From: Prevotella sp.
GTDB taxonomy: Bacteria > Bacteroidota > Bacteroidia > Bacteroidales > Bacteroidaceae
DNA length: 42,168 nucleotides
Direction: 5' to 3'
Assembly (NCBI GenBank): GCA_017467535.1
Contig: JAFUST010000004.1
Coordinates: 1-42,168, forward strand
Numbering within the stretch: position 1 is the first letter of the stretch; every line of letters starts with the position of its first letter. The notes under the pieces were generated by a model. It made no database searches. It saw only the letters and a list, made by a program, of their open reading frames with translations, and had not been told where the DNA came from. Made by a program: the position numbers and the translations under genes. Below, piece after piece: positions 1 through 42,168 of this stretch.

Positions 1-69
1 GTCGTGCGGAATAATGACTACCACCTGACGCTCAGCAGTCTGCCGGGCTTTGTGCGGCCAACTACGTGA
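1..69 (+). CDS. C-terminal end of a fimbrillin-like protein (partial)
   Basis: Frame 1 is open from the first base and stops at TGA 67-69, giving the last 22 residues of a protein that begins outside the window. The tail reads VVRNNDYHLTLSSLPGFVRP. An RN-x-x-Y-x-L-x-x-x-S-x-x-G-F pattern is what I know from the last beta-strand of Bacteroidales FimA/Mfa-type fimbrillins. The next gene is a Mfa2/FimB-type anchor lipoprotein, which fits a fimbrial operon. Only the tail is visible, so whether it is a stalk or tip subunit cannot be told. Confidence 0.45.
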   Translation, partial: VVRNNDYHLTLSSLPGFVRPTT

Positions 70-71
70 GA

Positions 72-127
72 AGTTATGAGTGAGTAGTGATGAGTGATAA
101 GTGATGAGTGATAAGTTATGAATGATA
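72..127. repeat. 7-bp-period degenerate repeat, 8 units
   Basis: Eight consecutive heptamers of the type AGTGATG/AGTGATA/AGTTATG fill the gap between the fimbrillin-like stop and the next gene, and run over an ATG at 118. On the minus strand the unit reads like CATCACT or TATCACT, the same general shape as the CTATTAA/CTTCACT arrays elsewhere in this window. Confidence 0.7.
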
Positions 128-138
128 ATAAACGAGAT

Positions 139-1182
139 ATGAAACTGACAAGTAAACATACCGCCCTCTGGGTTTTGGGCTCTGGCCTACTGGCGCTGGC
201 CTCCTGCACGATGATGGAGGATGACCGCACGGACTGCCCTGACTGCCGCAACCCGCTGCGCGTCTCCCTGCGCTACGACTACAACACGGCGCGTGCCAAT
301 ATGTTCTGCGACCATGTGCAACAGGCCACGGCCTACGTGGTGGATGCACAGACCGGCATCGTGGTGGAACAACAGACAACGCAGAACACGGCCACGGCAT
401 TCCCGACCGATGGTCGCCTACCCGTAGCCTTTCAACCCCTGCGCAACCCGTCGTTCGCCTTCAACTTCGAAGGTCTCGCCCCCGGGCGCTATCGGCTTTA
501 CGCCACGGGCCGTTCTGCCGCCGACCAGCCACTGCTGATGACCGCCCCAAAGGAGGGCGAACCAATCAGCAAGTTGCAGTTCGCTCTGCCCACCGACGGC
601 GAAGGCCAGGTGCCCGCCTTGCGTCTGGACACCGTCTGGAACACGCTGAAGCCTGTAGACATAGAGGTGCCGGAGCGTGAACCGGCGGAGGCCACCGTCC
701 CCTTGATGCGACTGACCAACGACCTGAGCATCATCCTGTTCCGTCGCGACACACCGAGCGACATCTGCCACGAGCAGTACGAGGTGACGGTCAGCGACAG
801 CGTGGGCTACCATCCCTTTGCCCAGTGGACCACCGAGACGCTGACCAACGGCGGCACCCTGGCTGAGCGCCATGCTCACTACGACCTGTCGCTGGGGCGG
901 CTCGTCAGTCACGATGACGCGCGCCGGAATGCCCGCCTCATCATCCGCAACCGCGCCACCGGCCATGAGGTGACGGACATCGACCTGTGCTACCATCTGG
1001 CACTGGCCCGCAACGCCTACGAATACCAGCACTACGGCATCCAGGAGTATCTGGACCGCGAGTACGACTACCGGCTCGACTTCGGCCTGGAAGGCACGGG
1101 CGACCACGAGACCTGGCGCTACATGACCATCCACATCGGCGTGCTCTCATGGGCACTGAGGATACAAAACGAAGAACTGTGA
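139..1182 (+). CDS. Mfa2/FimB-family fimbrial anchor lipoprotein
   Basis: The 347-residue product starts with a lipoprotein signal peptide (MKLTSKHTALWVLGSGLLALAS) and lipobox Cys23. It is followed by an acidic, Cys-containing DDRTDCPDC stretch and L-R-V-S-L-R-Y-D-Y-N, which is typical of FimB/Mfa2 proteins that cap or anchor Bacteroidales fimbriae in the outer membrane. The ~350-residue length fits the family. An in-frame ATG at 118 would add seven residues, but it lies inside the 7-bp repeat array and would put an acidic/polar extension before the signal peptide, so I prefer 139. It follows a fimbrillin-like gene end and its last 34 bases overlap the start of a giant adhesin gene, suggesting translational coupling within one fimbrial operon. 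Confidence 0.8.
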   Translation: MKLTSKHTALWVLGSGLLALASCTMMEDDRTDCPDCRNPLRVSLRYDYNTARANMFCDHVQQATAYVVDAQTGIVVEQQTTQNTATAFPTDGRLPVAFQPLRNPSFAFNFEGLAPGRYRLYATGRSAADQPLLMTAPKEGEPISKLQFALPTDGEGQVPALRLDTVWNTLKPVDIEVPEREPAEATVPLMRLTNDLSIILFRRDTPSDICHEQYEVTVSDSVGYHPFAQWTTETLTNGGTLAERHAHYDLSLGRLVSHDDARRNARLIIRNRATGHEVTDIDLCYHLALARNAYEYQHYGIQEYLDREYDYRLDFGLEGTGDHETWRYMTIHIGVLSWALRIQNEEL

Positions 1183-4100
1183 AAAGTGAATTGACACATA
1201 CCATCAGCCGCTATTTGCTGGCCCTACTGCTGATGCTGGCAGTAGACGGCAGCGCATGGGCTGCGACCTATACCGCGACGGTCCGAAAGACCTACGTGGA
1301 CTACAACAATCCAACCACCTCTATGGGTGAGATTGCGTCAGGAACGGCAAGCATCTCCGGCTACAACAAGATTTCCGGCGACCAGGTGACCCTTGGCAAC
1401 ACGGGCTGGGGCGCCAACTACATCACCTATGTCCAAGTAGACGCTTCGGCCATCGGCAATGCTGAAATCAACAGTGTCACCCTGACGGCTTGGGTTACGG
1501 GTTCTACCGACAGCAAGCGCCGTACAACATGGGGCGTGGGCTACAACAACTCGGCGTGGTCATCCTCGATGACCTACAACTCGGCCGACCGGACCATCAC
1601 GCTGGTTGGCGAAGAGGCGACCACGGCCACCTCTTCCAATTCCACCTGGGAACAGGTGACGTTCGACATTACCGAAGCACTGGCCGAAGACGATGACAAG
1701 GTGGTGACACTCATCATTTACGAGACGGCGGCAGGCGGCGGCTATTTCGATGTCGTGTCGGTGCAGGTCGACTATTCACCTTATTATAATTATACGCTGA
1801 AGTCGAGCCTCAACAACGTGACGCTGGCTACGGGCACGGCTGCCGAGGGATCATCGGTCACCGTCCCCTACCCTCGCTACCAACTCAGCAGCGGAACTCT
1901 CTACCAAGCCGACAAGCAGTCGGTCAATCCTCATTACGGAAAGACTTTCACGGTAGCCTCCGACAACCATGTGGAGACCATCACCTACACGGCCAAGGAG
2001 GGTGCCACCAACATTGCCACCTTCCGTGAGGCCGAGGATTTCCTGACGCCTGCCGACGGCAACAACTATGTCTACATACGCAGTTCCAACACGCGCGGCG
2101 GCTATGCCAACGGCTACACCGACGTGGCCACGCTCCCGGCCGGTGCCTACAAGATCACGGCGGCATCGTATGCCAACAGCAGTACGGCGTTCAAGTTCCG
2201 TGCCGGCGAAACAGACCTCTACACTCACACTGGCAGCGGCGGATGGAGCGAGACCACAAGCGACAACGTGCAGGTGCCCCAGACCGGTGCCGTCCAGGTC
2301 AGCGGCGGCAGTTTCAACTACGCCCTTGACTATGTCTACATCCAGCGCATCTTCGCCTATCAGGATGCCAGCAGCGGCAGGACATACACCGACAGCAACA
2401 AGAAGCCCACGCTCGTTGCTCCCACAGGCACCACCATCACCTACTCTTCCAGCAACACCGCTGTGGCCACCGTCGATGGCGACGGCATAGACATGCACCA
2501 CAACGGTACAGCAACCATCACGGCTCGTGCCACCATCGACGGTGTGGAGTACTTCACCACCCATACCGTCAACGTGACTGGCGAGCCGGGGGCCACCGCC
2601 ACCTTCAGCCCAGCGTCGCCTACCGACAGCGAAACCTTCACCATCAGCGGTACAGGCTCGCTGCCCGAGACCGAGAACGGCAGTTGGATCAGCGTGTCCT
2701 TCGGCAGTCCCCTTGAGACGCAGATTGTCGGAACCGCCAGCGGACAGTCGGCCGCCAAGAGTCTTGACACCAACAACAACTCCTGGGCCTATGCACCTGA
2801 CGGCATACCCACCATGGGCACCTACTACACCTTCACGCCAACGGTCAGCGGCACGCTGGTGCTGCACGGCTATATGGATGCTTCCAACGGCATCCGCCTG
2901 GTCGATGCCGAAGGCAATGTGCTCGAGAAAATCAGCGCCTCGTCGGTGACGACAGGCGGCTGGAAAGAGTACACCTTCAACACACTGCTGGTCAAGGGTA
3001 CCACCTATTATATATATGCAGAGACACAGTGGATGGCCGATGCCGACGACAGCAGCACCCACCCCACACTCTTCCTGAATTGGTTCAAGTTCACCCAGAT
3101 GGAAGGTACCACCATCAGTCTCATCAACCAGTCGCTGCTGTTCACCCCCAACAACAACGCCAACAGCCGCCGTCTAGACCGCACGATTCCCGGTTTCGAC
3201 ATCACCTTTGGCGGCAAGGACGGTGCCAAGTTCCAGAACAACGGCACGTTCATCCTCAGAAACAATGTGGCAAACTCAGAGTCGGACAACGGCAGCATCA
3301 CCATCACGCCACGCATCAAGACCGGCTCGGCCAGTGGGGTGACCATCACGGGTGTCAAACTGAACACGGGAACAGAACTACTTGGTTCGCCCAGCGTCTA
3401 TATCAACGGCGTCGACCGCGGAGCCGTCACCGCCAACAGCACACTGAGTTACAGCGGTCTGACCGGCAACACGCTGACCATCAAACTGAAGGGCTACAAC
3501 ACGACAGACAAAAACAAGGTCAGTTTCATTCTCAACTCCATCACCTTCACCTACAGTCTGGCAGAGGGCACCACCCTCGATGATTCTAAGGGCACGGTCG
3601 ACCTGAAGTTTGCCAACTACGTCTACGGCCACACTGGCGAGACAGCAGCCTGTGATCTCTACTTCGACTCGCCGATGGCATTTTACGGCGACGTTACGCT
3701 CTCTGGCAGTGGTGGCAGCGGCTTTGGCGAGGCACTGACCAACGCCATGACGAAGCATAAGAACAGCGACGAGAAGACCCACTTCAACGATGGCGACACC
3801 AACACCCCCTACACGGTGCGCATCGGCGAGGGTGTCTGCATCCTGACAGCGACATTTGCCGGTAACGACTACTTTGCCCCGTCTACGGCCACAACGCGGC
3901 TCTATAGTTACGACTACACTGAGGAGCCGGCACTGACGCTGGTCCCTGGAGCATCTTACACCGTGCCCTCTGCCAGCGGTTTGATCTTTGCCCTGACGGC
4001 AACGGGCGGCGGCAGCCTAACACTGACCAACACTGCCCAAACGACAGCCACCGCCGACGGCAACCGTATGGAAACCACCGCCACCGCCGGCTACGTGACC

Positions 4101-7100
4101 ATCACCAACAGCAGCAGCGCCGATATCACCATCACCAAGATTGAAGTCTATCGCCAGCAGGCAACACTCGACTTCACCTATGCCGACTGCATTGGCGACG
4201 ACGGCAACGTGATGTTCCCCGGCGAGAGCCACTCACCCACGGCGTTTACGATTAAGGAGGGCGACACCGACTTGTCCGAGAAATATGAAGCCACAGGCAC
4301 CTATGCCATCACCCGTGCCGTCAGCGGTGTCAGCCTCAACGCCTCGACTGGCGTGCTGACCGTTGCCGAAGATGCCGGACAGGGCTGGCTGGAGGTGACG
4401 CTGACAGTCAACCCGAAAGCAGCCTACCAAGACCAGTATGGTCCCATCAGCAAGACGGTAAGACTGTATATCGTTGAGGGCTATTGGGATTTCCGCACCT
4501 ATAAGTACTACAGCGGCAACGCCATGAACGGCAGCAGCGGCTGGAGTGCCCAGGGTGCCTACAGTCAGATACGCGACACCGAGCAGTTCGAGGATTTCAT
4601 CCAGAACGACGGCGAGCCGCTGATGCTGGCCGTAGGCTTGGAGACGCGCTACAAGATGCGCATGACGTGGGCCAAGAACAACGGGCCGGGTCGTATGCAT
4701 CTCTTCGGCAAGGGCAGCAATGACCAGAACCGCGCCCGCTATGACCACGGCGGCATTCTGCGCATCCCCGTTCGCAAGGGCATGCAGATTGAGATAAACG
4801 CCTATGCTGAGGGTATGCAGTCGGAAATGGACCTCGACGGTGTCAACAACCTGCTCAATTCCGGAGCCGTGGAGCATTTCTATGTCGATGAGACCAGCGC
4901 CTCGCAGCGCTTCATAGCCAATCGCGACGGCTATGTGGACATCATCAACCCCTCGTCGAACCTGGGCCTCTTCATCAACTACATCCGGCTGACGTCCGAC
5001 ATGGTGTTCTACTATGGTCAGGAAACCTACACGGAGCCTGGCGGCACATTCAACAACTTCGTCATCAATCAGGGCGAGACCACCCTCAGTTATGGGAAGA
5101 CAGCCGACTCGGGCAGCGGTTCCGATGCCATCTGCCAGAGCATAGCCACTGACGGCACGGTGACACAGCGCGTCGGGGCCTACGGCTCTTATGAAGTGAC
5201 CGTCACGGGCAGCGGCTCTGGGCTGCTGGCCGGCAAGACCGGCACCTATAAGGTCTATGTCATCGACTTCAGCGTGACAAGCCCAGTGGAGAAGACCATC
5301 GATGCCACAGGCAAGACCACCTTTACCCCGAAGAACGACATCACCATCCAGAACAATAGCGGACTGGACAATGACGCATTGAAGTCGGAAGTAGCCTACT
5401 CCTTTGTAAGCAAAGAGGTGTCGGTGGCCTATTTCGACGGCGACGACCTGGTCATCGAGGGCACCGGCGATGTGGTGCTGCAGGCGCGTCTGGGGGCCAT
5501 CACCCGCACCATGGTCTACCGCGTCAGGGGTGCTGCCCTGAACGAGGCCGCACCTGTCATCACCAACACACAGGGCAGTTACACCGTCGTTATCCAAGGC
5601 GGCAGCAACTTCGCGTTCGACACCAGTCGCATGACCAGTGGTATCCTGGGTGACCTGTCCGGCACCACACCCACCTACTCTCAGGACGGCAACCGCCTGA
5701 CCATCTCGGGTCTGCCCGAAGGCCTTGGCGGCACCATACCCATCTATGCCAGTTGCACCTACAACAGCGAGACCATCGTGCTCGAGGGCGTGCTCACCGT
5801 GGCCTACAGCAGCCATGTGTGGAACTTCGAGAGCAACCTGCTGCCCACCCTGGGCAACTGGACACCCAAGAACGCAGGCTCCTGGAGCAATGCCTGCACC
5901 TTTGAGGAGCCTGTCGACGCATCGGCCACCGGCAATGACACCAAGGACTGGTGCTTTGTGCGCAAGATGGGTGTCTCCCACCCCGAATCGTCCATCATCT
6001 ACTACTACAACCACTCCGTCGTGGGCACCAATGCCCTGGTCATCCCCGAGACCTCCGGCCTCTATCTGCGCACCACCCAGAGCGGCAAGCAGTTGGGCGT
6101 GGAGATGGACAACGAGCGCATCAACAATGTGGGTGTGCCCAAGTTGACCGACGGGGCCTATGCCTGCCGCAACCTGATGCTGCTGCGTGGCGGTCAGATG
6201 GTGATCCCCAAGGTCAAGCCCGGCCAGTGGATAGAGGTACGCTGGACGCGCCACCAGGACGACCTGGCCGAGCGCGTGCAGATGCAGAATCTGGTCGACG
6301 TGAACGGCAAGTATATCAACGAGATCTACAAGATTGGCAACTGCTTCTATAACATTCCCGGCCAGACCAGCACCTATATGTTCCAGGTGAACCCCGACGC
6401 CACCCCCAGCCAACTGGATGCCGACGGCTGTCTGGATGCCGTCTTCGAAGTGGCCGACAATGTCTACATCAGCATTCAGCAGATTGAACTGCACGAGCCG
6501 GGATGGGACTACAACTCGTCGATGGCCCCCCAACTGATGGCCTATGTCGACGGCGATGAGACCGAAATCCGACAGGTGTCCCATCAGTATGTCTGCGACG
6601 GCAACGAACATACCCTCGTGTTCCTGCCGAAGGATTCACAGAATGCCCCCAATGCCCCACAGGTGTGGACCATCACGCTGGAGGGCAACCTGAACGCCGG
6701 CACGGGTGCCTCGAAGTCCGACGGCGGCGATGCCACGGCCTCCTTCACCTATAAGGACGGCTGGGGCAAGGCCTATGTCACCCTGACCAGTTACTCGCAG
6801 AACATGAAGTACGTGGCCAACCAGAACACGTGGATCATTACCATCGGTGCCCAGCCCCGTCAGACCTACCCCCATACCTGGGACTTCACCAAGTATTTCG
6901 CCGACACGAAGGCGAGCGTAGGTGGGGCCGATGATGACTACTATGCCGAAGACCCACACTACAGCGATGCCGCGGTGTACGACAAGGCGACCGACATGAC
7001 GAGCAGCATCACAAATTCCACAATCAGTGGAAATGCTAACGGGTGGACTATATCGAAACCGTATAGTGGCAATGGTCCCCTGAAACCTTCGGAAGATGCC

Positions 7101-8792
7101 TTAGAGTACTGGGCAGGAAATGCCTCAGATCGCAGCAAGGCATCCTTCGACTACTACCAGACCCTCAGCGTGCCTAATGGCTACTACATCGTCAGTGCCG
7201 ATATGTACAACTCGCTGAACGACGAGGCTGGGGCCGTCTTCAAGCCCACCTGCTGCCTTTACGCCAACAATGGCAGTTTCGATGAGCGCGTGATTGTCGA
7301 TGTCGAGGGTACCGACTTCAACACTTACTCCACACCGGCTATCCAGGTGACCAACGGCACCCTGCGCATCGGCGTGAAGAACTTCGACAGCATGGCGGCC
7401 CGATGGTTTGTGGCCGACAACTTCAGGTTGACGCGAATAGAGCATGGCACCACCTCCACACGGGCTCATGAAGGGCGGTGCACCGTGGACTCATGGACGG
7501 AAGCAGGCGACCTGGAGCAGACCGTCACCACCGGCTACGACAGCCGCAAGTATGGGTCTTACTTCGTCGACGGTGCCCAGTTGGTCAGCCACACTCTGGG
7601 CCTGCTGCCAGAGACCGAGGGCCTCGGGTTCAGCATCAGTGACAAGTCGGCAGACCATTTGACACTCGACATGCAGAGCACGGTCAGCCGTCCGCCCACG
7701 GCCATCACTGGCAGCGATGGTTCGTCGGTGGTATTCCCCCACACCTGGCGCGACGGCAAGTTGATGCTCACGGCGGGCAGCACCATCATCGTGCCCAAAC
7801 CAGGCGATGACTATGCCTCCTACTACATCTACATCCGCAGCAGCCGCAAGCCTGCCAGCGTGTCTGCCACGGAGGAGGTTACCGACGATGTCGATGCCGC
7901 CCAACAGCAGTACAAGTACCACTTCACGGCCAATGCCGATGCCGTCATCACGTTCTCGGCCGATGCCGAGGTCTACGTGCTGAGCGTCACCAACATCTTC
8001 AAGACCATGCACCAGATAGGCGGCGTGGCCTGGGCCACGGAGAGCCGCAGTCACGGCATCGACCATGCACTGACGGGCCATCTCACCACCAACAATGCCG
8101 ATGCCTTCGCCGTGACCTACGACAGTTACGACCTCAACACGGCCACCGTGGCCCTGACCGCTGTCGATGAGGACGGCTACGTGCCTGCTGACGATGGCAT
8201 CGTGCTGAGACAGGTCAGCGGCGTGCCTGCCACTGCCACCTACAGCGTGCCCCTGTTCACACCTGCCGTCACCACGGCCCCGTCGTCCACGGCCACTGAC
8301 TTCGGCGCAGACAACCTGATGCAGGCCCATGTGGCGGAAGGGCAAATATACTATGAAGATGTCTATGGCTACACAAAGTTTATCCTGACCAACGTGCACT
8401 GGACATGGACCTACGACCAGCAGGCGCAGACACTTACCAGCGACGGCCCGAAAGCAGAAGATGCAGCCGGCTTCTACCGTCTGCATCTCTATGGTGACAG
8501 CCGCGATGTGATGGCGGCCAATACGGCTTATCTGTGCGTACCCTCCGACCGTCTGCCTGTAGCCATCTGGAACCTGCCCACCAGCGGTGCCCGCGTCAGC
8601 AATTCCATAGCCATCAGGCCCACGGCCGACGGTACTACTGGCATCGAGGAGATACTCCAGCCCTCAACTGCCGACACCGACCATGTACCCCATGCCGAAA
8701 TCTGGTACACCGTCGATGGCGTGAAGTTAGACGGCCGTCCTACAAAAGCGGGCCTCTATATCTGCAATGGCCGGAAGGTCGCGGTGAGATAA
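1149..8792 (+). CDS. Giant secreted adhesin with Ig-like and carbohydrate-binding-like modules and T9SS-like tail
   Basis: A 2547-residue secreted protein. The reading frame is open further upstream, but ATG 1149 gives a clear signal peptide (residues ~1-38, hydrophobic RYLLALLLMLAV, cleavage near SAWA-A). The N-terminal ~170 mature residues resemble a beta-sandwich DNRLRE-type module. Next come a galactose-binding-like module (AEDFLTPADGNNYVYIRSSN), a BIG2-like stretch (TYSSSNTAVATVDGDG) and several modules that open with W-D-F or W-N-F (YWDFRTYKY, VWNFESNLL, HTWDFTKYF). A second galactose-binding-like module ends in RWFVADNFRLTRI. The last ~30 residues (WYTVDGVKLDG...GLYICNGRKVAVR) match the tail on two other secreted proteins here and look like a type IX secretion sorting signal. 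The overlap with the Mfa2-like gene suggests a fimbria-associated adhesin, comparable in position to Mfa5; that role is inferred. Confidence 0.75.
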   Translation: MGTEDTKRRTVKSELTHTISRYLLALLLMLAVDGSAWAATYTATVRKTYVDYNNPTTSMGEIASGTASISGYNKISGDQVTLGNTGWGANYITYVQVDASAIGNAEINSVTLTAWVTGSTDSKRRTTWGVGYNNSAWSSSMTYNSADRTITLVGEEATTATSSNSTWEQVTFDITEALAEDDDKVVTLIIYETAAGGGYFDVVSVQVDYSPYYNYTLKSSLNNVTLATGTAAEGSSVTVPYPRYQLSSGTLYQADKQSVNPHYGKTFTVASDNHVETITYTAKEGATNIATFREAEDFLTPADGNNYVYIRSSNTRGGYANGYTDVATLPAGAYKITAASYANSSTAFKFRAGETDLYTHTGSGGWSETTSDNVQVPQTGAVQVSGGSFNYALDYVYIQRIFAYQDASSGRTYTDSNKKPTLVAPTGTTITYSSSNTAVATVDGDGIDMHHNGTATITARATIDGVEYFTTHTVNVTGEPGATATFSPASPTDSETFTISGTGSLPETENGSWISVSFGSPLETQIVGTASGQSAAKSLDTNNNSWAYAPDGIPTMGTYYTFTPTVSGTLVLHGYMDASNGIRLVDAEGNVLEKISASSVTTGGWKEYTFNTLLVKGTTYYIYAETQWMADADDSSTHPTLFLNWFKFTQMEGTTISLINQSLLFTPNNNANSRRLDRTIPGFDITFGGKDGAKFQNNGTFILRNNVANSESDNGSITITPRIKTGSASGVTITGVKLNTGTELLGSPSVYINGVDRGAVTANSTLSYSGLTGNTLTIKLKGYNTTDKNKVSFILNSITFTYSLAEGTTLDDSKGTVDLKFANYVYGHTGETAACDLYFDSPMAFYGDVTLSGSGGSGFGEALTNAMTKHKNSDEKTHFNDGDTNTPYTVRIGEGVCILTATFAGNDYFAPSTATTRLYSYDYTEEPALTLVPGASYTVPSASGLIFALTATGGGSLTLTNTAQTTATADGNRMETTATAGYVTITNSSSADITITKIEVYRQQATLDFTYADCIGDDGNVMFPGESHSPTAFTIKEGDTDLSEKYEATGTYAITRAVSGVSLNASTGVLTVAEDAGQGWLEVTLTVNPKAAYQDQYGPISKTVRLYIVEGYWDFRTYKYYSGNAMNGSSGWSAQGAYSQIRDTEQFEDFIQNDGEPLMLAVGLETRYKMRMTWAKNNGPGRMHLFGKGSNDQNRARYDHGGILRIPVRKGMQIEINAYAEGMQSEMDLDGVNNLLNSGAVEHFYVDETSASQRFIANRDGYVDIINPSSNLGLFINYIRLTSDMVFYYGQETYTEPGGTFNNFVINQGETTLSYGKTADSGSGSDAICQSIATDGTVTQRVGAYGSYEVTVTGSGSGLLAGKTGTYKVYVIDFSVTSPVEKTIDATGKTTFTPKNDITIQNNSGLDNDALKSEVAYSFVSKEVSVAYFDGDDLVIEGTGDVVLQARLGAITRTMVYRVRGAALNEAAPVITNTQGSYTVVIQGGSNFAFDTSRMTSGILGDLSGTTPTYSQDGNRLTISGLPEGLGGTIPIYASCTYNSETIVLEGVLTVAYSSHVWNFESNLLPTLGNWTPKNAGSWSNACTFEEPVDASATGNDTKDWCFVRKMGVSHPESSIIYYYNHSVVGTNALVIPETSGLYLRTTQSGKQLGVEMDNERINNVGVPKLTDGAYACRNLMLLRGGQMVIPKVKPGQWIEVRWTRHQDDLAERVQMQNLVDVNGKYINEIYKIGNCFYNIPGQTSTYMFQVNPDATPSQLDADGCLDAVFEVADNVYISIQQIELHEPGWDYNSSMAPQLMAYVDGDETEIRQVSHQYVCDGNEHTLVFLPKDSQNAPNAPQVWTITLEGNLNAGTGASKSDGGDATASFTYKDGWGKAYVTLTSYSQNMKYVANQNTWIITIGAQPRQTYPHTWDFTKYFADTKASVGGADDDYYAEDPHYSDAAVYDKATDMTSSITNSTISGNANGWTISKPYSGNGPLKPSEDALEYWAGNASDRSKASFDYYQTLSVPNGYYIVSADMYNSLNDEAGAVFKPTCCLYANNGSFDERVIVDVEGTDFNTYSTPAIQVTNGTLRIGVKNFDSMAARWFVADNFRLTRIEHGTTSTRAHEGRCTVDSWTEAGDLEQTVTTGYDSRKYGSYFVDGAQLVSHTLGLLPETEGLGFSISDKSADHLTLDMQSTVSRPPTAITGSDGSSVVFPHTWRDGKLMLTAGSTIIVPKPGDDYASYYIYIRSSRKPASVSATEEVTDDVDAAQQQYKYHFTANADAVITFSADAEVYVLSVTNIFKTMHQIGGVAWATESRSHGIDHALTGHLTTNNADAFAVTYDSYDLNTATVALTAVDEDGYVPADDGIVLRQVSGVPATATYSVPLFTPAVTTAPSSTATDFGADNLMQAHVAEGQIYYEDVYGYTKFILTNVHWTWTYDQQAQTLTSDGPKAEDAAGFYRLHLYGDSRDVMAANTAYLCVPSDRLPVAIWNLPTSGARVSNSIAIRPTADGTTGIEEILQPSTADTDHVPHAEIWYTVDGVKLDGRPTKAGLYICNGRKVAVR

Positions 8793-8978
8793 CTATTTCG
8801 ATTTCTGGGGAGTCTTTGGCTCTACGGATTTTGCCTCGCAGCCGAACTTGGGGAATGCCTTGAGCAGTTTCTCCACGTTGGTCTTTTCGGCATCATACTC
8901 GATGGTGACGGTCTCTATGGTCTGTCCGAAGACGGTAGCGCAAAGCATCGACAGGATGCCTATAGGCAGTCGTCGCAT
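8793..8978 (-). CDS. Short secreted remnant of a heavy-metal-associated (HMA) domain protein
   Basis: The 61-residue product has a signal-peptide-like start (MRRLPIGILSMLCATVFGQ), then TIETVTIEYDAEKTNVEKLL and KAFPKFGCEAKSV. The latter resembles the second half of an HMA/MerP-like ferredoxin fold (strand 2-3, helix 2, strand 4). The first half, with the metal-binding CxxC loop, is absent, so this looks like a gene with an internal deletion that kept its frame, or a minimal secreted peptide. It follows the OmpA-like gene by 17 bases on the same strand, probably one transcript. Its stop codon directly abuts the stop of the convergent giant adhesin, with no intergenic base. Metal binding is doubtful. 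Confidence 0.5.
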   Translation of the reverse strand: MRRLPIGILSMLCATVFGQTIETVTIEYDAEKTNVEKLLKAFPKFGCEAKSVEPKTPQKSK

Positions 8979-8995
8979 TCGGCTGAGTGGCGCTT

Positions 8996-9853
8996 CTATT
9001 TCTCAGTTTCCGGAGCCTCGCCGATGAGTTCCATGAACTCGTCGAGTTTCGGTGTGATGATGATCTGGGTGCGGCGGTTGCGCTGCTTGCCCACCTCGGT
9101 GTCGTTGCTCTGCAGGGGATTGTACTCACCACGGCCACCGGCGGTCAGGCGCTTCGGGTCGACACCGTACTTCGTCTGCAGTTCCTGCACCACGCTCGAA
9201 GCACGCAGACAGGAGAGGTCCCAATTGTTGCGGATGTTCTGGCGCGAGATGGGCACATTGTCGGTATTGCCCTCGATGAGCACGTCGTAGTCCTTGTAGT
9301 CGGTGATGATCTTGGCAATCTTCGACAGCGTCTCCTGAGCACGGTCGTTGATCTCGTAGGAGCCGCTCTTGTAGAGCATATTGTCGGCCAGCGAGATGTA
9401 GACCACGCCCTTCAGCACCTGCACGTCCACCTCCTTCAGTTCTTCCTTCGAGAGCGAACGGGTCAGGTTGTTAGTCAGCACCATGTTGAGCGAGTCGCTC
9501 TTCGACTTCACCTCCACCAGATGGCGGATGTACTGGTTGGACTCGTTGATCTGGTCGACCAGTTTCTCAATCGAGATGTTGTTCTGCGAAGCGTTCGAGA
9601 GACTCTTGTCCAGCGACTCCTGCAGTTTGTTGTAGGCTTTCTGCTGTTCGGCCAGGGCGCGCTTCTGTGCGGCCAGTTGCTCCTCCAGCGAGGTGATGCG
9701 GGCGTTCTTGCCGGCCAGGTCTTCCTTCGTCTGCTGCAGGTTGGAGGTCAGCGACTTATTTTCGTCACGGCAACTGGCCAGTTCCTTCTTACTTGCGCAA
9801 CTGCCCATCAGCACGAGAGCGGCCATTGCGATAAACACGATGTTCTTTTTCAT
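8996..9853 (-). CDS. OmpA-family lipoprotein with coiled coil and peptidoglycan-binding domain
   Basis: A 285-residue outer-membrane lipoprotein. Signal peptide MKKNIVFIAMAALVLMGS ends in lipobox Cys19. Residues ~25-120 are a long coiled coil (SLEEQLAAQKRALAEQQKAY). Residues ~150-275 are an OmpA C-terminal domain with the landmarks EGNTDNVPI, NNWDLSCLRAS, LTAGGRGEYNP and NRRTQIIITPKLDEF. This domain binds meso-diaminopimelate in peptidoglycan, so the protein likely tethers the outer membrane to the wall. There is no beta-barrel region, so it is not a classical OmpA porin. A near-perfect promoter (TTTG-N20-TACCTTTG) lies 44 bases upstream, and the HMA-remnant gene follows. Confidence 0.85.
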   Translation of the reverse strand: MKKNIVFIAMAALVLMGSCASKKELASCRDENKSLTSNLQQTKEDLAGKNARITSLEEQLAAQKRALAEQQKAYNKLQESLDKSLSNASQNNISIEKLVDQINESNQYIRHLVEVKSKSDSLNMVLTNNLTRSLSKEELKEVDVQVLKGVVYISLADNMLYKSGSYEINDRAQETLSKIAKIITDYKDYDVLIEGNTDNVPISRQNIRNNWDLSCLRASSVVQELQTKYGVDPKRLTAGGRGEYNPLQSNDTEVGKQRNRRTQIIITPKLDEFMELIGEAPETEK

Positions 9854-9896
9854 ATCCTTCAGTGTTGTTTTGTTAATAATCTGTTGTTGACGCGGC

Positions 9897-9928
9897 CAAA
9901 GGTACGAAAAAGGTGTGATATGGGCAAA
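9897..9928 (-). promoter_or_regulatory. Bacteroidetes-type promoter for the OmpA-like lipoprotein
   Basis: On the minus strand, TTTG (9925-9928) is followed after 20 bases by TACCTTTG (9897-9904), matching TTTG-N19/20-TAnnTTTG. Predicted transcription start is near 9890, giving a leader of roughly 37 bases. Confidence 0.75.
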
Positions 9929-10120
9929 TATTAGGTTCGTATTTAGCAGATGTTTGCTTTTTTTCGCAAAAAGAAAAGATGTCCTGATCCTGCTTCTGGC
10001 CCTGCTGAGCGCGTTTCAATGGCACTTTACGCCCGTAGCGATGCTTGTTATCGGGGGAATGTATGGCGAAAACCAGGCGGAAATGGCCTTGAAACTGGGA
10101 GAAAGGAGCCTTCAAACTTC

Positions 10121-10230
10121 CTTGCGCCTCCAGCCAAAAGACCTTGCGGCTCCAGTCAAAAGGTCTTGCGCCTCCAGTCAAAAGGTCTTGCGCCTCCAGT
10201 CAAAAGGTCTTGCGCCTCCAGTCAAAATGA
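10121..10230. repeat. 22-bp tandem repeat, five copies
   Basis: Five head-to-tail 22-bp units starting CTTGCGCCTCCAGTCAAAAG: 10121-10142, 10143-10164, 10165-10186, 10187-10208, 10209-10230. Units 3 and 4 are identical; units 1, 2 and 5 differ at one to three positions. There are no spacers. Short reading frames crossing it in both directions are artefacts of the repeat. Confidence 0.9.
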
Positions 10231-10246
10231 AAAGTTGCTCCGAGCC

Positions 10247-10354
10247 AGAAGCAGGATAGAAGCAGGGTAGAAGCAGGATTGAGAAGCGATCCTGCTACCC
10301 CTAACAAATTGTAAATGAGCGACTTGACTCCGTGAGAAGCAGGATAGCAGGATT
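10247..10354. repeat. 11-bp tandem repeat (x3) with inverted and scattered copies
   Basis: Three 11-bp units AGAAGCAGGAT, AGAAGCAGGGT, AGAAGCAGGAT occupy 10247-10279. An inverted ATCCTGC at 10289-10295 makes a 7-bp-stem hairpin with GCAGGAT at 10273-10279. Two further direct copies (AGAAGCAGGAT, AGCAGGAT) lie at about 10335-10353. The rest of 9929-10393 holds no convincing gene. The hairpin could act as a weak 3' end for the chromate transporter transcript, but no U-tract follows it. Confidence 0.75.
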
Positions 10355-10393
10355 GTCTCCCTGTTTTTCCTATGATAGACGGCCTCTGCCGCG

Positions 10394-10975
10394 CTAATAA
10401 AGGAGGAGCAGGCCGGCAAAGCCAGCCATGAGAATCATCTTGATGGGGTTGACCTTGTAGACCTTAGTGCCAATGAAGGTGGCGATGAAGAGACCAACGC
10501 TGATCCAGAACTGCCAGGGATTCTCCGATGGCGTGGAGAAGTTCTCCTTGTTGCAGAGCAGCAGTGTGGCAGCGGCCAGCAGGCCCACCACGGCAGGGCG
10601 CAGACCGTTGAAGACCGACTGCACCATGGGTGTGTTCATATACTTGATGAAGAGTTTGGCGATGATAATCATCAGGATGAGCGAGGGCAGCACCAGCGCA
10701 AACGTGGCGATGGCCGAGCCAAGCACCGAGGCCGTAGTGCCCAGGCCTGCATTGTGGCAGGCCATATAGCCGCAGTAAGTGGCCGAGTTGATGCCGATGG
10801 GGCCTGGCGTCATCTGACTAATGGCCACGATGTCGGTGAACTGCGCGGTGGTGATCCAGTGGGGCACCACCTTCGTCTGAATAAGCGACAGCATACCATA
10901 GCCGCCCCCGAAGCCAAAGAGCCCAATCAGGAAGAAAGTCCAAAACAGTTCCAGATAAATCAGTACCGCATCCAT
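10394..10975 (-). CDS. Chromate transporter family protein, half-size (second subunit)
   Basis: A 193-residue membrane protein of the CHR family, half-size form (short CHR proteins work in pairs; long ChrA is a fused duplication). Visible family motifs are FGFGGGYGMLSLIQ near residue 21, DIVAISQMTPGPIGINSATY near 47 and GLRPAVVGLLAAA near 123, with about six hydrophobic segments. It lies 19 bases downstream of the other half-size CHR gene on the same strand, so the two likely form the heteromeric pair known for this family. Chromate/sulfate antiport is the family assignment; the real substrate is unknown. Confidence 0.85.
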   Translation of the reverse strand: MDAVLIYLELFWTFFLIGLFGFGGGYGMLSLIQTKVVPHWITTAQFTDIVAISQMTPGPIGINSATYCGYMACHNAGLGTTASVLGSAIATFALVLPSLILMIIIAKLFIKYMNTPMVQSVFNGLRPAVVGLLAAATLLLCNKENFSTPSENPWQFWISVGLFIATFIGTKVYKVNPIKMILMAGFAGLLLLY

Positions 10976-10994
10976 AACGCTTAATTTTTAACTC

Positions 10995-11543
10995 TCACTC
11001 CGTAGGTTTAACATATTTGCCATAGACCCAGCCGCCGACACCTGCTAATATAATAAGGTATATAGGCGAGAAGCCATCGATGAGATAGATGGCCAGCGCA
11101 CCGGCAATGGGAATCCAGCAGGTAGACCACGTGATGTTGGCGCTCTTGGCCAGGTTGAACGTGGGCACGGCGATGAGGGCCACCACGGCAGGGCGAATGC
11201 CACGGAAGATGGCAGCCACGACGGGGTTGTCCTCAAACTGATGGAAGAAGATGGCGATGGCCAGAATGATGAGGAACGAGGGCAGGGCGGTGCCCAGTGC
11301 CGTGGCAATGGCGCCGGGAATCTTCTTCAGTTTGTAGCCGATGAAGATGCTGATGTTGATGGCAAAAACGCCCGGACAACTCTGGGCGATGGCTATCAGG
11401 TCGAGAAACTCCTCTTTCGAGACCCAGCGGTGCTTGTCCACCACTTCAGCCTCGATGATAGGTATCATGGCATATCCACCCCCGAGGGTGAACATACCAA
11501 TCTTGAAGAAGGTCTTGAATGAATCCCAATAAATGTTATTCAC
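10995..11543 (-). CDS. Chromate transporter family protein, half-size (first subunit)
   Basis: A 182-residue CHR-family membrane protein with FTLGGGYAMIPIIEAEVV near residue 18, DLIAIAQSCPGVFAINIS near 46 and GIRPAVVALIAVPTF near 115, the same three motif positions as the following gene. The frame begins with GTG at 11543 (VNNIYWDSFKTFFKIG); the next ATG would cut into the first conserved helix, so I accept the GTG. It starts 10 bases after the purL stop and precedes the second half-gene, so purL and the two transporters probably share a transcript. No metabolic link to purines is evident. Confidence 0.85.
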   Translation of the reverse strand: MNNIYWDSFKTFFKIGMFTLGGGYAMIPIIEAEVVDKHRWVSKEEFLDLIAIAQSCPGVFAINISIFIGYKLKKIPGAIATALGTALPSFLIILAIAIFFHQFEDNPVVAAIFRGIRPAVVALIAVPTFNLAKSANITWSTCWIPIAGALAIYLIDGFSPIYLIILAGVGGWVYGKYVKPTE

Positions 11544-11553
11544 GTTTACCCCT

Positions 11554-14500
11554 TTACTTTTTTACCTTTTCTTCAATCCACTTCCGAGCATTGACAAAGG
11601 CCTCAATCCACGGCGTCACCTCGTCCTGACGGCGGTCGGCGGGATACCAGGCGTTCTGCCAGGGGAAGATGGCGCGCTCCAGATGGGGCATCATGCAGAG
11701 GTGTCGACCGTCGGCCGAGCAGATGCCGGCCACGTTGTAGTCGGAGCCGTTCGGGTTGGCGGGATAGCCGGCGTAGTTGTACTTGGCGATGATATTGTAA
11801 GCACTCTCTGCCTCCGGCAACGAGAACTTGCCCTCGCCGTGAGCCACCCACAGGCCGAGTTTGCTGCCGCTCAGGCTGCCGAACATCACCGAGTTGTTCT
11901 GCGGAATGTTCAGGCTGATGAACTCGCTCTCAAACTTACGAGAGTCGTTGTGCAGCATCTTGGCGCCCTTGGCACCAGTGAGCCCCAGTTCCACCATCAA
12001 CTGGCAGCCGTTGCAGATGCCGAGCGACAGCGTGTCCTGACGGGCATAGAACTTGTCCAGTGCTTCCTTGGCCTTCGGGTTGAAGAGGAAGGCACCGGCC
12101 CAGCCCTTGGCAGAGCCCAGCACGTCGCTGTTGGAGAATCCGCCACAGAAGACAATCAGGTTGATGTCCTCCAAAGTCTCGCGACCACTGATGAGGTCGG
12201 TCATCATCACGTCCTTCACGTCGAAGCCTGCCAGATACATCGAGTAGGCCATCTCACGCTCGCCGTTGGTGCCCTTCTCGCGAATGATGGCGGCCTTGAT
12301 GCCGGTCATCTCGCGGCGGTCGGCACTGATGCCATACTGAGCCAGTTTGCCGGTGAAGCCCTTGGGAAACTTCATCTCCAGCGGCTGCTTCTTGTAGTTC
12401 TCGAAACGCTCACGGGCCTTGCCGTTGAACGACTGCTTGCAGTCGAGCAGGTAACTGGTCTTATACCAGACATCGCGCAGGTGGTCAATGTCGAAGGTCA
12501 GTTCCTGATCATCGGCCTTGACTACGATGCTGCGGCTGTCCTCCACGGGATAGCCTATCTTGGCATAGCCGATGCCCTGATCCTCCATAAACTCCTTGAA
12601 CTCAAACTTATGCTCGTCGCTCACCTCAATCACGACACCCGGATTCTCAGCGAACAGAGCCTTCACGATATCGCCATCCTGGCAGAGGTCATGCAGATTG
12701 ACGTGCAGACCGCCCTTGGTGTTGGCGAAGGTCATCTCCAGCAAGGTCACGATGAGACCACCGGCCGAGATGTCGTGACCAGCCATGATCCAGCCGCGGT
12801 TGATCATTTCCTGAATGGCATTGAAGCCATCGGCAAAATATTCGGGATTCTTCACCGTGGGCACATCGTCGCCGATCTTGCCCAGGCTCTGGGCAAAGGC
12901 CGAACCGCCCAGCCGCTGCTCGTCGAACGAGAGGTCGATATGGTAGAGTGAAGCGCGCTTGTCGTTGACCAGCACGGGGCTCACCACCTTCTTCACGTCA
13001 CTCACCTCGCCACCGGCACTCACGATGACCGTTCCCGGAGAGATAATCTTCTCGCCGTTGGGATACTGCTGCGAAAGCGACAGCGAGTCCTTGCCCGTCG
13101 GCACGTTGATATGCAGGTCGCAGCAGAAGTCGCTCAGCGCCTTGACGGCAGCATAGAGGCGGGCATCCTCACCCTCCTGCGAGCGGCAGGGCCACATCCA
13201 GTTGGCAGAGAGCGACACAGAGTCGAGGCCCTCAGCCAGCGGTGCCCAGACGATATTCGTCAAGGCCTCGGCCACAGAGAGCACACTGCCCTTCTCGGGC
13301 GAGGCCAGACCTGCCTGCGGTGCATGGCCCAGCGCAGTGGCTATGCCCTTCTGTCCGCGGTAGTCCAGTGCCACCACGCCACAGTCGCTCAGCGGCAACT
13401 GTATCTCGCCCTGACACTGCTGGCGGGCTATCTTACCCGTCACCGAGCGGTCCACCTTATTGGTCAGCCAGTCCTTGCAGGCGACGGCCTCCAACTGAAG
13501 CACGCGCTCCAGGTATTCGGTGAACTGTTTGCCGGATATTCCGGTCTTCCCTGATTGTCCGAGATACTCTACCGGGGCATAGTGCCGCTCCACGGTATTG
13601 TCGCGCATGATAGTCTTTGGCGAGTGGCCGAACATCTGGGCCACGTCGAGGTCGAAAGGCTTCACGCCGTCGCCCTGCTTGAACGAGAAGTGGGCGTCGC
13701 CGGTAGTCTCGCCGACCACATACAACGGGGCACGTTCACGCTCGGCGATGCGGCGCACATGTTCGATGTGCTTCTCGTCGATGAGCAGTCCCATGCGCTC
13801 CTGACTCTCGTTGGCAATGATTTCCTTAGAAGAGAGCGTCTGGTCGCCGATGGGCAGTTTGGTCATGTCAATCTCGCCGCCGCACTCCTCCACCAGTTCG
13901 GAGAGACAGTTCAGGTGACCGGCCGAGCCGTGGTCGTGGATAGAGACGACAGGGTTCACATCCTCCTCGCAGAGGGCACGCACCAGATTGTAGGCACGTT
14001 TCTGCATTTCGGGGTTGGCACGCTGCACGGCGTTCAGTTCGATGCCATTGCTGTAGCGGCCGGTATCAACGGAAGACACGGAGCCGCCACCCAGTCCGAT
14101 ACGGTAGTTATCGCCACCGACCACCACGACCTTGTTGCCTTTCTGGGGTTCCTTCTTCAGACAGTCGCGCTTGGTGCCATAGCCCACACCGCCAGCCAGC
14201 ATGATCACTTTATCGTAGGCATATTTCTCTTTGCCCTCCTGGTGCTCGAAGGTCAGCACTGAACCGCAGATGAGCGGCTGGCCGAACTTATTGCCGAAGT
14301 CACTGGCACCATTCGAGGCCTTCGTCAGAATCTGCTGCGGCGTCTGATAGAGCCACTGGCGTACGGGCAGAATGTCCTCCCAATCACGGGCAACGCTCTC
14401 CCCTCCTTCGGAGGGGTTGGGGGAGGCCAGACGGGGGTAGGCCGTCATGTAGACAGCCGTTCCGGCGATGGGCCATGAGCCGACACCACCGCCCATACGG

Positions 14501-15312
14501 TCGCGAATCTCGCCGCCGGTACCTGTGGCTGCGCCGTTGAACGGCTCCACCGTGGTGGGGAAGTTGTGCGTCTCGGCCTTCAGCGAGATGACGCTCTCGA
14601 TGTCTTTCACCTGGAACCAGTCGCTGGTCGACTGATCCTTCGGTGCGAACTGCTCCACCACGGGGCCCTGTGCAAAGGCCACATTATCCTTATAGGCTGA
14701 GAGAATCTTGTTGGGATTCTCCTGGGTGGTCTTCTTGATCATGGCGAAGAGGCTCGACTCCATCTCCTTGCCGTCAATGATGAAGGTGCCGCCGAAGATC
14801 TTGTGACGGCAGTGCTCAGAGTTGATCTGGGCGAAGCCGAAGATCTCCGAGTCGGTCAGCGGACGGCCGTTCTGCTTCTCCAGTCCGTGCAGATACTCTA
14901 TCTCTTCGGGCGAGAGGGCCAGACCCTCCTGCTCGTTGTATTCCTCCAGGTTCTCCACGTGCTTGATGGGCTCCGGCTTGATGTTGATCGTAAAGATGTC
15001 CTGATCCAGGCCCTCATACATGCGCTGCAGCATCGGGTCGTGGTCGGCATCCTTGCTGCTCACGGGGAAGTATTCCTCTATGCGGCTGATGCCGTTCAGG
15101 TTCATATTCTGGGTGATTTCCACGGCGTTGGTCGACCACGGGGTGACCATCTCGCGGCGCGGACCTACAAAAAATCCGCTGAGCGTCTGCTCGTTAAGCA
15201 GCGTGGCGTCGCCGTAGAGCCAGCACAGTTCCTTTACTTCGTCTTGGTTGAGTTGATGGTCCACCTGAGTGGCAATCACGCTCTGTGAGGGAGTCTTGAA
15301 GAAGAGTATCAT
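11554..15312 (-). CDS. purL: Phosphoribosylformylglycinamidine synthase (FGAM synthase), single-chain
   Basis: A 1252-residue cytoplasmic enzyme of de novo purine synthesis: FGAR + glutamine + ATP to FGAM. It is the long form with all domains on one chain. ATP-binding and substrate motifs include LKAETHNFPTTVEPFNGAATGTGGEI and TKASNGASDFGNKFGQP. The C-terminal class I glutaminase domain has nucleophile Cys in LGICNGCQLM and MPHLERAIFPWQN near the end. Length is slightly above family norm, partly because residues ~295-306 (ASPNPSEGGESV) replace the short turn usually seen between YPR and the (R)xWE-x-x-LPVR segment; this insert is encoded by a GC-rich palindrome. A minus-strand promoter (-7 box TACCTTTG, 15350-15357) lies upstream, back to back with the murF-alr promoter. 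Confidence 0.95.
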   Translation of the reverse strand: MILFFKTPSQSVIATQVDHQLNQDEVKELCWLYGDATLLNEQTLSGFFVGPRREMVTPWSTNAVEITQNMNLNGISRIEEYFPVSSKDADHDPMLQRMYEGLDQDIFTINIKPEPIKHVENLEEYNEQEGLALSPEEIEYLHGLEKQNGRPLTDSEIFGFAQINSEHCRHKIFGGTFIIDGKEMESSLFAMIKKTTQENPNKILSAYKDNVAFAQGPVVEQFAPKDQSTSDWFQVKDIESVISLKAETHNFPTTVEPFNGAATGTGGEIRDRMGGGVGSWPIAGTAVYMTAYPRLASPNPSEGGESVARDWEDILPVRQWLYQTPQQILTKASNGASDFGNKFGQPLICGSVLTFEHQEGKEKYAYDKVIMLAGGVGYGTKRDCLKKEPQKGNKVVVVGGDNYRIGLGGGSVSSVDTGRYSNGIELNAVQRANPEMQKRAYNLVRALCEEDVNPVVSIHDHGSAGHLNCLSELVEECGGEIDMTKLPIGDQTLSSKEIIANESQERMGLLIDEKHIEHVRRIAERERAPLYVVGETTGDAHFSFKQGDGVKPFDLDVAQMFGHSPKTIMRDNTVERHYAPVEYLGQSGKTGISGKQFTEYLERVLQLEAVACKDWLTNKVDRSVTGKIARQQCQGEIQLPLSDCGVVALDYRGQKGIATALGHAPQAGLASPEKGSVLSVAEALTNIVWAPLAEGLDSVSLSANWMWPCRSQEGEDARLYAAVKALSDFCCDLHINVPTGKDSLSLSQQYPNGEKIISPGTVIVSAGGEVSDVKKVVSPVLVNDKRASLYHIDLSFDEQRLGGSAFAQSLGKIGDDVPTVKNPEYFADGFNAIQEMINRGWIMAGHDISAGGLIVTLLEMTFANTKGGLHVNLHDLCQDGDIVKALFAENPGVVIEVSDEHKFEFKEFMEDQGIGYAKIGYPVEDSRSIVVKADDQELTFDIDHLRDVWYKTSYLLDCKQSFNGKARERFENYKKQPLEMKFPKGFTGKLAQYGISADRREMTGIKAAIIREKGTNGEREMAYSMYLAGFDVKDVMMTDLISGRETLEDINLIVFCGGFSNSDVLGSAKGWAGAFLFNPKAKEALDKFYARQDTLSLGICNGCQLMVELGLTGAKGAKMLHNDSRKFESEFISLNIPQNNSVMFGSLSGSKLGLWVAHGEGKFSLPEAESAYNIIAKYNYAGYPANPNGSDYNVAGICSADGRHLCMMPHLERAIFPWQNAWYPADRRQDEVTPWIEAFVNARKWIEEKVKK
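14395..14432. repeat. GC-rich palindromic element inserted in frame in purL
   Basis: CCCCTCC-TTC-GGAGGGG forms a perfect 7-bp-stem hairpin (14400-14416), followed by TTGGGGGAGGC. The same GGAGGGG-C/T-TGG-x-GG-x-GG signature ends the element in the glycosyltransferase gene at 41123-41145. In purL it encodes ASPNPSEGGES, which other single-chain PurL proteins as I know them lack. Confidence 0.65.
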
Positions 15313-15349
15313 AATACCTTATTTATAAATATAAGTTTGAATTTGGATG

Positions 15350-15357
15350 CAAAGGTA
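15350..15357 (-). promoter_or_regulatory. Promoter -7 box for purL
   Basis: CAAAGGTA on the plus strand is TACCTTTG on the minus strand, 38 bases upstream of the purL ATG. No good TTTG lies 19-20 bases further back because that position is taken up by the ATTCTTA heptamer array. Confidence 0.55.
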
Positions 15358-15364
15358 CAAAATA

Positions 15365-15392
15365 ATTCTTAATTCTTAATTCTTAATTCATA
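15365..15392. repeat. 7-bp-period repeat between divergent promoters
   Basis: Three exact ATTCTTA units and one ATTCATA lie exactly between the -7 boxes of purL (-) and murF-alr (+), so they occupy the -33 region of both promoters. Confidence 0.75.
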
Positions 15393-15401
15393 ATTATTTT
15401 A

Positions 15402-15409
15402 TAACTTTG
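15402..15409 (+). promoter_or_regulatory. Promoter -7 box for murF-alr
   Basis: TAACTTTG, 28 bases before the preferred ATG at 15437. No clear TTTG at -33; the heptamer repeat lies there. Confidence 0.55.
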
Positions 15410-15436
15410 CATCTTGAAAGCAAAAAAAACAGTACT

Positions 15437-17893
15437 ATGATATATACCATTGAGAAAGTGGCCACCCTCATCGGGGCCCGACGCTACGGCAACGCTGAGG
15501 CTGGCATCGGCTGGCTGCTCACCGACAGCCGCTCACTGTGTTTCCCTGAACAGACCCTGTTCTTCGCCCTGCGCAGCAAACGCAACGACGGACACAAGTA
15601 CATCGACGAACTCTATCGGCGCGGCGTGCGCAACTTCGTGGTGGAGACTCTCCCTGCGGCCCTCGCCCCCGATGCCAACTACCTGAAAGTGCCCTCACCG
15701 CTGGCAGCCCTGCAGCGGCTGGCCGAGCGTCATCGCGACGAGTTCAGCATCCCCGTGGTGGGCATCACGGGCTCCAACGGCAAGACCTGGGTCAAGGAAT
15801 GGCTCTACCAGATTCTGATGCCTTCGATGAAGGTGACCCGTTCGCCCAAGAGTTACAACTCGCAGATTGGTGTGCCTCTCAGCGTATGGCTGCTCAACGA
15901 GCAGACCCGTGTGGCCCTCTTCGAGGCCGGCATCAGCCAGCCCGGCGAGATGCTTGCCCTTCACGACATCATCCAGCCCACCATCGGCGTGCTGACCTCC
16001 ATCGGCTCCGCCCATCAGGAGAACTTCCGCTCGCTGGACGAGAAGTGCATGGAGAAACTGCAACTCTTCCGCGACACCGAGGTCATTGTCTATCCGTCTG
16101 ACGACGATACCGTCAGCCGCTGCATCCGCCGCTCGCAGTATCAGGGCGAGCGCATCGGCTGGAGCCGCTACAGCGAGAAGGCCCCCATGTTCGTCAAGAC
16201 CGAAGGCCGCCATATCTCCTATATATATAAAGGTGTAGAAGGTTCCTACGAGATGCCTTTCTTCGATGAGGCCAGCATAGAGAACTCCATCACCTGTGCC
16301 ACCGTGGCCCTCTATCTGGGCCTGACGCCCGAACAGATTGCCGAGCGCATGGCCCGGCTCGAGCCCATCGCCATGCGACTGGAGGTGAAAGAAGGTCAGC
16401 GCGGACTGACCCTGATCAACGACTCCTACAACAGCGATGTCAACTCGCTCGACATCGCCCTCGACTTCATGAACCGCCGTCCGGAACAGGAGGGCAAGCA
16501 CAAGGTGCTCATCCTGAGCGACATATACCAGAGCGGCGAGACACCGGCCGACCTCTACCGCCAGGTGTCCGACCTGCTACAGAAGCGTGGCATTGACTGC
16601 TTTGTGGGCATCGGTCCGCAGATTGCGTCACAGGCCTCGCTGTTTACCATAGGCCAGAAGTGGTTCTTCCCCGATGTGGAGCAGTTTCTGCAGAGCAGCG
16701 TCTTCCGCAACCTGCACGACGAAGTGGTGCTCCTGAAGGGCGCCCGCCCCTTCGGCTTCGAGCGCATCAGCGAGCAACTGGAGCAGAAGGTGCACGAGAC
16801 CATCCTCGAGGTGGATCTCAACGCCGTGGTGGACAACCTGAATCATTTCCGTTCCTTCCTGCGCCCTGAGACCAAGATGGTCTGCATGATCAAGGCCGAC
16901 GCCTATGGAGCAGGAGCCGTCGAGATAGCCAAGACGCTGCAAGACCACCGCGTGGACTATCTGGCCGTAGCCGTGGCCGACGAGGGCGTCACCCTCCGCA
17001 AGACCGGCATCACGCAGAACATCATTGTGATGAACCCGGAGATGTCGTCCTTCAAGACACTCTTCGACTACGACCTTGAGCCGGAGGTCTACTCCTTCCG
17101 ACTGATGGACGCCCTCATCCGTGCCGCCCGTCATCAGGGCATCACGGGATGGCCCGTACACATCAAACTCGACACGGGCATGCACCGCTTGGGATTCAAC
17201 GCCTCCGAGGGCGACGAGATCGAGCGGCTCATCGAGATGCTGAAGCACCAGTCGGCCATTATCCCGCGCTCGGTGTTCTCCCATTTCGTGGGCTCCGACA
17301 GTGACGACTTCGATGCCTTCTCGCAACTCCAGTTCGAGCGCTTCGACCGGGCGAGTCGGCAGTTGCAGGCGGCCTTCTCGCACAAGATTCTGCGCCACAT
17401 CGACAACTCCGCCGGCATCGAGCACTTCCCCGAACGCCAACTCGACATGTGCCGTCTCGGCATAGGCCTCTACGGCGTTGACCCGCGTACCAACGAGATG
17501 CTGGCCAACGTCTCCACCCTGAAGACCACCATTCTGCAGATACGCGAGGTGAAGGCCGGCGAGAGCGTGGGCTACAGCCGGCGCACCGTGCTCGACCGCG
17601 ACAGCCGCATCGCCGCCATCCCCATCGGTTATGCCGACGGATTGGACCGCCACTTGGGCAACCGCCACGGCTACTGCCTGGTGAACGGCCAGAAGGCCGA
17701 GTACGTGGGCAACATCTGTATGGACGTGGCCCTTGTCGACGTGACTGACGTGACTTGCGACGAGGGCGACAGTGTGGAGATCTTCGGCCCCAATCTGCCC
17801 GTCACGGTGCTCAGCGACATCCTCGATACCATTCCCTACGAGGTGCTCACGGCCGTCTCCAACCGCGTGAAACGCATCTACTTCCAGGATTAG
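15437..17893 (+). CDS. Bifunctional MurF / alanine racemase
   Basis: An 818-residue fusion for peptidoglycan precursor synthesis. Residues 1-~445 are MurF (UDP-MurNAc-tripeptide:D-Ala-D-Ala ligase) with the ATP loop GITGSNGKT (residues 109-117) and NDSYNSDVNSLDIAL. Residues ~452-818 are a PLP-dependent alanine racemase, with the PLP lysine ~486 in MIKADAYGAG, catalytic tyrosine in SVGYSRRTVL, and IPIGYADGLDR plus GNICMDVALVDVT. The fusion couples D-Ala production to D-Ala-D-Ala ligation and is common in Bacteroidetes. A TTG at 15407 is in frame but sits in the promoter -7 box; ATG 15437 matches the usual MurF start (MIYTIEKVATLIG). It stands alone downstream of its promoter. Confidence 0.92.
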   Translation: MIYTIEKVATLIGARRYGNAEAGIGWLLTDSRSLCFPEQTLFFALRSKRNDGHKYIDELYRRGVRNFVVETLPAALAPDANYLKVPSPLAALQRLAERHRDEFSIPVVGITGSNGKTWVKEWLYQILMPSMKVTRSPKSYNSQIGVPLSVWLLNEQTRVALFEAGISQPGEMLALHDIIQPTIGVLTSIGSAHQENFRSLDEKCMEKLQLFRDTEVIVYPSDDDTVSRCIRRSQYQGERIGWSRYSEKAPMFVKTEGRHISYIYKGVEGSYEMPFFDEASIENSITCATVALYLGLTPEQIAERMARLEPIAMRLEVKEGQRGLTLINDSYNSDVNSLDIALDFMNRRPEQEGKHKVLILSDIYQSGETPADLYRQVSDLLQKRGIDCFVGIGPQIASQASLFTIGQKWFFPDVEQFLQSSVFRNLHDEVVLLKGARPFGFERISEQLEQKVHETILEVDLNAVVDNLNHFRSFLRPETKMVCMIKADAYGAGAVEIAKTLQDHRVDYLAVAVADEGVTLRKTGITQNIIVMNPEMSSFKTLFDYDLEPEVYSFRLMDALIRAARHQGITGWPVHIKLDTGMHRLGFNASEGDEIERLIEMLKHQSAIIPRSVFSHFVGSDSDDFDAFSQLQFERFDRASRQLQAAFSHKILRHIDNSAGIEHFPERQLDMCRLGIGLYGVDPRTNEMLANVSTLKTTILQIREVKAGESVGYSRRTVLDRDSRIAAIPIGYADGLDRHLGNRHGYCLVNGQKAEYVGNICMDVALVDVTDVTCDEGDSVEIFGPNLPVTVLSDILDTIPYEVLTAVSNRVKRIYFQD

Positions 17894-17941
17894 CAGATAA
17901 AAGTTTTGGGTAAAACGTATGGATATTTCGAGAAAATTGTG

Positions 17942-17949
17942 TACTTTTG
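17942..17949 (+). promoter_or_regulatory. Promoter -7 box for the uronate operon
   Basis: TACTTTTG, followed by CACCC and a leader of about 35 bases before the EIIC gene. No clear TTTG 19-20 bases upstream, which can be a sign of activator dependence (inference). Confidence 0.55.
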
Positions 17950-17988
17950 CACCCAAACTACGCTTAAAACAAATAAAACAAAGATAAA

Positions 17989-19428
17989 ATGGAACAAATC
18001 TTTAGTTACATCATCCAGTTGGGAGCGTCGGTCATGATGCCGATTCTCTTCACCATCATCGGCCTGTGCATCGGCATGAAGTTCGGCAAATCACTCAAGA
18101 GCGGCCTCTACGTGGGCGTCGGCTTCGTGGGCCTGGGCATCGTGACGGCCCTGCTGACCACCAACTTCAACACACCGCTCGATGCCATCTCGAAAATCTT
18201 CAACCTCGACCTGAAGGTCTTCGACATGGGCTGGCCCGCCGCTGCCGCCGTGGCATACAACACAGCCGTGGGTGCGCTGATCATCCCCATCTGTCTGGGC
18301 ATCAACTTCCTGCTGCTGGTCACCAAGTGCACCCGCACCGTCAACATCGACTTGTGGAACTACTGGCACTTTGCCTTCATCGGTGCTGTGGCCTATTTCG
18401 TGATGGACCAGAGCCTTCTCTGGGGCTATTTCGCCGCTATCTCGTGCTACATCGTCACACTGGTGATGGCCGACCTGACGGCTGACAAGTTCCAGGGTTA
18501 CTATGATAACATGGACGGCATCAGCATCCCGCAGCCTTTCTGCCAGAGTTTTACGCTCTTTGCCATCTGCATCAACTGGCTGCTCGACAAGATTCCCGGC
18601 TTTTCGAAACTCAATATCGATGCTGAGGGACTGAAGCAGAAGTTCGGTGTGCTGGGCGAGCCGCTTGTGCTGGGTGTCATCGTGGGTGCCCTGATTGGTG
18701 CTGCTGCCCATTTCGACCACTTCCAGAACTTTGCCGCCTATGCCGCAGGCTTCGAGTCGACCACCGATGCCGTGATGAGCATCGTCAAGTCGGTGCTCTT
18801 CCTGGGTGTAACCATGGGGGCCGTGATGGAACTCATCCCCCGCATCACCCGCCTCTTCATCGATGGCCTGATGCCCATCTCTGAGAAGACACAAGAGGTG
18901 GTGAAGAAGAAGTTCAACGGCAAGAAGGTCTACATCGGTATGTCGCCGGCACTGGTCATCGGCCACCCCACGACCCTCGTCGTGTCGCTGCTGCTCATCC
19001 CCGTGACGCTCATCCTAGCCATCGCCCTGTCGAAGGCCGGCAACCAGTTCCTGCCGCTGGCATCGTTGGCTGGTATGTTCTACGTCTTCGTGATGGTGCT
19101 GCCTTACACCAAGGGCAACGTGGTGAAGACCTTCATCATCGGCCTTGTAGCCGTGACCATCGGTCTCTACTTCGTCACCGACATGGCACCCGCCTTCACG
19201 CTGGCAGCCAACACCGTCTATGAGGCCACGCAAGACAAGGCCGCCCAGATTCCTGAAGGCTTTGAGGCCGGCGCCATGGACTTTGCCTCCAGCCTCTTCG
19301 GCTATGTCATCTATGCCTGTGTGAAGTATCTCAAGTGGATTGGCATGGGCGTGCTCACGCTGATTACCATTGCCATGGTGGTCTGGAACCGCCTGCGCAT
19401 CGTCAAAGAAGAAAACAACAACAAATAG
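17989..19428 (+). CDS. PTS galactitol-family EIIC permease, orphan
   Basis: A 479-residue integral membrane protein with about ten hydrophobic segments, resembling the galactitol-type EIIC family (GatC): [45 protein letters not shown], and [22 protein letters not shown], the last being the conserved segment around the substrate site. No EIIA, EIIB, EI or HPr gene lies nearby, so it may work as a plain permease rather than a phosphotransferase. It is the first gene of an operon: kduI starts 10 bases later, then an ExuT-like transporter. The context points to a uronate or related pectin-derived sugar acid rather than galactitol; that is inference. Confidence 0.8.
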
Positions 19429-19438
19429 AATACGAACT

Positions 19439-20428
19439 ATGAAGAAAGCAATTCTGAGTTTCGCCCTGATGATGGGCGCGCTGGGCATGCAGGCCCAGCA
19501 GGATGTGAAGTTCCAGACGGCTTGCCATCCTGAGGATGTGAAACACTACGACACACAGACACTGCGTGACCGCTTCGTGATGGAGAAGGTGATGGAGGCC
19601 GACAAGATCCACCTGACCTACAGCCACTACGACCGCTTCATCTTCGGCGGTGCCATGCCTGTAACTAAAGATCTGAAATTGGAGAACTTTCTCGACCTGG
19701 GCCTCGACGTAGACCCCGGTATCAAGGACAAGTATTTCCTCTATAACCGCGAACTCGGCGTGGTGAACTGCGGCGAGGGTGACGGATGGGTCATCGTCGA
19801 CGGCAAGGAGTATGCCCTGTCGCCCAAAGAAGCCCTCTACATTGGCCGCGGTCATATCGGCAAGGACAAAAAAGGCCAGTCAATCGACGTGAACAAGGAG
19901 GTGCTCTTCCGTTCGAAGGATGCCTCGAAGCCTGCCAAGTTCTACCTGAACAGTGCCACCGCCCACCAGCACTACAAGACGCAGTGGATCACCCTCGACG
20001 GCCGTAAGGGCTCGTTGAAGGCTGCCGTCTGGGGCCCCGTTGGCTCGCTGGAGGAGTGCAACAACCGCACCGTCTATAAACTCATCGTCAACGACGTGCT
20101 GGAGGAAGGTCCCTGTCAGTTGCAACTGGGATTGACACAACTCAACCCGGGTGCTGCCTGGAACACTATGCCGCCCCACACCCACGGCCGTCGTATCGAG
20201 GCCTACTACTACTTCAACCTGCCCCAGGAGCAGACCATCGCCCACATCATGGGTGAGCCCCAGGAGAGCCGCGTGGTCTGGCTGCACAACGAGCAGGCCA
20301 TTATGAGCCCCGAGTGGAGCATCCACGCCGCCGCCGGCACCTACTACTACACCTTCATCTGGGGCATGGCTGGCGAGAATCTCTACTACAACGACAAGGA
20401 CAACATTCCCGTCATTGACATCAAATAA
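19439..20428 (+). CDS. kduI: 5-dehydro-4-deoxy-D-glucuronate isomerase with signal peptide (KduI)
   Basis: A 329-residue KduI, which converts 5-keto-4-deoxyuronate (from unsaturated uronates released by pectin and glycosaminoglycan lyases) to 3-deoxy-D-glycero-2,5-hexodiulosonate. The cupin metal site is intact: H247-x-H249-x4-E254 and H296, with the same spacing as the E. coli zinc ligands His196/His198/Glu203/His245. The start [25 protein letters not shown] is a good Sec signal peptide, absent from the cytoplasmic E. coli enzyme (278 residues), so this copy is probably periplasmic. ATG 19439 is preferred over upstream in-frame codons because it gives this peptide and follows the EIIC stop by 10 bases. 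The transporters on both sides would import the product. Confidence 0.9.
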
Positions 20429-20445
20429 CTAAAAACCATCAGATA

Positions 20446-21900
20446 ATGAATGCTATTCAGAAAACAAAGATGAGCAACTTCCGTTGGGTCATCTGTGCGT
20501 TGCTCTTCCTGGCAACCACTGTCAACTACATGGACCGACAGGTCCTGTCTCTCACGTGGAAAGACTTCATCGCCGTGGACTTCCACTGGACCGATGCTCA
20601 CTATGGCTACATCACGGCTATTTTCTCCGTCTTCTATGCCATTGCCAACCTCTTCGCCGGCAAGTTCATCGACTGGATGGGTACAAAGAAAGGCTACCTG
20701 ATTGCCATCTTCGTATGGTCGACGGGTGCCGTGCTCCATGCCGCCTGCGGATGGGCTACCATGCAGATTGAGGGTTACGAGTCCATAGAAGCCCTGCGAC
20801 TGGTACAGGCAGGCAGCGATGCCGCTGTAGCCATTGCCACCATCTCGGTGTGGCTCTTCCTGTCATGCCGTATGGTACTGGCCCTCGGTGAGGCCGGCAA
20901 CTTCCCCGCCGCCATCAAGGTGACGGCCGAGTACTTCCCCAAGAAAGACCGCGCTTTCGCTACTTCAATCTTCAATAGCGGCGCATCGGTAGGTGCACTG
21001 GCTGCTCCTGCCACCATTCCTCTGCTGGCTCGTGCCTGGGGCTGGGAGATGGCATTCATTATCATCGGTGTGCTGGGCTATGTGTGGATGGGCCTTTGGA
21101 TGTGGCTCTACGAGAAGCCTCACAAGAGCAGCCACGTCAATCAGGCTGAGTTGAACTATATCGAGCAGGACAACGACATCGCCGAGGTGCAGAACAAGCA
21201 GGAGGCACGCGAGGAGAAGACCATTCCGTTCTTCAAGTGCTTCACCTACAAGCAGACATGGTCGTTCATCGTTGGCAAGTTGCTCACCGACGGTGTGTGG
21301 TGGTTCTTCCTGTTCTGGGCTCCCGCCTACTTCAGCGACCAGTATGGCTACACCAGCGACTCTACAATGGGCATCCTGCTCATCCTCACGCTCTATGCCA
21401 TCGTCACCATTCTGTCTATCGGTGGCGGCTACCTGCCCACCTATTTCGTTGAGAAGCGCGGCATGAACCCCTACCTGGGCCGTATGCGTGCCATGCTCAT
21501 CTTCGCCTGCTTCCCCGTGCTGGGTCTGCTGGCTCAGCCTCTGGGTGCCTACAGTGCATGGTGGCCCGCTATCCTGATTGGCCTGCTGGGTGCCGGACAT
21601 CAGGCTTGGTCGGCCAACCTGTTCTCTACCATTGGCGATATGTTCCCCAAGTCTACCATCGGCACCATCACTGGTATCGGCTCAATGGCTGGCGGTCTGG
21701 GCTCGTTTGCCATCAACCTGAGTTCCGGTGAGTTCTTCACTTGGGCTGCCGGTAAGGGCGAAGCCTTCTCATTTATGGGCTTCGACGGCAAGCCTGCTGC
21801 CTACATGATCGTCTTCTCCTTCTGTGCCGTGGCCTACCTCATCGGCTGGTTCATCATGAAGACCCTCGTGCCGAAGTACAAGCCTATCGTAGTGGAATAA
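20446..21900 (+). CDS. MFS hexuronate transporter (ExuT-like)
   Basis: A 484-residue major facilitator protein of the anion:cation symporter/ExuT group: VNYMDRQVLSLT in helix 1, NLFAGKFIDWMGTKKGY as the loop 2-3 motif, ALGEAGNFPAAIKVTAEYFPKKDRAFATSIFNSGASVGA in helices 4-5, and WSANLFSTIGDMFPKSTIGTITGIGSMAGG in helices 10-11. These match ExuT/GudP-type permeases for galacturonate and glucuronate. An insert of ~35 residues after helix 3 (MQIEGYESIEALRLVQAGSD) is common in Bacteroidetes members as far as I know. It lies 17 bases after kduI and 4 bases before a small secreted protein gene, so one operon is likely. Confidence 0.88.
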   Translation: MNAIQKTKMSNFRWVICALLFLATTVNYMDRQVLSLTWKDFIAVDFHWTDAHYGYITAIFSVFYAIANLFAGKFIDWMGTKKGYLIAIFVWSTGAVLHAACGWATMQIEGYESIEALRLVQAGSDAAVAIATISVWLFLSCRMVLALGEAGNFPAAIKVTAEYFPKKDRAFATSIFNSGASVGALAAPATIPLLARAWGWEMAFIIIGVLGYVWMGLWMWLYEKPHKSSHVNQAELNYIEQDNDIAEVQNKQEAREEKTIPFFKCFTYKQTWSFIVGKLLTDGVWWFFLFWAPAYFSDQYGYTSDSTMGILLILTLYAIVTILSIGGGYLPTYFVEKRGMNPYLGRMRAMLIFACFPVLGLLAQPLGAYSAWWPAILIGLLGAGHQAWSANLFSTIGDMFPKSTIGTITGIGSMAGGLGSFAINLSSGEFFTWAAGKGEAFSFMGFDGKPAAYMIVFSFCAVAYLIGWFIMKTLVPKYKPIVVE

Positions 21901-21904
21901 GACA

Positions 21905-22267
21905 ATGAGACAAATTCTGCTGACCCTCTTCATACTGGTACTTTCCTGTCCTGCGGCTATGGCCCAGGACAGCAAGTACTATATGGACAAGGCCAATAGT
22001 TATATGCGGGAGGCTGAGTACTACACAAAGAAAGCGGAAGGCTACGACCGCGATGCGCAGTACTACAACAACAAGGCGCAGGGCTATCTGCGCGATGCCG
22101 AACGCTACTCCCGCAGCAACAAGCCCGACAAGGTGAGCACTTACACCCGTTGGGCCAAGGAGGCCTCAGACAAGGCCACTCTGCGGATGCGGTGGGCCAA
22201 AGAGGCCCGCAGCAAAGCGGAACTGCGCATGAAGTGGGCCCGCGAGGCGATGCAGAAGGCGAGGTGA
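21905..22267 (+). CDS. Small secreted protein of 14-residue helical repeats, unknown function
   Basis: A 120-residue protein with signal peptide MRQILLTLFILVLSCPAAMA (cleavage before QDSKYY). The mature part is two sets of 14-residue repeats. Set A has three units (29-42, 43-56, 57-70) of the form KAxGYxRDAxYYxx. Set B has two full units and a partial one (82-95, 96-109, 110-120) of the form RWAKEAxxKAxLRM. Both are strongly amphipathic, Arg/Lys-rich helices with aligned aromatics. A Cys at position 15 lies within the signal peptide and is not in a convincing lipobox. It starts 4 bases after the ExuT-like gene, so it belongs to the uronate operon and is followed by a strong terminator. I do not recognise the family. 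Confidence 0.7.
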   Translation: MRQILLTLFILVLSCPAAMAQDSKYYMDKANSYMREAEYYTKKAEGYDRDAQYYNNKAQGYLRDAERYSRSNKPDKVSTYTRWAKEASDKATLRMRWAKEARSKAELRMKWAREAMQKAR

Positions 22268-22290
22268 AAAGTAAAAAAGGAAAAAGGAAA

Positions 22291-22331
22291 AACAGGGGTT
22301 CCTGACTTAGTCGAGGAACCCCTGTTTTTTT
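22291..22331. terminator. Bidirectional-capable intrinsic terminator overlapping the nitroreductase 3' end
   Basis: AACAGGGGTTCCT and AGGAACCCCTGTT form a perfect 13-bp stem with a 10-base loop, followed by T7 on the plus strand; A-rich sequence on the left can serve the minus strand. It ends the uronate operon. The loop and right arm encode the last residues and stop codon (QGFLD*) of the convergent nitroreductase. Confidence 0.9.
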
Positions 22332-23047
22332 AGTGTATCGAGGAGCGTCGCCGACATCGCCTCGTTGTCTTTTCGGGTGTAGCGGATGTCCGTAAAGATC
22401 TGGGCGAGAGTCTCCTTGTGGTTGATCTCCACAAAGTGGCGGTTCTCCGGCAGTTGCTCCTTATTATTATAATAGGTGTCAATGTCCTGCGGCGTGTAGT
22501 CGTGGTAGGTCTCGCTGTGTACGAAACTCTCCAGCGGCAGACGGTCGGAGAGAGGAGGCTCCTCGGCAGGCCAGCCTACTGTGAGGGTCGCTACTGGCAT
22601 GACCAACTGAGGCAGGCGGAGCGTGTCGATGATCATCTGCGGCATATAGACGGTGGTGCCCAGATAGCAGTAGCCCAGCCCCTCTTCGTCCATCAGACAA
22701 CAGAGCGTCTGGGTGAAGAGCAGGGCGTCGATGGCTGCGTTCTGATAGGAGAGGAAGTTGTCGTAGCCCGGTTCAGCCTTTCGACAGCGGGCCCACTGGC
22801 TGGTGCGATTGAAGTCGGCGCAAATGGTCAGCACCACAGGGGCCTGGGTCACCATAGGCTGGTTGAAGTGGGCCGGTGCCAGCCGCTGCTTCATTTCGTC
22901 AGAGCGGGTGACGACGACGCTATAGAGTTGCAGGTTGCCCATGGTCTGGGTGCGGGCCGCCTCGTTCATCAGGCGGTTGAGCAGTTCGTCGCTGATTGGG
23001 CGGTCAGCATATTTACGAATGGTACGGCGGGTAAGTAGGTTCTTCAT
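22307..23047 (-). CDS. Nitroreductase family flavoprotein
   Basis: A 246-residue FMN-dependent oxidoreductase of the NfsA/NfrA-like branch: RRTIRKYADRPISDELLNRLMNEAARTQTMGNLQLYSVVVT at the N-terminus holds the FMN-phosphate contacts (RRTxRKY) and the NxQ(L)YS segment. GLGYCYLGTTVYMPQMIIDTLRLP and PVATLTVGWPAEEPPLSDRLPLESFVH complete the family pattern. Such enzymes reduce nitro or quinone substrates with NAD(P)H; the physiological substrate is unknown. Its start ATGA overlaps the stop of the M6 protease gene (4 bases), so the two are translationally coupled. Its 3' end lies in the operon terminator hairpin. Confidence 0.87.
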   Translation of the reverse strand: MKNLLTRRTIRKYADRPISDELLNRLMNEAARTQTMGNLQLYSVVVTRSDEMKQRLAPAHFNQPMVTQAPVVLTICADFNRTSQWARCRKAEPGYDNFLSYQNAAIDALLFTQTLCCLMDEEGLGYCYLGTTVYMPQMIIDTLRLPQLVMPVATLTVGWPAEEPPLSDRLPLESFVHSETYHDYTPQDIDTYYNNKEQLPENRHFVEINHKETLAQIFTDIRYTRKDNEAMSATLLDTLKKQGFLD

Positions 23048-24711
23048 TTTCGAGGTAAGAATTTCTTTTGGTTGCGGATGTAGAGACCTTTGCGTGGCAT
23101 CTGGATACGACGGCCATACAGGTCGAAGAATAGCGTTGAATTAGAGGTAATATGCGCTGAGTGGATGCCGCTGGCGACATCGTCGGCCACGTAGTCGAAG
23201 CGCATGGTGCCGTCGGCATTCTCGGCGATGTTGTGCAGTGAGCCCGGCAGTCGGCGGGTGCCTTGCAGATTGTCGTTGTAGAAGCGGGCGGCGGGCTTCG
23301 AGTTATAGGTCAGGCTGTCTTTCTTGCCGTAGGGGAAGAGGTCGTTCTGCTCGCTGTAATAACTGGGCTTGTTGTCGGCCGTCAGGATGGTCAGTCGCAG
23401 GTGGTCGTTGGCGGGGAAGCCATAGTAAATGCCATCCTCATCTTTCGACTCACTCTCGGTGACAAAGGCATTGGGGATGTTCCACTCCCAGATGTCCTCA
23501 TCGAAGTCCACCTGGGTCACCATCAGTCCGTGGCCGGGCAGTTCTGCGTCCCAGTTGGTCAGTTGGCGGTTCTCCACGATGAAGTATTCGTCGGGATGCC
23601 CATCGTTGTAGATGATGTAGCCTTCCCCACCCTCACTGACGGGCTTCAGGCTGCTCTCGCTGACGCTCTCGGCCGAGAGAGGCGTCAGGTCTATCCATCC
23701 GGCCATCCATTTCTCGTAGGCCGAATAGCCAGCGGGGACAAACGAGTCGCCATTGTAGTTGCCACCACTCATCAGGTCGTAACTGCCCATGGCGTAGTTG
23801 TCGCCCAGCGTGTCGTAGATGTCGGGATAGCCCAGACAGTGGCTGAACTCATGGCAGATGGAGCCGATGCCCTCTATGTGGCCATCTCTGTCTATCTCGT
23901 TGCTGCACGCATAGGTATTGACCATGATGCCGTCCAGCGTCAGGGTCTCGCCCATGGCGTCATAGAGCGTCCACATGTGGGGCCACACCGTGTTGGCCAC
24001 ACTGCTGCCGCCGTCAGCCTCGCCCTTGCCGGCATAGATCACGTAGACCTGGTCGGCCTCGCCGTCACCATCCCAGTCGTAGTCGGCAAAGTCGACCTCG
24101 GCTTCGGCCAGCCTGCAGCCCTCCACGATCATCTCATGGGCTCTCATGTCATAGCCGTCCTCGTCGTTCTCACCATAGTATTTCTGGTTGTTGGACAGCG
24201 TATAGGGCCCCACCACGTCGAAGGCAATCTCAAACAGCCCGCCGCTCTGCGCCCTGAAGTAGTCGGCCACGCTACCCACGAATCCCTCGCTCGTGGTGTA
24301 GTTCTCGGCGTTCATAATCTTCTGGTACTTGGCCTGGTTGTTGGCCGTCTTGAACTTCACGTCAGTGAACTGTGCCAGAATGACCAGTCCGCGCTTCTGC
24401 CCTTTATAAGAGGTATGTTCGCCCATGCTGACAGCCCTTCGCGCTGCACTCGCAGTCTCTCTCACGGCCCGACGGCTGGCAGCCTTCTGCTGCATCCGGG
24501 CCATGTCGGTCTCCTCCAGCCGCTCGCCCTGCCACGACAGCCGGCGACCGTCTTCGGTCAGCCAGTAGTGCAGATGTTCGTCGCCCGTCAATTGGGCCTT
24601 CACTTCAGTACCGTCGGCCAGCGTCAGCACATACCAGCCCCGCTTGGCGGGAATGGCACTGACAGCCAAGCAGATGACCGACAGCAGCGTTGCCATAACA
24701 AGTCTTTTCAT
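23044..24711 (-). CDS. M6-family secreted metalloprotease with T9SS-like tail
   Basis: A 555-residue zinc protease of peptidase family M6 (immune inhibitor A-like). Signal peptide ~1-19 (MKRLVMATLLSVICLAVSA), a pro-region to ~105, then the catalytic domain beginning RGLVILAQFTDVKF. The zinc site is HEFSH-x2-G-x-PD (H287, H291, third ligand D297), with the Met-turn in YDLMSGGNYNG. A Ca-binding-like DYDWDGDGEAD lies at ~210-220. The tail FDLYGRRIQMPRKGLYIRNQKKFL resembles the tail of the two large surface proteins here, suggesting T9SS export. ATG 24711 is chosen because it begins the signal peptide; longer frames run into the -7 promoter box (24738-24745). Confidence 0.88.
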   Translation of the reverse strand: MKRLVMATLLSVICLAVSAIPAKRGWYVLTLADGTEVKAQLTGDEHLHYWLTEDGRRLSWQGERLEETDMARMQQKAASRRAVRETASAARRAVSMGEHTSYKGQKRGLVILAQFTDVKFKTANNQAKYQKIMNAENYTTSEGFVGSVADYFRAQSGGLFEIAFDVVGPYTLSNNQKYYGENDEDGYDMRAHEMIVEGCRLAEAEVDFADYDWDGDGEADQVYVIYAGKGEADGGSSVANTVWPHMWTLYDAMGETLTLDGIMVNTYACSNEIDRDGHIEGIGSICHEFSHCLGYPDIYDTLGDNYAMGSYDLMSGGNYNGDSFVPAGYSAYEKWMAGWIDLTPLSAESVSESSLKPVSEGGEGYIIYNDGHPDEYFIVENRQLTNWDAELPGHGLMVTQVDFDEDIWEWNIPNAFVTESESKDEDGIYYGFPANDHLRLTILTADNKPSYYSEQNDLFPYGKKDSLTYNSKPAARFYNDNLQGTRRLPGSLHNIAENADGTMRFDYVADDVASGIHSAHITSNSTLFFDLYGRRIQMPRKGLYIRNQKKFLPRK

Positions 24712-24737
24712 CTTAAATATGCATTCCTTTTGGGCTG

Positions 24738-24745
24738 CAAAGTTA
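24738..24745 (-). promoter_or_regulatory. Promoter -7 box for the M6 protease/nitroreductase operon
   Basis: CAAAGTTA on the plus strand is TAACTTTG on the minus strand, 26 bases upstream of the ATG at 24711. No clear -33 TTTG. Confidence 0.55.
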
Positions 24746-24787
24746 GTCATTTTATTTGAGATGGAAAAATTTATGCTCCTTTAACGC

Positions 24788-24816
24788 TTGGTTTCCAATT
24801 ATTTTTTGTACTTTTG
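24788..24816 (+). promoter_or_regulatory. Promoter for pta
   Basis: TTGG (24788-24791), then 17 bases, then TACTTTTG (24809-24816); predicted start near 24823 with a leader of ~35 bases before ATG 24859. Confidence 0.6.
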
Positions 24817-24858
24817 CAAGCATATTTATCTTTTAACACGTTAAATCAAAAACATTCT

Positions 24859-25869
24859 ATGGGATTAATTGAACAAATCATTGCGCGTGCCAAGAGTAAC
24901 AAGCAGCGCATCGTGCTCCCCGAAGCAGAAGAGGAGCGCACACTGGAAGCCGCCGACCGCGTGCTGGCCGACGACATTGCAGACCTCATCCTGATTGGTA
25001 ACCCCGAGAAGGTGCACGCCCTGGCCAAGGAGAAGGGCCTCACCCACATCGACAAGGCCACGCTCATCGACCCGCTGAACTACGAGAAGAGCGAGGAACT
25101 GGCCCAACTGCTGCAGAAACTGCGCGAGAAGAAGGGCATGACCATCGAGAAAGCCCGCGAACTGGTGAAGGATCCGCTCTACCTGGGCTGCATGATCATC
25201 AAGACCGAAGGTGCCGACGGTCAGATCTCGGGTGCCCTCTCCACCACCGGCGAGACCCTGCGCCCCGCCCTGCAGATCATCAAGTGCGCCCCCGGCATCA
25301 CCTGCGTCAGCGGTGCTATGCTGATGATTACCGACAAGCCCGAATACGGTGAGAACGGCGTGCTCGTCTTCGGCGACGTGGCCGTGACCCCGATGCCCGA
25401 TGCCAACCAACTCTCTCAGATTGCCGTCTGCACCGCCCAGACCGCCCGCTCGGTGGCCGGATTCCAGGATCCCCGTGTGGCCATGCTGAGTTTCTCCACC
25501 AAGGGCAGTGCCTCTCACGAGGTGGTCGACAAGGTGGTCGAGGCTACGAAACTGGCCAAGGAACTCGATCCGAACCTGAAAATCGACGGCGAGTTGCAGG
25601 CCGATGCCGCCCTGGTTCCCTCCGTGGGCAGCAAGAAGGCTCCCGGCAGCGAGATTGCCGGCAAGGCCAACGTGCTGGTGATGCCGTGTCTCGAGGTGGG
25701 TAATATCGCCTACAAACTGGTGCAGCGTCTCGCAGGTGCCACGGCCATCGGCCCCATCCTACAGGGTATCGCCCGTCCCGTGAACGACCTCTCTCGCGGC
25801 TGCTCCGTCGAGGACATCTACTATCTGGTGGCCATCACCGCCTGCCAGGCTATGGACGCCAAAAAGTGA
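24859..25869 (+). CDS. pta: Phosphate acetyltransferase
   Basis: A 336-residue enzyme for acetyl-CoA + Pi to acetyl-phosphate + CoA, the short Pta form without the N-terminal DRTGG/BioD-like regulatory domain. Landmarks are RIVLPEAEEERTLEAADRVLAD near the start, TEGADGQISGALSTTGETLRPALQIIK, GPILQGIARPVNDLSRGCSVEDI at the C-terminus (phosphate/CoA site) and KIDGELQADAALVPSVGSKKAPGS. A TTG at 24814 is in frame but lies in the promoter; ATG 24859 matches the family start (MGLIEQIIARAK). It is followed not directly by ackA but by an inserted GxxExxY cassette. Confidence 0.95.
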   Translation: MGLIEQIIARAKSNKQRIVLPEAEEERTLEAADRVLADDIADLILIGNPEKVHALAKEKGLTHIDKATLIDPLNYEKSEELAQLLQKLREKKGMTIEKARELVKDPLYLGCMIIKTEGADGQISGALSTTGETLRPALQIIKCAPGITCVSGAMLMITDKPEYGENGVLVFGDVAVTPMPDANQLSQIAVCTAQTARSVAGFQDPRVAMLSFSTKGSASHEVVDKVVEATKLAKELDPNLKIDGELQADAALVPSVGSKKAPGSEIAGKANVLVMPCLEVGNIAYKLVQRLAGATAIGPILQGIARPVNDLSRGCSVEDIYYLVAITACQAMDAKK

Positions 25870-25878
25870 AGATAATCT

Positions 25879-25928
25879 GTACAGAAATTATTTGAAGTAA
25901 TTTAGGACAGGAATCATTTAAGGTAATT
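25879..25928. repeat. 25-bp degenerate repeats next to the left inverted repeat
   Basis: Two degenerate copies (25879-25903, 25904-25928) of the element that begins the left inverted repeat at 25929: each opens with (AGG/TGT)ACAG, then GAAATTATTT-like and TAATT. Together with 25929-25953 they make three tandem units with a 25-bp period. Confidence 0.7.
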
Positions 25929-26423
25929 AGGACAGAAATTATTATAATTAGTATAATTTCTTTATGACACGCTCGGAGTATAAGAGCATCTACGATGTGG
26001 TCGGAGCCGCTCAGGAAGTGCACAAGACGCTGGGGCGGGGATTGGCTGAGCCAATCTACCAGGAGGCGATGGCCATCGAGATGAAAGAGCGCGGCATGAC
26101 GTTTGAACGTGAGAAGCAGTTGAATCTTTATTATAAGGATCATCTCATGGAGAAAACCTACTTTGCCGACTTCTACTACCAGGGCGTGATTGTAGAACTG
26201 AAAGCGGTCGAGTCGATTGCATCCGAGCACCGTTCGCAGTTATTCAACTACATGCGGATCACCCATGTTGACCGCGGTGTGCTGATAAACTTCTGCGAGA
26301 AAAGTCTACGGGCGGAGCGCTATTTGTATATCCCGGAAAGAGACCGGTTTGTCCTGCTGACTCAGGCCAACTATAAGTTCTATATTGACGAAAAATTATA
26401 ATAATTATAATAATTTCTGTCCC
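25929..26423. mobile_element. Compact inverted-repeat cassette carrying a GxxExxY gene
   Basis: The left end (25930-25958: GGACAGAAATTATTATAATT followed by AGTATAATT) is matched by the reverse complement of the right end (26394-26422) at 28 of 29 positions. The enclosed ORF starts 4 bases after the left repeat and its stop codon lies inside the right repeat, so the unit is repeat-gene-repeat with nothing else. It lies between pta and ackA, normally adjacent partners. Mobility is inferred; no transposase is present. Confidence 0.65.
25964..26401 (+). CDS. GxxExxY family protein (PD-(D/E)XK nuclease-like)
   Basis: A 145-residue protein of the GxxExxY family: VVGAAQEVHKTLGRGLAEPIYQEAMAIEM contains the G-x-x-E-x-x-Y signature (GLAEPIY). 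It is followed by the nuclease-fold core F-x-R-E/EREKQLNLYYKD, YFADFYYQGVIVELKAV (D...ELK, matching D-(x)n-E-x-K), and SQLFNYMRITHVDRGVLINF. The D and E-x-K residues are present, so a PD-(D/E)XK active site is plausible. I know of no firm biological function for the family. The gene fills the space between two long inverted repeats and its TAA lies in the right one. Its position splits pta from ackA and no promoter is evident, so it is probably read through from pta. Confidence 0.85.
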   Translation: MTRSEYKSIYDVVGAAQEVHKTLGRGLAEPIYQEAMAIEMKERGMTFEREKQLNLYYKDHLMEKTYFADFYYQGVIVELKAVESIASEHRSQLFNYMRITHVDRGVLINFCEKSLRAERYLYIPERDRFVLLTQANYKFYIDEKL

Positions 26424-26439
26424 TTAAAAAGCAAAGACA

Positions 26440-27630
26440 ATGAAGATTTTAGTATTGAATTGTGGTTCGTCCTCTATCAAGTACGCACTGTACATCATGG
26501 ACGATAAGAGCGTGATGACCAGTGGTGGTGCTGAGCGCGTAGGTTTGGACGGCGCCTTTGTCAAGGTGAAACTGGCCAATGGCGAGAAGAAACAGATCAT
26601 GCACGACATCCCCGAGCATACCGAGGGCGTGAAGTTCATCTTCTCCCTGCTGACCGACCCCGAGATCGGCGTCATCAAGGACCTAAAGGAGATTGATGCC
26701 GTGGGCCACCGCATGGTGCACGGCGGCGAGAAGTTCAACAAGAGCGTGCTGCTCACCGACGAGGTGCTCGAGGCCTTTGAGGCCGTGAGCGACCTGGCTC
26801 CCCTGCACAACCCTGCCAACCTGAAGGGTGTCAACGCCGTGAAGGAACTGATGCCGGGCCTGCCCCAGGTGGGCGTGTTCGACACTGCCTTCCATCAGAC
26901 CATGCCCGCCAAGGCCTATATGTACGCCATCCCCTACGAACTCTACGAGAAGTATGGCGTGCGCCGCTACGGTTTCCACGGAACCAGCCACCGCTATGTG
27001 TCGGCCCGCGCCCTGGAGTTCCTCGGCATGAAGCCCGAGGGCACGAAGGTCATCACCTGCCACGTGGGTAACGGCGGCTCCATCGCCGCCGTGGTCGACG
27101 GCAAGTGTGTGGACACCTCGATGGGTCTCACCCCGCTGGAGGGTCTCGTCATGGGCACCCGTTCGGGCGACATCGACGGCGGTGCCATCACCTTCATCGA
27201 GAAGAAGTGCGGACTGGATGCCGACGGTATGTCGAACCTGCTGAACAAGAAGAGCGGCGTGGCCGGTATCACCGGCGGTTCGAGCGATATGCGCGACGTG
27301 GAGAATGCCGCCAAGGCCGGCGACGAGCGTGCCAAGTTGGCTCAGGACATGTATTTCTATCGCATCAAGAAGTACATCGGTGCCTATGCTGCCGCTATGG
27401 GTGGCGTAGACGTCATCGTCTTCACCGCCGGTGTGGGCGAGAACCAGATTTCTATGCGCAGCGAGGTCTGCAAGGGGCTGGAGTTCATCGGCGTGAAGTT
27501 CGACGAGCAGAAGAACCAGGTGCGTGGCGAAGAGGCCATCATCTCTGCCGACGACTCGAAGGTGAAGGTTGTGGTCATTCCCACCGACGAGGAACTGATG
27601 ATTGCCACCGACACCATGAATCTGCTGTAA
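26440..27630 (+). CDS. ackA: Acetate kinase
   Basis: A 396-residue ASKHA-fold kinase making acetate + ATP from acetyl-phosphate + ADP, the step after Pta in mixed-acid fermentation. Family motifs are intact: VLNCGSSSIKYAL (phosphate 1), HRMVHGGEKF, GVFDTAFHQTMP, RRYGFHGTSHRYV, CHVGNGGSIAAV, MGTRSGDIDGGA, GGSSDMRDV and FTAGVGENQISMR. Length and start (MKILVLNCGSSS) agree with the family. It begins 17 bases after the right inverted repeat of the cassette and ends before a hairpin terminator at 27658-27682. Confidence 0.96.
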   Translation: MKILVLNCGSSSIKYALYIMDDKSVMTSGGAERVGLDGAFVKVKLANGEKKQIMHDIPEHTEGVKFIFSLLTDPEIGVIKDLKEIDAVGHRMVHGGEKFNKSVLLTDEVLEAFEAVSDLAPLHNPANLKGVNAVKELMPGLPQVGVFDTAFHQTMPAKAYMYAIPYELYEKYGVRRYGFHGTSHRYVSARALEFLGMKPEGTKVITCHVGNGGSIAAVVDGKCVDTSMGLTPLEGLVMGTRSGDIDGGAITFIEKKCGLDADGMSNLLNKKSGVAGITGGSSDMRDVENAAKAGDERAKLAQDMYFYRIKKYIGAYAAAMGGVDVIVFTAGVGENQISMRSEVCKGLEFIGVKFDEQKNQVRGEEAIISADDSKVKVVVIPTDEELMIATDTMNLL

Positions 27631-27657
27631 GCCATACAGAACATTCATCCATGCAAA

Positions 27658-27698
27658 TCGCCGACCCATCACGGGCCGGCGACTTCTTTCATTCTTTT
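27658..27698 (+). terminator. Terminator of pta-ackA
   Basis: TCGCCGACCC-ATCAC-GGGCCGGCGA forms a 10-bp stem with one A/C mismatch, followed by the T-rich stretch CTTCTTTCATTCTTTTT. Confidence 0.75.
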
Positions 27699-27760
27699 TC
27701 GTTTCTGGCCCAGCCTACTCTCACGAGCCGGAAGGACCCAATGTGTCTTAATTAACAATT

Positions 27761-27790
27761 AAAAAAAGCATAACTTTTCTTGCGAAAAGT
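27761..27790 (-). terminator. Terminator of ncRNA copy 1
   Basis: On the minus strand ACTTTTC-GCAA-GAAAAGT forms a 7-bp stem (27773-27790), followed by TATGC and T7 (27761-27767). Confidence 0.75.
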
Positions 27791-28159
27791 CGGCGACAAA
27801 GCGAGGATTCGAACCTCGTATTGCCCACCGTCTGGGCTGCTTTGCGCTCAGGAAAAGGGCATACCGGCCTCCCCCATTACGGGAGAGCCAGATACCCCAA
27901 TTTCCTTTTGCATTTCCTCAAGGCCGCACCCTCGCAGGTACACCTTGACTGTAAATGAAGAGGGATTAATCAACCGCAGGGACATTCGTCCTCTGCGCAG
28001 ATGCCTCATCGCCACAACGTCCGATCATAGTTCAAAGTTGCGAAGTTTGAATACTCAGACAATTGTCGTTTAAGCACATCTCCGAGACCGACCGTACAAA
28101 TGGCCAAAAGTCTCGTTCCATCAAGTAAGATCACCTATTCACACATGAGCAGGCTTTTA
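27761..28159 (-). ncRNA. Structured non-coding RNA of ~400 nt, copy 1 (unrecognised family)
   Basis: No convincing ORF on either strand. The minus strand has a promoter (28166-28196) and ends in an intrinsic terminator (27761-27790), defining a ~399-nt transcript. Read 5' to 3' it has a hairpin GAGACttttGGCCA...CGGTCGGTCTC, then TGTCTGAGTATTCAAACTTC with a TTCAAA/TTTGAA hairpin, then CTATGA-x-CGG, GGTTGAT and AAGGTGTACC. All of these recur in the same order at 37830-38257. The 3' part has a long GC-rich hairpin around GGCTCTCCC/GGGGGAGGCC and a three-way junction with a T-arm-like hairpin CGAGG-TTCGAAT-CCTCG. I cannot fit it to tmRNA, RNase P RNA or SRP RNA. Exact ends are estimates. Confidence 0.6.
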
Positions 28160-28165
28160 CGCTTG

Positions 28166-28196
28166 CAAAGATAAGAAAAATTTCCGAGATACCCAA
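28166..28196 (-). promoter_or_regulatory. Promoter of ncRNA copy 1
   Basis: Minus strand: TTGG (28193-28196), 19 bases, TATCTTTG (28166-28173). Predicted start near 28159. Confidence 0.65.
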
Positions 28197-28240
28197 GTTT
28201 TTATGGAAAAACTTTCTGCCCTGCATCAATTTTCGGGAAT

Positions 28241-28283
28241 GACGTAGAGCCAACCAGCAAACGCAAGTTGGTTGACTCTGTCG
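28241..28283. repeat. Inverted repeat between divergent promoters
   Basis: AGAGCCAACCA and TTGGTTGACTCT pair with one mismatch around a ~11-base loop; GAC/GTC extends it outward. A second pair GGGAAT (28235-28240) and ATTCCC (28310-28315) brackets it. It lies between the ncRNA promoter and the MNT-HEPN promoter, so it could be an operator; this is inference. Confidence 0.5.
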
Positions 28284-28324
28284 TTGTCGCTTGAATCTTA
28301 GTGACAAAAATTCCCCCTCAAAAG

Positions 28325-28356
28325 TTTGCTTTGTTGGGAAATAATTCTTATCTTTG
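28325..28356 (+). promoter_or_regulatory. Promoter of the MNT-HEPN operon
   Basis: TTTG (28325-28328), 20 bases, TATCTTTG (28349-28356): a perfect match to the Bacteroidetes consensus. Predicted start near 28363, leaving a leader of ~17 bases. Confidence 0.75.
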
Positions 28357-28379
28357 CAAACAGATAATGACGCAAGAGG

Positions 28380-28694
28380 ATGAGAAGACCAGAAATTGTG
28401 GACAAGATAAGGCAAGCCATACAGGATTCAGCACCAACAGCCACAACAATTCTTTATGGTTCTGAGGCGCGTGGAGACGCTCGCCCAGACAGCGACATTG
28501 ATTTACTGGTTCTGCTCGAAGGTGACACTCGCAATCTCAAACAGGAGGATGATGTCTCTGGGGCTCTCTATGCTCTCGAACTTTCTACGGGTGTACTCAT
28601 TAGCCCGATGATTATGTTGCGTAAGCAATGGGAGAATCGTCCCTTTATGACTCCCTTCTATATAAACGTAATGAAGGAAGGAATCAAACTATGA
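28380..28694 (+). CDS. MNT-type nucleotidyltransferase, antitoxin of an MNT-HEPN pair
   Basis: A 104-residue minimal nucleotidyltransferase. The catalytic signature is GSEARGDARPDSDIDLLV: G27-S28-x10-D39-x-D41, with the ARGD helix cap typical of MNT proteins. No additional domains. In characterised MNT-HEPN systems (such as HepT/MntA) the MNT protein AMPylates and silences the HEPN RNase; that role is taken from the family. Its TGA overlaps the ATG of the HEPN gene (ATGA), the standard arrangement. Codon use is more AT-rich than in the flanking metabolic genes, consistent with acquisition. Confidence 0.88.
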   Translation: MRRPEIVDKIRQAIQDSAPTATTILYGSEARGDARPDSDIDLLVLLEGDTRNLKQEDDVSGALYALELSTGVLISPMIMLRKQWENRPFMTPFYINVMKEGIKL

Positions 28695-29089
28695 GTGAAA
28701 CATTAGACGAACAGGCTCGCCAAGACTTGGTAATCTATCGATTGAGTCGAGCAGACGAGGCATTGCAGGAGGCAGATTTGATGGCAAGTGAGGCCCATTT
28801 CAATGCTGCCATTAATCGACTGTATTATGCATGTTTCTATGCTGCGAGTGCATTGCTTGTCAGAAATGGCATCAGCGCAGTGAGTCATGCTGGAGTAAAA
28901 ACCATGTTAGGCCTGCATTTTGTCTCCAAAGGCATTCTCTCCTTCGAGCAGGGCAAACTCTTCAGCCGTCTGTTTGAGATTCGTCATAGTGGGGACTATG
29001 ATGATTTTGTCTATTGTGACAAGGAACTATTTGATGAATACTCCCCCAAAGCACGAAGTTTTATTGAGGCTATTAAGGCGCTAATATAG
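28691..29089 (+). CDS. HEPN domain protein, probable RNase toxin
   Basis: A 132-residue all-helical HEPN protein, partner of the MNT gene. Core: FNAAINRLYYACFYAASALLVRNGI (helix with the N-R-x-Y-Y-A-x-F-Y-A motif of this HEPN subgroup), AGVKTMLGLHFVSKG, and RLFEIRHSGDYDDFVYCDKEL, where the R-H-S-G-D-Y stretch holds the probable catalytic Arg/His. HEPN toxins of this kind cleave RNA; the specific target is unknown. The ATG at 28691 overlaps the MNT stop; a longer frame from 28628 would overlap most of the antitoxin end and has no support. A weak AT-rich hairpin follows near 29110-29126. Confidence 0.87.
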   Translation: MSETLDEQARQDLVIYRLSRADEALQEADLMASEAHFNAAINRLYYACFYAASALLVRNGISAVSHAGVKTMLGLHFVSKGILSFEQGKLFSRLFEIRHSGDYDDFVYCDKELFDEYSPKARSFIEAIKALI

Positions 29090-29179
29090 CACCAGCCAAA
29101 GGAGCAAGAGGAAATTACGGTAATTTCTTTCGGTCTCTCAGTGCGGCCCAAAGGCGCTTGCCATTTATTTATTGAAATA

Positions 29180-29211
29180 TTTGGAAGCAAAGAAAATATT
29201 TCGTAAATTTG
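29180..29211 (+). promoter_or_regulatory. Promoter of the ParD/ParE-like pair
   Basis: TTTG (29180-29183), 20 bases, TAAATTTG (29204-29211). The ATG at 29239 follows after ~28 bases. An in-frame TTG at 29209 lies inside the -7 box and is not used. Confidence 0.75.
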
Positions 29212-29238
29212 CACCGAAATTACGAAACAAGAGAACAG

Positions 29239-29508
29239 ATGAACGCAGTATCAATGGACAATCTTTGGAACTACCTCCAAGGACTATCGCTAACCGACAG
29301 CAATCGCAAATGGCTTGCTGCCCGTTTGGTCGAGCCACAGACCAAAAAGACAAGCGCTCCCCCCATGTTACAAACATGGGAAGAGGCCATCAGCGATCTT
29401 GACGAGTCTGAAAAAGAGTTTGAACGGGGAGATGTTCTTTCCGGCGACGAATTTAATGCCCAGTGCCTATCCCTACTTGACAGTTTCACCACATCCTCAT
29501 GCAAATAG
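29239..29508 (+). CDS. Antitoxin-like protein paired with a ParE/RelE toxin
   Basis: An 89-residue acidic protein: MNAVSMDNLWNYLQGLSLTDSNRKWLAARLVEP followed by a linker and an acidic helix (TWEEAISDLDESEKEFERGD). The first part, with its SLTDSNRKWLAARLVE helix, resembles short Bacteroidales antitoxins encoded before ParE/RelE toxins; the C-terminal acidic part would wrap the toxin. I see no clear DNA-binding fold. The stop overlaps the toxin start by 10 bases. Assignment rests on position, size and composition more than on sequence. Confidence 0.7.
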   Translation: MNAVSMDNLWNYLQGLSLTDSNRKWLAARLVEPQTKKTSAPPMLQTWEEAISDLDESEKEFERGDVLSGDEFNAQCLSLLDSFTTSSCK

Positions 29509-29807
29509 AAGTTTCCAAACGCGCCCAGCAACAATGGCTGCGTATTCTTGTCTATTATAATGAAACCGGAGGTGAAAGTGCAGCCGTTAAACTCCACCAG
29601 AAATATCTGCAAAAACAAAAACGTCTACTGAAGTTTCCTGAAAGTGGATTCCCCGAGCCCTTATTGCGTGACAGGAAGTTTCTTTATCGAGCCGTTATCA
29701 TCAACGACTATTACAAAGTAATATACCACATCAAAGGAGACACCATACGTATTTCTGCCTTTTGGGATATGCGTATGCATCCTGACAAACTCCGAAAGTC
29801 AATCTAA
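29499..29807 (+). CDS. ParE/RelE-superfamily toxin
   Basis: A 102-residue basic protein with the ParE/RelE fold pattern: an N-terminal strand EVSKRAQQQWLRILVYYNE, helix pair AAVKLHQKYLQKQKRLLKFPESGFPEP, then strands RKFLYRAVIINDYYKVIYHIKGDTIRISAFWDMRMHPDKL. The FPESGxPEPLL and YRAVIINDYYKVIYHI segments are typical of Bacteroidales members annotated as RelE/ParE toxins. Whether it hits gyrase (ParE) or mRNA (RelE) cannot be told. Translationally coupled to the antitoxin. Confidence 0.82.
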   Translation: MQIEVSKRAQQQWLRILVYYNETGGESAAVKLHQKYLQKQKRLLKFPESGFPEPLLRDRKFLYRAVIINDYYKVIYHIKGDTIRISAFWDMRMHPDKLRKSI

Positions 29808-29877
29808 TTCTATAACAAATTTCCACTTCTCTGCTCGAAGATGTAGTACCGTTATACCGTCAGAGAAAACCTCACAA

Positions 29878-29908
29878 CTATTAACTATTAACTCTTAACT
29901 ATTAACTC
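29878..29908. repeat. 7-bp-period repeat overlapping the traX 3' end
   Basis: CTATTAA, CTATTAA, CTCTTAA, CTATTAA, CTC. Read on the minus strand, part of it encodes the last residues (ELIVKS) and stop codon of the TraX-like protein. Confidence 0.75.
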
Positions 29909-30577
29909 AATCCAAATTAGCAGGAGGTGAAGGGGATAGAAGGCGTAGAAGAGATACTTTGCCCAGGTGCCGCGGATGAAGCCGCGACGACCATCGTAGA
30001 GGGCGATGGGAATGAAGGCGAGACCAGGCACCCACTTCATGGGCAACATACAACCGCCAATGATGGCCTGTAGCAGAAGATGACGATGCAGCACGTATAG
30101 CAGTAGGATAAACGCGAACCCCGACCCGCCATAGTCGGCACGAAACAAAAAGGTAAAGGCAAATAGCCCTAACAAGACTACAGACAGACACCAACGGTTA
30201 CTCCTGAAGCGCTCTATAGCCCACATTCCCAAGAAACCGAAAAACAGTGTGAACATGACATTATGCCCTGCCGGATGCACCAACCGCCAGGGAACCTCTG
30301 ACAGCAGCGCAAAGAGCAGGAGGTTGCGACCATAGGCCCTGCGATTATGCGTATGCCGGAATCCCTCGACGATAAGGAAGGCAAACAACGGAAAAGCCAT
30401 CCGACCAATACAGCGCATCAGGAAGTAGCACGACACCTGCCTGTCGCCCACCACAAACAACGGCTCCATCCATTCCGCCTGACCACGCAACAGGAAGTGT
30501 GCCACGTGGTCAACCAGCATGGTGACCATCGCTATTATCTTCAGCCAACTGCCGCTGAGTATCCTATATTTGTGCAT
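29888..30577 (-). CDS. TraX family membrane protein
   Basis: A 229-residue polytopic membrane protein (about seven to eight hydrophobic segments). TraX-family signatures are GSWLKIIAMVTMLVDHVAHFLL, RCIGRMAFPLFAFLIVEGFRHTHNRRAYGRNLLLFALLSEVPW, VMFTLFFGFLGMWAIER and a C-terminal AKYLFYAFYPLHLLLIW. In F plasmid TraX acetylates pilin; in chromosomes of Bacteroidetes and Firmicutes TraX-like proteins are common without conjugation genes, and an acyltransferase role is inferred only. Upstream ATG 30607 and TTG 30619 are in frame, but a TACTTTGC promoter-like sequence reaches 30617, so ATG 30577 is preferred. The last residues are encoded by a 7-bp repeat array. Confidence 0.82.
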   Translation of the reverse strand: MHKYRILSGSWLKIIAMVTMLVDHVAHFLLRGQAEWMEPLFVVGDRQVSCYFLMRCIGRMAFPLFAFLIVEGFRHTHNRRAYGRNLLLFALLSEVPWRLVHPAGHNVMFTLFFGFLGMWAIERFRSNRWCLSVVLLGLFAFTFLFRADYGGSGFAFILLLYVLHRHLLLQAIIGGCMLPMKWVPGLAFIPIALYDGRRGFIRGTWAKYLFYAFYPLHLLLIWIELIVKS

Positions 30578-30617
30578 CGTCGCAGGTACAGTTTGTTCGA
30601 ACGTCATCTTCAGGTGC

Positions 30618-30696
30618 AAAGTATGCTACTTTAGGCAGTAAAGTATGGCAGTTTACTATAGTAAAGTCCCATCGGAACGACCGCAAAGTAGGCCAC
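30618..30696. repeat. Cluster of AAAGTA/TACTTT palindromes upstream of traX
   Basis: AAAGTA (30618), TACTTT (30627), TAAAGTA (30639), the perfect palindrome TTTACTATAGTAAA (30652-30665), AAAGTA (30685) and ACTTT (30695) all fall within 80 bases. The rest of 30697-30880 shows no gene. Confidence 0.5.
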
Positions 30697-30880
30697 TTTC
30701 CTGCCGTAGGAGGCATCTGGCCGACTCGTAGATGAAGGGATGAATTCTCTCTGCCCTAGAATTTACATTTCATGAGTTTTTGATACTAACCTCACTCACA
30801 GAAAGTCCTTTATAAAAAAGCGCTGCAGAAGAGTTAGTAAGATTCAACGCAGTTCATGAGAACCCCAAATTCCTCCTGAA

Positions 30881-32398
30881 TCACACACCATGATTAATGC
30901 TCGCATATTTTTTGATTATATTGTGCAAGACGAAATTCTGATGCTTGTTCATTTCGCATACATGACCCTCACGTTCTCGAAATTTGAAATTAAACCCTCC
31001 CTTCTCATTCTTATTGCCTATAAGGGAATAGTCGAATAACATTTCCGCTATACCAACAGGATTATAGAACTCTGCATCCTGAAGTTCCTTTATCAATTCA
31101 TCGTAGGAGAATGTCTCACGCTGTCCTCCGTGGCCATAAAGAATCTTAAGAACATCGTCAATTTCCCTGTCACTCAGTTGCGATGATAGTTCGTTTCTTA
31201 TTTCTCCTATCATCTCCTTGGAATACCGTGCAATCAGACGGATTATTTCCTTATGACTAATCGGAAGAGGAATATCCTTACTCCCTATATCATTAAACAA
31301 GAGTACCAGGTCACGTGGTCTATAGAATGTCTGATCAAGTATGTATTTAAAACTAGATTTATGTTCACCCCGTTTAGCCTTTTCCACGAACTCACTCCAC
31401 GGATCAGCCATATCATATTCTATAGACAGGCGCTTGAAGTTGTGCTCTATACGCTTATTGATAAATTGTTTCAACAGTAATTTATCCTCAGAAATGTTTT
31501 CCTGATACCATCTTAGTGTAAAGGCATAACTATCAATCATCTTTGCTGTATCAGCATAGTTCATGATATGCCTGGAAATATCATCGCGAAGCAAAACAAT
31601 AATTCTTGTTGACAGATTATTCCGAGCAAAGACTTCGTTATTATAGTATTTCACCACTCGAAGTAAATCTACAAGCATGTCGTTATTTTCTTTTTTATTC
31701 TTATAGCCGATATCCAGATCATCAATTACCAGAAGATAGTCATTTCCTTCATCTTTATTCATGAGTTGCACCATCGTTTGCTCTAAGTCCGGCAGCATCT
31801 TATAGTATATTGCCTTGCTGCCCTTTTCTTTCACGTCTATGCCAAGTCTAGCGCAGAGTCGCTTCAAGTATTCTATGTTAACACTAAAGCCTTTAGCGGT
31901 CTCATGGTCATAGATTTCATATTTATCTATACCAACAAAACCACGGTTTCGATTGAGGAATTTATTAAGGGTTTTCATTTCATCCCAATGTTGGATATGC
32001 TCATTTTCCGTCATCAGATTAAGAATCTGAGTGAGTACCACCCATTTGAACAATGCACTATGATTTTCAACAGAGTGCTCCTGATAAGAGTTTTGTATAA
32101 GTTTCTCCAGTTCAATTTTGTGATGGCTAACCATTGCTGCGAACTGATTCGGCTGGTCATTTGTTATTGAAATAAGGTATTCGCCAACTGCAGACTTGCC
32201 CATGCCTTTTCGGCCAAGAATGATGAACTTGCCATTGTTAAGATGCCATATTAAATCAGGATAGTCAACGAATACATCATTCAGAAGAATATTCTTATTG
32301 TGAACCTCACCTTCTGCTTCAACAACTCCGATGATAAAACCACGTGTAGTTTTCACTGAAGAGTCATATGCTTTTAAAATGTGACTGAATAAGCCCAT
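30881..32398 (-). CDS. P-loop ATPase, Sll1717-like family
   Basis: A 505-residue AAA/STAND-like ATPase. Walker A is GRKGMGKS (62-69); Walker B is YLLVIDDLD (221-229) with the second acidic residue in place. A probable sensor Arg lies in TRIIVLLRDDISRHIM. The helical C-terminal half (FYRPRDLVLLFNDIG, then a winged-helix-like EIDDVLKILYGHGGQRETFSYDELIKELQDAEFYNPVGIAEMLFDYSLIG) fits proteins named after Sll1717. No membrane segment or nuclease motif. Expression and codon use are AT-rich relative to the core genes. The membrane-protein gene lies upstream in the same direction, 365 bases away; a promoter lies in that gap. Some Sll1717-like ATPases are found in defence-type neighbourhoods; here function is unknown. 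Confidence 0.68.
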   Translation of the reverse strand: MGLFSHILKAYDSSVKTTRGFIIGVVEAEGEVHNKNILLNDVFVDYPDLIWHLNNGKFIILGRKGMGKSAVGEYLISITNDQPNQFAAMVSHHKIELEKLIQNSYQEHSVENHSALFKWVVLTQILNLMTENEHIQHWDEMKTLNKFLNRNRGFVGIDKYEIYDHETAKGFSVNIEYLKRLCARLGIDVKEKGSKAIYYKMLPDLEQTMVQLMNKDEGNDYLLVIDDLDIGYKNKKENNDMLVDLLRVVKYYNNEVFARNNLSTRIIVLLRDDISRHIMNYADTAKMIDSYAFTLRWYQENISEDKLLLKQFINKRIEHNFKRLSIEYDMADPWSEFVEKAKRGEHKSSFKYILDQTFYRPRDLVLLFNDIGSKDIPLPISHKEIIRLIARYSKEMIGEIRNELSSQLSDREIDDVLKILYGHGGQRETFSYDELIKELQDAEFYNPVGIAEMLFDYSLIGNKNEKGGFNFKFREREGHVCEMNKHQNFVLHNIIKKYASINHGV

Positions 32399-32632
32399 AT
32401 GTTACGATTAAGATTACATTTTTTTCTCTTCCAATACGCTATATAATAAGAATATACACGCATCAAAATAAGGACATTCCAATTACGGAACATCCTTCAT
32501 AAAGCATAGTGCTAATTAATAACTTTGTTTGATTTGTCGCAGATGGACAGATGCTACTATCGTCACATCTATTCAAAAGTCGATTTCTTGTACTTTCATA
32601 ATTGCGTTGAGGCTTAAATTTGTTAATAGGCG

Positions 32633-32664
32633 CAAAGTTAATGATTTTTCCCCAACTTTGCAAG
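32633..32664 (-). promoter_or_regulatory. Promoter-like site for the P-loop ATPase
   Basis: Minus strand: CTTG (32661-32664), 20 bases, TAACTTTG (32633-32640); ~230-base leader to the ATPase start. The gap 32399-32763 otherwise holds AT-rich DNA. Short frames in it on both strands look random. Confidence 0.5.
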
Positions 32665-32763
32665 AGAATGGGGAGATTTTTCATGTTCTTTATTTCTCTT
32701 TTTATTGTTTCTTGCATTTTTTTGTTTATAATAGTATCAAATATAAAGTCCACATGACATTTA

Positions 32764-34212
32764 TTATACCTTGCAATGTACCACAACTGCTCCATTCTTT
32801 GGAAGCAGCCAGTTCTGAGTTTTCAGTATTATTCGTTTCTTGTCTTCACTAATCTCTGCAGATATATCGGGCTGATCAATGAGTGTTCCTATTATTTGAC
32901 CGACAACACTCATATTCTGTACACTTGCATCAAGTGAATAGTTAAGGGTGAAGTATTTTACAGGATAGCGGAGTCTCTTAGTATAACTAATATCATCTTG
33001 GGGTACCGTTACTTCATACTCAAACTTCACACGTACCTTGTCCTCGAAAGATGCGAAAAGGCCTGCCAGAGAACTATCCTCCAACATAACATATTCAACT
33101 TCAGTCTGAGTATCACAATTCTGACGTTCCAGTCTTTCTTTCTCGAATGGTTCTTTGTCATTTGAATTTTTATCACGTGGCATGATAACGACACGACCGT
33201 TATACAAAAAGCCGTCTTTTAGTTCCTTAGTAACTCCTATACGTAACAGAGGCAGAAGATTATACTCTCTAACGTCACTATCGAAACTAATATAGAAAGA
33301 CTTGAGTTGGTATAATGTCTTGGCCTCCTCTAATGATGGCTCACCACTGAAACTCAGACTATTGGCAATACCAATATCAAACCGAATAGGTTTATCGATA
33401 TCATGAGGGTTATATGCAGTATATTCAACTCTAACCTTTTTCCGCAATTTGCCATCTTCTCCATTTGAACTTACTGTAGTTCTTTGTGTGTAAGTTTTAA
33501 AATACGGATGCTTTAGCATCTCGCAGAAACGCTCATCAATATCAATAAGACCTCTTGGCATATTGGGAAAGTCTTTCACATGCAGTTGCCACGTCACCTT
33601 CTTGCGTAGTTTGGTTAGGCGCTTCTCTTCCATCTGCTTCAAATGTTTCTCTGATGATAGCAAGTCGACGAAAAAGTCCTGGTATTCTCGTAATCGTCCA
33701 GGAATATCAATAACGAAATAGACCACTACGGCTGCTATAAACGAGTTACTGACAGGCTGTAAGATCTTCAAGATTGTATAAATGTCATAATTCTGACTAA
33801 GGAATGACCCAAAACCCTCATTCTGTACCACCAGTTCAGCCAACACAGAAACCAGCATACATCCCACTAGCAATAACGTAAGTGCTATGCTACGGTAACT
33901 TTTAATCCTAGGCTTGCTGATATGGCAGACTGAGGTATCATACCTGCATTCACTTTTATCACCATGAGGACATTGCTCTGCCGTATAGTAAGGGCATGAG
34001 GGCTTGGGCGAGACTTTATGCCGCAGGACAATATAGTATAACAGATTCCACAAGTAGTTGACCACAAGCAATACCGCCAACAATGTTATGGCCGCTATTC
34101 TTAAATACAAATCCCATCCATCCAGATTGCCCGTCCAGAACGATACTGCCACAAGTAGTGTGGTTATTAGTAACAACCATACATTTAGTTGTGCCCTATT
34201 AGGATACTTCAT
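32764..34212 (-). CDS. Four-helix membrane protein with Cys/His cluster and beta-rich cytoplasmic domain, unknown
   Basis: A 482-residue protein I do not recognise. Predicted membrane segments lie at ~11-26, 36-62, 106-128 and 152-170. Between segments 2 and 3 is a compact Cys/His cluster: C73-x7-C81-x-H83-x5-C89-x6-C96-H97, which looks like a zinc-binding loop. Residues ~175-205 are a charged helix (LREYQDFFVDLLSSEKHLKQ), and ~215-482 are soluble, rich in short beta-strands (KVRVEYTAYNPHD, VRVKFEYEVTVPQ, YPVKYFTLNYSLD). The layout (few TM helices plus beta-rich domain) recalls membrane effectors of defence systems, but there is no sequence proof. It lies upstream of the P-loop ATPase on the same strand. 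Confidence 0.7.
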   Translation of the reverse strand: MKYPNRAQLNVWLLLITTLLVAVSFWTGNLDGWDLYLRIAAITLLAVLLVVNYLWNLLYYIVLRHKVSPKPSCPYYTAEQCPHGDKSECRYDTSVCHISKPRIKSYRSIALTLLLVGCMLVSVLAELVVQNEGFGSFLSQNYDIYTILKILQPVSNSFIAAVVVYFVIDIPGRLREYQDFFVDLLSSEKHLKQMEEKRLTKLRKKVTWQLHVKDFPNMPRGLIDIDERFCEMLKHPYFKTYTQRTTVSSNGEDGKLRKKVRVEYTAYNPHDIDKPIRFDIGIANSLSFSGEPSLEEAKTLYQLKSFYISFDSDVREYNLLPLLRIGVTKELKDGFLYNGRVVIMPRDKNSNDKEPFEKERLERQNCDTQTEVEYVMLEDSSLAGLFASFEDKVRVKFEYEVTVPQDDISYTKRLRYPVKYFTLNYSLDASVQNMSVVGQIIGTLIDQPDISAEISEDKKRIILKTQNWLLPKNGAVVVHCKV

Positions 34213-34255
34213 CAGTATTCAGATTTATGCGTCTATTAATCTCTTAGAAAATATC

Positions 34256-34292
34256 TGGGGCGCATAAGGCGCATAATGCGACCCTGCGCCCC
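34256..34292 (-). terminator. Strong hairpin after the small peptide gene
   Basis: TGGGGCGCA and TGCGCCCCA form a perfect 9-bp stem, with further inner pairing (GCGCAT/ATGCG). On the minus strand it is followed by GATATTTTCT, a weak U-tract. It could end the peptide transcript or attenuate the membrane-protein gene that starts 44 bases later. Confidence 0.55.
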
Positions 34293-34349
34293 AAAATCAT
34301 TAATGAAACATTGGGCATATACTGTTAGAGCCCCTAATGAATCTACTTG

Positions 34350-34487
34350 TTAGATGCCAGGCTGGCCACCGCCTTCGCCACCACCACCGAACTCTTCCTC
34401 CTCTTCGGTGCTAGCGCTAAGAATCGGTGCCTGATACTTGATTGCAATAATCTCCACATCAGGAGTTATATATTCTTTTATATCCAT
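34350..34487 (-). CDS. Small Glu/Gly-rich peptide (45 aa)
   Basis: The frame from ATG 34487 to TAA 34350 encodes 45 residues. It starts MDIKEYITPDVEIIAIKYQA, followed by PILSASTEEEEE and FGGGGEGGGQPGI. The pattern M-x-x-x-Y-x-x-P-x-x-x-x-x-x-x-x-x-x-x-x-L-x-x-S plus a Gly-rich end is one I know from many short, unannotated Bacteroidales genes, often near surface-protein or peptide-export genes. It has no signal peptide. A leader-core layout (helical leader, then a small-residue tail after SAS) is conceivable but unproven. It sits downstream of the MBG-repeat surface protein, with hairpins before and after it. Confidence 0.6.
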   Translation of the reverse strand: MDIKEYITPDVEIIAIKYQAPILSASTEEEEEFGGGGEGGGQPGI

Positions 34488-34518
34488 TGTTTTCTCAAAT
34501 TAATCTTTTAACAGAAAA

Positions 34519-34553
34519 TATGAGTCCGCTCCGCTAAAGGAGCGAGAGCGAAC
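34519..34553 (-). terminator. Hairpin between the MBG-repeat protein and the small peptide
   Basis: Minus strand: GAGTTCGCTCTCGCTCC-TTTAGC-GGAGCGGACTC forms a bulged stem, followed by ATATTTTCTG. The same ATATTTTCT sequence follows the next hairpin downstream (34256-34292). Confidence 0.5.
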
Positions 34554-34576
34554 TCACAATAATGATTCAGCGTCAC

Positions 34577-37567
34577 TTACTTAATGATAACCTTCTTACC
34601 ATTATTGATGTAGACACCCTTCTCAGTAGGTACGCCTTGCAGTTTGACACCATTCAAGTTATACCAGCCTTCAGCAGGTACTGCCACACCCTCAGCATTG
34701 ATGTTTCTGATAACGGTAGTGCTACCGTCAGCCTCCTCAATAAGGATGATGGGAGCCTCAGCGTTTGCTGCAAACTCGTCGCTAAGAACAAGAATAGCAG
34801 AGGTCGCACGATAAGTGAACGAAGCAGCCTCACCGTTATTAGTAGCAGCCCCGATGGTTGGCTTACCAGCCTTATCAGCATATCCATAGAGCACGTTGCT
34901 GCCGCCGGCATTCTCCGTGCCATCTACATAAGTACCGATGAAGTGAACCTTATCAATACCCTTATATATAGGAACACCATTTTCAAGGTTGACATCCTCA
35001 ATCTTCTGACTATTAAATGTGAGGTAGGTATCTGGCGTACCTGCTGTTGTGTAGTTAACATCCTCTACGGGCTTCACCAAGAACGGTGTATTGGCAGGAA
35101 TTTCGTTAATATTGAGGCTGAAACTTACGGTATTCTTCTCAACATTAGCAGACTTCAGCGTGTTGAACACGGCATACTTATTGCCAATAGCGGTGATGAA
35201 CTCCATCGGGGTGACAGAGAACGGCAGAACCATGATGTTCCAAGAGCCACCAATCAACTTACGGGTAGTCTTGAGCACGACATTGTACTTTGTATCAGTA
35301 TTAGCCTTGGTGGCAGCAATAGCATCGGCGATTCTTGTCACAGAGGCAGCAGCACCGTCGATTACAAGTTCAGGATTGGTGAGATCGACCTTAGTCAATT
35401 TACCACCTTCCTCATCAATTACGACTTTGTAGTGAGCAGTGTTTGCATCTTCTGCGTCCAACTCAATGGTGATTGCATTTGTCTGAGCACTATAACCGTC
35501 TTCGAAATGGATTGTGGTCTGTGCACCAGTCTCGGCATTAGTATTCACGGTCAGATTAGTGACACTGTTGAATTTGTAAGTGAACTTAAGTTCTTCATCG
35601 TATGCTGTCGTATACTCGCTAACAGTACCCTTGGTCTGCAGGATCTCCCATGTAGCACCTTCCCACAGTTCAACGTCGCCGACCTTGATGTTCAGCGTCT
35701 TCTTAGTGATGTTGAAGTCCTGCTCCTGAGATTCAAACTCGCCGTCCTGATAGTTGCCAGTACCTGCGAGGCCTTCCTTCACCTTCACGGTATAAGAACC
35801 GATTGCCGTAGGAGCGGTTGTAGTATAAGTGTCATCAGCGGCGCCCAATACTTTATATTCATAGACAGCAGTACCTGTTACGGTAGCAGTAGCATAGGTG
35901 CTTGCGTCGAAGGCCAGATAACTTGGCGTAATGGCGGTGCCATATTCTACGCTTGCGATAGAAGGCATGATGACAAATTTTGCACCATTAACAGTCAGAG
36001 TAGCAGGAGTCAGGGTAGGCGTGTTGTAGTTAGCCAATTTAGGAGTCTCACCATCAGTCTTCTTTGGAATGAAGGCATTCTCATAAGTACCCTGTGCAGG
36101 CTTGGTCTCAGTGGTCCAACTTGAATATGCGCTTACGCCAGTATTGATAGCAGCCGAGTAGTAACCCTTGATGGTGGCAGTCTCGCTAGAGATAGCACCA
36201 GTAACCGAAATCTCAGAAGTAACAGTGCTAAGAGCAGCACCGTAGGTAATCGGATTAACAGTAGCAGTAATCGTGAGGTCGGCCTTCTCAATCTCCCATG
36301 TTGCCTCCGGTGTCACGGTGGTATACAGGTCGGTCAGTTTATACTCAGTACCGTTCTTGGTGATTTTAACATCATCGCCTACCTTTGCCTCCACCTTATA
36401 CTCCTTAGCATCGGCAGCAAGTTCAGGACCGGAAGTGGTCTTTTGTGCAGTCAGACCAGTAATCGTCAGACCACGGTCGCCAGCAGCCAACTGACCAGGG
36501 ATGATAACAGCATCACCAAGATCGAAGGCTGTACCGTCGTACTTCTTAGACTTGCCCTGCACGATAATAGCCAACGGGGTAGTGCTCTTCACAATCTTGA
36601 AGGTACCCAACTTGTTCTTGGAGTCATCTGAGTTTACAGTATAGTTGGTGTTTGAAATGGTCTTAACGAAAGCGTTGAAGTCCTCGTTCACAATCCAGGG
36701 CTGTACTTCGGTAGTTACATCACCATCCTGATACTTCACAGTGAAGGCAGAACTCTGCAGGGTCTCTTTGTCATTCTCGCCTTCACCATAAGTGTAGGTG
36801 ATGGTATAAGTAGGAGCCTGCACATTGCCAGTATAGGTAAAGCCCGTCGTAGCATTGTAGGACTCACCTGCATCTGCAGCAAACTCAGAACCAGTCAGGT
36901 CAATAACAGCCTGCTTGATCTTCACGTAGTTCTTCAAGTAAGAGATGTTGTAGTTCTTGTCGGCACCGGCTTTAGCCGTGACACCAGTCACAGTAACCTC
37001 ATAACCATTGTTACCAGTAGTGAGAGCAGCACTGCCGTCACCCTTCCAGTTAGCATTTGTGCCAGTGTAACTCCACTTGGCACCTTCTGCTACTGTGAAG
37101 AGATCAGCAACATTCTCACTGTTCTTCTGGCCAGAAATGGTAATCTTGCCGGCAGCAACAGCCTTGTCAATAGCCTCCTTCTTGTAGACGGCAGTGAAGT
37201 CGCTATACGAAGATCCTGTCAGCGTCCAAGTCAGGTTAGCCTTCTTAACTTCGAATGGTTCGGTGATTGAGCCAGTAAATCCGGCTTTACCAATCACTTT
37301 TACAGTGTAATTGCCTGCGTCGAGTTTGGTAGTACCTGCTGTGACTGTCTTCTTCACATTTTCACTGTCATAATACTCAACGTCGTAGTTCGTAGCGGCT
37401 ACTGCGTCGCCCGTCGATACATTTTTTACGACAGGAGCCTTGACAGCATCACCATAGGTGACGTCATCAATACTGACGAGCCACAGGCTTGACACATCAG
37501 CATCATCTGCCCATCCTGCTAACGGCAAGAGGCTCAACAGCATCAAAATAAGAAAATTTTTTCTCAT
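34577..37567 (-). CDS. Surface protein with MBG-like repeats and T9SS-like tail
   Basis: A 996-residue secreted protein. Signal peptide MRKNFLILMLLSLLPLAGWA-DDADV. The body is a string of MBG-type Ig-like repeats, recognisable by openings such as DDVTYGDAVKAP, NPITYGAALSTV, ASVEYGTAITPSY and endings such as AGNYTVKVIGKAGFTG and IGSYTVKVKEGLAGTGNY, interspersed with 'KKANLTW' / 'EKADLTI' linkers. A distinct C-terminal module (~750-950) includes IMVLPFSVTPMEF and FIGTYVDGTENAGGSNVLYGYADKAGKP. It ends GWYNLNGVKLQGVPTEKGVYINNGKKVIIK, nearly the same tail as the giant adhesin. Domain boundaries are approximate. No standard TAnnTTTG promoter is seen in the 250 bases upstream; an AT-rich leader with repeated TTAACAATTTA precedes the ATG. 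Confidence 0.8.
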   Translation of the reverse strand: MRKNFLILMLLSLLPLAGWADDADVSSLWLVSIDDVTYGDAVKAPVVKNVSTGDAVAATNYDVEYYDSENVKKTVTAGTTKLDAGNYTVKVIGKAGFTGSITEPFEVKKANLTWTLTGSSYSDFTAVYKKEAIDKAVAAGKITISGQKNSENVADLFTVAEGAKWSYTGTNANWKGDGSAALTTGNNGYEVTVTGVTAKAGADKNYNISYLKNYVKIKQAVIDLTGSEFAADAGESYNATTGFTYTGNVQAPTYTITYTYGEGENDKETLQSSAFTVKYQDGDVTTEVQPWIVNEDFNAFVKTISNTNYTVNSDDSKNKLGTFKIVKSTTPLAIIVQGKSKKYDGTAFDLGDAVIIPGQLAAGDRGLTITGLTAQKTTSGPELAADAKEYKVEAKVGDDVKITKNGTEYKLTDLYTTVTPEATWEIEKADLTITATVNPITYGAALSTVTSEISVTGAISSETATIKGYYSAAINTGVSAYSSWTTETKPAQGTYENAFIPKKTDGETPKLANYNTPTLTPATLTVNGAKFVIMPSIASVEYGTAITPSYLAFDASTYATATVTGTAVYEYKVLGAADDTYTTTAPTAIGSYTVKVKEGLAGTGNYQDGEFESQEQDFNITKKTLNIKVGDVELWEGATWEILQTKGTVSEYTTAYDEELKFTYKFNSVTNLTVNTNAETGAQTTIHFEDGYSAQTNAITIELDAEDANTAHYKVVIDEEGGKLTKVDLTNPELVIDGAAASVTRIADAIAATKANTDTKYNVVLKTTRKLIGGSWNIMVLPFSVTPMEFITAIGNKYAVFNTLKSANVEKNTVSFSLNINEIPANTPFLVKPVEDVNYTTAGTPDTYLTFNSQKIEDVNLENGVPIYKGIDKVHFIGTYVDGTENAGGSNVLYGYADKAGKPTIGAATNNGEAASFTYRATSAILVLSDEFAANAEAPIILIEEADGSTTVIRNINAEGVAVPAEGWYNLNGVKLQGVPTEKGVYINNGKKVIIK

Positions 37568-37786
37568 AATGTTTTGTTTTAAATTGTTAATAAATAAATT
37601 GTTAATAAAAATGTATTCTTTTGTTTACCGTTTACGGCTTATGTTTACCGTTTGGGGGTCTGCAATCACGCCTGATCTCAGAAGAGAGCACACAGCGGTG
37701 CCAGCCAGTTCCTCCCCAAACTGACGACCTTATGCAGAGTTCTTTCTGATGGATGATATCATTGCTTCATCGTAGCGGAGCAAATT

Positions 37787-37815
37787 CTTCACTCTTCACT
37801 TTTCACTCTTCACTT
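37787..37815. repeat. 7-bp-period repeat with AGCGG-AGCAAA header
   Basis: CTTCACT, CTTCACT, TTTCACT, CTTCACT preceded at 37774-37784 by AGCGGAGCAAA, the same header that precedes the arrays at 38804 and 41543. The stretch 37568-37786 otherwise contains a direct repeat GTTTACCGTTT (near 37624 and 37641) and no gene. Confidence 0.75.
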
Positions 37816-37829
37816 TAAAATATGGAAAC

Positions 37830-37988
37830 AAAAAAAGACGTGGGAGTAAGTCTCTCCGCGCCTATCCTAGTATTCAGGCCTTCGCATTGCCCCTATGAAA
37901 GGATAAGCAACATGAAAGCCTGCCCACGTCAGGTGATATATACATATACACATTACCACCTGACACAATCCCCTCTGCCTCCAGACGA
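37830..37988 (-). ncRNA. Possible independent ~160-nt RNA nested in the 3' half of copy 2
   Basis: Starting after TATCTTTG (37995-38002, minus strand), the transcript would fold into GTCAGGTG/CACCTGAC and then a closing stem GACGTGGG...CCCACGTC spanning ~90 nt with inner pairings (TATCC/GGATA), ending in T7. A long closed rod with internal loops that ends in its own terminator recalls 6S-type RNAs in outline only. I do not see diagnostic sequence, so the identity is open. Confidence 0.4.
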
Positions 37989-37994
37989 TATACG

Positions 37995-38002
37995 CAAAGA
38001 TA
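37995..38002 (-). promoter_or_regulatory. Internal -7 box in ncRNA copy 2
   Basis: CAAAGATA on the plus strand is TATCTTTG on the minus strand. No TTTG at the right distance, so this is a weaker promoter call than the one at 38264. Confidence 0.45.
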
Positions 38003-38263
38003 GTACGCCACCTCTCGGAGGGGTACACCTTATTATATATATAAGGGAAATATCAGGCGTAGGATGATACAAGATCAACCCAAACGTAGACGTCTCAGTT
38101 GCATTACCGCCGTTCATAGATTCAAGTTTGCGAAGTTTGAATACTCAGACAGGTAACGTCAAGAAAACGTCCTTTCGAGACTGGCCGCACAACTGGCCTG
38201 AGGTCTCGTTCCACAAAAAACCTTTTTGTCGCCCACCCACGCAAGGGCAGGCCATTTCGGGTG

Positions 38264-38294
38264 CAAAGATAAACATTAATTCTGAAACAGCAAA
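38264..38294 (-). promoter_or_regulatory. Promoter of ncRNA copy 2
   Basis: Minus strand: TTTG (38291-38294), 19 bases, TATCTTTG (38264-38271): perfect consensus. Confidence 0.75.
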
Positions 38295-38396
38295 GAATTT
38301 TAAGAAAAAATTTGGATTCGGAAAGAAATTTGCGGCAATTAGCGGAATTTTCTTTCAGTAGGAAGAGAACTTTTATGAAAGAAAAAGGACTTTTCT

Positions 38397-38428
38397 TTTG
38401 GTTTTTCGCGCGCTTTGCTGTATCTTTG
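38397..38428 (+). promoter_or_regulatory. Promoter of the Fe-S assembly gene
   Basis: TTTG (38397-38400), 20 bases, TATCTTTG (38421-38428): perfect consensus. The start is predicted near 38435, ~17 bases before ATG 38452. Confidence 0.8.
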
Positions 38429-38451
38429 CCGATAAATTAAGCAACTGACTT

Positions 38452-38772
38452 ATGACACAAGAGGAAAAGACACTGACAGAAGAGCGCATCGTGGATGTGC
38501 TGAAAACGGTCTACGACCCGGAGATTCCCGTCAACATCTATGACCTGGGAATGATCTACAAGATTGACGTGCAGGACGACAACACCGTCGACCTGGACAT
38601 GACATTCACGGCCCCCAACTGTCCCGCCGCCGACTTCATTCTGGAGGATGTGCGCACGAAGGTGGAGAGCGTGGAAGGCATCAAGACCGCCAATGTCAAC
38701 CTGGTCTTCGAGCCGGCATGGGACCAAAGCATGATGAGCGAGGAAGCAAGAGTGGAACTGGGGTTCGATTAG
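38452..38772 (+). CDS. MIP18/DUF59-family Fe-S cluster assembly protein
   Basis: A 106-residue single-domain MIP18 (DUF59) protein of the SufT/PaaD-like kind: VLKTVYDPEIPVNIYDLGMIYKIDV, TFTAPNCPAADFILEDVRTKV with the conserved Cys, and VNLVFEPAWDQSMMSEEARVELGF at the end. These are the three hallmark blocks (D-P-E-I-P-V-N-I-x-D-L-G, the T-x-x-x-C-P loop, and the W-(x)4-M-S-E-E tail). Such proteins help mature Fe-S proteins alongside the SUF machinery; no suf genes lie in the window. It has its own perfect promoter and is followed by a 7-bp repeat array and lpxH. Confidence 0.88.
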   Translation: MTQEEKTLTEERIVDVLKTVYDPEIPVNIYDLGMIYKIDVQDDNTVDLDMTFTAPNCPAADFILEDVRTKVESVEGIKTANVNLVFEPAWDQSMMSEEARVELGFD

Positions 38773-38803
38773 TTAATAACTAATAGTGGATAGCGGTAGC
38801 AAA

Positions 38804-38845
38804 CTATTAACTACTCACTATTAACTATTCACTATAAACTATAAA
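38804..38845. repeat. 7-bp-period repeat with AGCGG-AGCAAA header, before lpxH
   Basis: CTATTAA, CTACTCA, CTATTAA, CTATTCA, CTATAAA, CTATAAA in exact 7-bp phase, preceded by AGCGGTAGCAAA (38792-38803) and, on the left, by inverted-looking TTAATAACTAATAGT. The array ends 7 bases before the lpxH start. Confidence 0.85.
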
Positions 38846-38852
38846 CTAAAAA

Positions 38853-39617
38853 ATGAAATCGGTTTACTTTTTATCTGACGCCCACCTCGGATCCTGGGCC
38901 ATCGACCACAAGCGGATGCAGGAGCGACGGCTGGTGAGATTCCTGGACTCGATCAAGGAGAAGGCGGCCGCCATCTACCTGCTGGGCGATATGTTCGACT
39001 TCTGGTACGAATACCGCTACGTGGTGCCACGAGGCTACACACGATTCCTGGGCAAACTCAGCGAACTGACCGACATGGGCGTGGAGGTGCACTACTTCAC
39101 CGGCAACCACGACATCTGGGCCTATGACTACCTGGAGAAGGAGTGCGGCGTCACGCTGCACAAGCAGCCTGAGACCACGGAGATCTACGGCAAGGTGTTC
39201 TACCTGGCTCATGGCGACGGGCTGGGCGACCCCGACAAGAAGTTTCAGGTCATCAAGAGCATCTTCCACAACCGCCTGTGCCAGTGGGCCTTCTCCGCTC
39301 TGCATCCAAGGTGGGGCATGTGGTTCGGCCACACCTGGGCCAAGCACTCCCGTCTGAAGCGGCCGGGTGGCGAGGAGCCGCCCTACATGGGTGAGGACCG
39401 CGAACATCTGATACTCTACACGAAGAAGTACATACAGTATCACTCCAACGTGGACTACTTCATCTACGGCCACCGCCACATAGAGGTGGACCTGCAACTG
39501 ACAAAGAAGGCCCGCGTCATCATCCTGGGCGACTGGATCAGCCACTTCAGTTATGTGGTATGGGACGGCGAGCACCTCTTCATGCAGCAATACATAGAGG
39601 GCGAAAGCCAGGTGTAG
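38853..39617 (+). CDS. lpxH: UDP-2,3-diacylglucosamine diphosphatase
   Basis: A 254-residue calcineurin-like phosphoesterase of the LpxH type; it releases lipid X from UDP-2,3-diacylglucosamine in lipid A synthesis at the inner membrane face. Metal-site blocks are all present: FLSDAHLGS (D-x-H), LLGDMFDFWYEY, FTGNHDIW, YLAHGDGLG and YGHRHIEV. Length is near the usual ~240-260. It starts after a 7-bp repeat array. The convergent radC ends 21 bases beyond its stop with no clear hairpin between. Confidence 0.9.
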   Translation: MKSVYFLSDAHLGSWAIDHKRMQERRLVRFLDSIKEKAAAIYLLGDMFDFWYEYRYVVPRGYTRFLGKLSELTDMGVEVHYFTGNHDIWAYDYLEKECGVTLHKQPETTEIYGKVFYLAHGDGLGDPDKKFQVIKSIFHNRLCQWAFSALHPRWGMWFGHTWAKHSRLKRPGGEEPPYMGEDREHLILYTKKYIQYHSNVDYFIYGHRHIEVDLQLTKKARVIILGDWISHFSYVVWDGEHLFMQQYIEGESQV

Positions 39618-39638
39618 GAGTTATCGGGGGAGCACCGC

Positions 39639-40328
39639 TCAGACTCTGCCCTCTTCGTGATAGGAGTAGTAGAGGCCGTCGGCCACGATGACGTGGTCCA
39701 TAAAGTGGATGCGCATCAGTTGGCAGGCCTGCTGTATGCTCTGTGTGAGCGCATCGTCCTGTGCACTGGGGCGGATGCTGCCGCTGGGATGATTGTGGCA
39801 GACGGCCATAATGGTGGCGTTGGCCAGTACGGCTTCACGCATCAGGATGCGGATGTCGACGCTCACCTCCGAGATGCCGCCGTGGGCAATACGCAGTTTC
39901 TTGATGAGACGATGGTTCTGGTTGAGCAACAGGAGCCAGAACTCCTCCACGTCAAGGTCCTGCATCAAGGGGTGCATGTGGTTGTATATCTTGGTGGCCG
40001 TGGTCAGGCCGGGACGCTCTTCCGGCTTTTCAGCCTGACGGCGCTTGCCCAGTTCACAGGCAGCCAGGATGGTGATGGCCTTAGCCTCCCCCACCCCTTT
40101 GTACTCCGTCAGTTGGCGGATGGTCATCTTGCCCAGTGTGTTCAGGTTGTTGTTGCAGTCCTTCAATATCTGCTGCATCAGTTCCACGGCACTGACTCCC
40201 GGATAGCCCGAGCCTACCAGGATGGCCAGAAGTTCTGCGTTGCTCAGTGCCTGTGTCCCCTTGTCACGCAGTTTCTCGCGCGGCTGGTCGTCAGGCGACC
40301 AATTGGCAATGGTCAGTTTCTCGCTCAT
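39639..40328 (-). CDS. radC: RadC family JAB/MPN-domain protein
   Basis: A 229-residue RadC-like protein. N-terminal helical UPF0758 part (QPREKLRDKGTQALSNAELLAILVGSG), a helix-hairpin-helix-like stretch (LTEYKGVGEAKAITILAACELGKR), then the JAMM metal motif E-x(n)-H-x-H-P-S-G: CHNHPSGSIRPSAQDDALT. The family was once linked to DNA repair; its actual role is unsettled. The start ATGA overlaps the stop of the upstream glycosyltransferase gene, so the two are co-translated. Confidence 0.93.
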   Translation of the reverse strand: MSEKLTIANWSPDDQPREKLRDKGTQALSNAELLAILVGSGYPGVSAVELMQQILKDCNNNLNTLGKMTIRQLTEYKGVGEAKAITILAACELGKRRQAEKPEERPGLTTATKIYNHMHPLMQDLDVEEFWLLLLNQNHRLIKKLRIAHGGISEVSVDIRILMREAVLANATIMAVCHNHPSGSIRPSAQDDALTQSIQQACQLMRIHFMDHVIVADGLYYSYHEEGRV

Positions 40329-41452
40329 TTATAGAAGTTCTTTTCGAATGCCTGAAACTCATCCTTCTTCAGCACACAGCGTTTCCACCACGACTCGATG
40401 AAGCCGAGGCCGTAGCCCATCAGTTGGACGAAGGCAGCGGGAACGGAGAGCAGCCCCACCCAGAGGCTGCGGTTGCGGATGGACGAGTCGACAAGGATGA
40501 GACCGCTATATAATAAAAGAGGTGTAAGTGACAGCATGGCGACGACGATGCCCCAAAAGCCAATGAGGATACTGCTCAACACGCCCAGCAGCGACACCAG
40601 CAGCAGACCGATGACACCCAGCGTGAAGACGGTGGGCAGCAGGTGAACGAGTTTGAGTGTGCCGGGATGACGTTTCTCCAGATTAATGCGGGCTATGCCG
40701 CTGTTGTACACCTGGCGGAAAAACTTGCGGAAGTCGGTGCGACGCTTGTGCCACACCCAGGCTTCGGGGATGAGTGCCGTCTTGTAGCCGGCCTCGACGA
40801 TGCGGTAGGAGAAGTCGATGTCCTCACCAAAGCGCATCCGGGAGAAACCACCGAGTTCGGCATACACCTCGCGCCGGATGCCCATGTTGAAGGAACGGGG
40901 GAAGAACTTATCGAGTTTCTTTCCCTTGCCGCCGCGGATGCCGCCTGTGGTGAAAAACGAGGTCATGGAGTAACTGATGGCCTTCTGCACTGGCGTGAAC
41001 GACGGATGGGCTGCATCGGGGCCGCCGAAGGAGACCCAGCCCTCAGCCCCTCCCTGTGAGGAAGGGGAGGATGCAGACTTTACGCTGTCTGGTGCCGCAG
41101 AAGCATCCACTCCCGTCCCTTTAGGGAGGGGCTGGAGGTGGGTCTGGTCGTCTACCGACTTAAGGTAGCCTGGCGGCAGAACTACATCGCTGTCGAGCAC
41201 GATGAGCCATTCGCCGCGGGCACGCTCTGCACCGTAGTTGCGGCTCTGACCGGGGCCGCTGTTGTCCTTGAAGTAATAATGCAAATCAAGGATGCCTGCA
41301 TACTTGTCGCAGACATCCTTGCATGGTTTCTTCGATCCGTCTTCAACGATGATGACCTCAAAGTCTTTCAGTTCCTGCTGGCAAAGGCTCTGCAGCAACT
41401 CATCGACCTCGTCGGGCCGATTGAAGACAGGAACGATGATACTGTAGTTCAT
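40325..41452 (-). CDS. Family 2 glycosyltransferase with C-terminal membrane segments and an inserted repeat element
   Basis: A 375-residue GT2 enzyme: SIIVPVFNRPDEVDELLQSL, VIIVEDGSKK, SGPGQSRNYGAERARGEWLIVLDSD (DxD), then FGGPDAAHPSFTPVQKAISYSMTSFFTTGGIRGGK and MRFGEDIDFSYRIVEAGY (ED acid/base region). C-terminal residues ~285-350 hold two to three membrane helices. Residues ~103-140 (from THLQPLPKGTG to GGAEGW) are low-complexity and interrupt the catalytic domain just after the DxD-VLPPGYL segment. They are encoded by a 114-bp element with terminal inverted repeats, and 114 is a multiple of three. The sugar and acceptor are unknown. radC overlaps its stop. Confidence 0.87.
   Translation of the reverse strand: MNYSIIVPVFNRPDEVDELLQSLCQQELKDFEVIIVEDGSKKPCKDVCDKYAGILDLHYYFKDNSGPGQSRNYGAERARGEWLIVLDSDVVLPPGYLKSVDDQTHLQPLPKGTGVDASAAPDSVKSASSPSSQGGAEGWVSFGGPDAAHPSFTPVQKAISYSMTSFFTTGGIRGGKGKKLDKFFPRSFNMGIRREVYAELGGFSRMRFGEDIDFSYRIVEAGYKTALIPEAWVWHKRRTDFRKFFRQVYNSGIARINLEKRHPGTLKLVHLLPTVFTLGVIGLLLVSLLGVLSSILIGFWGIVVAMLSLTPLLLYSGLILVDSSIRNRSLWVGLLSVPAAFVQLMGYGLGFIESWWKRCVLKKDEFQAFEKNFYK
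41032..41145. mobile_element. MITE-like inverted-repeat element inside the glycosyltransferase gene
   Basis: Left end AGACCCAGCCCTCAGCCCCT-CCCT; the right end read in reverse complement is AGACCCACCTCCAGCCCCT-CCCT. The interior is also self-complementary (GGATGC/GCATCC, CAGAC/GTCTG), so the whole element can form one long hairpin. Its right end shares GGAGGGG-x-TGG-x-GG-x-GG with the purL insert at 14395-14432. No obvious target duplication. Confidence 0.65.
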
Positions 41453-41542
41453 AACTGGAAAGTTAATAGTATCAATAGTTAATATTAGTTAATAGTTTGC
41501 TACCGCCATTGAGCATGTCCATGAAGGAAGAGCGGCAGCAAA

Positions 41543-41598
41543 CTATTCACTATAAACTATAAACTATTCACTATACACTATTTACTATGCACTATTCA
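41543..41598. repeat. 7-bp-period repeat with AGCGG-AGCAAA header, abutting efp
   Basis: Eight CTAT-x-x-A heptamers in exact phase, preceded by AGCGGCAGCAAA (41531-41542). The next three bases (41599-41601) are the efp stop codon. On the left, TTAATAGTTTGCTACCGCC (about 41489-41507) is an inverted copy of the header plus first heptamer, so the header pair can form a stem. Confidence 0.85.
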
Positions 41599-42165
41599 CT
41601 ATTCTTTGGCGCGGGCCAGATAAGAGCCGTCGCGGGTGTCAACCTGAATCAGGTCGCCCTCATTGATGAACAAAGGCACACGCACCTCGACGCCGGTCTC
41701 CAGTGTGGCGGGCTTCAGGGTGTTGGTGGCGGTATCGCCCTTGATGCCGGGCTCAGAGTGGGTGACGCGCAGGATGGTCTTCACGGGCATTTCAGCATAG
41801 AGGATGGTGCCGTCGGTGGTGTCGCTGACCACTTCCACGATGTCGCTCTCCTTCATATACTCATGGCCAATCACCAGTTCGTTGTCGATGGGAATCTGCT
41901 CGAAGGTCTCCTGGTTCATGAAGATGCGTCCAGACTGGTCCTCGTAGAGGTACTGGTAGGGACGACGCTCGATGACAACGTCTTCCAGTTTCTCACCGAT
42001 GTTGAAACGACGCTCCAGCACGCGGCCGTCGCTGACGTTCTTCAACTTGATGATCATGATGGTGTTACCCTTAACTGGCTTGCGGTTCTGGAAGTCAATG
42101 CAAACCCAAATGCCGCCGTCCATGCGTACGGCAACGCCTTTCTTAATGTCTTGTGAATTAATCAT
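41599..42165 (-). CDS. efp: Elongation factor P
   Basis: A 188-residue EF-P (KOW, OB, OB domains) that helps ribosomes through polyproline stretches. C-terminal landmarks are TEPG-like SEPGIKGDTATNTLKPATLETGVEVRVPLFINEGDLIQVDTRDGSYLARAKE, and RRFNIGEKLEDVVIERRPYQYLY in the middle. The domain I loop reads NRKPVKGNTIM with Lys32 at the usual tip position, but Val31 replaces the Gly of the common KPGKGN loop, and the flanking residues (FQNR, MIIK) also differ from the FLHVKPGKGNTFMRTK form I know from Bacteroides. The start is near the right window edge; the ATG at 42165 gives the standard MINSQDIKKG. Confidence 0.93.
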   Translation of the reverse strand: MINSQDIKKGVAVRMDGGIWVCIDFQNRKPVKGNTIMIIKLKNVSDGRVLERRFNIGEKLEDVVIERRPYQYLYEDQSGRIFMNQETFEQIPIDNELVIGHEYMKESDIVEVVSDTTDGTILYAEMPVKTILRVTHSEPGIKGDTATNTLKPATLETGVEVRVPLFINEGDLIQVDTRDGSYLARAKE

Positions 42166-42168
42166 TTA

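What the first reader, a model, noticed from the sequence alone, without database searches (positions are those of the whole stretch)
27761..28159. Two homologous ~400-nt structured RNAs with no protein-coding content
The minus strands of 27761-28159 and 37830-38257 share, in the same order, a GAGAC...GTCTC hairpin with inner GGCC pairing, TGTCTGAGTATTCAAACTTC, CTATGA-x-CGG, GGTTGAT and AAGGTGTACC. Between these blocks the sequences differ. The TTCAAA/TTTGAA stem appears as ATTCAA/TTGAAT in the other copy, a compensatory change. Both have a TAnnTTTG promoter and end in stem plus T7. I cannot match either to tmRNA, RNase P RNA or SRP RNA.
Basis: partly seen in the sequence, partly recalled or inferred. 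Interest (0 to 1): 0.75.

Follow-up and report, generated by a model that had tools for sequence, protein, structure and literature searches.

The report
Barcoded structured RNAs before exported-protein genes
The two stretches belong to an apparently undescribed family of large folded RNAs in Prevotella-like bacteria, which usually sit just before genes for exported proteins and carry a short pairing code that differs from copy to copy, so they may act as gene-specific on/off switches.

Summary
The observation largely holds and is bigger than reported. Both stretches carry the 5' domain of a structured RNA with no Rfam 15 match. The copy at 37830-38262 (c2) is the canonical form: promoter, 5' domain, 3' domain, U-run, then a gene for a secreted repetitive protein. 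The copy named in the finding (c1) shares only the 5' ~250 nt; its 3' end is a tRNA-like module plus terminator. Covariance models find the 5' domain in 127 of 398 same-genus genomes and the 3' domain in 55 of 393 genomes of the order; in 296 genomes sampled across the phylum only the window's own matched. Three 7-nt segments (A, B, C) in the 5' domain pair with C', B', A' in the 3' domain. A and C differ widely between copies, even between same-genome paralogues ~93% identical elsewhere, yet mostly stay complementary. The terminator arm with its U-run can instead pair with an upstream element that has a second partner. Best reading: a transcription attenuator, mostly of exported-protein genes, with a copy-specific internal lock. 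Switching and the purpose of the code are inferred. c1 keeps c2's code without the answering strands and might act on c2 in trans.

The parts
38264..38271 (-). Bacteroidales -7 promoter element TATCTTTG of c2
   Evidence: sequence; 97 of 101 family members have TAnnTTTG upstream, 66 of them in the two commonest offset bins, against 9% of mononucleotide shuffles
38097..38253 (-). c2, 5' domain (model R1 match)
   Evidence: 176.1 bits; c2 is one of the six sequences the model was built from; covariation
38167..38175 (-). c2 element X5 (AAAGGACGT), with two mutually exclusive partners
   Evidence: covaries with X3 and with Y
38139..38145 (-). c2 code segment A (AGTATTC)
   Evidence: pairs with A'; over 104 loci own pairing 6.23 of 7 against 3.26 for mismatched loci, 0 of 1000 permutations
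38129..38135 (-). c2 code segment B (CTTCGCA), apical loop
   Evidence: own 6.89 against 5.49
38113..38119 (-). c2 code segment C (CTATGAA)
   Evidence: own 6.42 against 3.02
38088..38096 (-). c2 element Y (GAGACGTCT), one partner of X5
37837..37930 (-). c2, 3' domain (model R3 match 37833-37929), closed by GACGTGGG/CCCACGTC
   Evidence: 101.6 bits; c2 is one of the 60 sequences of the model
37893..37899 (-). C' (TTCATAG)
37880..37886 (-). B' (TGCGAAG)
37869..37875 (-). A' (GAATACT)
37830..37841 (-). end of the terminator-like 3' arm and U-run; ACGTCTTTT (37833-37841) is X3, alternative partner of X5
   Evidence: arm plus U>=4 in 99 of 101 loci
37822..37829 (-). GTTTCCAT after the U-run, conserved; partner unknown
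   Evidence: TTTCC within 12 nt after the U-run in 80 of 100 loci; a pairing with the 5' domain was tested and not supported
34577..37567 (-). 996-aa secreted repetitive protein, first gene after c2
   Evidence: no Pfam match above cut-off. Likeness by eye to the products after L012 and L013, of which L012's matches MBG_2 (2e-8) and L013's does so below cut-off
28166..28173 (-). promoter element TATCTTTG of c1
   Evidence: sequence
28007..28155 (-). c1, 5' domain (model R1 match)
   Evidence: 128.8 bits, also a model member; orthologue beside ackA in G416
28049..28055 (-). c1 segment A, identical to c2's
28039..28045 (-). c1 segment B, identical to c2's
28024..28030 (-). c1 segment C (CTATGAT), 6 of 7 as in c2
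27761..27850 (-). c1 3' end: tRNA-like module (acceptor-like stem, GACGG hairpin, T-arm GAGGTTCGAATCCTC) plus terminator hairpin and T7 (27761-27767)
   Evidence: 98.1 bits with R2 (the model was built from this and two other copies)

Best explanation
A family of ~400-430-nt leader RNAs, found only in Bacteroidales in our samples, each with its own promoter and sitting just before a gene or operon that usually encodes an exported protein. Shown from sequence: (i) a covarying 5' domain; (ii) a compact 3' domain closed by a terminator-like stem and U-run; (iii) three segments A, B, C of the 5' domain complementary to C', B', A' of the 3' domain, with A and C hypervariable between copies; (iv) the terminator arm plus U-run (X3) complementary to X5, a 5'-domain element that also pairs with Y. 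Inferred: X5 pairing with Y leaves the terminator free to form, giving a short RNA; X5 pairing with X3 disarms it and lets transcription into the gene. The A-B-C lock holds the two domains together in one of the states, and its copy-specific letters keep the several copies in a cell from cross-pairing. c1, with c2's code but no answering strands, would be a second RNA able to compete in trans for c2's 3' domain.
For: 5' domain: 90.2% of cells paired, covariation score 0.324 against 0.148 shuffled, 0 of 500. Code: own A 6.23 and C 6.42 of 7 against 3.26 and 3.02, 104 loci, 0 of 1000 permutations. Paralogues: 54 of 77 same-genome pairs with flank identity >=0.85 (mean 0.928) have A+C identity 0.472. 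L187 and L203, from other families, keep the pairing with other letters. X5/X3: 54 GACGT/ACGTC and 32 GGCGT/ATGCC of 97 loci; X5/Y also covaries, 99 loci; 0 of 1000 permutations each. Promoter in 97 of 101, arm plus U-run in 99 of 101, a GGGAG-like motif within 140 nt after the U-run in 84 of 98 against 11% of shuffles. First downstream ORFs look exported in 75 of 94 against 4 of 22 control ORFs. c1 matches c2's 3' domain at 20 of 21 positions, against 12-15 for six other 3' domains of the genome.
Against: No expression data; no ligand, protein or signal is known, and downstream genes are diverse. X5/X3 falls almost wholly into two types, so it may rest on few events inherited by many loci, and the gain over permuted partners is small (8.56 against 8.37 of 9; X5/Y 8.71 against 8.30); 11 of 97 loci fit neither type, some because of my fixed register. 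The terminator stem is stronger than either duplex of X5 (-13.8 against -8.6 for X5/X3 and -9.4 for X5/Y). X5/X3 could be a permanent closing helix. A further helix that I had assumed, between the 5' domain and UUUCC after the U-run, got no support (493 of 1000 permutations). Code pairing is weak in some loci: A<=4 in 12, C<=4 in 11 of 104; L044, L047, L077, L118 and L194 look really mismatched. Permutations ignore relatedness. The c1 orthologue matches its own c2 less well (18 of 21, another copy 17), and c1 is conserved no better than ackA.
Confidence: 0.5

Rival explanations
1. A stand-alone regulatory or scaffold RNA (like OLE or ROOL) that ends at the U-run; the genes behind it have their own expression signals.
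For: Own promoter and terminator-like end; a large, intricate, pseudoknotted fold.
Against: Conserved TTTCC just past the U-run (80 of 100) and a GGGAG-like motif shortly after (84 of 98), with exported-protein genes mostly following, point to a leader.
Confidence: 0.27
2. The code is a guide: A/B/C or C'/B'/A' recognise DNA or another RNA (bridge-RNA or EBS/IBS style), and the units are mobile.
For: Hypervariable short segments in loops of otherwise constant RNAs, several copies per genome; unrelated genes behind them. In five units tested because their ORF looked alike, a PDDEXK_2 gene ('PD-(D/E)XK nuclease family transposase') stands behind the tRNA-like module, on the other strand. This was found on re-checking; I raised this rival from 0.10 to 0.14.
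Against: The segments are complementary to each other inside one RNA, which would mask a guide. The PDDEXK_2 genes lie beyond the T-module, were not searched for systematically, and were not seen among the 25 of 56 families shown for first genes. No match to c2 in phages or plasmids, none of the motif in viral contigs.
Confidence: 0.14
3. Plain compensatory drift in tolerant helices; the code has no meaning beyond holding the fold.
For: A and C changes are mostly compensated; B varies little.
Against: Paralogues ~93% identical elsewhere are ~47% identical in A+C, while some codes recur in other genomes (L064/L072, L052/L071).
Confidence: 0.25
4. c1 is only a deletion remnant: a 5' domain fused to a T-module.
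For: Truncated or replaced 3' ends occur elsewhere (L088, L090, L110); c1's make-up was seen in two genomes only; its conservation (91.9%) is like that of ackA (92.8%).
Against: c1 keeps promoter, helices and c2's code, its orthologue in G416 stands at the same place, and it is better conserved than the 150 nt upstream (86.2% of only 109 alignable positions).
Confidence: 0.5

Closest known systems
Transcription attenuators and riboswitch expression platforms (5' leaders with terminator/antiterminator; recalled)
   Same: Own promoter, long leader, terminator-like stem and U-run, an element with two exclusive partners, gene downstream
   Different: No Rfam match; three-segment hypervariable internal lock; heterogeneous genes; several paralogues per genome. 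No ligand known
Antisense pairs of plasmid copy-number control (RNAI/RNAII type; recalled)
   Same: Short loop sequences that diverge so that related copies stay independent
   Different: Here both strands lie in one RNA; only c1 resembles a trans partner
IS110 bridge RNA and group II intron EBS/IBS (recalled)
   Same: Short variable segments in loops of a constant scaffold
   Different: Segments pair with each other in cis; no such recombinase or reverse transcriptase seen next to the RNA
OLE, ROOL, GOLLD large bacterial RNAs (recalled)
   Same: Size and intricacy
   Different: No Rfam hit over the RNA; position before exported-protein genes
tmRNA tRNA-like domain; MALAT1/mascRNA (recalled) - for the T-module only
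   Same: Acceptor-like stem, GACGG hairpin, canonical T-loop, at an RNA 3' end
   Different: No CCA in c1; not called by ARAGORN; several copies lie just behind genes
HMP2_1881, 108-bp candidate RNA near radical SAM genes in Bacteroidetes, found 13 times and expressed each time (Fremin and Bhatt 2021, PMC8040213; passages seen)
   Same: Length near our ~95-nt 3' domain; 6 of our 94 downstream ORFs match Radical_SAM

Membership tests
Any Rfam 15 family | Match at or above the gathering score | tested here: not met
   Window at E<=5: none in these stretches. Eight of the fetched loci at E<=0.5: three matches, all far below their gathering scores (L203 2401-2638 on both strands, L046 1727-1832)
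tmRNA / tRNA (for c1 3' end) | Called by ARAGORN, or a tmRNA match in Rfam | tested here: not met
   0 genes in the window and in L017-L019; no tmRNA among the window matches
Transcription attenuator | Terminator-like stem plus U-run before the gene | tested here: met
   99 of 101 loci by motif; stem pairing
Transcription attenuator | Alternative helix that excludes the terminator | tested here: inconclusive
   X5/X3 and X5/Y complementarity with 0 of 1000 permutations each, but mainly two sequence types, and that both helices form is not shown
Transcription attenuator | Regulated read-through in cells | not testable with these tools
   No transcript data
Riboswitch | Ligand binding | not testable with these tools
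   No candidate ligand; downstream genes are diverse
Bridge RNA / intron-encoded guide | Cognate recombinase or reverse transcriptase next to the RNA | tested here: inconclusive
   None among the 25 of 56 families shown for 94 first downstream ORFs; but PDDEXK_2 genes lie behind the T-module in five units looked at

The most novel reading that the evidence does not exclude
A coded self-recognition system made of RNA: each exported-protein gene carries a leader whose two halves recognise each other by a private code of about a dozen nucleotides, codes diversify between paralogues to stay orthogonal, and dedicated code-matched RNAs (c1, with a tRNA-like 3' end) switch single genes in trans, so that a cell can choose among its surface proteins one by one.
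Probability: 0.2. Interest if true: 0.93.

Novelty: new variant of a known kind. Interest (0 to 1): 0.78.

Why it matters
Large structured RNA families are rare finds, and this one occurs in about a third of the sampled genomes of the window's genus (127 of 398), mostly in front of genes for exported proteins. If it is a switch, it is a control layer for what these bacteria display and secrete. The copy-specific code inside a constant RNA is unlike any leader that I know of, and it poses a directly testable question: does the code insulate paralogues, or address them?

Tried and rejected
Exact-motif search in 60 genomes: 8 matched; the matches in the seven other than the window's own lie in sequence without the rest of the RNA. 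Two of five genome contigs pattern matches were real (L012, L013); L014-L016 were chance. No match to c2 in phages or plasmids, no motif in viral contigs. A link of the RNA with the MNT/HEPN pair next to c1 was dropped: the divergent neighbour of c2 is an FeS-assembly-type protein. The T-module as the fixed end of every unit was weakened: ten of the 15 stretches have a T-module by motif but neither RNA domain in the part fetched (the RNA could lie further off), and on C42 T-modules lie ~20 kb upstream of the RNA. A helix between the 5' domain and UUUCC after the U-run was tested and got no support. Pairing of the GGGAG-like motif with CUCCC was only seen by eye.

Literature: listings (three of them empty), and passages of PMC8040213. 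I found no description of this family in those searches; subscription papers, preprints and supplements were not searched.

Full report
WHAT WAS CHECKED. They fold better than shuffles and match no Rfam family. The window is a whole contig (C100) of a 2.39-Mb, 79% complete genome. G416 is in its genus, and G416:C75 has the length and genes of the record of L012, Prevotella sp. RGIG4836, so the genus is that of this Prevotella MAG.

THE FAMILY. A model of the 5' domain (R1; six sequences) matches 127 of 398 same-genus genomes at E<=0.01; about 4 would be expected by chance, and at most seven candidates were scored per genome, so copy counts are lower bounds. The window's genome has 13 matches at E<=10, the weakest E=0.003, several cut by contig ends. 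A model of the 3' domain (R3; 60 sequences) matches 55 of 393 genomes of the order, in 30 of 206 genera, at E<=1e-3. Of 296 genomes drawn across the phylum 1 matches, the window's own. Of the 19 order-wide loci fetched for R3, 10 were given to R1: 8 match, on the strand of the 3' domain and just upstream of it (L187, L188, L191, L198, L199, L202, L203, L204), 2 do not (L192, L193). A motif scan for both domains passed 106 of 123 loci, two of the 106 being repeats of another locus. The 17 others include contig-end truncations, c1, full-length copies that the motif missed (L107, L109, L136, L141), broken or replaced 3' ends (L088, L090, L110) and one with other genes between the domains (L135).

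STRUCTURE. On 75 sequences fitted to R1, 90.2% of cells pair, 35 of 35 pairs have two-sided changes and 0 of 500 shuffles reach any of the five measures; slid partners pair at 29-44%. The alignment was fitted to the model, which favours it.

THE CODE. The 5' domain holds A (one side of an internal loop), B (apical loop) and C (other side); the 3' domain holds C', B', A' in that order. In c2: AGTATTC/GAATACT, CTTCGCA/TGCGAAG, CTATGAA/TTCATAG. Over 104 loci (two of them near-duplicates, L065 and L101) the longest Watson-Crick run of A with its own 3' domain averages 6.23 of 7, with other loci's 3.26; C 6.42 against 3.02; B 6.89 against 5.49; 0 of 1000 permutations reach the observed sums. L203, from another family, pairs TGCCAATC with GATTGGCA. 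Of 19 order-wide loci put to a script 15 parsed; L186 parsed at a wrong place and L194 looks truly mismatched. Of 77 same-genome pairs, 54 have flank identity >=0.85 (mean 0.928, gaps ignored), yet their A+C identity averages 0.472, including near-constant edge letters. Codes can recur between genomes (L064 and L072; L052 and L071). A<=4 in 12 and C<=4 in 11 of 104, partly because of fixed-register extraction.

THE SWITCH. The 3' domain ends in a stem and U-run. The end of that arm plus four U (X3) can pair with X5: 54 loci GACGT/ACGTC, 32 GGCGT/ATGCC, 11 others of 97; 8.56 of 9 positions paired against 8.37 with permuted partners, 0 of 1000; the terminator stem itself gains less (7.57 against 7.51 of 8, 0 of 1000). 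X5 also pairs with Y (99 loci; longest run 8.71 against 8.30, G-U allowed, 0 of 1000). Because two types make up most of X5/X3, few events may lie behind it. A strand with two covarying, exclusive partners, one a terminator arm, is the anatomy of an attenuator; that it works so is inferred. Past the U-run TTTCC persists in 80 of 100 loci, but its supposed partner in the 5' domain shows no covariation (493 of 1000 permutations). A GGGAG-like motif follows within 140 nt in 84 of 98.

GENES. Of 103 downstream ORFs chosen by length, 94 were scanned; three repeats and six that I judged doubtful by eye were left out. By a crude test 75 of 94 look exported, against 4 of 22 ORFs upstream of the RNA, a small control with a different length rule. 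Pfam: 18 BspA-type LRR, 6 radical SAM, 3 MBG_2, 2 C10 peptidase, a long tail (25 of 56 families shown, ORFs cut at 500 aa). The protein behind c2 has no Pfam match above cut-off; L012's matches MBG_2.

c1 AND THE T-MODULE. c1 ends in a tRNA-like module with terminator, present elsewhere in the genome and in 11 of 396 same-genus genomes. In 17 RNA/T pairs on 16 contigs the T-module lies about 0.7-10 kb downstream on the same strand; on C42 it lies upstream, and T-modules also occur without the RNA nearby. Behind the T-module of five units tested (L018, L166, L169, L170, L171) a PDDEXK_2 gene stands on the other strand, in four of them only part of the profile is matched; this was not searched for systematically. 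G416 has a c1 orthologue beside ackA, with promoter, 5' domain and T-module but no 3' domain, and ~60 nt shorter. c1 is 91.9% identical to it, ackA 92.8%, c2 to its own orthologue 97.1%, the 150 nt upstream of c1 86.2% of 109 alignable positions. c1's A, B, C match c2's 3' domain at 20 of 21 positions and six others of the genome at 12-15; in G416 the c2 orthologue is again best (18) but another copy reaches 17. A trans role is possible, not shown.

VERDICT. A real, apparently undescribed structured RNA family (confidence ~0.97), probably leaders of mainly exported-protein genes (~0.7), perhaps attenuators (~0.5), with a copy-specific code whose purpose is open. On re-checking I changed one figure: the guide/mobile rival rose from 0.10 to 0.14 for the PDDEXK_2 genes.

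Noticed in passing
window 27761-27850 (-); L018, L019, L165-L177, L210-L222: tRNA-like module without anticodon arm, with a canonical T-loop and GACGG-type hairpin, followed by a terminator, often just behind the last gene of a unit. It could be an RNase P-type 3' processing site.
   Followed up: partly
L018 422-1340 (+), L166 38-463 (+), L169 4953-5570 (-), L170 644-1009 (+), L171 78-707 (+): PDDEXK_2 (PD-(D/E)XK nuclease family transposase) genes behind the T-module on the other strand, in all five of the loci that I tested because they looked alike.
   Followed up: partly
window 27640-27761 (-); L018 1340-1463, L019 60-200 and 1340-1469: A second conserved repeat after the T-module (GGCTCGTGAGAGTAGG and GTCGCCGGCCCGTGATGGGTCGGCG hairpins), once also without a T-module.
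   Followed up: no
L166-L168 and L051, before the T-module: Small peptides of the form ..PEMEV....ILAGS.. or similar encoded between the large gene and the T-module.
   Followed up: no
L077/L076 (G107), L047, L118, L044, L194: Copies whose 5' and 3' codes do not match; L077's 3' domain is identical to L076's, suggesting recombination between copies.
   Followed up: partly
L135, ~560-2080: A stretch of about 1.5 kb with two ORFs that look (recalled) like an AbiEi/AbiEii toxin-antitoxin pair, on the other strand, lies between a 5' domain and a diverged 3' domain.
   Followed up: no
window 28380-29089 (+) and 30881-32398 (-): Nucleotidyltransferase plus HEPN pair and an Sll1717-family P-loop ATPase, defence or toxin-antitoxin type genes between c1 and c2.
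   Followed up: no
window 22287-22330: Near-perfect inverted repeat flanked by A and T runs, a likely bidirectional terminator; it gave a spurious Rfam miRNA hit.
   Followed up: no
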